From contig CP126199.1 in the NCBI GenBank assembly GCA_030272155.1, positions 3,212,501 to 3,276,500 of the forward strand: 64,000 bases of DNA, given 5' to 3'. Source of the DNA: Tetradesmus obliquus (taxonomy: Eukaryota; Chlorophyta; Chlorophyceae; Sphaeropleales; Scenedesmaceae). The notes under the pieces are model-generated. The model saw only the letters and a list, made by a program, of their open reading frames with translations. It was not told where the DNA came from and ran no database searches. Below are positions 1-64,000 of the stretch, piece by piece. Position numbers and translations under genes: made by a program. The stretch's first letter is position 1; each line of letters opens with the position of its first letter.

Positions 1-949
1 ACTGCCAGCCGCACTTATTATCACATCCACATAGACCCAGTGCATGTCCAGCAACCGCCGCCAGCACACTAGTGTCGTCTTGGTACACAATATATTGTGT
101 ACACCTGGAGCCAATGGCGTTTGTGAAGAAGAAGTACTTCTTCGCAAACGCCATTGGCTCCAGGTGTACACAATATATTGTGTACCAAGACGGACCCTGT
201 GCTCGTGGTGGACCAACAGACATGCTCGGTAGTTGTAGCCCGTGCAGGGGCATACGCAGCTGCCAACAACTGCAAAACACAACATAGCTTGGTCTTCCAG
301 CTGGCACACGCTTCTCAGCATGTGACATCCAACTCTGTGTGACATCAGACGCGCGACAGTGCACAAGATTGCAGGCACACAGTTTTTGAGCACACCAGGT
401 GCCGCAACCAGGCAGGCCAGCTGCAGCAGACACCTGCTGCTGGCACAGCAGCATTGCCTGACTTACGTGCTTACCCAGCAGCTGCAGCACAAGGCCAGTG
501 CAATAACTGCAAGCTCCTGGAAACCAATACGAGCCTAATCTGCAGCTGCTGTTGAAAGATTCACCAATGAGGCAGTACGCTGAGCATGTATTGCTTGTTG
601 GTTAGCAGATGCAAAGGGCACATGTAGGCGAGGCCTTGCCGTGCACTGAAGCCTTCCAGCCAGTGCCGCAGCTGGTACCTCTTTGTCGTCGTGCTGGCGC
701 ATACAAACGTGCTGTGCGCTCTGCAGCTATCGGACATGGATTCGGTTGTACATATAATGCACATGCGTGCCAGGGGACAAACTGTCAGCTTCCTTTCTTC
801 CAAGCAGCATGAACACCAAATATTCCGTGCTTCCCGCTGAGCCGCGGCTGAGATCCCACTGCTGTTCCGGCAGCGAATACTTGGAGTACATGTCCGCCTG
901 TGCAGGGCCAGTTCTCAGGGCTGTATCTGCGATGGGCACAGGCGTCTGC
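1..949. other. Intergenic DNA 3' of the SWEET gene
   Basis: No coding exon could be supported here. Open frames on both strands are short, overlap one another and show no family pattern. The stretch contains the palindrome at 76-192 and otherwise ordinary CAG/GCA-rich sequence. The last part is probably the 3' untranslated region of the SWEET gene, which is transcribed towards it and stops at 950. Confidence 0.5.
76..192. repeat. Near-perfect palindrome with nested palindromes
   Basis: The left arm (76 to about 135) and the right arm (about 136 to 192) are reverse complements over roughly 57 bases, with one mismatch and a 3-base (GAA) length difference near the centre. There is no unpaired spacer: the centre is the palindrome GAAGTACTTC at 131-140. 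Each arm also contains its own 20-base palindrome, GTACACAATATATTGTGTAC (83-103 region and its mirror at 165-185). A transcript would fold into one long hairpin. It could be a small inverted-repeat transposon, a hairpin-RNA source or a replication-generated palindrome; the sequence alone does not decide. Confidence 0.9.
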
Positions 950-3145
950 TCAATCGCTGGGCCTGCCATTGTCATACAGCATGCTTCCCATCTCTGCATC
1001 GTCGGGAGGCGCCGTTTTCCTGCAAGCATGCGCAGCTGCTCAGGGAGGAAGAAGAGACCAGTGCAAGAGCTGCGCTGACAGGCTGACACGCAGCATATGC
1101 TATTGCACTGCGGCTCTTTCAGCGCTGATGGCTGATATTGGAGAGTACCTTGACAGTTGATACAGCTCGTGCAAAGGTCAAGATAGGAGCAGCTGCCAGA
1201 TGCGGAACTACTCAAACAGGTAGAATTGTCACACACCGGCAAGCCAGCAAGCGCGGCCATCATTGCAGCAGCTTTACATTACCACCTTGCCTTGTGCCTC
1301 ACCTTTCAATGGGTTTGCTTGGGTACACCATGCACAGCACGACTTGCAGCGAGCCAAACACAGCGCCCACCTGTTGCAGGCAGCAGCAACCCAGCATGCC
1401 AGCAGTAGAGGTTATTGACAGGCGCCTTCAATGAACCCAGCAAACTGCTTTCAACAGCGTGCTGAGTGATGCACAGAGACACTTGCTGAAAGCACTTTCA
1501 TACTGCAGACCATGCACTCATTGCATGCACCACACAGCAACTGGAGGTGCAAGGCTCTGCAGGACACAACCCAAGGGGTACTTTACCCGGGCGTGTAAAT
1601 GTTTGATCCGAGTAGGATACAGCCTTTCAGCGCCAGAGCCAGCTTCAGCCCTGCTTACATGGGTAAAAGGTAAACTCTCCCTTTACAACCCTCCTGTGCA
1701 CAACGAAGGGCAACAACATAACCACCCAAGACATTATCAACAGCCTTGCCCTTGGGCCGCACCATGTTAGGGCCATATATAAATGAGTCCCCTAGTGCCA
1801 GGCCGTATGTCGTCCACAGCAGCCCGTTGACAACGTTCATCGCTGCAAAGGGCAGGTACAGGCTGGCGGAGCAGCGGCTGCGAAGCACCTCAGCCAATGC
1901 ACTCAGCGGAGCCGAGTAGAAGACCAGCAGGATGAATACAGTCGTGCAGCCCCTGCAGTAGCACAGCAATGCTCAGACTCAGGTTGTCTGGCATGCTTCG
2001 ATCTGCACAAAGACGCCGCATGCTATCTCACCGCCAACCAGCCTGCTTGCATGGTGGGGTGAGGGGGAGGCTGATGCGTTTACAGGGTGCTGCTGCCGCA
2101 ATGGCCATGCCACATCTGAAGTGGGGTGCGCTATGTGCTGCAAACACTGTTGTGACAAACTGTGGCAACTGTTGTAACTGTATCATGTGCATTGCAGTAG
2201 TGCCGAAGCATGTTGTGCTGCCATCTGCTGCTGAGCTAGAGAAGCTGGCGAGATTGACTTTTCAGCAATATACTCAGATAGCCCAGTTGCTGACTAGCTG
2301 CTGCTGCTGCTGGTATGTTGCACGCTTGCTGCACTCAGAAACTGCACAGATGCAGCTGGGTGATCTGGCTGCTCACCAAATGAACACTGTCCCCGCATGG
2401 TCATATCTGCCAAAGCTGACAACGATGCCTGCTGCTGTCATGATGCTGGCAAAGAACATGACGCCTTGCAGCATGACGTTTCTGGTCTGCAGGCGACACA
2501 GCAGAGCAGTGTGTAGCAAATGGTCGGGTTGGACAATGCTAGCAAGGCTCATGGCGTCAAGCAGGTATGGTGCAACACTTGGCCCAAGGCTGCAGCACAC
2601 ACGACTAGGCCTGCACAAGTTGACAGAGCACTCAGACATGGCATCTGTTTGTTCGATGGTGTACATGTGTGCAGATCCAAGCTGCATTCACCTTCTCGTC
2701 TGCATAACCATAGCAGCTGATTGTCATGAAGGATCCAAGCAGCAGTCCGGGGATGTTGGAGGCAAGCACGTAGACATCCACAGTGAGAAATGAGTACACC
2801 AGCCATGCCACACAGTTCGCCCACATAGCAACCAGCGGTAGCGGGTTGAGGCTCTGCAGCAGGAGCAGCATCAGTGAAAAGGCATGAGTCAGGGGAAGGG
2901 GGTTGGGGCACCAAGCAGCAGCAGCAGCAGCAGCAGCTGCGGCAGCAGCGGCAGTGGTTTTGAGGTAGCAGCACAAGGTAGCAGGCATAAGCTGTGACTG
3001 CAAGTTAGAGACGCAATGGGCTTACCCCCAAAGCCTTTGACGCCCTGACTTGCAGCACGGCCTTGAAGGGGCTGGAAAACAGAGCCCAGGCCACTATGCA
3101 GCCAAGGCCTGGGGCCACATGCTTCATCAGCACGCTGTCCGCCAT
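950..3145 (-). CDS. SWEET: SWEET sugar transporter (MtN3/saliva family)
   Basis: Model: complement(join(950..1019,1303..1370,1763..1952,2377..2486,2692..2853,3026..3145)), 239 residues, a normal SWEET length. All six exons close in phase with GT..AG introns. The protein should have seven membrane spans made of two three-helix MtN3 repeats joined by a linker helix, and should carry out sugar uniport across the plasma or an internal membrane. Visible family marks: FSSPF in span 1 (residues about 22-28), SLNPLPLVAMWANC after the first intron (41-54), YSAPLS in span 5 (142-148), MNVVNGLLW in span 6 (169-177) and the FIYGPN turn (189-193) before the last span. The conserved prolines are present. 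The C-terminal tail is short and acidic (218-239). The ATG at 3145 was chosen because it directly precedes span 1; an in-frame upstream extension to about 3247 lacks family similarity. The substrate cannot be told from sequence. Confidence 0.92.
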
Positions 3146-3706
3146 TGTTACAACAATTTTCGGCGATACCACGTTCAAAACATTTTTCGTTCCGAAAGTC
3201 ACCGCAGAAGCCAGTGAGACGTGGTCACGTACTCCGAGATGCGCCAACAGTTGCAGACAGCTGAATCAGTGTTGAAATATTTGACCTCAGACTATGACAA
3301 ACGTTGAGTAATCAAAGGCGGAGAGAGCACGTGCCTTGTAGAGCAGTGACTTGTCACAAAAAACTTCAAAACATGACCCACCGGCAACCCTGCACAGTCA
3401 CCGCTGAACAGCAAATTTTGCTTGATTCATTCTTACAGAATCTTCGCTTAAACCTGTACTGCATCATCACCGCAGTAGTCCAGACATACTTCAGGACATG
3501 CACCAGCATCATCAACATCAGTAACCAGCAAACAAAGCAGTAACACGCAACATATGCTGCTATTAATGATTCAATGACTTGCTGATGACGGACATAGGTC
3601 AGACAGACGCAGTCGAGCAGCCTCCTCATGCACAGCCTGACCTGGAGCAGATGCTGTGGAGCAGCGTGACCTGACCTTGACCTGATGGCCTGAATGCTCA
3701 CATAAC
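3146..3706. promoter_or_regulatory. Divergent promoter region, SWEET / coiled-coil gene
   Basis: The 561 bases lie between the divergent start codons of the SWEET gene (-) and the coiled-coil gene (+). No convincing TATA box or repeated operator was seen. The region must hold both 5' untranslated regions and probably both core promoters. This assignment rests on gene orientation only. Confidence 0.5.
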
Positions 3707-6700
3707 ATGGCAGCCACCTTGCATAACAGCAATGGAGACTGGGGAGCTGCAACAGAACAGGAGTTGTTGGGTGTGCAACCAGCAGAAGATGGCGGGGTAA
3801 GCCAACACGGTGGGCTGCACACAGAGCAGCCTGGCCACCTGCGGACTCCTTGCACTAAGCAGCAGGCACACTACACGCCTGCAACTTACAAAGCGTGAAT
3901 GCCTTGCAACCAAAGCTCACTGGTGCATTCCTTTGCAGGCGCCGGCTGGCTTGGCGTCAGCAGCAGCGCTGGCCTCAGGCACAGCAGAAGCGCTGGCCTC
4001 AGGCACAGCAGCAGCTGCAGCAGTGCCGCTGCAGCTGGTTGACCTGGTCAAGCCAGGGCCCTCAGGCACTGTGGCCTCAACAGCAGCTGCAGCAGCAGCC
4101 ACACATGCTGCAGCCATCCAGGCGCTGCCCAGTGTTGGCCCCCGTGGGCTGGCACTTGGACAGCCAGCTGTGCAGGGCGGAGGGGCCATGCAGGTGTGAC
4201 GGCCATGTTTGGCAGCAATTGTGCATAATTAACATTGTGCAGCAGAACAATGAGCGGTGGTTGATGCTGTACACGTTCAGCAAATAAATTATGTTACCAA
4301 CTTGTGTTGAAGGCGCATGTACAGCAGCTGGGTTCTCTGGGAGCAATCTGGTCACACTCGCCTTGCAACACCCATCTGCCTTTGCAGGACTTGCTGCGCG
4401 CTGCCCAGAAAGCGCTGGCGTCTGGCCTGGGCGACTGGCACCTGCAGGCCTTGCAGGACATCAGCCCACTGTTCCAAGAACACGTGCTCATGGGGGCCCT
4501 GGGCCCTGAGACGCTTAAGCACAAGCACAAGCTGCCAGAGCAGCAGATCCTGCAGCTGTATGGCCTGCTGCACAGGCACAGCACGGGCTTCCAGCAGGAG
4601 GTGCAGGATGCACTTGCAGGAGCAGCGCACACAGAGCAGCTGCTGGCCAGCATATGGACAGCATTTGCGCAGCTGTGGGATGAGTGTGTGCAGGTGAGCA
4701 CATGCAAGCGGAGGTGGTGCCTGCATTGCTGTAATGCTGGACGCACTGCTAGCCATTATGCGTTGTACGACTGCAATGATATTTTGGTTGGCTGGTCAGA
4801 ACTGCAGCACCAACAGCAGCTGAGAAGACGGTTGGTGTCAGCAGCACTTCGGCACCATCACGGGGTTGTGTCCACCTTGCCTTCAATATTTGAGAATGGG
4901 ACGCTCAGTGCAAACTGCTGTGCTCTGCAGGTGAGCTTTCAGGGTGAAGTGCTGGCAGCCATGCAGGAGCTGCAGGCCACATATGCAGCACTGCTGGACA
5001 CCCAGGATGCACTGACAGCAACGCAGCAAGAGAATGCTGCGCTGACGGGGCGCTGCAACGAATTCGTGAAGGCCAACCTCGACCATATGCTGGCCTGGCG
5101 CGCACTGAAAACGAAGGCTGATGCACTAGAGGGTGAGACTCCAGCCTGACCGCAGCAGCAGCAGCACCATTGCCAGCATCATGAGGCTGCTGTGTTGCCA
5201 GTTGTCTCCAGAACTTTTGAGCTGACACAGGCATCGCAGCTGCTGCTCGAAGCATGCTTCAATGCTTGCCTGCAGCTGCAACTAACACTGTGCTATGCCC
5301 CACAGGTGAGGTGGCTATGCTAGGCAGCGCCAACAGTGAAGTCAGCTTACGCGCTGCTGCCATCCAAGCCCGCAACACGCAGCTCACGGTGCAGTTAGAG
5401 GGCCTTGGTGCACGCATGGCTAGCGCAGAACAGCAGATCAAAGAGCGCGAGAGCGCGCTCGCTGCGGCGCGTGTTGCGCTGCTGGAGAAAGACAGCGGGT
5501 TCTGCAGGCTGGAGGCGCAGGTGGCAGCACTGGAGCAGCAGCTGCTGGCGGCAGGGCATGCGGCAAAGAGGCAGGAGGGCAACTGCGGGTGAGCACAAGC
5601 TGTTTGAAGCTCCTGGGATTGATCAGAGATTTGAGACGCTGTGTTGTCAGCAACTCAGCAAGTTACAGCAGCTATGTAAGGCAGGCAAAGTCAGAGGCTA
5701 AGACAATGGCCGTGTGCCTACATACTGGGCTACTTACATTGCTGCTGCGCCTCTGCGGTCTAAATCTTGGCTGCTTGCAGGGAGCTGCAGCGCGAGCTGA
5801 AGGGCAAGGAGCAGCTAGTGCAGGACGCTGATCTGCGTGTTGCAGACAAGCAGCGCGCCTACAACCTCCTGCACGCAGATTTCGTGAAGCAAAAGGCCAC
5901 AGCAGCGGAAGCAGAACAGAGGGCAGCAGACACTGAGAAACGGTAGGTCAAGACGCCTCACAGCCGGCCAGTTCTGCATCCGTGGCCTTGCATGCCGTGT
6001 CCTGCCAGGTCAAAAGTTGAACCTCTTCCTTGCTGCTAGGATATCACTTGACATCACATGCTTCATACATTGACATACGCACATGTTATTGCTCCAGGTT
6101 GGAGGCTGTGCAGCAGCAGCTGGCAGGCATGCAGAGCTTTGTCGCGAAAGCGGAGGGCTGGCGCAGGCGCTGGGAGGTGTGCCAGATGGAGGTGGAGGAC
6201 CTGATGGCAGCAGACGCACGCGCCACCATGCGGCGGCAGGAGCTCGTGAGCAGCTACTGGCCTGTCATGGAGCGCTTAGGGGCTGCAGAGGACGTCGTGG
6301 CTGCGCTGACGCAGCAGGTGCGTGGGGTGTTTGCAACCAACAAACTGTGCGTTAGGGCCAGGCCCTAGGGTGGGACACTATCGCGAAGGCAGCATCTGCC
6401 TGAAGTTGCGGCCACTTGTAGCAGAGTAGCAAAAAGCTAGCCAAGTCGTTATTCAATTGCATCGACCCATTGTGCTCTTGCAAGCATCTGAAGCATTGAT
6501 CTGTGCATCGTGCTGTACTCAATTTGCATGTTTCTTTTGCAGGTGCAACAGCTGGGTCAGGAGCCTGCAGCGTCCCTGGCGCCCAGGGATGCCAGGGCTG
6601 CAGATGTACCAGCACTGACAGCAGCAGCAACTCCGGCAGCAGAGAGCCTCCAGAGCCGGCAGCAAGCAGCAGACCAAGGGTCACAAGCAGCACTAACAGT

Positions 6701-9605
6701 ACCAGCCACAGTACCTCTGTCAGTTGCGGCAGCAGCTGCTGCACCGCAGGCTGCCACTGTGTTGCATCCAGATGCAGCCGAGCTTTCTAGCCAGCAGCAT
6801 GGTGGTGTGATAGACGACGTGCTCAAGCAGGAGCTGCAGCAGCTGCAGGACAGCTACCTGCTGCTGCAGGAGGAGTACTGGAGGCAGAAAGACAGGCTGA
6901 TGGCACTGGAGATTGAGGCTGGCCAGCTGCGGGTGTCCACTGAGCAGGCACAGGCAACTGCTGCACAGGTGCGTCTGCAGACGTGCTGCTTCACTTCATG
7001 GAGAAAATTAAATGCCAGCCTCAGGTCAATTGCTGAAAGTGGAATCATTTTTACAGGGGAGGCTGTCTTTTGGCGCAGAGTAATGCAATTTAGGCTAGCA
7101 CGCACCTGCTTGTCATCTTACACCTGTACTATCTTACAAAACTGGCGGCTTCTGGTGTACGTGCAGGCCAGTTCCACACTGTTCAAGGCGCAGGCAGAGG
7201 CTGCCAAGCATGCCAGCCAGTGCAGCAAGCTGGAGGCTGACATCGTGGGCTACAAGTCGTGGGTGCGGGAGCTGGAGAAGACAGAGCAGGCGTACCTCAA
7301 GGCCATACGGTGCGCAGGCAGCGATGTTGCAGCTGCGCTGTCAAGGGTTGCTGCCCTCATTGTGTTCGCCTGAATGAATCAAATAGGGGACATGTTCTAA
7401 ATATTTGACTTTACTGCACCAGCTCCACACAAGGTGTGCTGAAAGGCATGTGCTGAGATTGTACACCAATGTACTGCCTTGCTGCTGCTTTGCACACCAG
7501 GGAGCAAGGCTCGCTGGAGGATGCCGCCACAGCAGCGCAGCGCCAGCTGGAGGACTGCCGCCTGGCCCTGTCAGCAGCAGAGTCCAACTGCCACCTGGCT
7601 CAAGCGGCTGCTGAGGCTGTCTCCAAGGAGCGCAAGCAGCTGATGAGCCAGCTGACACAAGAGATGAACAAAAGCACCATCTTTGAAGAGGTGAGCTATG
7701 TGACGATACGTGTGCAGCTTACTGTGACCCATTCACTTGCAGCTTTCTGCTGCTGTGGTGTGTCGCAGGTGGTGGGTGTTTGGGGCGCAATAGAGGCATA
7801 ACTGGTTACTGGCTGCGGTGAGAAGGTGCAGTGTATGGCTGCAAGGCCCTGCGTTTTGATCCTGGCAGTGGGCAATGGCTGTTTCTTGCCTGTACTGAGC
7901 ACAGGACGCGTTGCTGTTGCTGCTGCCGCTGCCACTTGCAGGAGCTGCAGCGGGTGCATAAGCAGGAGCTCAGCAGCAGCAGAGCCGCGCAGGCTCGGCT
8001 GCGCCTGCAGGCTGACCAGCAGGCAGCAGAGCTGGCTGCTGCTCAGGCGCAGTTAGCGGATGTGCGCAAGCAGCAGAGTGCAAGCTTGCAGGAAGCAGAG
8101 CAGCTAAAGGCCGAGCTGCAGCATGCACAGCATCACAACCAGCGGTTGGCACAGCAGCTTCAGCAGGTGAGTTCGTTGTAATTGCTGCGGCTGGATCAAC
8201 TGCGAACTGTTGCACATTGTTCTTTGAGAGGTGTGACGCAGCTCCGATTGCAGGAAACCTTCATGTGTATGTGTTGTGCAGCTTGGGCAAAATCATGCAG
8301 CCATCCATGCCAGCAATCAGCCGCCTGGCTACGGCTATGCAGCAAACATATGGGCTTCTTACTTGTCTGCTGCTGCAGGCGCAGGAGTTCCTGCAGCAAG
8401 TGCTGCAGAAGCTGGAGGCGCTTGAAAGCAGGGTCAGTTATGTCAACAGCACAAGCATCAGCAGTGCTGGCAGCAGCGATGGCCACAGCGACGGTAGCAG
8501 CCAGACTGTGGAGGTTGCTGTGGAGGCAGCGGTGCACCTTCTTGAACGGCTGCTAGTGACGCTGCAGTGCTTGGCAGCAGATGCCAGCACCATCACCAAT
8601 GCTGCAGCTGCTGCTCAAGTTGAGGTACTAGTAGCTCAGCTGATGCAGGGCATCCAGCAAGCAACCAGTGCTACTGCAGCAGGTGCAGGTGCTGGTGCTG
8701 CCAGGCTGGGTACCGGGCCACCTGTGGCAGCAGCGCTCACTGCGCTGCGCAATGCAGCTGGCCTGGCTGGCAAGAAGCAGTCACAAGAGCTGCAGCAACA
8801 GGTGTCCATGCTGCAGCCGCAGCTGTCTGAATGCACAGCTCAGCTGTCAGCCGCGCTGTCTGCCAGCGCACGGACGGATCGCACACTGCAGCTGAAGACG
8901 CGTGCTGTTGCTAGCTTGGAGCGGCAGCTAGCAGCAGCCAGCTCACAGTTGAAGCAGCTGCAGGCTAGCCAGGCCAGCCAGGACAGGACAATCATGCAGC
9001 TGCAGCAGGAGCTGGCTGTGGCGCGGCTTGACCATGCGCAGCTGTCTGCAGCAGCAACAGCGCAGGCAGGAGAGCTACAGGCGGCAGTCAGCAGAGCAGC
9101 TGCACTTGAGGGAGAGCTGCAGCAGAGCCAAGCTGCTGCACAGGAATCAGCAGTAGCATGCGCGACGGCAATGGACGAGCTTGCGGCAGCGGTGGCTGCT
9201 GCTAGGCAGCAGGCGCTTGAGGCTCAGGCAGCAACAGCGGCGGCAGCAGCTGCAGCACAGCAGGTGGAGCAGCTGACAGTGCAGCTAGGGACGCTGCAGG
9301 AACGCGCGGCAAAGTTGGAAGCAGAAACAGCACACTCCAGGCAGAAGGCAGACATCGGCATGCAGGCGGCGCGGGATGCAGAGTATAGGGCAGTGCAGAC
9401 GAACACGTTGCTTGCAGACACGCGGCGAGAGCTAGACTTTACTTTGAAGATGCTGGAAACAGCGCAGCAGGGGCAAGTGCATCAGCAACCGCAGCCGCAG
9501 CAACAGGAGGGCGTGCCTGCAAGCAATGGTGCACCTACTGGTGACGTTATGAGCACAGCAGCAGCACAAGCAGGTGCACCAGTTCAGCAGCCGGCCTACA
9601 GCTAG
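3707..9605 (+). CDS. Large coiled-coil protein, function unknown
   Basis: Model: join(3707..3796,3939..4193,4388..4693,4931..5132,5306..5588,5781..5942,6098..6317,6543..6968,7167..7309,7501..7690,7942..8166,8379..9605), 1242 residues; all twelve exons close in phase. The start is an ATG in good context (AACATGGCA). Residues about 31-115 are Ala-rich with a short repeat (ALASGTA). Exon 3 (about 116-217) looks like a compact helical domain rather than a simple coil; I could not assign it. From about residue 220 to the end the protein is dominated by heptad-type Leu/Gln/Glu/Ala sequence in several blocks, broken by an Ala/Thr/Ser linker in exon 8, and ends in a Gln/Ala-rich tail. It has no signal peptide or membrane span. 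It lies 295 bases upstream of SAS-4 on the same strand, so a centriole, flagellar or cytoskeletal scaffold is a reasonable guess, but myosin-like or Golgi coiled-coil roles are equally open. Confidence 0.8.
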
Positions 9606-9900
9606 CGGCCTGCTGCACTGCCTGTGACAGTTTGGGTCAGCATGTGCCCAAGGGTGTCAGGTAGTGTTGTCATTTGACGATGTTTGAATTGGCGGGCTGT
9701 GATTCACTGTAGCTGGTGAGTAATTTCTCGCAATGATTGGCATCATCACCATTTTGTATATCTTCCGTGAACGTGGTTCAAGCATATCGTGATCGCTGCC
9801 CAACAACACTGTCAACACCAACACAATACTTGCACGAACCAGGCTATTTTACATTTCGTGGGTGTATGCGAAACGTGCGAACTGCAATTACTAATTCTAA

Positions 9901-11124
9901 ATGCTTGCCTGCGGCTCTTTAGACGACCAGGATGCACCCCCTAGAACAGCAGCACCCAAGAAGCCAAAGCAACCTTTCCTTAAGCGTGGGGAGGGCGTGA
10001 AACGCAGAGTAGAAGCTTTCAAACATAGGAAACCGTCAGATGTAAAGTCTGGCGGCAACAGCGAGCAGTCACTGCCAGACCAGTTTGAGCAGCAGCAGGG
10101 AGCCTCTGTTAGGCAGGCTGCAGGACACAGGCAACGTTGCCCTGAATGGCGCAATGAAGAAGATGCCTACAGAGAGCCATATGGTCACACTGAGGAGCAG
10201 GATGCATACACAGCAGAGCAACAGACGCGCTCCAACGGCGTAGACAGGGACGCGCAAGGTGAGACTGCTCTTGCAGGAACCATGCTAGCAGCACAAGTAT
10301 GTCTGTATGTGCTCACGTGTCCGTGTGGCTTGTCCTCTCGTGGCATCAGATGTGGGGGTTGTTAAGATCCTTTGCTTGGTCCTATCTGTCTCGCTTTTTT
10401 GCAGGAACTGCTGCAGGCCTGTCTGATGCTGCGCGGTGGGGTGTTCGCCAAGCAGAAGAGGTGCGCATGCAGTGGGAAAAGATGCAGTCGTGGCCAACCA
10501 GTAACTTTTGAATGTTGAAGCGCATCCACTGGACTGCTTAGTGCATCCAGCCGCTTTTTTCAGCAGCATAAAAGCAACCCGCACCCTTGCAGGACTCCCT
10601 GGCGTCGAAGCCAGGACACAGACAGTGCTGACAGGGTGTTGCTGGCGTTGCTCGGGAATGTCATGTGTACAGGACCTAGAGCTTGAGGAGTTCAGGGCAC
10701 TGGAGCAGGAGATCCTTGGTGGCAATCCCAGCAACCAGCACCATGCACATCAATCGCAGCAGCAGCAGCAGCAACCGCAGCGGCGGCAGTGGCAGCAGCA
10801 GCAGCGGCTGCAGTCCCCTACTACAGCACCAGCAGCAGCAACCAGCCGGCCAGGGTTGTCAGCTGCAGAGGCAGCGGAGGCAGCGGCAGCGGCTGCATAC
10901 GGCATGGAGCTGGATGCAGCTGCAGCAGCGGCTGTAGCCACTGGTGATGATGAGCTGGACTTGGCAGCTGCCAGCAGCAGCCGCATGGTGCACTTCCAGG
11001 ACGACACAGAGTGGGTTGACACCGAGTTTTCGTTCGGCACAGCCCAGCAGGACCACCACCAGCAGCAGCACCAGCATAATGAAAGGCATCTGCAGCAGGA
11101 GCAGCCGCAACAGCATGTGTACGC

Positions 11125-11167
<43 letters not shown>

Positions 11168-13126
11168 GAGTATAGTGAAGCTGAGCTGGATGGAACAATG
11201 TCGCAGCCGTTTGTGCGGTCGCTGTTCAGCAAAGCAGCTGCTGCCGCAGTTGGCAACAGCAGCAGTAGGGTTGGCAGCGCCAGCCGCAACAAGCAGCAGG
11301 CAGCGCGCCCTGCTGCGACTCCGCAGGCCTGCGCAGCCGCAGCGCTGGGTGATGTCGTGGGTGTCATAGATGGTGTGCAGCTGCTGGCGGTGCCGGCAGA
11401 TCAGGTAGCTCACTGGCAGCAGCTGGAGGCCAGCATGCCTGACATGCAGCGGGACAAGGAGAAGCTGCGAAAGATGCGTGTGGAGCTGGAGCGGGCCGCA
11501 ACACGCCTGGAGCAGGAGCGCTCGACATGGGAGAAGCAGAAGGTGCGTGAGGTCGTAGAGGTGGAAACGGTTGCACAGCAGACGGGCAGCAGTTGCAGAT
11601 GCATATAGAACTGACGGGCAGCAGCCTTGTGTAGCAAGTGAGCTAGCAGTCGAACCTGTCTGCTGTGCAGCAGCTGAACACAGTGTTTGCGCCTTGCGCA
11701 AATGGACGTACAAGACACACTGCTGTCGTTGTCGCTGCTGTTGCCTACAGTCTTCTGCTCAGGCTTCCCTAGAGGCATGGCGCAGCGAGGAGGCGCGCCG
11801 GCTGGCGCGCGAGCGGCGCGTGCTGGAGCAGCAGAGCCGCGCGCTGCTGTCGCTGCCCAACAAAAAGGAGAAGCAAGAGCGGGACGGTCTGCAGGCGCAG
11901 ATAGAGAAGGAGCGGGCAGATGCAAAGGCTGCTGCAGCGCGGCAGAAGCTGACTGTGGAGCGGTTGCGCTGCACGATAAAGGAGCTGCAGGTGAGGAACA
12001 GGCTGCGGTCTGGCAGCGCGTGTCAGCAGACGATGCTCTGCCTCCAGAGGATCACGGTCAAGCCGTGTGGCTGTGCAGTTGCGGTTGTTTTGTGCTCTTG
12101 GAGTTGTGCTGCGTGTCGTGCCTTTGCAGTCCATGCACTTGACATCACGACCAGACCTGTCCTTGCATTAGTGTTTCGTCTCTGCTACTCACTCAGCCTC
12201 ACTGCTATTGCTGCTGCGCCTACTCGTATATTGCTCTTGCAGGACCGAAATAACGAGCTGCGAGAGGAAGTGCGGTGGCACGAAGCACAGCAACTGAACA
12301 GCACAGCATTTGCAGCAGAGCCCAAAGCCAAGCGCAAGCCGCAATGCAGCACTGTGCAGTGAGTTAATCTTCAGTCAGCCTGCTCCCCCTGCTGTGCATG
12401 CTAGGCTTGGGCACAACTGTTTGTATGACCACCGCATGATGATGTGCTTGATGTGCTTGCTTCGGTCTCCGTACCTTCGCACGGGCAGGCGTCACATATG
12501 TTAGATGTCAGCACAGGCGCAGCACTCCACAGCCGGCACCAGGCACTAGCTATGCAGTTAGCTGACTGCTGGCTGTGTGCACTCGCTGTGCATGCGTTGC
12601 TGTGCGCAGGACGCAGACGGATGCAGCACTCATGCAGCAGCCCTCTGCCACGGCAGCGGCCGCTGCAGCTGCAACAGCAGCAGCAGCCAAGCTGGAGGCA
12701 GGCGCCACCTCACAGCAGCAGCAGCAGCAGCAAGCCCTTGGCAGCAGCAGTGGCAATGCAGCAGCAGACCCATTGTACTCAGCGCTCTTTGGGGAAGACG
12801 GAGACGAGGATGCTGCTTGCAGTGGCTCTTCTGCTGCTGCTGCTGCTGCTTCTGAGTGTAGCGCAGGACAGTCGGCACACAGAGCGCAGCTACCCGCAGG
12901 CACAGCCAAGCCTGGTGCTGCAGTACCAGCAGCAGCTGCTGCTGCTCCACATCCAGGCTCACCCAGCCGGGCGGTGCCTGTGCGCGGTAAGGTTGGCGGC
13001 AGCAGGGCGAGCAGCACTGGGCAGCAGCAGGCAGGGCGCAAGGTTGTGAACAGCGTGACGCTGAAGCCAAGCGTCAGCTGGGCTAACGACAGCGCTGGGC
13101 AGCTGCAGGAGCAGCAGCAGTCAACG

Positions 13127-13160
<34 letters not shown>

Positions 13161-14851
13161 TGATGCCGGCCCCTGCAGGCGGCTGTGCAGGTGTTGTGCC
13201 CGCCAGCAGCGGCCATGGCAGCAGTGCTGCTGTTGGCAGCCGACAGGGCCAGCAGGCCCTAGCTCCTGCTGCTGCTGCTGCTGTCACTGGCGAATATGAT
13301 GTCGACACCTTCACCTTTGCATCCGTGCCTGCTGGCAGCTTGGGCAGGAGCAGCGCTGGCAGTCACCAGCAGCAGCAGCTGGATAGCAGCAGTGGGGCTA
13401 TGGGTTCAACGAGGTTCACTGAATTTGACAGCTACCTTATGGAGCAGTACGATCAGGAGCTGCAGCAGCAACAGCAGCACGTGGTTGCAGCAGGCAGCCA
13501 TGGGAAGAACAGCAGCAGGCAGCTGACAAATGGCACTGCTGGCAAAGGCAGCAGTAGTGCTGCTGCGGGCAGCCGGCAGCTGTCGGTCGTGGCGGCAGCG
13601 GGGTCGGCTGCTGCTGCTGGGTATGGCAACAGCAGCAGCAGGCAGCCGGTGCTGTTGCAGGAGCTGGAGCATGCTGATGGCAAATTGGAGCAGCTGTTTG
13701 CGGATGGCACGCGCGTGATTTACTTCACAAACGGCTCATCAAAGAAGAGCCGACCGGGCGGCAGCAGCTGCATCCGCTTTGCGAACGGCGACATCAAGCA
13801 CATCATGCCCAGCGGGCGTGTTGACTACTACTATGCATCGGTACGCGGCAGGTAGCACAGAAGCATTGTTCAGCTTGCGTTTTGTTGACTGGCAAAGATG
13901 TGGTGATGGCAGCAGTGTGAGCCAGCGCGTCGTAAAACAAGTGGGCGTGCTGAGTGGTAGTTTGTTAGCAGAGGTGGGCACATGCCGCAGCGCATTTGGC
14001 ACAGTTGCGCGGCAGCAGTGGCAGCGCTTGCAGAAGCACTGGTGCGGCCGAGCGGCGCCTGGCATGTAACCTTACATGCAGCTGTGCAAGACGTCAGTGC
14101 TCAAGGCTTCTGTATATGTTGTGCATCAGCTTGCTGCAAATCAGCTGCACACACAACGCACCGCATTTGAACCAAACTCTTACCACCAAATGCCGCACGT
14201 TGTCACCCTGCAGGTGGCCACGTGGCAGAGCAGTCACCCCAGCGGCCTGGAGGTCTTCTACTTCCCCAGCGGCCAGGTGGAAGGCCACACAGCAGCAGGC
14301 GTGAAGGACATCGTGTTCCCTGACGGCAGCATCCGGCGCGTGCAGCCAGACGGGTGAGGCACAGCTGTGTTGGGCTTGCAATTGCGTGTCGGTGGTGGTG
14401 CATGCGGTTGAGGGCAATGGTTGTGACAGACCCCAGGATGCATAGCGTTGCATCGTTCACTTTGCCAGTGGTGTTTGGTGTGTGTGCCATGCACTGCGTG
14501 CCCTGAGAGCACTGTGCTTGCTGGTATTGTCAGTTGCCAAGTGCATGCACGGTGATGTTGTTGGGGGGAGGGCCACTGTGGCACAGTTGTCATCGCAGAG
14601 CTAATGCTGTGGTGCACGGAATGCGTGCTGCCGCACACATGCCAAGCCTTCAGGCCATACAAATGCCAGCACACCCCGTCATGCTGTGCTGTGCCTGGCT
14701 CTTGCTCCCTTCACGCCACCTGACTGTGTCACTGCTGCTGCTGCTGCTGCTGCGACGGGTTGGCTGCTACAGATCTGAGCAGGACATCACTGCTGGCATG
14801 CTGCCAGCCGCGGTGCGCCTGCCACCGCCAGATATGGACAGCATGCTGTAA
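9901..14851 (+). CDS. SAS4: SAS-4/CPAP (CENPJ) centriole assembly protein
   Basis: Model: join(9901..10258,10405..10460,10673..11542,11763..11990,12243..12358,12610..13840,14214..14353,14773..14851), 1025 residues, all phases closing. In the CPAP family the protein controls centriole/basal-body length by bringing tubulin to procentrioles. Three family marks appear in order: the N-terminal PFLKRGEG motif (residues 25-32); a coiled coil over exons 4-5 containing LPNKKEKQERDGLQAQIEK and NNELREEVRWHE; and the C-terminal TCP/G-box beta-sheet domain from about residue 890, with FADGTRVIYFTNG, FANGDIKHIMPSGRVDYYY and HPSGLEVFYFPSGQVEGH, followed by VFPDGSIRR. The middle is low complexity, with a glutamine run at 11127-11166 and many Ser/Ala/Gln tracts. 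The first exon is provisional: a CTCTTTAG just inside it resembles an acceptor, so a further 5' exon is possible. Confidence 0.92.
11127..11166 (+). repeat. CAG microsatellite encoding polyglutamine in SAS-4
   Basis: About 13-14 uninterrupted CAG codons encode a glutamine run near residue 290-303 of the SAS-4 model, between the N-terminal motif and the coiled coil. It is preceded by shorter His/Gln-rich sequence. Length variation here would not shift the frame. On the opposite strand it reads as a leucine/cysteine-rich open frame, which is only a shadow. Confidence 0.9.
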
Positions 14852-16011
14852 CGCGCTTGGGCCTGCGCAGGATCAGGCCTCAGCTGCGAAGCTGCCTCAA
14901 CTGGGGAAGCAGAGCAGCCTGCAAGGAGTGCCCGCTGACATAATCATGTCATGTTATAACATTGGACTAGAGCATGCTGTACGACTTTACCAGAGCGTGC
15001 ACTAGGCAGCCCGTGTATTGATTTGATTATTTCTGACCGGCGTTTACGCATCCTTTGTGTATGGCTGCCGTGCCATTTGCTGTTGATTTCATTCCCCTAT
15101 CCTAGTGTAAGTGACCATAAGTGGGGCCTTGTGTGTGCCTTGGTGACCTACTTTCCTGACCTCTCCGTGTTGCTGCGGGGCACCGACCACTAACAGAATA
15201 TTCTCACCATTGGACGGTCTTGCATCAGACTTTGTCTCAAGTACAGAGGTGATGCTGCCGTTGACGCTAGTGTGCCGTGGGCCCTGCAGGGGTTGCAGCA
15301 TGGCTGAGGTGCATCATCATGCATTCACTTTGACTGCAGGGACTTCACCTGCTGGCCGTGGCACGTGCTTTGTTACTGTTTTGTGTCGACTTCCCAACCT
15401 TAGGATGCGTTTTGAGCCTAGAAGTCAGAGTACTTCGCAGATTTGTTGGTTAAAGTGGCAGTGCTTGTGGTGCCAAGAGGTGAAGTACTGCGCACTATGG
15501 TTGATATCGTCCTGATCATACTCTAAAGCGGACAGAGCATCATGCTCATGCCAGGAAGCAGCCCTCCCTGGGGCACAGGCACAAACAAGCATACCGCCAC
15601 AAGTTATGAGTCGTATGTCTCCTTCAACACGCTGCAAACATTCTGTGCGCAATCAAACAGCAGAGATGGACATATGAAGGGCCTGACAGTCAGATTGCCA
15701 AAACAGTTCCTATCTATGCATTGACACACATGGCCGCCATGTTTGGTTGCGGCAACCAAATGTTAGGGTAAACATACTTCGCTGGCAGGCCTCCCAAGTG
15801 CAGGTTGCTTCAGCCGTTGAAACTGACCCATGAAACTCCATTGCAAGAGCACCCCATGGGCGCCTCCCGCCAGCGTCACGCTGGCAACGTCAACGGTTGA
15901 CTCCCCGCCACGTTGTGGGCCAAGCGGCAGTCCTTACACCTCACCAACAGGCAACCTTCGGCTGTCCTTGCCTGCGCCTGGTGCATGCCTTTGACATGCC
16001 GTCAACCTGCA

Positions 16012-16044
<33 letters not shown>

Positions 16045-16084
16045 GCAACACTGCAAGTGCTGCAGCAGCGTAATGCAGCCAATT
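14852..16084. other. Intergenic DNA after SAS-4
   Basis: No exon could be supported. The first few hundred bases are expected to be the SAS-4 3' untranslated region; a TGTAA element of the kind used as poly(A) signal in green algae lies near 15105. A small perfect hairpin (9-base stem, TTTGGTTGC/GCAACCAAA) lies at 15742-15760. A CAG run at about 16010-16040 borders the minisatellite that follows. Confidence 0.45.
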
Positions 16085-17370
16085 CACACAGCGGCGCAAG
16101 CAGACACACACACCTGGATGCCCGCCCACATGAGCGTAGCGGCACAGGCCCCCAGCACACTACACCACAAGAGCAGCGCAAGCAGGCACACACACACACC
16201 TGGATGCCCGCCCACATGAGCGCAGCGGCACCGGCACCCAGCCCACTGCACCACAAGGGCGGCGCAAGCAGGCAACACACGCACACCTGGATGCCCGCCC
16301 ACAGGAGCGGCACAGGCACCCAGCCCACTGCACCACAAGAGCGGCGCAAGCAGGCACACGCACACCTAGATGCCCGCCCACATGAGCGGCACAGGCACCC
16401 AGCCCATTGCACCACAAGAGCGGCGCAAGCAGGCACACACACACACACCTGGATGCCCGCCCACAGGAGCGGCACACCCACCCAGCCCACTGCACCACAA
16501 GAGCAGTGCAAGCAGACACACAAACAGTTGGATGCCCGCCCACAGGAGCGGCACAGGCACCCAGCCCACTGCACCACAAGAGCGGCGCAAGCAGGCACAC
16601 ACACACACCTGGATGCCCGGCCACATGAGCGGCACAGGCACCCAGCCCACTGCACCACAAGAGCAGTGCAAGCAGACACACAAACACTTGGATGCCCGGC
16701 CACATGAACGGCACAGGCACCCAGCCCATTGCACCACAAGAGCGGCGCAAGCAGCCACACACACACACCTGGATGCCCGGCCACATGAGCGGCACAGGCA
16801 CCTAGCCCACTGCACCACAAGAGCGGCGCAAGCAGGCACACACACACCTGGATGCCCGGCCACGAGAGCGGCTCAGGCACCCAGCCCATTGCACCAAAAG
16901 AGCAGTGCAAGCAGACACACAAACACATGGATGCCCGGCCACATGAGCGGCACAGGCACCCAGCCCATTGCACCACAAGAGCGGCGCAAGCAGGCACAGC
17001 CACACCTGGATGCCCGGCCACATGAGCAGCACAGGCACCCAGCCCATTGCACCACAAGAGCGGCGCAAACAGGCACACACACACACCTGGATGCCCGGCC
17101 ACATGAGCGGCACAGGCACCCAGCCCACTGCACCAAAAGAGCGGCGCAAGCAGGCACACACACACACCTGGATGCCCGGCCACATGAGCGGCACAGGCAC
17201 CCAGCCCACTGCACCACAAGAGCGGCGCAAGCAGGCACACACACACACACACCTGGATGCCCGGCCACATGAGCGGCACAGGCACCCAGCCCATTGCACC
17301 AAAAGAGCGGCGCAAGCAGGCACACACACCTGGATGCCCGGCCACGAGAGCGGCTCAGGCACCCCCCCAC
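16085..17370. repeat. Minisatellite, 16 units of about 81 bp
   Basis: Sixteen copies of a unit marked by TGGATGCCCG occur at about 16115, 16201, 16288, 16368, 16449, 16529, 16610, 16689, 16769, 16849, 16928, 17007, 17088, 17169, 17253 and 17331, a mean spacing of 81 bases (range 78-88). Each unit contains a CACCTGGATGCCCG block, CACATGAGCGGCACAGGCAC, a CCCAGCCCACTGCACCACAA block and GAGCGGCGCAAGCAGG, followed by a short variable CA run that causes most of the length differences. Three units carry AGCAGTGCAAGCAGACACACAA in place of the usual end, so a variant subfamily exists. Several frames stay open across the array, which is a by-product of repeating a stop-free unit. Confidence 0.95.
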
Positions 17371-18751
17371 ACACATACACACAGCACCCCACAGCCGCAC
17401 ATGCGGCACAATTACCTGGGTGTATGGCCACACAGGCGGCACAGCCTCTTACATGTTTACTGGCAGCTGCGTAGCTGCTTGTCTTTCACCTTCTTCGCTT
17501 GCAGCAGTAGATTACCGTTGATGCTGACAACAGTAGCACTGCTTACTCACCTGCAGCTTGCACCAGCGCCTGCTGCTGGCTGCAGAATTTGACACAACCT
17601 TGCATGTTCGTTGTTGGTTGCGGCTGCTGCATGCCCAGGCCATTCTTCGAGGCAGGGACTTCGCTGCCAGGCCAAGCTGTTGCTGTTCAAACCTTGCAAG
17701 GTCGCAGCAGCAGCTGCCAGAACCAACAAGCAGCGAGCTGAATTGCTCTAGAACAACCGACACACCTCTCATACCGGGCGCCAAGGGGTGGTGTGCTCTC
17801 GCTGTGCAGCATGCCTTCGGCGCCAAGCACTTTCTTTCTGCGGCGGGAAAGCGGAGCCGCCTCATGCGTTGCCTTGGCTGAGCTAGCAAGGTGATAGGAG
17901 TGATCTAAGAAGGTGAAATGAGTGAATAGTGACCCAGCAATAGCAGAAGCAGAGCACGGGCTGCCTCCCGGCCCTGATGGGTTCGCAATGGCGCAGGGCA
18001 CAGCGCACCGTGCCCCGTATTTTTTGACTCCGCATACGCCAATATTGGTTTCTGAAGAGTCATCAAGACGCCGTTGCTAGTGGCAGCAGCACCATGGCAC
18101 AAGACGAAGCAAGAAGCTAAGCAACAGGATGGACAGGGTAAATGTGCGACTTGTAAGTCGTTAAGAACGTGTGTGAAGCGTTGCGAAAGGTGCGCTGCCA
18201 CTGAATTGATGTGGCTGTTTGCAGCGCATATGTAGCCAGCATGCTGACCAGGTCATCTGTCATGACAAGTAACAATGCCACAGCTGACAAACCGGCTGCA
18301 CATGCAGTGACTCATCATTTTCAAGGCGTTGTGGTAAGTAGTCGATGAGGTGACTGCTTCAGTAGTTGCTCGTGCTGGTGCTGCCAGGCCACACGTTTCA
18401 GTCTCAGCAAGATGCCTTGCAGCAGCTTGCATGCTGCAGCAGTTGCTACAGTGCAGAACATGCCGCGTGCATATCACGGCAACAATCACAAACAAGTTCA
18501 CTCACAGCAGCAAACACACTCCTCACATAGCTTGCTACGCTCCCTCGACAATAGCATCAGCAACATATGATGTGTTTGATGTGATATTAGCTGCTGCACC
18601 CTTGTATCAGTAGAGCGAGCCACAACAAGTGCTTCAATCAATATGTCCTGCCCCAGAAAGAACATAAGGAATGCCACCACGCCATGCATGCACCATATCC
18701 ACCAAACCCACCCTGCGCCCCTGCATGCTGCACTGCGCTGTGTCTTCGACA
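17371..18751. other. Intergenic DNA between minisatellite and methyltransferase
   Basis: The minisatellite fades into a short CCCCCCACACACA-rich tail to about 17400. Beyond that I saw no exon with family similarity; open frames such as the minus-strand ones at 17512-18001 have no supporting splice structure or motif. The last few hundred bases are likely the 3' untranslated region of the methyltransferase, which is transcribed towards this stretch. Confidence 0.45.
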
Positions 18752-20407
18752 TCAACTGCTGGGGGGCTTGGCAGCCACCACAGTCCTGTGCTTCGGCGAG
18801 TTCTCAGTCTGCCGCGGCGCCTCAAAGCCTGCCTCCCGCATTGCTCCATGCAGGTCCAGCGTCACATACTCCATAAGCCAGGGCTCCGTGGATTTGAAGG
18901 CGGTGTAGGCAAACACATTCGCAAAGACGCGCTGGAAGGCTGGCGAGTTGGGGTTCATCTCCATAATGGACATCACGCCGCCGGGGCGCAGCAGCCTGCA
19001 TGCATGCAGGCCACAAAAGAAACAGCAGCGCAGCAACGTCGAGTCAACAGAATGAAGGACTTATATAACCTTCTTTTGCTAAACATACACGGCATGCGCG
19101 GTTCTTCAGCATGCAAGCGGCGGCGTGCGTACAGCAGCAGCCTGGTAGCAGTGTTGCCACCACTCTGCAGGCTGCTGCAACTACACGCAAGGCAGGCACT
19201 GTTCAGCTGTTGAGCTCCTGGGCATGCACAACGTCTGGGGGCGCGTCTCGTTGGCCATGCTGCTTGCTGCGCAGTGCACACGGATGCAGCAGTTCAGGCT
19301 TGAGCTGGTGCCTCACCTGTAAGCCTCCTGCAGGATGGCCTTGGTGGCATGCTGCGGCAGCTCGTGAGCCACGAGGCACATGGACACCACGTCAAAGCTG
19401 CCTGCTGGCAGCTGCGTGTCCTCCGCCTTGCGGTGCAGGATGCTAATTGGCTCCTTGCTGCCAGATGCCACCTGAGCAGCCAGGTAGCAGCAGCGGCGGC
19501 AGCAGCAAGCGTGAGGAGGACAAGTAAGATATGTGAGCTTGTGAGCTTGTGAGCCTGTTTTTGTTGGGGGCAACTCACACCTTGCGTGCAGCATGTCAGC
19601 AGGCGGCACCGCAGGAACAACAGCTCTACGCTATTAAGAGATAGTGCAGTGCAGCAAGCACAGCACAGCTTGCAGCTCCAGGCACAGGACAGCTGTAGCA
19701 CAGCAGCCCCACAGCCCACTTCGCAACGCCATACAAGCGCGTTCATACACAAAACAGCAGCATGCCAAGCCGCGCCTCACCTCCCGCTGCTCCTGGTGGT
19801 AGCGCCCAACCGCCACCATGTGTGGTGACAGGTCCACGCCTGTGATGTGTGCAGCAGGGAACAGCTCGCGCAGAGCGAGGCTGCTCAGGCCAGCTGCACA
19901 GCCCACATCCAGTACTGCCTGCACTGCGCTGGGCTGCGGCGCGCCTGGCGTTTCTGCCATGAGCTGCAGCATGCATTTGCCGTAGTTGCTGCGCAGCATG
20001 TGGTCTCCCCTGCAGGACAGAAGGCGACACGAGAGGAGGATGGATTTGTAAGCGCCTGTTTGATGCGGCTCTGGTGTTGCCGGATGAGAGATGGGTACAG
20101 CAGGCTGACTTGCAGGACAGCTGAGCAGCTGCGCTGCGCACCGCGTGCGCTGTGCTGTGCGATGGGTTAGGCACAGGTGTCCAAAGCCTTCGCACAATAC
20201 ATGCTGCCATTTACAGTCTGATATGCCCAGAGCCTTTTGACAACATATACAGTTGCTAAGCTCGGCTGTGCCAGCACTGCCGGCGGCTGCTGATGTGTTG
20301 CGCTCACAGCGGGTCCATCTTCTTGTTCTCTGGGTCCATCACGGGCGCATGCACCGACTGCGATGACAGCATGAACTCCTGAGCGGCCTCCCAGCACAGG
20401 TTGCCCT

Positions 20408-20451
<44 letters not shown>

Positions 20452-20704
20452 GCATATCTTCTGGTGCCTGACAAGGTCCTGTTCCTATGCTGTGCGTATG
20501 CCACAGGACATCTGCAGGCAAAACCAGTTCCTCTGCACCATGCACCTGATGGTGCATCGCTGTTGTGTGTGCGGCCAGGCCGTGGCATGTTGACGCACAG
20601 CATGCTTGCTTCCAAGGCGAAGCTTGCTGTGAAGCCTGGCAACAGCAGCATGCAACTGCTGCTGCTGCGGCTAATTTGGTGTGCGCCCAATTGCCAGCAG
20701 CTGG

Positions 20705-20742
<38 letters not shown>

Positions 20743-21455
20743 CGACCCACCTGCTTGTAGGCATGGAATGGCTGCGTGTAGTAGCTGGGGTAGCTGCCCG
20801 CTGCTGGGTCTGTGGCCTCCTGCAGCCTTGCCTCCCAGTCCTGCTGCTGCAGCTGCTGCAGCGTGCCATCCCAGTCCAGGCCGATTGCCTCTGCACGCTG
20901 AATGATCATGCCACGCGCCTGCAGGCAAAGCATTGGAAGCAGTCAATCGCGTGAAGCAGGCGACAAGCAGGTTAGAGGAGACCAGCCACAAGGAAACGTA
21001 TGGAGATGCTCTGGTTCAGAATGTGGACGTATGCTGAGACAGCAGACACAACTCGTTCATGTCTCAGGCCATGAAGCAGGTCCTGAACCCAGCATGTGTT
21101 GTTTGAGAGGGTGCAGGGAACCAGCTCACCTTCTTGGTTGCCTGCTCGAACAGAGGTGGGAACTTGAAAAGCGCTTCCACCACTGACACCAGCATGGGGT
21201 TTGGTGGTGCCACCAGCGCTGCTGGGGTGCTGCAAAAAACAGTATTAATAGGTATTCAAGACGTTGCCGCAGATGCCTGTGTCTCATGTCCTGCTGCTTT
21301 GGCAGCAGGAGATGTATGAAGCTGCCTGCAGTGCAGCTGCTGTGGGCAGCACTGCTGACTCTCATTGGGGCCCCGCGCTGACCAATTGCTGTAACGCACC
21401 TTGTAGAAGCTGCATGGAGCCTGTGTGAAGGTGTTCGCCTGCCAAAAGGCTGCAT
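18752..21455 (-). CDS. SAM-dependent methyltransferase, plastid type
   Basis: Model: complement(join(18752..18995,19317..19471,19781..20009,20308..20405,20751..20918,21130..21229,21400..21455)), 349 residues, all phases closing. The class I Rossmann methyltransferase core (Methyltransf_11/25 type) is clear: motif I VLDVGCAAG at 173-181, acidic motif II TGVDLSPHM, post-motif FDVVSMCLVAHELP and RLLRPGGVMSIMEMN. The N-terminal half carries a plant/algal-specific region, with NPMLVSVVEALFKFPPLFEQ, ARGMIIQRAEAIGLDWDG and the signature YYTQPFHAYKQGNLCWEAA around residues 98-117. The C-terminal EYVTLDLHGAMREAGF and HRTVVAAK also fit that family. The first about 18 residues are Arg/Ser/Thr/Ala-rich and could be a plastid transit peptide. 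The methyl acceptor is unknown. The frame of exon 1 was fixed by phase with exon 2; the alternative frame destroys the conserved second exon. Confidence 0.88.
20408..20450. repeat. (CAG)n microsatellite at a methyltransferase acceptor
   Basis: About 14 CAG triplets on the plus strand read CTG on the coding strand and lie directly upstream of the methyltransferase exon that starts at 20405. The repeat therefore takes the place of the polypyrimidine tract and supplies the CTGCAG acceptor itself. Confidence 0.9.
20706..20741. repeat. (CTG)n microsatellite in methyltransferase intron
   Basis: About 12 CTG triplets (CAG on the coding strand) lie just downstream of the donor at 20749-20750 of the methyltransferase exon 20751..20918. 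The repeat unit matches that at 20408-20450 but in the opposite orientation, so the two could pair in the pre-mRNA across the intron. Confidence 0.85.
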
Positions 21456-22011
21456 CTGTGCGGAGATCCAAGTTGATCAGTGCTGCTGCGTGCCCTGGTT
21501 ACACGTAGCACTCAGCAGGATTTCTGCGCTCGTCGCACACCTCGCGACGCCCAGTGCCTGAATGCATGCGTTGCTGAGGAGACTTGGCCTGCATGCTGGC
21601 TAATGTGAATGCTGAGCTTGCGAGTGAGAGCAGAAAGGAGTGTGGTGTGCACTTGCAGGCCGATGCCTGGCTTGACTACTAAAGATTGTGAGAAGTGAAA
21701 GTAAAAGGAACAGCCTGCGCTGCAGACATGCGCTTCACCGCAGCATCAAGCGTGAAGTACAACATCCTGGCCAGGCTGACAACAGCACATGTGACCAATG
21801 TTATGTCTGATTTCACCGTGACTTAAAAAGACGTAAGTGTATATTCTACATCCAAACGTGCAAACATACAGGTTGTTCGACGCCGTTGAGTGCCACAGTT
21901 CAACTGCCCGATACCTGCACTGCAGTGCAACTAGGTGCAACGAAACGAGAGATACTGAACAGCTGCTCGGGACAAATCAGGAATCATAGTACAAAACAGT
22001 TGGTCAGCAGC
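21456..22011. promoter_or_regulatory. Divergent promoter region, methyltransferase / WDR44-like gene
   Basis: The 556 bases separate the divergent starts of the methyltransferase (-) and the WD-repeat gene (+). Minus-strand frames here lack support as exons, although an upstream non-coding or coding first exon of the methyltransferase cannot be excluded. No clear core promoter motif was identified. Confidence 0.45.
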
Positions 22012-24246
22012 ATGGCATCGGCCAAGGCACCCCCTGACATGGAAGAGGACCCAGTGAGGCACCTGCTTCTGCACAGCTGCTGTGCATGATGCGTCAGCAG
22101 CTGGCACCTTGCGCAACAAGTTCCTGGAGTCCTGCAGTTGGTTTCATCCTAGTCTGCTGCCTTGCACTGTCTCTATTTTGCACATGATTGCTGCTGACTC
22201 AACCGCGATGCCCTGCCACTGTTCAACCACCTCTGATGGCGTTGCTGCAGATGTTTGTCATCAAGAACTTGGACACAGGGCTAGAAATGCGGATAGATGA
22301 CTTTGACAAGCTAGCAAACATAGCCACAGAGGAGGTGCAGGTGAGGATCACCATCCGCAAGTGCTGGTTGGAGCTCCGCAGCTGTAGAAGATGAGGCAGC
22401 AGTTGCTGGTGCAGCACTGCTCAGCCATACACAGCTTCTTACTCGAAGCTACCTGGCTGCGCTTGCAGGAAGACCACGAACCAGCACAGAAAAAGAGCGG
22501 GCTGACAAAGGGTACCAAAGCATTGAAGCACTGGTAAGGCAGCAGATGCCCGCCCGTCATTGCACTGTCATGCAAGCAGCAGTAGCCATCAACATGCATG
22601 CTATGCTATGTATGTTTCAGCAGCACTTACAGCTACGTCTCTGGGTATGTCACCAGAACGCTAGCAGCTCATGTAGCAGCAGCTCTCGACCATGCGAAAC
22701 CAGCTGCTACTGCACTCTCCCTGCTTGCAGGACTGCTGCAACCGCCAAGAAGGCCAGCGCCATCTCAAAAAAGGCGGTCACCGGCATAAAGGAAGCAGCG
22801 CACGACCTCAGCGTGCCATCACTGACCAAGCACAAACTGCCAGGGCAGCAGCCAGAGCCCAGCCCCAGCAGCAGCAGAGGGCCAGGCAGCCACCTGCTTG
22901 GGTCACCTCTGTCAGACCTGCTGCTGGTCCGCAGGTCCACTGGAGAGGTAGGGCTGCCTCAGCTGCTGTAGCTTGTATGGTAGCTTTTATGGCTTGCTCA
23001 AGCACTGCAGCATGTGCAGCCAGGCTTCCCAGCTTGTAGTAGCAGTGGATGCGGTGACTCATAACAACAGCTTGGTGCTGCGCAGATGTGCCAGCTGCAC
23101 TCATCATCATGACAGCACGCAGGCTCCAACAGCAGCGCTTATGCATGTTGTTGCGACAAGGCTAATATGTGAGTTCCGTGCTCCCTGCCTGTTTTGTATC
23201 TGTCCTTGCTGCTGGCAGCACCCTGGCTCAGCAGCAGCAGCAGCGGAGCTCAGCAAGAGCAGCGGCCGTGCATCGATAGACACAGGCAGTGACTACGCTG
23301 CGCTTGCTGGCGCCAGCAGCAGCTTGCAGCTCCATGGCGAGCTTACAGCAGGCAGCAGCGCCAGCGACAGCACAGCAGCAGCAGCTGCTGCTGCAGCAGC
23401 AGGTGTCCCTGGCTTGAGCAGCAGCAGCAGCAGTGTGGCTGCTGCAGGGCCGCCGGCGCTGATCTTGCCGGCCCTGTCAGCGCCACTGACAGCAGGGATA
23501 CCTGGCAGCAGCAGCAGCAGTAGCGCAACCACCTCAGCAGCAGGTGCAGCTCCGCATGCAGCAAGCGCAGCTGCTGGCACAGCAGCAGGAGCCGCGCCCA
23601 CAGCTGCAGCAGCAACAGCCGCGTCAGGTCCTGTGGTGCCTGCTGCTGTCCGCTTGGTGTCTCACAAGCGCTCTAGGCAGCAGGTGCAGGATGTGGTGCT
23701 AGCGCAGGTGCTGGAGAGCAGCTGCGGCGTGGTGTGGGTTGTGGCCTTCAGCAGGGATGGCTCCTTCCTGGCAGCAGCTGGGCAGGACTGCGTGCTGCGC
23801 GTGTGGCAGCTGACGGCCAGCAGGTGGGTTCGCTGCGCTGCGGATGTTGTGGAACTTTTCAATCACATCGGCGCTCACGCTGTGGCGCAGCTTGACTTGC
23901 GCTCTTTACGTGATGCGGCCCTTCCACCTATGGGAAGAGGATGTATCACTGTAGCATATCATGGTTGAATTGCGTATGCTGCAGTGCTGTGTGCATGCAT
24001 GCCAACAATGCATCGCTGCTGCTGGCTCTGTAGGGACAAAGACTTGCGAACAAACTGGTTGTATCACCCGCCAGCAGTGCCACGCCGCAGCAGTGCATGT
24101 GACAGCAGCCAAGCAGGCGACGATGCTGCAGCAGCTGAGGAGCAGCAGCAGCAACACCAGCAGCAACAGCAGCAGCAGCAGATGGGACAGGACGAAAGCA
24201 GTCAGCAGCATGGGGCGGAGCCACCACCGCAGCATGCTGACGAACC

Positions 24247-24279
<33 letters not shown>

Positions 24280-26648
24280 GGCGCAGCCGCCCGTTGTAGA
24301 GTTTGGTCCGTACTTCTCGCAGCATCCTGTGCGGCAGTATGTTGGGCACGCAGAGGACATACTAGACATCAGCTGGAGCGCAGGTGGGCAGGGTGGGACA
24401 AACCATTTGGGTGGCACTGTGCATCTGCTGCTTGCGTTCTGTGCCGCGTGCAGGCACGCAGCAGCCTCAGGATGTTGCAATGCTACTCCCTCCTGCAGTA
24501 TTTGTGTGCATTGCTGTGCACCTCGCTAGCATTGCTGCTGGGCGGCGCCCCTAATAATGTACAGACGTAATGCAATGTAACAGGCTATGGATGAGTGATA
24601 GGTCTGTATGGCATGCTGCACGTACTAGTTTGCACATAGCAAGCCAGCTGGCAACATAGCATTGATGCTGCTGTGGCATGTGGCGTGTGGCGTGCTGTGC
24701 AGGCGGCTTCCTGCTGAGTGCCTCGCTGGACAAGAACGTGCGGCTGTGGCACCTGTCGCAGCCGGGCTGCCTGCGCGTGTTCTGGCACACTGACTTTGTG
24801 ACCAGCGTGCAGTTCCACCCGCTGGACGCGCAGCGCTTCGTGTCAGGTGGGGCGGCAGCTGCTGCTGCGGCTGCTGTGCATTTGGGATGTCAGCAGGCTT
24901 GGGCGAATTGATGGCTTGCCTGCAGGCCCTGGGTTCATATCTGACTTGCTGCGCTTGTTTCACGTTGTCAAAGCAACGCAGGCTCACTAGGGCTGCTAGC
25001 AGCATGGTCTGCGCCAGCTGTTAGTATGCCCTGCAAGCAAGTAAGCAAGCAGCTGGGGTAAGCGTTGCACTCCTCATTGTTACAGCGTGCTCTAGACCTG
25101 TTGGCAGGCAGCTTCAGCTCTTGTGTTGTGCCACACAGCACACCGCAACCCTGTGCACTCAGCAGCTGTCTGACAGGCCAGCCACATGCTGTACAGCTTC
25201 ACGTCCGCGCCTCTCTCACCTAAACCTGCTTCCTGCTAAATCCACCTTCCTGCCATAACGTACACACAACACCTGTGCAGGCTCCATAGATGGCAAGATC
25301 CGCGTGTGGAGCATTGCAGAGCAGCAGCAGGGCGGCGTGCTGGCCACCGCGCAGCTGCACCAGGACATGGTCACGGCGGTGGGCTTCAGCCTGAGCGGCG
25401 GCCGCGTGCTGGCGGGCACGATGCGCGGCCGCGTGCGCTTCTACGAGCTGGCGGAGCGCAAGCTGGAGTACGTGGCGCAGGTGCGGCTGAAACTTCATGG
25501 CTATTCTGTGATCAGCTGCATGGGGTGTGGAGGCGTGAGGTGGGGCAAGGGGGTGTGCTGACTAGCAGCATGGTTCGGTGTTGCTGGCAGAGCGCAAGGC
25601 TGGAGTGCGTGGCGCAAGTGAGGGGCGCAGCTCGGCGCAGCTCAGCAGGTGTGCAACACGTCACGTGGAGGGTGTGCCTTGAGGGTTGCTGTTGTGAGCT
25701 GGCGGAGCGCAAGCTGGAGTATGTGGCGCAGGTGAGAGGCACGGCTTGGGTTTGTGGCGGCTGCGTAGGTTGGGTGTGCTGGACGATGCGCTGTTGGCTG
25801 GCAGCATGCGCCTCTACGAGCCGGCGGAGCGCAAGCTGGAGTACGTGGCGCAGGTGCGGTGAAGTACAGTTTGTGGCCGCGCAGCTGGGAGGGATTTTGG
25901 GACAAAGACACGCTGTATGTGTGTGTGCATGCTGTAGCACCAACGCATACCTGCAGCACATGAAGGTATGCCTGTCATGGCACGTGCAGGCGTTGCCTCT
26001 GGTCAGACGGCCACTCAATGCCAGTTAACGTGCGCATTGTGCTGCTGTGTGCGCATGCAGGTTGACGTGCGCAACCAGCGCGGCCAGCACGCCAGCGGCA
26101 AGAAGGTCACAGGCATCCACGCGGTGCCAGGCCAGCCTGGGCAGTTCCTCATCACCACCAATGACAGCAGGCTGCGGCTGCTGGACGGCTACGGCATCCT
26201 GCTGAAGCTGAAAGGCCACCGGAATAACAGCACGCAGATACGCGCTGGCCTATCCCTTGATGGTAGCCAGGTGGTGTGCGGCAGCGATGATGGCTGGGTG
26301 TATGTGTGGCAGCTGGGCCCCAAGCAGATGGCTGCAGCTGGCAGCAGCAGGCTGGCTGTTGCTGCACAGGACCTGCAGGGCTTAGCGGGCAAGAATGCGG
26401 TGTATCAGGCATTCCAGGCACATGATGCTGGCGTGCCTGTGACGGCTGTTGCGTTTGCGCCGCCTGGCGTGTGTGATGGGCGGCCGTCGGTGCTGCTGAG
26501 CCACGCAGCGGGTGGTGCGGCTGCTGCTGCCGCAGCAGCGGATGGTGAGGGTGTGGCTGTGCGGCCTGGGTTTGCGGGGCGCACCGTGCAGAGCCTGCTG
26601 GTGTCTGGTGGCTTCAGTGGCGCCATCAAGGTGCACGAGCTGCTGTGA
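22012..26648 (+). CDS. WDR44-like WD-repeat protein
   Basis: Model: join(22012..22053,22251..22340,22469..22533,22731..22947,23219..23823,24034..24383,24703..24846,25281..25480,26061..26648), 766 residues, all phases closing. Exon 2 carries FVIKNLDTGLEMRIDDF, the N-terminal signature of plant/algal WDR44-type proteins. It is followed by a basic AKKASAISKKAVTGIKEA segment, then Ser/Ala/Gln-rich spacer (exons 5-6). WD repeats begin near residue 300: WVVAFSRDGSFLAAAGQDC ending VLRVWQL, VGHAEDILDISWS joined to FLLSASLDKNVRLWHL, TDFVTSVQFHP ending IDGKIRVWSI, MVTAVGFSLSGGRVLAGTMRG, GIHAVPGQPGQFLITTNDSR and LSLDGSQVVCGSDDGWVYVW. This gives a seven-blade propeller. In animals WDR44 binds Rab11 and acts in endosomal recycling; an equivalent role here is inference. 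Decayed copies of the end of exon 8 lie in the last intron. Confidence 0.9.
25587..25853 (+). repeat. Three decayed copies of an exon end inside a WDR44 intron
   Basis: The last about 36 bases of exon 25281..25480, coding LAERKLEYVAQ, recur with their donor at about 25587-25622, 25696-25731 and 25771-25853. The third copy is longest and also resembles the upstream part of the exon. Reading on from the true exon meets a stop at 25559-25561, so the copies cannot simply extend it. They are decoy 5' splice sites produced by local duplication. Confidence 0.88.
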
Positions 26649-27624
26649 TGCTCGTGACACCTCGTTCATTTGGTAAAAGTAGTTTGGTTTCAAAGTAGTT
26701 TTCAAGCTACCATGCAAGCTTTGCGGTACAAAAAATGTTGCATAATCCCGGGCAAGTTCCGAGGCTGCATGTGCCCAGGCCCATGCAGAGCTTTCTCGCT
26801 TATACTTGATCACAGCCACCCTCGCAGCAATAACCATGCTTTTAAAGATTTGATGGTGTGTCTTACGGCGCGCCTCGTGACTGCTGGCAGCAAGCTACGT
26901 GACTGCCACGTCAGTAACCTTGGCGCGATCGATGTCCCGAAACACAGTCAATTGACCTAGGCCAGCAGGTGCATGATGTAGAACATGCCTGTGACTTCAC
27001 GCCTTGCCATGCCCGCAGTGTGGAGTGCGCACCACCATCCAGCTGCTGCTGTCTGCTTCTCTCACACTTGATTGCAGTAAGCGTGGGGCCGCTGGATTTG
27101 GTGCAGCGGCAAACCTGCTGCTGGGAGATTGCTTTTGTGATGAATTGGCAGGAAGCTTGCACGGGCAGGCAGCAGGGGACACAGCAAGCAACCAGCTGGC
27201 AGCTTGGCATGGCTGGTGCACTTTCTGGTGAGCTTCAAGACGGTAAATGCCAGTGCAAGCAGTCTGCCTCATATGTGTAGTGCAGCGGCAGCGATTGGGT
27301 TGGCGCCCAGGACGCAGGCTCTTGCTCTTGAGCGTGGCAAGTAGGTGGCGGGCGCCAATCGGCACGCACGCACCTGCTGGCCCAAACCCATGCATTATCA
27401 ACACTGCACACTACTGTTGCTGCACAGGTCCAAGTTTTACAAGGCGCCTCTGACTGACATGCATACACTGCCATCAGTGCTGCTGCAACTGTGGTCCCGC
27501 TGCACTTGCAGGAACACATGTCAAGTGCACAGCATTTCATTGATCAATGAAATCATTGGACTCATGAGTCCCCCTGAGCAGCCTCTGATGTATGCACATC
27601 TGCTGTTGTAAATGCTGTTTGCAG

Positions 27625-28085
27625 AAAGGCGTGGTTGGAGCTATGCAGGCCGGAGACCGCCCAACCGTTGACCAGCTGCGCAGGGATGCCACAAAGGGCC
27701 TGCTGGCTTTCCTGCCAGCTGCAGCGAGCAAGGTAGCTGCACAGCACGGCAAGGACCACGACGGTGACAAGGCTGTAGTGAAGCGCCTGAGGAGGAAGCG
27801 CAGGGCTGAAGCAGCAGGCAAGAAGAGTGCCGACAGCAGCGCAGCTGGGGCGGCAGCAGGCAGCAGCGTCAGAAGCGGCAGCCGCCAAAGCGCAAGAAGC
27901 AGGAGTCTGAGGAGTCAGAAGAGGAGGCAGACAGCGACAGCAGCAGCAACAGCAGCAGGGACGAGGACGAGGCTGCAGGCAACAGCGATGACATGGATGA
28001 TGCAGCAGCAGCAGCAGCAACGAATGGCAGGAGCAGGAGGGCAGGGGCAGGTAGGAACCAGAGATTGGAAGAGTATGAGAGGTAG
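27625..28085 (+). CDS. Exon-like block with charged C-terminal tail, unresolved
   Basis: After a TTTGCAG acceptor at 27624, one frame reads KGVVGAMQAGDRPTVDQLRR and on into a basic stretch (KRLRRKRRAEAAGKK). From about 27835 a different frame takes on the look of a real protein end: a basic KRQPPKRKK run, an acidic SEESEEEADSDSSSN run, DEDEAAGNSDDMDD, alanines, and a stop at 28083-28085. An intron from 27733 (AAG|GTAGCT) to the CAG ending near 27834 would join the two in phase, but a frameshift would look the same. Upstream exons were not found with confidence (27430-27600 is a candidate). The composition suggests a nuclear or nucleolar protein; I do not recognise the family. Confidence 0.35.
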
Positions 28086-28454
28086 GGACAGGTCATGCTG
28101 AGGGAAGGCCCACCAGCAAGTCAACCTGTTGGTGTTGACGTGAGTGTGTAGTTCATGCAATGGTGTGAGCTGTGGTGTTCAGCGGTTGTGTTTTGTTTGT
28201 GATGGCAGAAGATGCTGCTGAGCATCAAAGCACTGCTTCAGCATTTATCTTTGTGCATGATGCGTTTGCTGTTTGGTGTTTACAGTCGTCTCCTGCAAGC
28301 CTTCACATGCATGCACATTGTGCAGTGACAGCAGGCAGTGGCCAGTCACCAGTGCCGAGGGCGACCACGATTGAGGTGTTCTTGACTGCAGCTGTACTGT
28401 GGCATCGAGATACGCATATAGTGCTTTTTTTACAGCATTTCTGGTGCTGTAACA

Positions 28455-28600
28455 CGTGTCCAGTCGCACGTCCAGTGCTCGTCCAGTTTGACGTCCAGTC
28501 TGCCTCCTCGACGTCCAGTGCACAACTGGACGTGCTCACGTCCAGTCCCAACTTGACGCGCCACATGTCACGTCCGGTTGCATGATGTGCAACTGGACGT
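28455..28600. repeat. Cluster of ACGTCCAGT / ACTGGACGT octamers
   Basis: CGTCCAGT or a one-base variant occurs six to seven times on the plus strand and its complement ACTGGACG twice within about 150 bases, at irregular spacing of 10-25 bases. It lies 235-380 bases upstream of the first aquaporin start. It could be a binding-site cluster or the remains of a short tandem repeat. Confidence 0.75.
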
Positions 28601-28637
28601 GCCTTGACTTGCATCTTGATTGTCTGGTGACTACAGT

Positions 28638-28703
28638 GCAACCGGTTGCCTTGGACGGTCACCGCAACATGCAACCGGTTGCCTTGGACGGTCACCGCAA
28701 CAT
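28638..28703. repeat. Perfect 33-bp tandem duplication
   Basis: Two identical 33-base copies (28638-28670 and 28671-28703) each hold GCAACCGGTTGC, itself a palindrome, and TTGGACGGTCACCG. They lie 130-200 bases upstream of the first aquaporin start codon, so they may be promoter elements. CAACCGGTTG matches a MYB-type recognition palindrome, which is suggestive only. Confidence 0.85.
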
Positions 28704-28834
28704 GCTGGCCATATATTCACAACGACCGGCATTTGGGTCAGTACATGATTGGTCCCTTCCTTTCAGAATCTTATTCTTCCAACTTCAAAGCAGCGCACAG
28801 TCTGCCAGCTTGCTTGCCACCTTGCAATCACGAC

Positions 28835-30660
28835 ATGGCGGACAACCCAAAGCAAAAGCACCGTGGGGCGCATGTAGATGCCGAAACGGTATTTAGCAAC
28901 TACCAGGTGCGTGTCGTGCGTCCAATGCAGCTTGCCAGCTCTGCATATTCTGCTGCCCATTCAACCAGCTGACAGCTGCTGCAGCACTGTGCATCAGCAG
29001 CTGAGAAAGCAAGGGCACATCCCCCAACAATGTGTGGCCCCACAGCCACTTTGATGAGAAACTCTCATTTCTCTTTCAGTCCTGGGCTGTGGGTTCACAC
29101 AGACACATGTGCCGCGCACCTCAGGCTGAACTCCTTGCACTGCTGCATACCGCGTGTTGGCACACCTATTGAAATTTTGCCGCTGCCTGCTGCCTGCCGC
29201 CCAACCCACCCTCACCTTTTCCGCCACCCTTCAACCAACTCCACTCCCGTCACAAACTCTCCCAGGCCATCACCAGCAAGACCTTCCTGGTGAGCCTGAT
29301 GGTGGAGTTCATCGGCACCATGATGTTCACCTTCCTGGGAAGCACCGTCACAGACAAGGTGAGAGACTACTGCCGCTGTTTGAATGCCAGCGGCGCACCG
29401 TCTGCCCGCATCATTGCTGTATGCCGCATGGCTGTATGTTGACCGTGCTGGGAAGCACCGTCACAGGCAAGGTTAGAGGGTTCATGCACACATCTGGCTG
29501 CTGCTGCCTGGCTGGATCGGGCTGCAATATTAATGGATGACCCCTGAGCCATACGTTCAACATGCTGTGTGGCGTGCTGCCTGCCGCTTCCTTTCAAACA
29601 ATCTGCATGTGTGCGCAGTGTGCAGCCTAGTCTCACCAAGCTAGTGGCCTCTAGCCCTGCGCTTCACCGTGCATGCAGCACATGCGCTATCAGAGCGGCA
29701 GCTTGTTAGCCGGCAGCAGCACCTGCATTGCGCCAGACGTGCACTTTGATGTTCAAGGCAGCTGATGCGTTGCTGCGTGTGCTGCTGCAGGTGTTTGGCC
29801 CCTGGGTGAATGGCCTGGCCTTGGCTGTATGGGGTGAGTGCCATGCGACATGCCATGTTACGGTATCTGGCTCCCAGAAACATGTGGTGGCCTTGTTGCT
29901 GCTGATCAGGCGTTGCACGCATGCTCGGATTGCACAGTCAGGTCCCTTGCACCACACATCGCCTGTTTGAAGTGGCATCATATGTATGCTTCTGCCGTTC
30001 TGCACTGCAGTGTATTCTGCCGCCAACATCTCCGGAGGCCACTTGAACCCTGCTGTCACCTTCAGCACCCTCATCTGCGGCTTCTACCCGGTACGGCAGC
30101 GCTGCATTATGTCGACAAAGTGATGCCTATCAATAGAATGTTGGCAAGCTGCCATCCAGCATTCCTCAACTCAAATGTACTACACGAACAGCTGAGCCTG
30201 AAAAGCGGCAGGACGCGTCAGTTGCTGATGTGCAGTGCTGAGCCCTGGTGCTGGGTGTATAATCAATGAAGTGGTGGCATTACACATGTGCTGCGAGATA
30301 AGAGCCTCATACCGGGCAGACGCAGCAGACTTTCTCTGTGTGCTGCACAATTCCAAGCAAAAACATCACCTCAGCGCACATGAAAAGAGTCAGGCTGAGA
30401 CGCCTTCATGTGACAAGCTGTTGTTGCTCGTCTGCAGGTGCTGCACTCCGTCCTCTACGTCATTCTGCAGGTGCGCTCACTCTGTCACATATCCAGTGTG
30501 TTCAAGTACTGCTGGAATGGAACTGCAGCATTACTCATGTGCAAAGCCCATGTTATGCACATCTGCTATGACAGCGCACATGCCTGCAGTGCTAGAACCG
30601 TACCTGCCGCGCCAGTGCACAGCCACGCCAACACTTTTTCAAACACCCGCCTGCCTACCC

Positions 30661-30691
<31 letters not shown>

Positions 30692-32069
30692 GCTGCTCTG
30701 CAGTTCTGTGGCGCCATCATGGGAGCGCTGCTGGTGGCAGGACTGGTGCCAGGCGTCTCTGTAGGCATGGGTGACGGCGCACCAGGATGCTTTGACAGCA
30801 CCATCATCGGCAAAGGCCTGAGCCACAGCCAGCTGTTCGGCTGGGAAGTGGGCATGACCTTCACACTGCTGTCTGTGGTGTATGCCTGCGGTGTGGCCAA
30901 GCCGGGCCACGGCAGCTTCACTCCACTGGCGGTTGGGCTGTCCCTGGTGGCGTGTGCTGGAACAGGTGGGCTGCCACAAAGTGTTTTGGTGTGATTTGAT
31001 TTAAGGATAGTGCTGTGTGTGCCTGTTGCTGTCCCTGGATGCGTGTAGCTTGCTGTACGGAGTCTGCAGCAGAGCTGCTTGTCTCGGTTGCCCACATGAT
31101 GCATTGCCAATTGGTTTAGGTGTCCACAGTCAGCCATGCAGCCACAACCTGGGTGTAGCTGCCACCAGCACACCTGTCAGACATGGGCCTGGTCACCAGG
31201 CCTCCACAAACAACATCACATTTTGCGCGCCTGCTGTACACCTTGCAGGCGGGCGTTGGACCGGTGCTGCACTCAACCCAGCCCGTGTGGTGGGCCCCCT
31301 GGCTGTCTTCAAATGCGGCACTGATGTGGCCTACATTTACATCCTGGCACACATTCTAGCGGCTGTGCTGGCCTGCAGCATCTTCGCCTTTGTGTCTGGC
31401 TGGGGCCCGCTGAGCCCCTTCCAGAGCATGAAGCAGCTGTGTATTCCCTGGCACCAGGCTGTGGTGATGTGGATGACAGGTGCGTTCTCGCAAATCCTCT
31501 TCCTTGATTCACGCACACCGGAATATGCCAGGGATGCTGTAGAACTTGTAACTTGTCTTGACAGGTGGGTGGCGGCGGCTGCCGCGGCTTGATGGACCTG
31601 CAGAGGTCCATGCGACGACAGCAAGGGCACGTCTGATAAGCCAAATGATGTTCAGCAGCTCCGCTGTGAAGGAAATCAGCCAGCATGTGCAGCCGGTGTT
31701 GCGGGCATGCCTCTGCATCTGCATCACAGAACAAAGGCAGCGCAATGTCTCATAATATCCCAGAACACTGCGCAGACCCCTTGACCCAGCTTGCCAAGCA
31801 AGCCTTGCGTACATCCTAAAGGCCTTGATCCTCACCTTCCTGTTGCTGCTGCTGCTGCTGCCCCCGCTGCCGCCGCCGCCGCCGCCGCTGCTGCCGCCGC
31901 CGCCGCCGCCACTGCTGCTGCTGCTGCTGCTGCTGCTGCAGGCTCGCCTCCCAAGTGCCTGACGCATGCGGATGGCGAGCAGACCATCAACGACGTGCTC
32001 GCCAACAAGCCTGGCGGCAAGTGCGCGGCAGATGCGCCGAGGGACATTGCGGCCAGGGACGACGCCTGA
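28835..32069 (+). CDS. Aquaporin / MIP family channel, copy 1
   Basis: Model: join(28835..28906,29266..29358,29791..29833,30011..30090,30438..30470,30704..30965,31249..31479,31942..32069), 313 residues, all phases closing. It is a major intrinsic protein with six spans and two half-helices. The first NPA is in SGGHLNPAVT (82-84) and the second in WTGAALNPAR (204-206), with the selectivity-filter arginine next to it, so the pore is canonical. Loop C is unusually long and Gly/Asp-rich (VGMGDGAPGCFDSTIIGKGL, about 122-142) and is followed by SQLFGWEVGMTFTLLSVVYA. The N-terminus (MADNPKQKHRGAHVDAETVF) and the C-terminal 40 residues are hydrophilic and cytosolic. It probably carries water and perhaps small solutes; specificity is not readable with certainty. 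A paralogue with the same eight exons follows at 34465. Confidence 0.95.
31841..31941. repeat. Compound CTG/CCG microsatellite before last aquaporin-1 exon
   Basis: Runs of CTG, CCG, CTG and CCG again end in CTGCAG at the acceptor of exon 31942..32069. The 100-base triplet repeat forms almost the whole 3' end of the intron in place of an ordinary polypyrimidine tract. The second aquaporin has a much shorter CTG run at the matching place. Confidence 0.9.
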
Positions 32070-34464
32070 GGTAAAACACCGGGCGGGTACCGTCACTGCC
32101 ACTGCCATGGCTTGCCTGATTGACTGTTATGATACTGATGTTGGTGGTAATGAGGCTGGGAGTGGTGATGCAAGGTGAGGCGTCAGCACAAGACAGGTGT
32201 GGTGGGTTGGCAGTGACTGCTACTGCACTCCCTGGCAGGGCATTGCTGTCTTGTTGGTGAATGAAGGGCGGCTGCACTAGTGGCACTTGCACCTGGCTGC
32301 AAACACGCCATGTGCTATTATGGCGAGAACCAAGTTTGCGGTGCTTTGCATTCTGGTGTGTGTAAGCAGACTAATGAAGCGGTCTGCCAGGAGTGTGCCT
32401 GACTGCGGTACTGACATGTTTACAGAGAGTTTGCATAGGTTACATACATGCAAGTGCATGTGCTGCGCTGCCTGCCAACCCAGAGCTGGGTCACCGGCCG
32501 TGGGTCACCGGCAACGGTTGGTGGCTAATATTGCTTGGCACAAAATTACAGTTGCTTGCATGTGTATGCCGTGGCGCTTGGCGCTTTGCAACAAACGAGG
32601 CACTACCTTACCACGAAACAAACAAACGGTATGGTCGTCAGTGTTGCAAGGGATTTGGAGTTGTACGTGGGTTGTAGTGCTTCAAGCTTCACCACTGGTG
32701 TAGGCCGCATTTTGTGCAGGCCTGTGCACTGCGCAAGGCTACTAGCAGCACGAGAATGACATGGATGGGCGCATCTCCGCATGCATTCTGTGGCTGCCTT
32801 TCATTCAGTTTGTTGAACCTGCAGTGGTGGGGCTTTGCTTGCCACAGAAGTGTCCCGTTGGGCTGTTTCTTGACACAGCTTGCCAAACAAGCACGTGGCA
32901 ACGATGGGCACAGGATGCTCGTCACATGAATGTAGTTTGGTGTTGCACGTGTTCAGTCATAGTATGTTGCTTGCAAGGTTGCTCTCCAAATGTCATACTG
33001 TTGATGTAGCTTGGCAAGCCAAATCTGCTTTGTGCTTTGAGGGAGCGCTGCTGGGCGCTGTGATCATTCAGCACATATGGTTGAGCACCACAAGCCGGCG
33101 CAATGCAGCCCTTATGCCTTGGCAGTGCGCATTTTGCTTGCTTTGAGGCTGCACTGCTGGAGCATGCATAGACTGTGTCGCATCCAAAAGCCGCGTTACG
33201 TGAGATGTCTGTGGGGGAGATGGTGCACATGCAGCGTGGCCATCCGCTCGGTGGCAGCGTGCTGGCATGCTGCCTGCAGTTTGCAGACCAGCGTTGATGC
33301 AAGCCACATGCATGTTGCCGCACTTGCATGCATGCTTTGCTTGTATAGCACGTGTGTGTCTGCCAATTGTACTACTGGGTTGCGGCGTACCTGCTGGTTG
33401 AGGTTTGTGCAGCTTGTGTTCTTGCTGCATATCGATCTGCTGTTTGCAGAGCCAGTTGCCATCCTCCTAGACAGCACTGTTTCCAACAGAGAGCGACGCA
33501 GAGCAATTGCATGAGCCTCTGTTGCGACGCCACGTCCTTGTGCAGGTACCAGTGCAGCGCGACGTGTGCCGCATGCTGTTTGCAGCACAATTGTTGTGTC
33601 ACTAGACAATCTGCAGTGCAATTGGCTAGCGGCCAGCAGCTGCAGGCTGCAGAAACACTGTGTAGCACTGATGTGGCAATTATAATCCACTGTTCTTTAA
33701 CTGAAAGGACTGCAAAACTTGGCAACTCTATTATGTGGAGCGACCAGAACGTGTACGCATTGCTGCCAGGGCCCCAGGACTGGAGTGTTGCGGCTGCCCC
33801 GCAGCTGTGAGTCACTGAGCCTGCAGGCAAGCTGGCAAGCTGTTAGCCACAGCATTGCAGGCGTACTCAGCTTCCATCTGTCAGTACATTGAGTCTAAAC
33901 CACACAGTGCCTGTGATATTGCACCGTCAGCACCTCACCAGGGGTGTCCGCAGCAGCAGCAGCAAAAGGTGGTTAGCTCCAGCAGCCACGTCAGCGACTA
34001 GTAAGCCTCACACGCGCCCAAGTTTCGGGCCAGAATGGATCTGGTAATGCTGTAACTCAACAATATGTGTCAGAAACTATTTTTGGGGATCAAATCACCC
34101 CGCTCTTGCGGCGAAACGCTGAGGGCAAACTTCGGCAGCACCACCCGGACGGCTTACATTTACATGCGGTCTAGAAGAGGCATGTCAAAACCATTAGTAG
34201 ATTATATAAAATATATTTGTGTCAAGCAAGACAGCATCAACGTGGTGACAGCTGACATCCGTCTGGAAAGCTGACTCACCCGTGATACGAGCGCCAGTTA
34301 ACTTAGAAGCCGTCATGGCCCGTCGCCACAGACCGCACGTAAGAGCCCATCACTTACCAGTGCAGTGTATATAGCCTGCTGTCGCTTCGTCTGATACGCT
34401 TGTTGGTGCCTCTCAACCGTAAATTTCGAAGTCACCCGCTGAAGGAAAAGCAAGAGAAGGCATC
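32070..34464. other. Spacer between tandem aquaporins
   Basis: About 2.4 kb without a supportable gene. Sequence from about 34030 to 34260 is AT-richer than its surroundings (it includes TTATATAAAATATATTTG) but encodes nothing recognisable. A TATA-like TGTATATAGC lies at 34366-34375, 90-100 bases upstream of the second aquaporin start, and is a plausible core promoter. I saw no leftover aquaporin exon that would point to a third, dead copy. Confidence 0.45.
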
Positions 34465-37400
34465 ATGGGTGGCCACGCCGTAGACAGCGATACTGTGTTC
34501 TCAAACTACCAGGTGAGGGGCCTAAGTGTGCTATAGAGGGCAAGGTGGTCCGCACACGACACTGTGCAACACCCGGCATCGTCTCTCCACGCAGGCAGCC
34601 AGCTGCAGCCTTTCCCGTATTGAGCATACTGCCATGCAGTTGGAGATCAGCAGCATCGCATTGTGTTGGCGTGTGATGCGCGTTCAATGCGTCCTCTGTA
34701 GCTGTCGAATGGATTACAGCTGTCGCTGCTGCCTCACGCCTTTCTGATCAACGCGTCATGCATCAATTGCACGAAAGACATGAAAACCAACACGATCATG
34801 GGCTGTATCAGCGTGCCTTCCCTCACACGGCGAATGCGTCTGCTATCACCTCCTGCAGGCCGTCACCAGCAAGACCTTTGTGGTTTCGCTGATGTGCGAG
34901 TTCATCGGTGTTATGGTGTTCACTTTCCTGGGAAGCACAGTCAGCGACAAGGTGGGCTTGCTGCTCGTGCCTGCCGACGTGTACAGCGGCCCAACATCAG
35001 CTCCTTGTTGACCCAGCAGCAGCAGAGCTGAACCAGTTACAGTGGAGTTTGGCATGCTTTGACCTAGTTTCGATTCTGTCATTGGCAGCGGCTGCTGGCT
35101 CGCCCTGAGGACTACTGTGCTGCTGATCCTGCATGCAGGTGTTTGGCCCCTGGGTGAACGGCCTGGCGCTTGCCATTTGGAGTGAGTGCTGCTTCTAGGC
35201 TGCTGACGTTGAACATCGGGTGCAGCAGCATGCCGAGCGATGCCTTGGGGTGTACTGCCTTGCGTTGTTGACATTTCGTGCATGCTCCCAGCACCATGTG
35301 GTTGGCGCGGCCACCCAACGCGCATATCTGCGATTGCACTTATAGCGCAAAATTTTGGTATCCGGCCTGTCATCTGTTCGGTACTCATCGCCGCTGCTGC
35401 TGCTGCTGCTGCCCACAGTTTACACTGCTGCCAACATTTCTGGTGGTCACTTGAACCCTGCTGTCACCTTCAGCACCCTCATCTGCGGCTTCTACCCGGT
35501 TAGTAGGCAGATAAGCTGCAACTTGATTGTCCATCAGCACACGCGGCCAGACGCGCCTGCTGTTTTGTGTCACATGCTGCTGTTGCTTGTCGCTGCTGCA
35601 GGCATTTGATGCTGCTGCTTGTCACCACAAGCACCACTGCTGAGGCTTGTTGTTGCTGCAGCCATTTCCTGCTGCTTGCCAACCCTCACTAGCCACAAAT
35701 GAACGCCAGTGCTGTGACTTGTAACAAAAACAGCATGCAAACTGGTTTAATATGCACAAGCCCTATATCAGCGTTCTGTTGTACAGCTGGCCTCACTGAT
35801 TTGCCTGCCGTGCGCTGCTGCCCTGCTGTCATGCTTGCAGCTCATCCACTCCATCCTATACATCTTCCTCCAGGTGTGTGCTGGTTGTGACATAGTCACG
35901 AGCTATGTGCAGTTAGCGCGCTGTTATTGCTGTATACGCCGCGGCGCAGCATGCAGCTCTTGAACTGCAGATACAAGCACCATCACTACTCTGCTGAACG
36001 CGCAACTCAACCCTACGCATTTTAAGCACTGAAAACTTTAAACAATACCTTTGCTGCTTGAAATGCCTCCACTGGCTGAGTGTACTGAATCACTTGTATG
36101 CCGCTTAATTTGTGTTGCAATTTGCTATGTAGATTGTGGGTGCCATCTTTGGGGCGCTGCTGGTGGCCGCACTGATCCCTGATGCGCATGTGAGCATGGG
36201 TGACGGCGCACCCGGCTGCTTCGACAACACCGTCATCGGAAAGGGCCTCACGCACAGCCAGCTCTTTGGCTGGGAGGTGGTCATGACCTTCACGCTCATC
36301 TCTGTGGTGTACGCTTGCGGTGTGGCAAAGCCAGGCCACGGCAGCTTCACGCCTCTGGTGGTGGGCCTGTCTCTGGTGGCGTGCGCCGGCACAGGTGGGC
36401 TTGTGTTGACAGTGTGATTGCACATGGAGGCGTGCAAACGATGTAGCAAGAGATGCAACCAGAACAGCCAGACCAACACGGCCGACTAGGATAGTGGAAC
36501 TGACAAGAATGTGTGTGCACACACATGCTCTCACGTGAGAGCATTGTTTAGCCGTGACTGCTGCTTGCTGCCTGTGTTGGGTTGCATAGCAGGGCTGCAG
36601 CTTCAGCAGCTGTCCAACACACTGCATGAGGCGAAGCCATGACCGCAGCCAGGCACATTGCACGATTCAGTGTGCAAGTGAGAACCAGCTGTTAGAGCTC
36701 AAGTCTGGTAAGCATCGCTAGGCATTGCTTCAATGCTTGTTGCAATAAAAAAAAACGCCGTAACCAACCGGCCTCCCTTTCCCTTTGTCCGTGAGTTTCT
36801 GCGCCCCTGCCAAAACTCCGACTGACGCCCGACTGTCTGACATGCTGCTGCTCCTGGTGGATCACACTCCCAAACACAGGCGGCAAGTGGACCGGTGCTG
36901 CACTCAACCCCGCGCGCGTCATTGGCCCCCTGGCTGTTTTCAAGTGCGGCAACAACGTGGCGTACATCTACATCCTGGCGCACCTGCTGGCGGCTGTGCT
37001 GGCCTGCAGCATCTTCGCCTTTGTGTCCGGCTGGGGCCCGCTGAGCCCATTCCAGAGCATGAAGCAGTTGGGCCTCTCTTGGAACGAGGCTGTGCTGATG
37101 TGGATCACCGGTGCGTTGAAATTCAAATTCAATTTTAAATTATTACAGCGCGGCACTCCGAAAACAAACTTGGCATGACGTTGATGATTGAAGCTTCGGT
37201 GACAGCTGTTGTAGCTGTGCGCAGACGTTGACCTAGGAACAGACAATCTTCATGCGGCATCTGTTTGTTACGTTGCGAATGGGCTCACTGTACGCTCACA
37301 GTTCGTTTGCAGTTGGTGTGCTGCTCAAGCCATGCTGCCAGTCAGCAGTAAGGCCACATCTAGCATCGCGCTGCTGCGTAGCTCTGCTGCTGCTGTTTGT

Positions 37401-37561
37401 TGACCAGCTGTTGTGCTGCTGCTGCTGCAGGTTCCCCTCCCAAGCGCTTCCAGGACAATGATGAGCAGAACATCACGGACGTGCTGGCTAAGCAGGCAAA
37501 GCAGCAGGGGCGTGAGGAGGCCGAGGAAGATGGCCTGCCAGTGCACAAGGACCCGGCCTAA
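34465..37561 (+). CDS. Aquaporin / MIP family channel, copy 2
   Basis: Model: join(34465..34512,34859..34951,35139..35181,35419..35498,35841..35873,36133..36394,36880..37110,37431..37561), 306 residues. Exons 2 to 7 have exactly the same lengths and phases as in copy 1, so the pair arose by tandem duplication after the introns were in place. Both NPA boxes (74-76 and 196-198) and the following arginine are intact. Loop C is again long (VSMGDGAPGCFDNTVIGKGL). Differences sit mainly at the ends: a shorter N-terminus (MGGHAVDSDTVFSNYQ) and a more acidic/lysine-rich tail (EEAEEDGLPVHKDPA), which could alter trafficking or phosphorylation. No inactivating change was seen. Confidence 0.95.
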
Positions 37562-39425
37562 GCTTACGCCTAAGCCCACCCCTGGTGGTGACTAGGACAG
37601 CTCCTGTGGTATGCGGTGTTGTGCGTACGTGGATGTTCCATTGTGTATGGAGGCATGGGGTTGGCTGCTGCCAGAGGATGATGCTTGAGCGGCGCCTGCC
37701 TTGCAGCTGCAAGCCTTGGTGCCTTGTAAGGATGGCCTCTTTTGCTTCTTCAGTGTAGGTTGTGTTGAAGGACAAAAGGAAGGCAGCATTGCTGCTGCTT
37801 GTTTTGCAAAGGAGCCGTTTGACAGCAGGAAGGATGTGTAGGGGTGCGTGTGGATGTGGCTGCACCAATGCTTGAAAGCTGCATGCTCTGTCATGCATGC
37901 TCACGATGATGTATGCAGTTGTGTTGAAGTGTTGCTGGCTGCGTGCCAATCAGCAGTGGTCAAGTGTGTGCTGCTCCGCTGCGATCCAGTGTTATGACGA
38001 GCTACATACAGCAGCAAACCTACAGCATAGCAGCATACGGAAGGCATGTCATACACAAATACACAGGTTAGCAATGTATTGTAGCCGCATACAGGTCACG
38101 CAGGCGGCAATAGAGCACAGGGATGTAGGGGCGCTGCTTTCTTGCGGTTGGCTGGCAGAGCATATGCTTTTGCTGCTGAGCAGGCAGTTAATGTGGCGCG
38201 CGGTTGCCCATCCCCTGCCAGCAACGTGGTGAATCGCTCAGGTTACAGCTACCTTGTTTTCATGTTGCCTTAGTTCTACTGTGATCCCTGTCCTGAATAC
38301 GGGCAGCGCTGCTGCAGCCATTTGCAGCTGCAGCTGTCCCGTCATGTGATCTGGTTGTACCTGCCTCGGGCTTTCCCTGTGGCGACGTCCGCCGCATAGA
38401 TCTGGCCCCTTAAAGCATAGCTGCCCAATGTTGGAGGTGTTGCTGATTTGTCTGTTTGTGGGACACCTGCAGCAGGTACAAAAGGACACACGCAGTGCAG
38501 CAGTGCTGCGTTGTGAGTGCCAGCACACTGTAAGGGCCCTTTGGAATGGTGCCCTGTTTGTTGCACCATTTTGTGACAGGTGAAGATGTCAGCTATATAT
38601 CATGGCCGAATGAAGGCTGCGAAGCCCGCATTTGGCACATATTTCACAGCTACAACATACGGTGCATGTTACACAGACTTACTTTGGCAGCTAGGGCAAA
38701 CAGGATAACACATAAAAACATATCGTGGGTGGATGGTGCTGGCCTTTGTGCTTTTTACAATACAGAAAATCGGTGAGTGCAAGGCCAGACCTGTCATTGA
38801 CAAAGCGGCAGCAGCGCATACTGCGGGTGCTGCTGGCAGCTGCGCCGTACTACTGGTGCGCTGCTAAGGCAAGCTGTGGCATGCTCCCTTCACTGCATCC
38901 CTGCAGCTAGCTGTGCCGTTGATGCATACACACAGCGCTGCACGGCAACACATTTTACGGTGGCTGCAACAATGTGACCCCAAATCCGGGGGTGGTGTGT
39001 TATGTCAGCTGCATGCTGCCTTGGGTGTACTGACAGGTTGGCATTTGGCACCGCCATGCTGCAGCAGGAATGGCCATGTCAGCCGGCCCAACCTTGGATG
39101 ATGCATGGTGGGGCTGGTTTGCTGGGCATCTTGAAATATTTCAATTACTGTTAATCAGGCGTGATGCTGTCAGACGGTGTAACAAGTTAACATGTGCATT
39201 ATCCTACACATTCGTCGATTTGCATTTGCTGACCAAGCAGTCGCAATGCCTGCCTTGGTCAATGCCACGATACGGTAATCTGATACGTTGCAGTACTTGG
39301 CAATCGAGCAATCAGTGATCGCTGACACCACAAGCAGCGCTGCAACCTAGAGCTACATCAGGCAAGTAACAGCAGTAAAGCTAGATATGCAACAGCTTGA
39401 CGGACCCGCAGTCATGCAACCTCCA

Positions 39426-39525
39426 GCATGCATGAACACCTGCACATGCTGCTGAGGCTTGAGGCTTCAAGGCATGCATGAACACCTGCACATGCTGCTG
39501 AGGCTTGAGGCTTCAAGGCATGCAT
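39426..39525. repeat. 46-bp tandem duplication
   Basis: Two identical 46-base copies (39426-39471 and 39472-39517) beginning GCATGCATGAACACCTGC and containing GCTGAGGCTTGAGGCTTC are followed by the first eight bases of a third. The unit contains the near-palindrome GCATGCATG at the junctions, a likely slippage or recombination point. Confidence 0.9.
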
Positions 39526-41017
39526 GCGGTGCAGCCACGCTAAAGCTCTCTGGCACACAAACTGCCATACACAGCCCAATCCTGACAAGACAAGTGCTGA
39601 ACCGCCACACAATGCTTTGGTGGCACCTCCGACTGAACCGCTGGTGGCAGCAGCTCACGCTGGCCACCATTGCTTGACCCCAGAACCCAGCCATAGGCTC
39701 CGACCAGGATCTCAGCGCCAGAGCTGTGCCGCCACAGTGTGGCAGTTACAAGACTGACATGCCATGCAACGTGGTGCTGCTACTGTCTCAGATGCATTTG
39801 ACAACTAGAAGCGCAGAGCGCCCCTCCTCAGCAGCAATGCCTGGGCATGCCTGCAGGCCCAAGTGGGCCTACCAAACTCACTCCAAGACTTGGACGCTTC
39901 ACAGAGCAAATTGATGAGAGTGAGCATCCCACTCGAAACTGCCGCGCAGCAACACTGCGTTGTACTGCCTTGCTTAGCATGGCTGGCGCTGGCTGTGAAC
40001 GTGAGGCCTGAGCAGCATGCGACAGCATGTCAACGCGTGCCAGAGGACAGAGGTCGCAGGAGCTTAAGCCATAACCAAACATATCAACTGTTTCAATCAG
40101 GTGGGGTCACAGGCGGGTTGTCATCCTGGAAGGCCAATCATGCCGCCACAGGCCTGTACAAGGTGCGCAGCTCGCTGCTGCACCAGAGTCGCAGCATAGG
40201 GGCAAATGTTCGCCTGAATGTTGCTGTGCAGTGCAGCATCTCAAACTGCCACAGTCATTCTGCTTCAAGGGTAAGTGTTTGGGTAGGTATTTAAGTATGA
40301 CAAACAAAACAGCAGCCTACATGCCAGTCGGCTGGCGTGCCATGTGCACAGATAAAGCAGCATCTCTTGCAAGAGCAGCAGCTGCACTTCACTGATAACC
40401 CAGCCAACAGGCTGCACATCAAAGTAACACCTCCTCTCCTACCAGAGACGGCATGCTGCTGTACACAAATGCGCCAGGCACTCAACGTACATGCGATGCC
40501 GCCTGTGCTGTACTCGTTCCAACGACAATTACTTTTGAACGCTCAGTGCATTTGGAAGTGCACGACCTATCATTTCTTCCCAAGCAGCCCCTCCACCGCC
40601 TGTGCAGCATTAAGGCTGCCACTCGACATGGCTGCTGGTGGCATGCATGACCGCACTGCTGCATGCTCATGGCAAGACGGCAGCACGCAGCACAGCAAAA
40701 GGTTATCAGGCGGAGCCGAGCAACCAATCGGTTGCAACGCTGCAACCGCCCAGGCTCTGCCTTCATGTAGGAGCCGCTGCGCTGCACACATAGTTCACAC
40801 CAACCAGTTGTTTGCAGTGTGTTATCCATGGCTGATCTGGTGCTGCGGCCAGCTGCTTACGCCAGCAGCAGCGCCAGCAGAGCTGCTGCGAATGCCCCGA
40901 CCTGCAGGGTGCACGGAATGCAGCAGTAATGCCGTTACGTACTGATGTGTAAAGCGTGAGGCATGTGTAAGTTGCGGCAATGCCACACGTGCAGATTGTC
41001 AAGCTACAGTAGTTCAG

Positions 41018-41037
41018 CTGCTGCTGCTGCTGCCGGC

Positions 41038-41080
<43 letters not shown>

Positions 41081-41082
41081 AA
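41018..41082. repeat. (CTG)n microsatellite
   Basis: An interrupted CTG run of about 18 units (with one GCCGGCA interruption) lies downstream of the secreted Cys-rich gene on its coding strand, where it reads CAG. It is not in any gene model here. Confidence 0.85.
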
Positions 41083-41226
41083 GGCCTGACAGAGCTGGTG
41101 TTCCTGCAAGTGTTTTTGTGACAACACAGCTGAGTAGCTGCTGAACCTGGCTGGAGTTGCGCTACGCTACGACACCAGCCTCGCGCACACGCGTTATTGC
41201 TGCAGCAAGCGTACATGCACGCGTAA

Positions 41227-42057
41227 TCAGCTTTTTGAGCTGCAGATGTCCAGCTGTTCAGCAGCTGTGCTGCAGGATGTGTCTGTGTAGTGCAGCAGCA
41301 TCATTACTTGCAGGAGGCATCTGCCTTGCAGGAACAGCCCAGCATAATGGCAATGCTTTTGTTGAGGCTGTCCTAGGCAAAAGTCTGATGAGCCGATTCT
41401 CACTAGTAGCGGCAGGCGTGCAGCTTGCGTGTGTGCTGCGCTGCTGCTGGTCTTGTTGCTGGGCTTGCACTGCGCGGTGAAGTACGTGGCAGTCTTGTTC
41501 CTGTACACGTTGCAGAGCAGGCGCTCGCTTTGCCAGCACTTGACCGTGGGGTTCAGCACAGGGATGCCTTCTTGGTTCTTTGTGTCAGCTGCGCACTTAG
41601 CGGGTGTGAAAGCTGTTGAATCTGGCAGGCAGCTGCCCAAGCTCTCGCCCTTCTTGCCATCGTTTGTGAAGCCGCAATTGGCGATGTAGCTGGCACAGTC
41701 GGTCTGCATGTAGCACTTCGTGTTGCTGTGGCAGCAGCCCATTTTGGAGTCGGGCGCGCCACAGTGGACCTGCAGGTGACAATGGTGCTGCTGGTGAGTT
41801 ACCCGACCCCACGTCCCGTACGGCTGCAACGTTTTAACCGTTACAGAATGTTCAGGTCAAGCAGGGCACACAGAATATGGCTGTGTAAGCGAAGCTGGCA
41901 ACAGACCACACTGCTCGATGTAGCGATCGCCTGGCCGCTGCCTGAGTGCTGCACTCACCTCAGCTACACTACATGAATCACCAACGGCTGGTTTGGCGAA
42001 AGAAATAGAGCACGCTGCAAGTAGCAGCAGTGTGACGAGCACGAGATGGCGGGCCAT
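41227..42057 (-). CDS. Secreted cysteine-rich protein, function unknown
   Basis: Model: complement(join(41227..41769,41959..42057)). Exon 1 encodes a textbook signal peptide: Met-Ala-Arg-His, a Leu/Val-rich core (LVLVTLLLLAA) and a likely cleavage after SISFA, leaving KPAVGDSCSVAE. Exon 2 continues in phase with a Cys-rich domain: closely spaced cysteines in CGAPDSKMGCCHS, KCYMQTDCASYIANCGF, GSCLP, KCAAD, KCWQSERLLC and TAQC, about a dozen in all within 110 residues. Two NKT/NKTS sequons could be glycosylated. After about residue 150 the sequence loses this character, and a donor-like CTA|GTGAGA near 41400 suggests a further intron, so the 3' end is provisional. It is likely an extracellular or cell-wall protein. 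I do not recognise the family. Confidence 0.7.
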
Positions 42058-45000
42058 TCTGCTGGTGGTGCGAAGGTTTCCTCCTGGTTTTAAGTGGCAC
42101 TTGTTCGAGGGGGCTTGTGTGTTGTGCGTAAGTCGGCCTGGGCTGCTGTGTTTTCATGGGAACAATTCGTCGGAGATAGCAACAGCTCAGGCATCAACCA
42201 TGACTGTGTATACACGCTCCACGCCGTGAGCGTCCTCTCTCCAGGCAAGAGCTACGCGCCACAAAATCGCCATATTACGCTACCAACACGAAACCAACAT
42301 GTAAAGATGCAGAGATGCTGCATTGGTGTTGCGTCAGACATGGCGTAATGGCGGGCTGTCCTGACCAGCCCGGCAGCAGCCACACCCATGGGCCCATGTT
42401 GCCCCTTGGCTTGCCTTTTTTCCACCACATAGAGTTGCAGCGTCAATGGATTGCACGGCAACGATATTCTGCATCAACCTGGTCGCGAAACCAGCAAATT
42501 TGGTTACCAAAAGCAAGGTGTGCATGCACCAGAACAGACAAGCTGTGTGCTGCTGACAGCATGCAACCAGGACAGACACCCAACGGCTGTTGTATCACTT
42601 TCCGGCACATGTCTTCAAATGCTCAAGCCATATCAGTACATGACATGCGCACAGACGTGCCATGACGGCCAGTGTCCAAAAATGCAGCAACTGCGCACTG
42701 CAATGTACACGCGGCCGTTGACTGGGCTGCTGCAGCATGAGCGATACATGTGTCACTCACAACCGTGCGCATGCAGCAAATAGGAACGTTACTACAAAGG
42801 GTGCAAGTCATGACAAAGGTCAACGCAAACAGTTGCAGTCTGTTGATGGCGACAGGCAGCCGCCTTTTCTTTGATTAACAGGAAAAAGCTGCGGCTCAAA
42901 CTGAAGCATAATAGAGATAGGGGAGCGTGTACACAAGCAGTACACGTAAGGTGCCAGCCAGCTTCAATTGCAAGCAAGCCCACTCCCTTAGCCACAAACA
43001 GTGACATATGCATGCATGTGGCAGCCACATGCCTGCAACCTTGGCAGCCGGAGCACCAACAACATGCTGTTGATGGACAGCTGCATGGCAGATCACCTCA
43101 CAACAGAACATGAGGCCGCAACCTCAGAGGTCAAAGACACTAGTGCCAATCTGCAAAACGAGAAACGCAGCACGGGACTCGGTACTGCACGAGAGGGTGC
43201 CGCGAAAGGGGATGACATCAGCATGCAACAGGGGACAGATGAACCTCGCTAGCGCGCTCAAACTAATCCTCTCCGGGCGCTGGTGCGCCCGGCCCTGCCA
43301 CTTGCTGCTATCACCCCTGATCACCACGCCACGCCTCGCCATGCCTCCGACCGCAACAAAGTTCTCTCAGCATTCCTGCCGCTGCCCTGCCAAAGAACAG
43401 GTGCAGCAGCTTGAAGTTAAGGTGGATGCAACCTATTGATAGCACCAGCAGCTTCGTTCCGAGGCAGGCATGTACCAACAAGTAAGTATGTGCCAACCCA
43501 TGCGCTGCTACAGGGGGGCAGCGGGCAAAGGCGCCGCTGACTCCACCCTGTTCACAAACCCATGCTGGGACAAACTGCCGAGCCGTGGAGCGTCACAGGG
43601 CAGCAGCAACGACAGAGGTGTGCATGCAAAGCTGGGATGCTGGCCGCCTGCGCACCAATATGCAAGCCCACGTAAGCCTGCCGTACGCAGCAAGTTGCTG
43701 CTGCCACTAGCACGCGTCTTCTCAAGCACAGTGATGTTTTATATACAAGGCAGACCAAGATACTACACACTTCAATGCTGTGGTTTCCTCTGAGTGGGGG
43801 CTCCTCACTAGGCAGGCAGCAGGCGGCAGTTGTGGGCCGGCCTGCTGCAGCACACTCAACAGACAGGGGGGCTACCCACACGCACAGATGCACACCAACT
43901 TTGCCTGGCACAATGCCGGGGCATTTCGGTCGAGCAATGGGCCTGCCTGAACGGAGACGCCCACACACTGTAAGCACACCATCACGAAACGCAACTGCCT
44001 TCAGACACACGGCAGTTTGCCGCAACAGCCCCCCCAAATCATACGCACCGCTAGAAGAATACCCCAAACGCTGAGGCTCCATACGCCAAAAATGCAATGC
44101 CACGGCATTGCGTGTCACAAAAGCACACACGCCCGAGCCAGTACTACGCTCAGCATGCGTCCCCTTCCAATGAATACCCGCAACGCAGCAGGTAGAGGGA
44201 TACCAGAGCAGCTGGAGCATTGCTGCAGCTCTGCCTGCAAGGGCGTGGCTTGCTGCAGCAGCTCTAGCAACGCAACACAATCAGCATACTAGCACCACAC
44301 AGCCAGTTGCCGGCAACTGCTGAGCATCTGCTGCTGCCATCAGCCCCCCAGAGCTGTGATGTGCTGTTGGAAGGAGACCGTGCATATGCAGCAGCACAAA
44401 CCCGATTCCCCCAGACTCGCACGCATATGCAGTACGTACCGCACTCCTGCGCTGGCACAAAGCTGCTGCCAATCTTGAGCGCGAATCATGTTCCATAGCA
44501 ACACAAAAGTAAACACGGTCCCGACAGCTACAACTGCCAGTTCGCCATGTAAACACAACTGCTGGTTCGCCGTCCAAACACAGATGGATGATGCACATGC
44601 GAATGAACCGCGGGCGAGCAGGCACAAGATCGGCTGCTGCTTGCGAAGGAGTTGGGCCTCCTCAAACAACAGCAGCAGCAGTAACAGCTACACAGGATGA
44701 CCCACCACGCCCTCTCCACGTGTTATACCATCACTCAAACATCAGTGACAAGCCACCTCAACAGCACACCTTGCACAGCAGCAGCGAGCATGCGCGAGCA
44801 CGCTCCAAACTGCCGAGGGCTACCAGGCGCAGCGCTCAAATGCAGCGCTGATCTGGCCTGTGGGCAGCTGGACAACACCGTGCTACTACTTCCACTCACG
44901 CTGCAAACTTCTTTTTTATGGGTAGTCCTGCCCCGGCACGGGCAGGAGCAAGCAAGGAAAGAAGGCATATCAATCATAAGATCCTGGGCCGCAGCCTCGC

Positions 45001-45552
45001 CACAATCGCGTGTAATGCACCCCAATCAACCAGCAACAGGCCGTACATGCGGGACACTCTGCAGCATACTTGCCAGCTGCAAGGCAGACAGGCAGCAGCC
45101 GGCACTTGCCACTCCTCGCAGGCAGCGTGTCAGGCACTGCACATGACGCAATATGTACGCTTGCGCTCGTACTAAAGCGGCCGCTTGTCAAGAAAGCCGA
45201 AAGGCACGCTCTGTGTTCCCATCTCCCATTCTCATACGCGCACGCACTTGCACACGAATTGGCCAGCGCGAACCCTCAAACTAATGCGCAGAACTTGAAG
45301 GCGCAGGCACCTTCACACAGAAGCACATATGCACATCAGACTGTGCTGCACACAGCACTCCCATATGTCTGTAGTACTTGTACGCACACACTGACAGAGC
45401 AGCCCAGCCCACAACAGCTGAGTACAACGGACAGGGCAGCCACACACACGCTACAATGCAAAGAGCGGTGCACTGGAGTGCTCCACTTGCTTCCAACCTG
45501 CCTGCAAGCCACACGCAGTGCAGCACAAGCAGCTGCTGCATAGGCTTCAGCG
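42058..45552. other. Long interval between Cys-rich gene and MYB gene
   Basis: About 3.5 kb without a supportable gene. A 242-codon minus-strand open frame at 43552-44280 has no motif, biased composition or compatible splicing and is best treated as chance. Because the MYB gene is transcribed towards this interval, part of it may be a long 3' untranslated region; the first few hundred bases should hold the promoter of the Cys-rich gene. Confidence 0.45.
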
Positions 45553-48500
45553 TCAACTAGCCACCTGTGCAGCATCGCGCTTGTTGCTGCCATTGGCAGC
45601 CTCAGCTACTGCCAAACTGCCACCAGCTGCAGCCTCCCTCGCCAGGGCATCAAGTGCAGGATAGCCACGCAGCACTTCAGCAAGGCCGCTCAAGTGCCCC
45701 GTGCCTCCGCCACTGCTGCTTGCCCTGTTGCCACCCACGCCCTGCTGCAGCTGCTGCAAGCCCGCAGCAGCAGCGGCTGCAGCAGCTGCAGCAGAGCTGC
45801 CGTCACGAGGCTCGCCCGCAGCTGCGCCGCCACGCTGCTGCTGCTGGTGGTGGTAGTGATGGTGCTGATGGTAGTGATGAGCAGACAGCTGGTGCGTGTA
45901 CGCACCATACACACCTCCCGCATTGCTCAGCTCGCCACTCACGCCTGCACTGCCTGCTGCGCTGGCGGTATCCCAGCTGCTGGCAAGCCCCATAAGCCCA
46001 GCTGCAGCCTGCATCTGCAGCGCCTGCTGCTGCGCTGCAGACGGCCCGCCGCTGCTGTTTCCGGCAAGCTGCTGCTGCAGCAAGCTGCCAGTGATGAAGC
46101 TGCCAGAGCTGCCAAACTCCAAGGCGCTTGCGGAACCATGCCAGGGCGCAAAGCCCTGCGTAGCAGCCGGGGCCTGAGCAGCGCTGCTGCCGTCCCCAGC
46201 TTGCGCACGCTGCAGCTGCTGCTGCAGCGTAGCAGCCAGGTGATGCACGCCAGGGCTGCTGCCCGCATGCGCGGCGCTGCCGTGCATGCTCGTCACAATC
46301 TGCTGCGCAGTTGCAGCAGCTGCGGCAGCGGCGCTGTACGCCTGCTGCAGCATCAGCGGGTTGCCGCAGACGCCATGCAGCTGCGCCAGCATGGCTTGCA
46401 GCTGTGCGGCCTGCGCGCTGTCCTGCTGCTGCTCCTGCTCTTGCTCCGCATCGTCACCCTGCTCATCCGAGCCTTCGGGCTCATCATCATCATCCTCTTC
46501 CATAGCGGCCTCATCTGCATCTTGCTGCTGCTGCTGCAGCTGCTGCATCTGCATCTGCAACTGCATCTGCAGCTGGAGCTGCCGCTGCTGCTGGCCAGGA
46601 GTGGGGCCCTCAAGGTCTGAGCTGCTTCTGCCCTCATCACGCGCGCTGGCACCCGTGCCGCTTGCACCGTTACCACCGTTGCTGCCCTCGCCAGCTGCCG
46701 CTGCAGCCGCGGCAGCGTTGTTGCTGCCGTTGTGGCCGCCGCTGCCGGCATGGCTTGCGTGGTAGTGGCCATGGGTGCGGTTGGCTGCGCCGCTCGCAGC
46801 CTGCTGTTGGTTGCTGCTGTAGTTGTTGGTGCGGCAGGGCTGCTGGTGGCTCGTGCCGTGGTGGTTGTGGTGCCCCACAGGATGGAAGGCGCTCGTGCCA
46901 TTGCCTGCAGGACAACAGCAGCAGCAGGATACATCAGCAGGGCAGGTCAGCCGGCACCCTCTGCAAAGGCATTTATGTAAACAAATATGTACGCAACTGC
47001 ACGCATAAGATGGCTGATACTGCTGTGTGCAGAGCAAACACAGCTGCATCAGCAGCAAGAATCGCAGAAGCCATACACCGCAGCTCACCGCAGCTGTAGC
47101 CGTGCCCGTTGCCGTTGGTGTGGCCGTTGGTGCCGGTGTTGGTGCCGGTGTTGCTGTCCTTGACACTGTAGCCATTGCCGCTGCTGTTGCCATTCGTGGG
47201 GTTGCTGCCCTCACCCTGCGCGGTGCCCTGCCGCCTGCAGCAACAATGCAGAAACACAGCGCACAAACCTCAGCGATAACCACTTGCAGTGCGCAGAGCG
47301 TAGAACTACATATCCACACAGAGGCAGCGCATTGTCTCAGCATCACAGCTAAAGCCTTGCAGCTTGTGCAACCCAAGCGAATGTTCAGCCACCCAACTGC
47401 CATGACCCCTGTCAATGTGCTGTGCAGCTGAGGCACCGCGGCAACCTGAGCTTAGCTAAGCACAACAGCACCACACAAGACGTCTGCAGGCAAACAACAA
47501 GCAAACAACAAACAACCCAACAAACAAACAAGCAAACAGGCAGGCCGCTCACCGCTTGCTGGCGTCGGACTCGTTGGAGCCGCTGGTGTTGCCGTTGGTG
47601 TTGCTGGGCTGGCTGGCCGCCTTGAGCTCCTTCTCTTGGATGGAGGGGCTGCTGGGGGTCACCTCCATGCCCTCACCCTCCTCGCCAGTGTCGCTGCTCT
47701 CACGCACAGCCTGAGGCAGCACGCACACGGCACAGCAGGGAGCAGCAGCGTGAGTGACATGAGGTGCGTGATAATTGATGGTGCATACAGCAAGCAAGTT
47801 GCACGGCAGTGTTTAGCCAGCACATGTTCTGCAGTGCAGATGACAGGCACAGTACTGCTGTCGCCGCAATCACGCTGAATAGACCAAATTGCAGCCAGCG
47901 CAACCCACAGACAACAGCACACAAACACGCGCACCTTCTTAGCCGGCATGCCCTCCTCGTCGCCTGCTGCCTCCAGCGCACGCTTGGCCCCCAAGGGCGG
48001 GCCTGTGCTGCCGCTGTTCACCGAGGGAGCTGCACGCCTGCTGCTCTTGCTGCGGCCGGCAGCGCCGCGGTCGCCGCTGGCTGCAGCAACGCCGCCGCCG
48101 CTGCGCGCCGCCGCTGCAGCCATGCCGCCTGCATGCCCTGCTGCCGCCGCTGCTGCTGCAGCCTCGAGCACCGACTGGTGCTGGTACTGCCGCTCAGCTG
48201 CTGCTGCATACAGCGGCGTGCACAGCAGCGCGAGAGCCTGTGCAGCGCTGAGGCCCTGCAGGCCTGACAAGCCAGCTGCAGCCAGGTTCATGCCAGGCGC
48301 GCTGCCCTCATAGCACCTGCCCATGCCCCACTGCAGCTGGCTGGGGTCAAAGCCGGATGCCTGCAGCCCTGCAAGGCTGCGCGCTGCTGCTGCAGAGGGG
48401 CTGTTGCAGGCCATCTCGTGCTGCTGCAGCGTGGGGCGCAGCAGCTTGCTCTGCCAGCTGGCATCCATGGCCACGCCTGGCGTGTCCTGGTTGTCTGTCT

Positions 48501-50515
48501 CGCGAGAGCAAGCACTGCAAGCAGGTGATGTGTGCGCAGCAGGGAGGACAATTTGAGCAAGGTTAGCATGCAAAATTGGAAGTGTCAGCTGCTTTTGTCC
48601 CACCCAGGTTCAAACACAGTATAAACTTGCATGCAGTCGAGCACGGGTTGTGATCCAATGCAGTTGCTGCCGCTCCTGCCATCCCTCCCCAAAGCGAAGT
48701 TCTGGGCTGTTGCCGCTGCTGCTGCTGCCGTAGCAAGGCCCACCTGTCGCCGTCACTGCCGCGCAGCTGCGCATTCGCAGAGATGTGTGTGCCGTCTGTC
48801 GTGCCAGTGGCCTCCACCAGCCCCCTGTCACTGCCATCACCCATGCCGCCAGTCTCGCCACCCCTGCCGGGTGACACACTCGCTCCAGCACCAGCGCCAG
48901 CACCAAGTGCAGCTGGGACCGCACCTGCCGCTGCTGCTGCTGCTGCATCCCCGCCAGCAGCGCCAAGGCCACGCAGAGCTGCTGCTGCCTTGGCGGCTGC
49001 TACGTGCTGTGTCAGCAGCGCTGCCTGGTCCAAGGTTGCTGCGCCGTGAGGCGTGATCTGAGCAAGCGCTGACGGCGGCAGGCCAAAGAATGGGAAGCAG
49101 CTAGGTGGGTGCACCTGCATGTGTGTCTGCACCTCCTGGCCTGCCGCTGCTACCACAGCTGCTGCAGCTGCTGCGGCTGCCGCTGAGGCAGCAGCCGTTA
49201 CGGCTGCAACTGTGGCGTCTGTGACGTCGCTGCTGCTTGCGCCTTGCTCTGCTGCCGCTGCTGCTGCGAGCCCGTTGAGCAAGCTCATGTGGTAGTTGCC
49301 GCCGCCTGCTGCTGTTGCTGCGGGCCCTAGGCTGAGGCCACCCACGCCGGCTGGCAGCTGCTGGTGAATTGCCTGCAGCTGCGGTGAGAGCTGGCTGGTA
49401 CCAGTGTAGCCGGACGAGGTGACTCCATCCTTGCGGGGGTATGGCTTTGCTGGCTTGCGCTTGGGGCGCGGAGGCGGGATGGTGAAGTTCTCCTCTGCGC
49501 AGAGCATGGCCGTCAGCAGAGTGTGCAGGACACGGCGTGAGCGGCAGCAGTGCACTGCGCTGCTGCTGTCAGCAACTTACTAAGTGCATAGCCAGCTGCC
49601 TGCTGCATGCAGAGCACGCACTTGCTGCAATCATGGCATATGTCGCGCACCAAACCAGTTCCTGCAAGCACAGCAACTGCCTGTCTCCTGCTGCAGCTGC
49701 TACTGGTAAGCTGGCGGTTGCCAGCATGCCTGCTACGGCCTCCAGCTGGTCTGGCAGGCACACACCTTTGTCTGGTGCCTCTCCTGCCTCCTTCTTTTTC
49801 TCCAGCTTGTTGAAGAACTTCTGTGCATGGCTGCGTATCTGTACTGCTGTCTTGGTCCCAATGTGCTCTGCAGGCATGCACCAAGCCAGGCTCAGCATAT
49901 AGCATTTACTGTATGTATCATGCCAGCTACTCTATCAGCGCAGAGACAGCAAGTTTAAGAAACAATTGCAGCTGCTGACGTTTGTCCCTGCATACCTTCA
50001 ATCTTACGCCATGCCCTGCCGTGCAGCCTGAGCGCCTCAATGAACCTGCGGCAACACAAACATCCTCAAGTTAGCCACAACAAATACACGAAGTCAATTT
50101 GCCGCACTGCAGCTAGGCGCGTCACGCAGTAGTACCTCAAGTGCTCCTCCTCCGACCAGCGCTCTCTCTGCTTGGTGATTGTGTAGGGCTTGCGTGCCTG
50201 AAAGGACAGGAAAATGTAGGTCAAATGTAAGAAAAGCACGCGCTCTGCGTGCTAGCTGGGCTGTTTGCAGGAGATGCAGAGCATGCCAGCACTTTATGCT
50301 GAGCTGCTGCTGGGGCACTCCTGGTAGCCTCCAAGCACCCATAATGCTCCAATTAACAATTCCTTGGGCCGGCAGCGCACCTTGCCGTGCTTGCCGTTCA
50401 GCGTCTCAGCGACCACCGTGCTAGTGGTGGCCCCCGAGTCGTTCGGCAGCTGGCTCCGCTGCGCCATCGGGTTTGAAACAAGCGCTGCATAAGCCTGGGC
50501 TCCATCCACGTCCAT
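45553..50515 (-). CDS. ROC40: ROC40/REVEILLE (CCA1/LHY-type) MYB transcription factor
   Basis: Model: complement(join(45553..46904,47089..47234,47553..47710,47935..48514,48744..49494,49766..49867,49996..50045,50136..50197,50381..50515)), 1111 residues, all phases closing. The single SHAQKYF-class MYB repeat is unmistakable: RKPYTITKQRERWSEEEH (47-64), FIEALRLHGRAWRKIEEHIG (67-86), TKTAVQIRSHAQKFFNKLEK (87-106). It is followed by IPPPRPKRKPAKPYPRK, the proline/basic motif that marks CCA1/LHY/RVE proteins and the Chlamydomonas clock protein ROC40. The remaining about 950 residues are low complexity: Ala/Gly tracts, an Asn/Gly/Thr-rich exon (47089-47234), an acidic EEDDDDEPEGSDEQGDD run, Gln repeats and a His-rich HHYHQHHHYHH run. 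A nuclear DNA-binding role at evening-element-like sites in circadian control is inferred from the family. An in-frame 5' extension exists: acceptor at 50535, and a 26-base exon 50725..50750 would add MMRQLSAK in phase. Confidence 0.9.
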
Positions 50516-52116
50516 GTAGGGTGCTGGCTTGCGCCTGCAGAGATTGTGTCTTCACGTCCCAAACAGGTGTATTCTCATTTTTAATCGCTCAATTGTGTCT
50601 TTGTAAGTGTAAATCGTCTAGATTTTGTGCTGTTTTGGCCCCATGCAAGCCTGCAGGCGCTGTTTGGGGGCTTCGATCGGTGTCGAATCTCGCGAAGTGT
50701 TATTTTTCGGTTGCAGGGATACACCTTTTTGCTGACAGTTGTCTCATCATGCACAACAGGTCCTATCCCAGCAGCGACCTTTTCCTCATACTTTCAGTGA
50801 CTTTAATTTCAGCCTTTGTCTGGCGTGTGCCTGCATGACGTAGCGGACACGCAAGCAGGCTGCTACGTGCAGGGTGCATCTCCTTGGCTGCAGACGCGCA
50901 ATCTTATAATTAACTGTGATATTTTAACTTCGTAGCGCATGTTAGGGGGCATCCACTGCATGCTGAAAAAGTGTCTGACGATTGACAGTTGAATCTAGTA
51001 TCTGGGCTGGCAGCTCAGCGGATGGGCGGTATTAACGAGCCAGTAGCAGCATCGGCTGCGTCGTTGATTGACGGTAGAAACGAAAAACCGTTCAGCGATG
51101 TCATACCAGTGAAACCAAGCACCCAGTGTGCTGAGCATGCCGTTACACGACTCGTGGGACGTGCTGCTGCTGCTGCTGCTGTGAAGCAATGCTGCTGCCA
51201 GGGTGGTTGCACAGCCAAGAAAAACGTACACACGGCAAGATAGTAACCCATTGGCATTCATCAGTGCCCCGCACGGCCACACGGTAGAACAGTCTTGACA
51301 TCCCCTCAGTGCTGCAACAAGCTTGTTGCAATGCCACTCTCAACAGAGGGCGCGTGCCATCCAGCTCAGCTGTCGAGGCTCGACTCAGCGCCTGGCATGC
51401 ATTTGCACGCTGAGCCACCACATGGCAAGGTTCCTGCGCACACTCCAGACTGTGCTTTGCCTGCATGCCGCAGCAGCTAAAGCCCTGTTCCTGCAACTGC
51501 ATGAGGTGCATCGGGCTGCTGCTGTAGTCACCAACAACAAGCTGCTGGCATGTCACCAGCCTCCTTGGCTGCAGCTGCTGCCACTGCCCTAGGCAATGGG
51601 CAGGTAGGCTTCTACACTGTCGGCAAATTTGTTCTCCCTGCACAGCAGCAGCATCAGCATCAGCAGCAGCATCAGCATCAGCAGCAGCATCAGCAGCAGC
51701 AGCAAAGCTTGCAGTCTGCATATGTGCCAGAAAGGCCAGCATATTGGCACATACCATGCCATGTTTGCAAAATCACGCTTCGCTCAGCATGCAGAGCAAT
51801 TGCAGTTCGACTCATTGGCCACTCCTACAGAACCCAAACATCGTATTAGATGACAGTGCACAGCATGCACCAAGCCACACCACCTGCGTGCAGCAAAGGC
51901 TCACAAAACCAGCCATCCCGCTGCTTGCCTAGGGCGTCATCACAACCTCACCACATCCCAGGAATGTGCTGCAGCCCAGCCGCCTGCACGCTTCTCGCGA
52001 TGCTGCTGAGCATGCACAACTGCAAAACAATGAGCATCCAGCAGCAGCCTCATATGCAACAGCACATCGCAATCTGTCATTTTACATCCGCCTGGATGCC
52101 TAAGCCGCGCAATCGC
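50516..52116. other. Upstream region of the MYB gene
   Basis: About 1.6 kb between two minus-strand genes. It should contain the MYB promoter and 5' untranslated region and the 3' untranslated region of the CCCH gene. Bases 50540-50760 are AT-richer and may hold a small first MYB exon. A (CAG/CAT) repeat lies at 51641-51709. No other gene was supported. Confidence 0.5.
51641..51709. repeat. CAGCAGCAT repeat
   Basis: Repeats of CAGCAGCATCAGCAT over about 70 bases end in a CAG run. The copies are of mixed triplets, so the array is an imperfect 15-base tandem repeat rather than a plain microsatellite. It lies outside any gene model. Confidence 0.85.
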
Positions 52117-52295
52117 TCACTTGAATGCCGTGCCTCGCTGGAAGGCCTGCACAGCTTTCTGCAGTGACTCATCTGTCACCAGCTCCTTAGCAGCACCAAT
52201 CGACAGCGCCGTGCATATTGCTCGCAGTTGATCCACGTACGTCACTTTGCCAGGAAGCGGCTTTGACAGCCCAGGTATTGGCGGCTGCTGCTGCG

Positions 52296-52326
<31 letters not shown>

Positions 52327-52765
52327 AGCGCCTGCTGCCGCTTGCTGTCTATGCTGTTGCTGCTGCTGCTGCTGATGATGATGGTACTGTTGCTGGCTGC
52401 CTGCGTTTCACAGCAACAGTACCAAACCCATCTTGTTGTGGCAGCAGCGGAGGTATCATCACCAAATAGTACACAAGTATGTATTCAGCGTCTGGAATCA
52501 TCTAGTGCTGCTGGTGAGCACTAAGGCTTGAACAGTGATGCTGTGTGGCACGGCAGCTGACGTGCCAAACTGTTGCATGCTTGGAGACAACACATGCGCC
52601 ATGCGATCGCCTGCTGCACATGCGCAGTTAGTGTGCCTCCGCAGCGGCGGCTGCAACAGCGTCATGTGCCACCCCCCCAGCACATCAGCACAGCACAGCC
52701 TACCTGCATTGCTTCCCCCTTGATAGTCTGCTGGGCTGCTGCCGTAGTGCCCTGCTGACCCGTAG

Positions 52766-52800
<35 letters not shown>

Positions 52801-53923
52801 ATGCTGCTGCTGTTGCTGTTGCTGCTGAGGCGGCTGGCTCAGCGCTTCAAAGCCTTGAAAGTCATGCAGCTCGTGTTGCCTGCATACGCAACAAGCAAGC
52901 AGCATGGAATACAGCAAGCACCACACAGCATGGAGCAGCCAGCGCCTGCATCCTCAATACCGCAGTCTGCATCCTCACTACTGCATCACAGGGACTGCAT
53001 GAGTCAGCAAAATATCTTTACCGCTGGTGCTGCAGGTGCAGAGAGCATGTTGGTGCATGCTGCATCTTACATACAATAACCTGTTCAGCGAATTCAGCAA
53101 GGTAAAAAGGCGTGCTGCTGCGCACCCGTGAGCAAACTTGCAGTCGGCGCCATATCTGCAGTCCCCGGAGCGCAAGAACAGCGGGCACATCTTGGTCTTG
53201 AACAGCGCCGCTTGCTGCGGCCCCTGCAAGTCCAACAGTTAGCACAGGACAGCCTCTGAGCTCAGCAGCCGCTGCGAGGGCTGCTGCAAAGGAGTTACTT
53301 GAGCTTTTGCGCTGATGCTGGCTTGCGCTCATCAGCTGCAACATCAACAACTGCAAGGCTGGTGCTCCTGGCCACTGGCCACAAGTTGCGCTGCAGTGCA
53401 GGGATGTGGTCGAGGCTATGCAGTGCACCCAGCGGCACAGCTTGTGGGCATCAGTCATGCCTGCTGCTGCTCGTACATGACCGTGCTGTGTCTCATTCAG
53501 CTGGTAAGCAATGCTCACATGTGTTGGAGGGCCAGGAAAGTCTGCTGGTGGCCGCATGTCATGTGAGAACTTGCAGCTGTTGCCATACTTGCAGCGGCCG
53601 GTTGCAGCACTGCACGGGAAAGCAACAAGGCAGCAGGCAATCGTCGGCACATAGAAACCTGGAGAAGGTCGTGACGCTGTGGCTGGGACCCTGCCTCCAG
53701 CCGCTGCTTGCTGCTGAAGCTCGTGTTGCTGCTGCTCTCTGCGTGTTTCTTGGTGCTACTCACAACTCATGGCAACTTCTGTCGTTGTAAGGATGGCCTC
53801 CCTGCAGGTGTGCATGGTATCCATGAGCGCGTTCTGCTGTAGGATGTGGTGTGCAACGTGTGGATGCATGAACGTCTGGCGGGCGTGCACCTGATGGCCG
53901 TAAGCTGGTCCACCGTATTGCAT
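52117..53923 (-). CDS. Two-finger CCCH zinc-finger protein
   Basis: Model: complement(join(52117..52400,52704..52879,53126..53223,53519..53609,53649..53658,53764..53923)), 272 residues. Two tandem CCCH fingers of the C-x8-C-x5-C-x3-H type are visible: finger 1 at 54-73 (CFYV..ATGRCKYGNSCKFSH) and finger 2 at 100-119 (CPLFLRSGDCRYGADCKFAH), with a Lys/Phe lead-in FKTKM. The N-terminus contains HPHVAHHILQQNALMDTMHT. Downstream are glutamine-rich and His/Gln-rich tracts, then a conserved-looking tail VTYVDQLRAICTALSIGAA. Such proteins usually bind RNA (AU-rich or poly(A) elements) and act in mRNA decay, export or splicing. The spacing of finger 1 is only achieved with a 10-base micro-exon followed by a short 39-base intron with a GC donor; reading straight through stays open but spoils the Cys spacing. 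The start ATG at 53923 is provisional. Confidence 0.82.
52762..52818. repeat. CTG/CAG run encoding polyglutamine in the CCCH gene
   Basis: About 13 CTG triplets, then a mixed CTG/TTG stretch, read as CAG/CAA on the coding strand and give the long glutamine tract with one histidine downstream of the second zinc finger. A second Gln-rich tract is encoded at 52280-52330. Confidence 0.85.
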
Positions 53924-54279
53924 CTTGCTGGGTTCAGCGCTGATCCTCGTTCGCAATGTGTGCACCACAGCAGCAGCTGATGATGTGTGCTAGCACGAGA
54001 AGGGATGAATGCCTGCAAGGGGATCGCAGTATGGAAGCAACTTTTGAGTTTGCATGTGCGATTCAGTGCCTAACCCCGCCGAAGTTTGGGAATGCGAATA
54101 ACAAGCCCTGGCCTCGCACCCCACACCCCAACGGCTACGAACACGCGCAGCATACATCCATGTTCAGTGTGTGTCGTTGTTGAATGTTTGTCTTTGCGAT
54201 CTACATGCTGTATGCACGCTAATGAGTAAGCCATAGGCCCACCACTCAAACACCACACACAGGCAGCAGCAGCACCACC
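53924..54279. promoter_or_regulatory. Divergent promoter region, CCCH / GST-like gene
   Basis: Only 356 bases separate the divergent start codons of the CCCH protein (-) and the GST-like protein (+). Both promoters and 5' untranslated regions should fall here. No strong motif was identified. Confidence 0.45.
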
Positions 54280-57200
54280 ATGCTTTGCCGTGCAAACAGC
54301 GCTGCAGCACAGCAAAGTAGAGCTTCATCGCAACGAAAGGTGTTCAAGGCAGCAACTGCTCGGCGTAGTGTAGCTGTGCAGGCAGGCATGCTGGACAATA
54401 TGCTGAAGAAGGTGGTAGGCAAGGTAAGAGCAGGGCAGTTGCTGTTCTGCAAGCAGCAGACAAGCAATGATGGGTGCAGGAAGCACATTGCAGCCAGTTG
54501 CCCACCAGCACCAAGATGAAGGCAGCAACGGGCCAGCCGCACAGAAGAACCAGCAACTGCTGCAACCTCCTACTATCACCGCTGCCCCGTGTGCTGTTGT
54601 CATTCTTCGAACGTACTCACCTCAAGCAGACTAAAGCACACCCGCTTGCAGCTGGCTGTGACAGTAATACCTGTACCGATTGCACTGCAAGGCTGCTGTC
54701 TGGCTGCTGAGTGTTTGTTGATGAAAAAGGTTTTTGTCGCCATGGCAGTTGCAATTCCTGTCTGTCTGGCTGGCAGCAGCACCGCCACAGCAGTACTGCT
54801 GCATCTGTTCCTGCAGGCTGCCAAGCCCGCCGCGATGAGCTTTGCTGACAACGCCCCAAGCTGGGAGGTGCTCAGCAACATGGTCAAGGTGACAGGCTGA
54901 GGCAGCAGACAGTCAGCACCACTGCGGCCTAGCCGTAATGAAGCAGCAGCAGCCAGTCAAGCAGACAATGGCTGGTCTGGCCTCAGCCCACCGCACAATT
55001 CGACTGCTGGCCCCAGTGTCAGCAATGTGCTACGTGCTTGTGCAGTGACACGGAAGCAGAGCCAGGTGTAGGCAGCAGCAGCAGCAGCAACACGGAAGCA
55101 GAGCCAGGTTGTCCAGCTGCCCGCAGCATCACACAGTTGGACATACTGTGGCTGCATGCACACACGTCATGTTGTGGCGGTCTGAGCTGTCCAGCAGCTG
55201 TATCTCACAGTACACAGACTAGCGCCTTGTCACTGCAGGCCCAGGAGGCTCAGTTGGGTGTGCATTTCACGGCCCCTAACCTTCAACCCCACGGCCCCTG
55301 ACTGTGAATCTCACTGCCTCTGACCTTGTCACTGCAGGCCCAGGAGGCTGAGTTGGGTGTGCATTTCACGGCCCCTGACCTTAAAGCTCACGGGCCCTGA
55401 CTGTGAACTTCACTGCCTGACCTTGTCACTGCAGGCCCAGGAGGCTGAGCTGGGTGTGAACTTCACTGTCCCTAACCATGAACCTCACGGGCCCTGACTG
55501 TGAACTTCACTGCCCCTGAACTTGTCACTGCAGGCCCAGGAGGCTGAGTTGGGTGTGAACTTCACGGCACCTGACCTTGAAAACGGGCCCACCCACCCTC
55601 TGTCCCTCAAGCGCACCTTTGGCTCCACTGAGCCAATCAGGGTGAAGCTGTACAGAGACCACGCAGGTGCGCAGCAGCAGCAGCAGCACCAGCAGCAGCA
55701 GTTCCAGTTTCGGCGGCAGCTTAGGCAGCAGCGGCAGCAGCTGCAGCAGCTGAGGCAGCTGAGGCATGTGAGAGATGGCAGTTGTGGAGTTGCAGGGCTA
55801 CGGGCGGGTACTTGAACTCACTTAGATGCGAGTACCTGTGTGAACATGAACACTGCATGGCTGCTGGCTGTGTGCGCTCACCATGCTGCTTGTGGCTGCC
55901 TGTGAACGTTGTGCAACTGCAGGGTGGTGCCCCTACTGCCAGAAAGGTGAGTTGCAGTGCTAAAACAAGAAGCATTGTTGACAAGCATATGGTTGGTGCC
56001 CAGACAGGCTCTAGCAACAAAAAGGCTGGGACGGCTGATTCCATTTGTTACTCACCTGCAGATTGTAGGCAGCCAGCTGTCACAGCAGTACATGGTTTGA
56101 AGCAGCAACAGTGCAGAGAAGGTGTGGTGTTGGCCTGTGCTGACGCCTGCATGCGGCGCAGTATGCAAGACCAGGTGCATGACCTGCTGACTTTCCTATC
56201 AAGCCTATCGAATCGCACTGACGTGAACGTTGCTTCTCTTCTGCTGCTGCTGAACTGTGACGCATCACATGTCACATGTGCAGTCTGGCTGCAGGTGAGC
56301 TGGCTGTGTGCCTTGGCTGCTGCAGCTGCAGGCGCAGGGTGCAGCTTGCACTGCCTGCTGCAGCAGTCGCCAGTTTGCATGTGGATGCGTGCAGAGGAAC
56401 CCTGTTGTGGCATGTTTATGTATGGTTCCTTGCTTCTTAGGTTTTAAACATGAACCTTGACTGAAGAAGCTGCATAGCCTGCATGGTTGCTGCACAGCCG
56501 GTTACGCTGCCTGCTCAAGTAATGGGATGGCTGTTGTTGCACCTGCAGCTTGAGGAGAAGCGCATCCCCTACACCATCGAGAAGATCAACATGCGCTGCT
56601 ATGGCGACAAGCCGCCCTCATTTCTGGCAAAGGTACAATATAGGTTGCTGCTGCAGCAGCAGCTGCATCAGAACCGCAGCTATTGCGCTTGATGAGCATG
56701 GCGCCAGGCGGGCCGGCAGCCATGCCCTTATCGTGACTGTTTTGACCTGTCCTTTTCCATGCACATCTTGGTGGATCGCGGGCTTGCATGTGCCCTGGGT
56801 GTTTGCATTATCATACATGCTCTGGCACGGCTAGCACAGTGCCTCAACCGCGCATCCCCCAATCCTACATGCGCTGCTGGAAACGGACAACGCTGGACCT
56901 CATGACTGTATTGTGGCACCTCTTTGCAAAACCTTCGCCTGCAGGTGCCATCTGGGCTGCTGCCTGTGCTGGAGATTGATGGCCGTGTCGTGACAGAGTC
57001 GGCCACCATCATGGCGCTGCTGGAGGAGCAGTTCCCCAACCACAAGCCGCTCATGCCCGCGCCCAACAGCCCGCAGCGGCCGCGCGCGGACCAGCTGATG
57101 CGGCTGGAGCGGCGCTTCTTCTCAGACTGGCTCAACTGGCTCTGCAGGTAGGTGTTACTAACACATGCTGTAGTACAAATTGCAACTGCACAGGTTTTGG

Positions 57201-60200
57201 TGGAGCTGTAGCTGTAGCTGTCGCGCGGTGAGCTGTTGAGTTGTTGTTGCTGGAGCGGCGCTTCTTCTCGGACTGGCTCAACTGGCTCTGCAGGTGGGCG
57301 ACTGGGCAGTATTTAGTTGTAGCTGTGGCTGTAGCTGTGGTGCGGTGTTGACCAGCTGATGCGGCTGGAGCGGCGCTTCTTCTCGGACTGGCTCAACTGG
57401 CTGTGCAGGTAAGTGTTACAGAATGCAGCTGCACAGGCTTTTGGCTGTAGCTGTAGCTGTCGCGCGGTGTGCTGCTGAGTTTGTGTCGCTGGAGCGGCAC
57501 CTCTTCTATGACTGGTTCAACTGGCTGTGCAGGTGGGCAACTGTGCAGCAGCTACTTGGTCACACAGTAAACACTGGCGGCTGTGGTGCCCCGGCTGTGC
57601 GATGCTTGCGTGCGTTTGTAAGACTGCTGGCAGCAACTCGCACTGCCAGCGCGCATGGCTGTTGCGGGTGTTTGCTGCTGCTGGCGTTGTTTGCGTGCCA
57701 TGCATAAATGTAACCATTTTAATTATGTGTCAACAACTTGTAACGGTGATGATATTGCTGCTGCAGTGGCTGGAACGGGCCGTCCGCGCAGGCGCAGCTG
57801 GAGCGCACGCTGCAGGCCATCTGCAAGGAGCTGGAGGCTGACGGGGTGAGCGGGGCCTGATGGTGCTGCAGCGAGTTCAGCACCATGCAATTCCATGCAA
57901 TTCGGTCTACTACAATGCTGTGCAACGTCAGTGAGGGCTGCTTCAGGACACCAGCTGATCTGTGTCTGTGCATCTGTGTGTGCGCAGTGTATGCACATGC
58001 GCATGCAGGGCCCCTGCTTCATGGGGCCGCGCGTCAGTTGCATCATCAAGTTCTCTGCTGGTGTGTGTTTGTGCCTGTACATGCATATATATTTGCAGCC
58101 TTGGGGCTTCTTTCTCACTGGCCACAACGTCCGTGGACATCAGTCTAACACCTTCTGTCACACGTTTATCTGCTCTTGCGCATTTGTCTCCTCCCTCAGG
58201 GCCCCTTCTTCATGGGCCAGGACATCAGCCTTGTGGACATCACCTTTGCGCCCATGCTGGAGCGCGCCGCAGCCAGCCTGGCCTACTACAAGGGCTTCGT
58301 GATGCGGGGGGCCGGCAAGTTCTCGGCGCTGGAGGCGTGGTTTGACGCCATGGAGGCGCGCGACACCTACCTGGGCACAAAGAGCGACCACTACACACAC
58401 GTGAGGCGGCAGTTGGGCAGGGGCGGTGTTTGCCTGGGTATGAGCACGAGCAGCGGGCAGTGCGCTAGTTGTGCCTGGGTGCATGCCGCTGGGCAGGCGT
58501 TGTACTTGATGAAATATAGTCTGCCAGTTTCTGATATGATGTGGGCAGCTAGTCGGAGGCGTGGTTTGACGCCATGGAGGCAAGGGACACCTACCTGGGC
58601 ACAAAGAGCGACCACTACACACACGTGAGGCCGCGGGGTTGATTGCATGGTTCAGTAGCACAAGATGCAGCAGCAGCGGCAGCAGGTGATGGTTTGCTGT
58701 GTGCTGGGCGTTCTGTGCTTGTGTGCTATCTTGCTGGACCAGCACCGCCTTGCGGACCAAAGACACGAATGCAATACGGGAGATTTTGTGTGAGAACTGG
58801 CGACTGCAGTCTGTTTGACGCAAGGCATTTGGTGCAGCATCAAGCATATGGCTCCGCTGACAAAGCAGCCGTTTGTGGGTCCCAGTTGCTTGCCTCACAT
58901 CACCCATTGCTGCTGCTGCTGCTGCTGCTGCTGTTCTTTCTGCCTGCTTGCCTGCCTTGCAGTGCCATGACCTGCCACCACAGTTGGGAGGTGCGTCTGC
59001 TGCTGTGCCAGGAGCAATAGGGGAGCAGCTGTCGCTGTTTTTGCTGTGGTGCTTCTATTTGCTGTGCCGGTTATTCCAAGCCACTACTGCATACTTGCAT
59101 TCTGGCTTGTGTGTGCATCATGATCAGCTTGTGAATCGCATCCAGATGCACGGCTGTGCATCACTCGACAGATGCTCAGCCCATGTTGCAGCTTGCCTGA
59201 GGTGATGAGTGCTTGTTACCTATAATGCACTCACTTCTTGTTTGTTTTGCCAGGCTGCTACTCGACGCCGGAGGGTGAGCTGTTTGCGGCAGCCCTGGAC
59301 GGCCAGGATGGCGCCAGCTGGCACCTGCCGCTGCCGCCGCTGAATGCCACATCATCGCCGGAGGCGTACTCGCCAGGGGAGAACCCGCCAGTGGATAGAC
59401 TGGCGGCAGCAGCGCGGCTGGTGCGTGGGCTGGGGCATTGGCGGTATGTGTTTAGTTATGTCGTTGCTGGAGGCAGTGAGACTGGGTGGAAAGCTGGGTA
59501 ATGGTCCAATGTCTGCCGCTGCGACTGATCTGTTAGCTGCCTGCTGTGTGGTTCTAGTTTGAACTGTGCAGCAGCATTTCACTGCTCACGCTGCCCCTCA
59601 TCTGTCCTGCTTCAGGTCGCCAACCACGCAGCAGTCGGCAGGTTTGCGCTGCGTGGCGCGGGCCAGCCTGGCCCCCGGCCTGTGTCAGCGCCGCTGGCTG
59701 ACCCATCTGGCGTGGCAGCGCTGCAGCATGAGGCAGCCATGGATGCAGCGCTGCGGCATGTTGCGCATGCGCTGCTGGTGGGCGTGCAGGAGAAGCAAGT
59801 CATGGAGCATGCGCTGCAGGTGTGTGTATCTTCGTGCGGCTGGCTGGCTGGCGATGTTAGGATGTTGAGTTGTGTGCAGGTGTTGGCACTGCTTGCTGTT
59901 GCTTCTGGCTAGGCAATATGGGATGCACTAGGCAACGCATGCGCCCTCATCATGACACCGCGGAACAGGGCTTTGGTGCAAGCAGCATTGCGATTCTGAA
60001 GCTCGTGCCACCTTCAGTTCAAAATGCTGGGCGTTAGGACAGCCCTGACAGTGTCAGGACAGGGGGTGTTTTTTGCCCGCTACAAGGCCCAGTGCTGGGC
60101 TCTTTTGCTCCCTGGTTAAAACTTGACGCTGCTGCTGCTGCTGCTGCTGTTGCTGTTACAGGTGCAGGAGGCTGGCGAGCTGGATGGCGCGGCTGCTGGG

Positions 60201-60415
60201 CGTTGCTCCGCATCCTGTTTGCCTGCTAACTTCTGCTGCTGCTGCTGCTGCTGCAGGTGCAGGAGGCTGGCGAGCTTGATGGCGCTGCTGTGGCCGCGTC
60301 AGCAGCGTACCTGCGCGACCGCGTGGGCGTGCCGCGCGACATGAAGCTGCCTGCAGCACGCCAGCTGCGTGCACACCTCAACTGGCTCATTGATAGCCTG
60401 CAGCCCGCCAGCTAA
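54280..60415 (+). CDS. Plastid glutathione S-transferase-like protein (CPYC type)
   Basis: Model: join(54280..54423,54817..54888,55534..55666,55923..55946,56284..56294,56549..56632,56945..57147,57767..57845,58200..58400,58963..58990,59254..59420,59616..59819,60257..60415), 502 residues, all phases closing. The first about 35 residues (MLCRANSAAAQQSRASSQRK onward) look like a plastid transit peptide. The thioredoxin-fold GST N-domain starts with RVKLYRDHAGWCPYCQK (CPYC at 119-122), then an 11-base micro-exon coding VWLQ, LEEKRIPYTIEKINMRCYGD, VPSGLLPVLEIDGRVVTESA and IMALLEEQFP. The helical C-domain follows with SAQAQLERTLQAICKELEAD, GPFFMGQDISLVDITFAPML and GAGKFSALEAWFDAMEARDT, plus a C-terminal extension beginning LPPQLGGCYSTPEGELF that is typical of the plant/algal subgroup. 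The CxxC site suggests glutaredoxin-like thiol chemistry. Exon edges are duplicated at five places in its introns. Confidence 0.9.
55227..55560 (+). repeat. Four tandem copies of a GST exon start with its acceptor
   Basis: TTGTCACTGCAG followed by GCCCAGGAGGCT occurs with exon-like starts at 55239, 55338, 55435 and 55534, spacing 97-99 bases. Only the fourth continues into the real exon. Copies 1 to 3 keep an intact acceptor and open frame for about 20 codons (AQEAQLGVHFTAPN and variants) but each ends in HGP and a TGA stop. Using an upstream copy would truncate the protein. Confidence 0.93.
57090..57535 (+). repeat. Four tandem copies of a GST exon end with its donor
   Basis: The end of exon 56945..57147, coding LERRFFSDWLNWLC and followed by a GT donor, recurs at about 57250-57293, 57349-57408 and 57488-57532. 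Spacing from donor to donor is 146, 115 and 124 bases. The copies are nearly identical at the nucleotide level, the last being most diverged (HLFYDWFNWLC). The spacers also share a GCTGTAGCTGTAGCTGTCGCG segment. Confidence 0.93.
58008..58065 (+). repeat. Diverged copy of a GST exon start
   Basis: After a CATGCAG acceptor, GGCCCCTGCTTCATGGGG resembles the start of the real exon at 58200 (GGCCCCTTCTTCATGGGC). Its frame stays open as GPCFMGPRVSCIIKFSAG and meets a possible donor (GTGTGT). The match is weaker than at the other sites. Confidence 0.6.
58556..58624 (+). repeat. Duplicate of GST exon 9 end with donor
   Basis: About 69 bases, coding EAWFDAMEARDTYLGTKSDH and on to the donor, repeat the end of exon 58200..58400 with only a few changes, 224 bases downstream. 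The GTGAGG donor is kept. Confidence 0.93.
60162..60280 (+). repeat. Duplicate of last GST exon start with acceptor
   Basis: GTGCAGGAGGCTGGCGAGCT follows a TTACAG acceptor at 60162 and again a CTGCAG acceptor at 60257, 95 bases apart. Each copy is preceded by a CTG run. Use of the first acceptor would put the rest of the exon out of frame. Confidence 0.9.
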
Positions 60416-61828
60416 GCAGCATACACGTGTTTTAACTGATATATTGCAGCGTTGTGTGACACGGGTGCTGTGGGCAGTGCATATACATACAGGCTGCAGC
60501 TGGCAGCCGCAGGCAAGCTTTGCATAAGTTCTTACAGCGTTGAAAGCAGTTGAGAGCTCTCAACTGCCGCTTGAGGGACTTCAGGTCAGAGTGCCAGGCT
60601 GCCTGTGTCTGTTATGAGCTCATGCATAGCAGGGCATGGGGTTAGCGGGTTAGCTGAGACATGCAGCTGTTTTCGTCACAGAGTTGATTGGGAGCGGGTC
60701 GAGAGGGTTGTTTGCTTGGTTGGTTGGTGGTTGGCTGAGAGGGTTGGTTGAGTATGAAGCTGTTGTACGACGCAGCGTTGTGTCTCTGGTGCTGTTGGTA
60801 GTACTGCCACCTAGCCTTCGCCTTGTCACAAGGTGTCAGGCTGGGAACCAACGGTCGTGTGTAACACCCTTACTACTAGTGGGTGGTACCCACTTGACTT
60901 GGGATTCAGCTGCTGTGTGTTGTGTCGATGTGCACGATGAGCATCATTGCCATAGGTATCCAATGTATATCTCCTAGCCACATCTTTGCACCAGTGGGTG
61001 CCATACAGGTGTTGCAGCCAGCCAACAACAGCAAGTGGAGGTCTGTGTTTAGCTGACCAGCAAGTGGAGGTCTGTGTTTTGCTGTGGGTACTGCAACCAG
61101 GTGCAGGACGAACATTCTTGGGTCAAGTGTTCGCAAAACAATCCTCAATGGATTTCATTCTGATGTTGCAGGCTGAAGCTCTTGTCTGGCATCCTTTGGT
61201 GTTAACCTGAGAAGTTGGAGCGGCAGGGTGGCAGGCTTGAAAGTGGGTGATATGTTCTCGCATGGTCCTGCTGGGTCGTTTGTTTGCGAAGGCTTTTGCA
61301 GAGTTCCAGACCAAGTCGTTCAGCAACCGTTCCCTGCATCTCGTTGACGACCTTCCGCAACAAACACTCCAGTGCTCACACTCAACCGAACCGGGCCGGC
61401 AGGCGTACCGAAGACTCACAGGTCGTCACATTAAATTACTTTTTTGCCTCTTGAATGCCAGTTAAAAGCCGCTTTGAAGTCTCTGGTCCGGGAGGGTCAT
61501 CAGGTGCGAAGGCAGCAGCAACTGCTTGGGTGATGCAGCTGGTTCACTCACACGAACTTGTGCGCTCATGCAAACGCCACAGGAACGCACATGTATAACA
61601 ACAGCGACAGGGCAGCATCAGCGAGAAGCAGAAGCAGGAGTACTGCTACAGGCGCAGTGACAGCAGAGTCCCTGCCTGCTGAGGAACAAGCTCTTTAATT
61701 GCCATAAAAGCTCACCCTGCAGAACTGCATGCCCAAACACAGCAAATGGATGTACGCCGCCCCGTATGCTATGACTCCCTGACGTTACCTGCTGCCCTGC
61801 ACTCTCGACTGCTGCAGCGCCGCGTGTT
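60416..61828. other. Intergenic DNA between GST-like and membrane-protein genes
   Basis: No exon was supported. The interval includes a G/T-rich stretch with repeated GGTTGGTTGG near 60700-60750 and a 29-base tandem pair, AGCAAGTGGAGGTCTGTGTT at 61030 and 61059. Bases about 61250-61450 differ in texture from the surroundings (fewer CAG/CTG triplets) but show no recognisable element. Confidence 0.45.
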
Positions 61829-62217
61829 ATGCGCTCCGGGTGTGGCGTGCTGTGCATCGGTGCAGCGCAGCTGGTGGTGGGCCTGTGCCTGCTGGGGCTG
61901 TATGAAGGCTACAAGGCATACTACTTCAACAAGTGCGTGAAGCAGCGTATGCTTATACGTCACTGAATGCAGCAGTACCGGCTGGCAGACACGGCACTGC
62001 CGGTGTCGGCACAGGCTGTGCTGCTGGTGGCAGTGCTATCAAGCAGCTTGCGTGCTGGAATTGGAAATGGAAGTGCCAGCGTCTGCAGTCAACACTTGCA
62101 ACAAGTGCACAGCTTGTACAGTTTGCACTGCGACAGGCAGCCTGCAGCAACACTGGTAGAACTGGCTTCTGGTCCCGCAGATGCTCTCAACTGTTTGCCC
62201 TGTGTTCCCCTCCGCAC

Positions 62218-62249
<32 letters not shown>

Positions 62250-64000
62250 CTGCTGCCAGGTACATAGCGCAGCTGCAGGTGGAGCAATGGAACTCCACCA
62301 GCATAGACGCGCGCGTGGGCAACTACGAAAACCCCATGGACCCGCGGTGCGCCCAGCAGCAGTAGCAGCAGCAGCAGTATAAAGAGCTGCAGGCAACACA
62401 CTTTGCAACAGCACAATGCAACGTAATGCGTACTTACATAGCTGGAAGGGACCCCCGCCAGCAGCAGCAGCGGCCGTCGGTAACAGTGTGAACGCTGGAT
62501 ACAGCAAGCGTAACACCTGCTGCTGCCGCCGGACTGTTTGTGGCCCTAGAAGCAGCCGTATCACAGAAGCAGCGCTTGGTGCAGCCAGCTGAAGCGTCAT
62601 CCTTGTGACAGCCAGCTGCATTGGGTGCCAAGCAGGCTCAGAAGCCGCAGGCTGTACAACAGCAGCAGCAGAACACTTTTGCAGAAGCACGATTTTTGGA
62701 GACTGCGTTCGCATCCTAGGGTTGCTGGTGCTCAATGTGCCTCCTTAGCTGTTCCTGTCTGATGTGCGGCAAATGGGTGGTGTTTATACTTGCTGCACGC
62801 TGCCCTGTTGCTGCTGCTGCTGCTGCTGCCAGGAGCCCCATGGGCTTCACCTTCTACCTGGCCATCATCAACAACATCTTCAGCATAGCAGGGTTGGCAG
62901 GCGTGCTCAATGCACAGGTACAGCTGCAGCAACACATATACACACGGTGGCCTGCAACGTGTTGGCAACTTGCATCTGCTGCAGCGGTTGTGAAGTATCA
63001 AGCTATTGCAAGTGCCTACGCAATGCATTTGTACTGCCTATGCCAAGACCTGCACATTGCACAGCCTGGAGGCCCGTGCCAGCACCACCACGCTTGTACC
63101 TATCAGCGCCTGGTGTGCATGGACCTCACATGTCTCATGCTGCTGACAAGTACTTGCTCATGGCTGCTTGATAACCAGCAACAGCTTGCCAGCCGCGGCT
63201 GCAGCACCATCTTGCAAAATCAAACTTGTTCCAAGCTGCCGCTGCATGTCTGCTGTCATTTTGCGCGTCATGTGTGCTGCTGCCTCCATTGTGGCGTGCA
63301 GCGTGAGCTGGTGATCGCGTTCTTTGCCTACAACGCGGCACAGATGGTGCTCAGCTTCCACTTCTTCGTGGACATGGCCACAGACGCAGGTGGGGGCACA
63401 TAAACGTGCACCACATCCTTAATGTGTTGTGCAACACGCCTTGTTGCAGTGCTGCTTCTTGCATCTCGTACACACAGATGGTGCTCAGCTTCCACTTCTT
63501 CGTGGACATGGTCACAGACGCAGGTGGGTCGTAGCTTGCGCACAACACATCCCTGGTATGTTCAAGAGCACACCATGTTACAGTGCTGCTTCTTGCACAG
63601 TGCTCAGCTTCCACTTCTTCGTGGACATGGTGACAGACGCAGGTGGGGGCACAGGCGCCACAAACTATGGGATGGTACTGTGTTTACAAGCATGCTGCTG
63701 CTTGCATCTGTGACGCATACCTGCAACTCTCAGTAGTGGTTCCGCTTGCTGCTCAAACAGCTTTGCTGCTGCGCGGCCTGGCCACCGCCTGAACATCGCC
63801 TGGTGCAGCCGCCCTGCTTGCACGCTTCAAACTGCTACACATACTTCAATCACAGCCCACTGCTGCTGCTGCTGCCGCTGCTGCTGCTGTTGCTGCTCCT
63901 GCTGCTGCCGCAGGCATCAACTACAGCGGCGAGCCTCCCATGCTGACCGCGTACGAAAAAGCCTCTGCTGCCTTCCTGTTCTTCAACTTTGTGCTGTCTG
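61829..64000 (+). CDS. Multi-span membrane protein, 3' end beyond window
   Basis: Model so far: join(61829..61932,62260..62346,62833..62917,63302..63389,63914..>64000), phases closing. The start ATG gives MRSGCGVLCIGAAQLVVGLC, a first membrane span with little before it. A hydrophilic loop follows (YIAQLQVEQWNSTSIDARVG with an NST sequon, then ENPMDPR), then a span (GFTFYLAIINNIFSIAGLAG), another in REL-VIAFFAYNAAQMVLSFHFF, and the start of a fourth (SAAFLFFNFVLS) at the window end. Four spans with one larger loop recall tetraspanin- or MARVEL-like topology, but I see no CCG motif and make no family claim. Tandem copies of the fourth exon's end lie in the intron after it. Confidence 0.72.
63339..63642 (+). 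repeat. Three copies of an exon end with donor
   Basis: ATGGTGCTCAGCTTCCACTT and the following bases to the GACGCAG|GTGGG donor occur at 63343-63389 (in the exon), 63478-63523 and about 63599-63642. Donor spacing is 134 and 119 bases. The copies differ by one or two bases (GCC, GTC and GTG at one codon). The second and third are each preceded by a CACAG that could act as an acceptor. Confidence 0.93.

Follow-up and report, generated by a model that had tools for sequence, protein, structure and literature searches.

The 64,000-nucleotide stretch of Tetradesmus obliquus DNA analysed here (the window) carries a 13-exon GST gene in which the start of the third exon occurs four times in tandem (Table 1). 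The predicted protein contains the Pfam domains GST_N and GST_C, and its best PDB match is Sll1902 of the cyanobacterium Synechocystis (E = 3.5e-70), which extends over residues 85–332 of 502. By eye the N-terminus resembles a chloroplast transit peptide, and weak matches of the C-terminal part to phycoerythrin alpha chains and to the C-terminus of Sll1902 were also seen. As exon 3 starts at residue 73, the match to Sll1902 begins 12 residues into this exon, and this homology identifies the productive copy of the exon start. When a 210-residue part of the GST was searched against the genome we obtained seven hits, all inside the host gene, three of which are intronic copies of exons (G000 C9 3271047, 3269847 and 3269732); this protein search found no second GST locus in the genome.

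Table 1. Exons of the GST gene, decoy exon starts and further copies of splice junctions, in window coordinates
Feature	Position	Strand	Basis and remarks
Host gene, 13 exons, 502-aa Sll1902-like GST	54280..60415	+	open frame of 1509 nt, no internal stop
Exons 1–7	54280-54423, 54817-54888, 55534-55666, 55923-55946, 56284-56294, 56549-56632, 56945-57147	+	
Exons 8–13	57767-57845, 58200-58400, 58963-58990, 59254-59420, 59616-59819, 60257-60415	+	
Four-copy tandem array over exon 3 acceptor, unit 97–99 nt	55225..55578	+	TRF, repeat search, self-BLAST, pattern search
Decoy head 1, AQEAQLGVHFTAPNLQPHGP then stop	55239..55301	+	weak acceptor, score 3.52, 12th percentile
Decoy head 2, AQEAELGVHFTAPDLKAHGP then stop	55338..55400	+	acceptor 6.88, 43rd percentile
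Decoy head 3, AQEAELGVNFTVPNHEPHGP then stop	55435..55497	+	acceptor 7.13, 48th percentile
Productive exon 3 (copy 4 and remainder of exon)	55534..55666	+	acceptor 7.00, 46th percentile; homology begins inside
Donor-type array, exon 7 tail and donor; copies end at ~57293, 57408 and 57532 in intron 7	57103..57537	+	self-BLAST, sequence; also in protein search
Candidate weak, old copy of exon 9 acceptor and head	58005..58040	+	by eye; not in significant self-BLAST pairs
Copy of exon 9 tail and donor (source 58331-58410) in intron 9	58555..58634	+	self-BLAST, protein search; 95% identical, donor GTGAGG in both
Copy of exon 13 acceptor and head (source 60230-60290) in intron 12	60135..60195	+	self-BLAST; 90% identical

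TRF describes the array as 3.6 copies with a period of 99 (or 196) and 89% matches, and the acceptor plus the head of exon 3 start at 55239, 55338, 55435 and 55534, i.e., at spacings of 99, 97 and 99 nt. A 25-base acceptor probe, for which up to three mismatches were allowed, matched four times in the 64 kb, each time exactly, and gave no match in 100 shuffles. Each unit comprises the acceptor (~14 nt), the exon head (60 nt) and a spacer (~24 nt), and all four copies have the AG. The initial annotation had described an array of this kind, with three upstream copies that keep the acceptor and the frame of a GST-like exon but stop after about 20 codons and with the fourth alone productive. Our analysis bears this out: TRF and the probe recover the copies, heads 1–3 translate to 20 residues and then reach TGA (55299–55301, 55398–55400 and 55495–55497), and head 4 stays open and joins the rest of the exon in the 13-exon model with homology to Sll1902 and the Pfam GST match.

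The TGA of copies 1–3 is the first codon of the repeat spacer and was duplicated with the unit. It lies within a CTGAC motif located 38–40 nt upstream of acceptors 2–4; before 312 predicted acceptors, CTRAY motifs peaked in the bin 40–49 nt (23), followed by 50–59 nt (15) and 30–39 nt (12), and no CTRAY is present in the 60 nt upstream of the acceptor of decoy 1. As the TGA sits in the CTGAC of the spacer at a branch-point-like distance, the "built-in stop" is at the same time a branch-point-like motif, one that was inherited and not independently built. Gapped pairwise alignments of the copies contain 4–10 substitutions and 0–5 gap columns over 74–75 aligned columns, and the head of copy 4 is 3 bases shorter than those of the decoys. 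The differences between decoy and real copies in the first 48 nt of the head are distributed 8/2/6 over codon positions 1/2/3, a pattern that, in these small numbers, shows no coding constraint on the decoys. A 22-base sub-repeat common to spacer and exon head extends over 55358–55578 (TRF consensus TGTGAACTTCAC.GCCCCTGAC), so that the acceptor region may itself come partly from exon sequence; the resemblance by eye of the spacer to part of the exon head likewise suggests a nested duplication. The array thus spans intron and exon sequence around a single splice site, whose signals the copies inherited, which is what defines a tandem duplication across a splice junction; its AGs are 97–99 nt apart, not the few nt of NAGNAG-type tandem acceptors. 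A search of the whole genome (104,662,953 bases in 17 contigs) matched the array DNA only to itself, and on this ground we rejected a dispersed mobile element as the source of the array. An origin of the spacer as an inserted element with long target duplications was considered and dropped.

Copies of splice junctions are present elsewhere in the same gene. Self-BLAST of the gene (E 1e-3, low-complexity filter on) identified eight repeat pairs at four places, and all eight pairs are at splice junctions, namely the acceptors of exons 3 and 13 and the donors of exons 7 and 9. The copied exon 13 acceptor scores 11.5 compared with 16.2 for the real one. Other predicted genes of the window have exon-end and donor copies at 25427–25863 (92–97% identical) and 29323–29478 (88%), and a donor array of three copies lies in the next predicted gene at 63347–63653 (GACGCAG then GTGGG; TRF unit 134 nt, 80% matches). 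The top-scoring TRF tandem array of the window is a 79-base minisatellite of ~16 copies at 16096–17364 (CACACACCTGGATGCCCGGCCACA...).

We sampled the genome at round-number positions on the 17 contigs, taking 29 stretches of 10 kb, which together with the window make up 354 kb and 30 loci. Genes were modelled with a home-made Viterbi gene finder that splits genes and takes some decoys for exons; because of these imperfections only exons above score and length cut-offs were used. We discarded settings under which genes were merged or split, and for the later sample tests the curated GST exons were put in place of the predicted ones. The resulting 348 exons have 623 junctions, of which 523 were probed and 100 were dropped because of a low-complexity exon-end probe. 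A junction copy was defined as a match of at least 22 bases to a 27-base probe, located within 1 kb on the intron side and outside confident exons, and the splice-site bases themselves played no part in finding the copies. The junction search gave 8 copies without masking versus 61 with masking.

Copies in the adjacent intron were found for 68 of 523 exon ends, for 29 of 522 intron probes placed 31–57 nt from the junction, and for 3 of 316 exon interiors; the excess of exon ends over intron probes has a Fisher p of 4e-5 and a P of 0.02 when bootstrapped by locus. With 30-base probes placed 10 nt inside the exon the peak values were 37/254 for donors and 23/239 for acceptors, and the same probes matched the flank of another junction at none of the offsets tried. 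The 68 exon ends yield 109 rows at 100 distinct places, the rows being more numerous because neighbouring repeated exons can share a copy. GT or AG is found exactly at the boundary in 95 of 109 rows (87 of 100 places) compared with 85% expected by drift (p = 0.59); by type, 53 of 65 donor rows (86% expected) and 42 of 44 acceptor rows (84% expected) are intact. The decoy scores at least as high as the real site in 56 of the 95 intact rows, and overall decoys are weaker than real sites (median difference 0, Wilcoxon p = 0.0007).

These copies occur at 17 of the 30 loci and unevenly so, with L028, L006 and L026 contributing 32 of the 68 exon ends. One 10-kb stretch (L028, 1–10000) contains copies of 13 exon ends of both donor and acceptor type, a density which suggests that some genes are hot spots. 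Our homology check of the copies covered three loci: the gene of L019 matches spliceosomal Snu114 proteins, that of L010 the intron-binding protein Aquarius, and the L012 prediction old-yellow-enzyme reductases. Based on this homology, their copies sit in the introns of real conserved genes, and segments that the gene finder repeated in the L019 and L010 predictions occur once in the matching proteins. Two genes for parts of the spliceosome, the Snu114-like and the Aquarius-like, thus themselves carry junction copies. BLAST of the same 354 kb (E 1e-5, low-complexity filter on) gave 74 direct-repeat pairs no more than 1.5 kb apart, comprising 40 pairs of a junction copy with non-coding sequence, 20 with both members non-coding, six exon-internal with non-coding, four junction with junction, two junction with another exon part, one with both members exonic and one mixed. 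By eye, several of the 20 non-coding pairs begin with CAG followed by coding-like sequence, and so some of them may be exons that the models overlooked, or copies made from other copies.

Based on these observations, we think it probable that the array is a tolerated local tandem duplication over the intron 2/exon 3 junction with drifting decoys, and one case of a wider habit. A tandem duplication would have happened to straddle this junction and grown to four units; normal protein would be made each time the transcript is spliced into the copy that continues into the remainder of the exon, and with normal protein still produced selection would tolerate the array, the extra copies remaining as decoy splice sites that drift and decay. 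The wider habit of the alga would consist of short local duplications that leave exon ends and splice sites in the adjacent intron. That duplication is the origin, that tolerance is the cause of survival and that decoy use is low is what we infer from the anatomy and frequency of the copies. The unit boundaries, which cut through intron and exon and include the stop-bearing spacer, were counted for plain duplication, as were the junction position of all eight repeat pairs of the gene, the frequency of exon ends with an intronic copy and the retention of GT/AG near the level predicted by drift; the potato case described below is a precedent.

The initial annotation had gone further and proposed a splicing-based dosage control, in which some transcripts would enter decoys 1–3, encounter the TGA and decay, thereby setting the amount of GST. 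One part of this holds: with acceptors 2 and 3 scoring like the real one their use is plausible, and an in-frame stop follows, as it does after all three decoys. The built-in regulatory design is the part not backed by the sequence, in which the three stops trace back to one inherited spacer and comparable arrays are present elsewhere in the genome. On a score trained on the analysis's own predicted genes, acceptors 2, 3 and 4 are about equal and just under the median of gene-model acceptors and copy 1 is weak (Table 1); given this near-equality, the choice among copies 2–4 is not readable from the sequence. Dosage control would gain from the strength of decoys 2 and 3, from their CTGAC lying near the commonest CTRAY distance, and from the 14 acceptor bases, which differ between copies by 0–1 as against 3–8 in the first 48 head bases. 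The latter is a weak hint of selection, to which the intact AGs of the acceptor-type copies in the sample may be added, and is compatible with slight constraint on the decoy acceptors, though far from proof. In addition, Scenedesmus acutus, which belongs to the same algal family, has yielded transcripts with premature stops from another gene (PMC12899622). Against dosage control, similar decoys are common in the sample and their splice sites are not kept clearly better than by drift; with junction copies at 68 of 523 exon ends, their abundance does not fit a device dedicated to a single GST gene. Nor is the GST gene a splicing-factor gene of the type known for such decay loops. We consider dosage control unlikely; should the array influence dosage at all, it would do so incidentally, through leaky splicing into decoys 2 and 3. 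It is less likely still that the decoys serve as alternative microexons of 19 or 21 nt ending at an internal GT, which would add short segments and no stops: our gene finder did chain them in this way (55338–55358 with 55435–55455 in one run, 55435–55455 in another), and in potato an intron arose with a cryptic donor activated by a comparable duplication (PMC4974935), but the internal donors are at the 4th–6th percentile of gene-model donors and the same GTs sit unused, by homology, in the productive exon. These weak donors and the pattern of codon-position differences also led us to discard the idea that a decoy is a protein-coding cassette. Assemblies are error-prone at tandem arrays; however, the four copies are not identical, as the substitutions and gap columns given above show, and the pattern recurs at 17 of 30 loci, three of them checked against conserved proteins, so that we regard an assembly artefact as very improbable.

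Returning to tolerated duplication as the preferred account, 25 intron-only copies from the first 264 kb diverge from the corresponding exons by 6.5, 5.2 and 15.1% at codon positions 1, 2 and 3, which is roughly what a neutral copy should show when compared with an exon under constraint; position 3 is somewhat above the simplest neutral value. A longer tandem unit would leave residual similarity between the intron flanks, and such similarity was above the 99% null level in 10 of 38 cases and above the 95% level in 13, leaving 28 and 25 cases, respectively, without it; a first, less sensitive flank test had revealed no excess over its control. The 10 positive cases appear to be decayed tandem duplications, and decay thus accounts for some cases and not for all. 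At 30-base probes centred 5 nt into the intron the copy frequency falls to 0.31 (95% interval 0.21–0.44) of its peak, compared with 0.74–1.0 at this offset in six settings of a neutral simulation of duplication plus decay. This edge at the splice site is sharper than the simulated one and counts against plain duplication and decay; together with the traces found in 10 of 38 cases only, it led us to reject decaying long tandem units as a full explanation. The alternative is copying anchored at the splice site, in which breaks or template switching near exon ends, or RNA-templated repair, would preferentially copy an exon end with its splice signal into the nearby intron. In its favour, among 39 spaced pairs (gap of at least 30 nt) the copy stops no more than 9 nt past the splice site in 26, and the copied intron share departs from uniform (KS p = 1e-9), although local alignment adds a few chance bases and the 39 pairs come from 16 loci and share junctions, and are therefore not independent; the simulation lacks the sharp edge, and exon-interior copies are rare. 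Weighing against it are the cases with significant traces of a longer tandem unit and the focal array itself, an ordinary tandem repeat that includes its spacer, and we know of no mechanism for such copying. We hold anchored copying to be a doubtful explanation, and duplication plus decay to be the best general account, to which some further anchoring at the splice site, whether mutational or selective, may have to be added. As a slightly better but still tentative proposition, an ongoing process tied to the splice site itself may place copies of exon ends and their splice sites in the neighbouring intron, so that about one exon end in eight has a ready-made decoy.

Several known systems resemble parts of this picture. 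Introners are dispersed families of one element, and like them the algal copies reflect a genome-scale process that adds splice-site-bearing sequence to genes; unlike them, the copies stay local, each derived from its own exon, and the same sequence was not found at many loci, the genome search placing the array DNA only at itself. In poison exons and alternative acceptors coupled to nonsense-mediated decay, use of an upstream site leads to an early stop, as use of decoys 1–3 would with a TGA after 20 codons; however, the GST gene is not a splicing-factor gene and its decoys are known from their sequence. A closer parallel is the RdRp gene of potato (Ma, Lan and Niu 2016, PMC4974935), where a tandem duplication over an intron-exon boundary gave two copies and a new intron with RNA reads in support. 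As in potato, the algal duplication spans the intron acceptor and the head of the next exon and the splicing signals are inherited; unlike in potato, the array has four copies, three of them stop-ended, is known from its DNA sequence, and belongs to a pattern seen at many junctions of one genome. The Rogers model derives intron gain from tandem duplication of an AGGT-containing exon, with cases in Drosophila (PMC2891723). It shares with the alga a local duplication that yields extra splice-competent sites for the spliceosome to use or ignore, and differs in that the algal junction pre-existed, the copies lie inside an old intron and no new intron is shown. Of the papers listed in our searches of an open-access library, none was seen to report intronic junction copies in Tetradesmus or Scenedesmus.

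The presence of splice-competent junction copies at about one in eight probed exon ends is the part that specialists would find surprising. The origin of introns and the choice of the spliceosome between near-identical sites are old questions that have mostly been studied on single events, and here one gene offers three decoys beside its true acceptor, and the sample provides copies at 100 distinct places for 68 exon ends, with the dinucleotide intact at 87 of these places. By counting reads there, one could quantify how position and context influence the choice of site while the sequence is held nearly constant. There is also a practical side, in that gene finders may take the copies for exons, as with the segments repeated in our Snu114- and Aquarius-like predictions that are single in the matching proteins. 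If anchored copying is true, the genome of this alga would be a natural place for novel introns and alternative splice forms to arise, and a good system in which to study the spliceosome's selection among near-identical sites.
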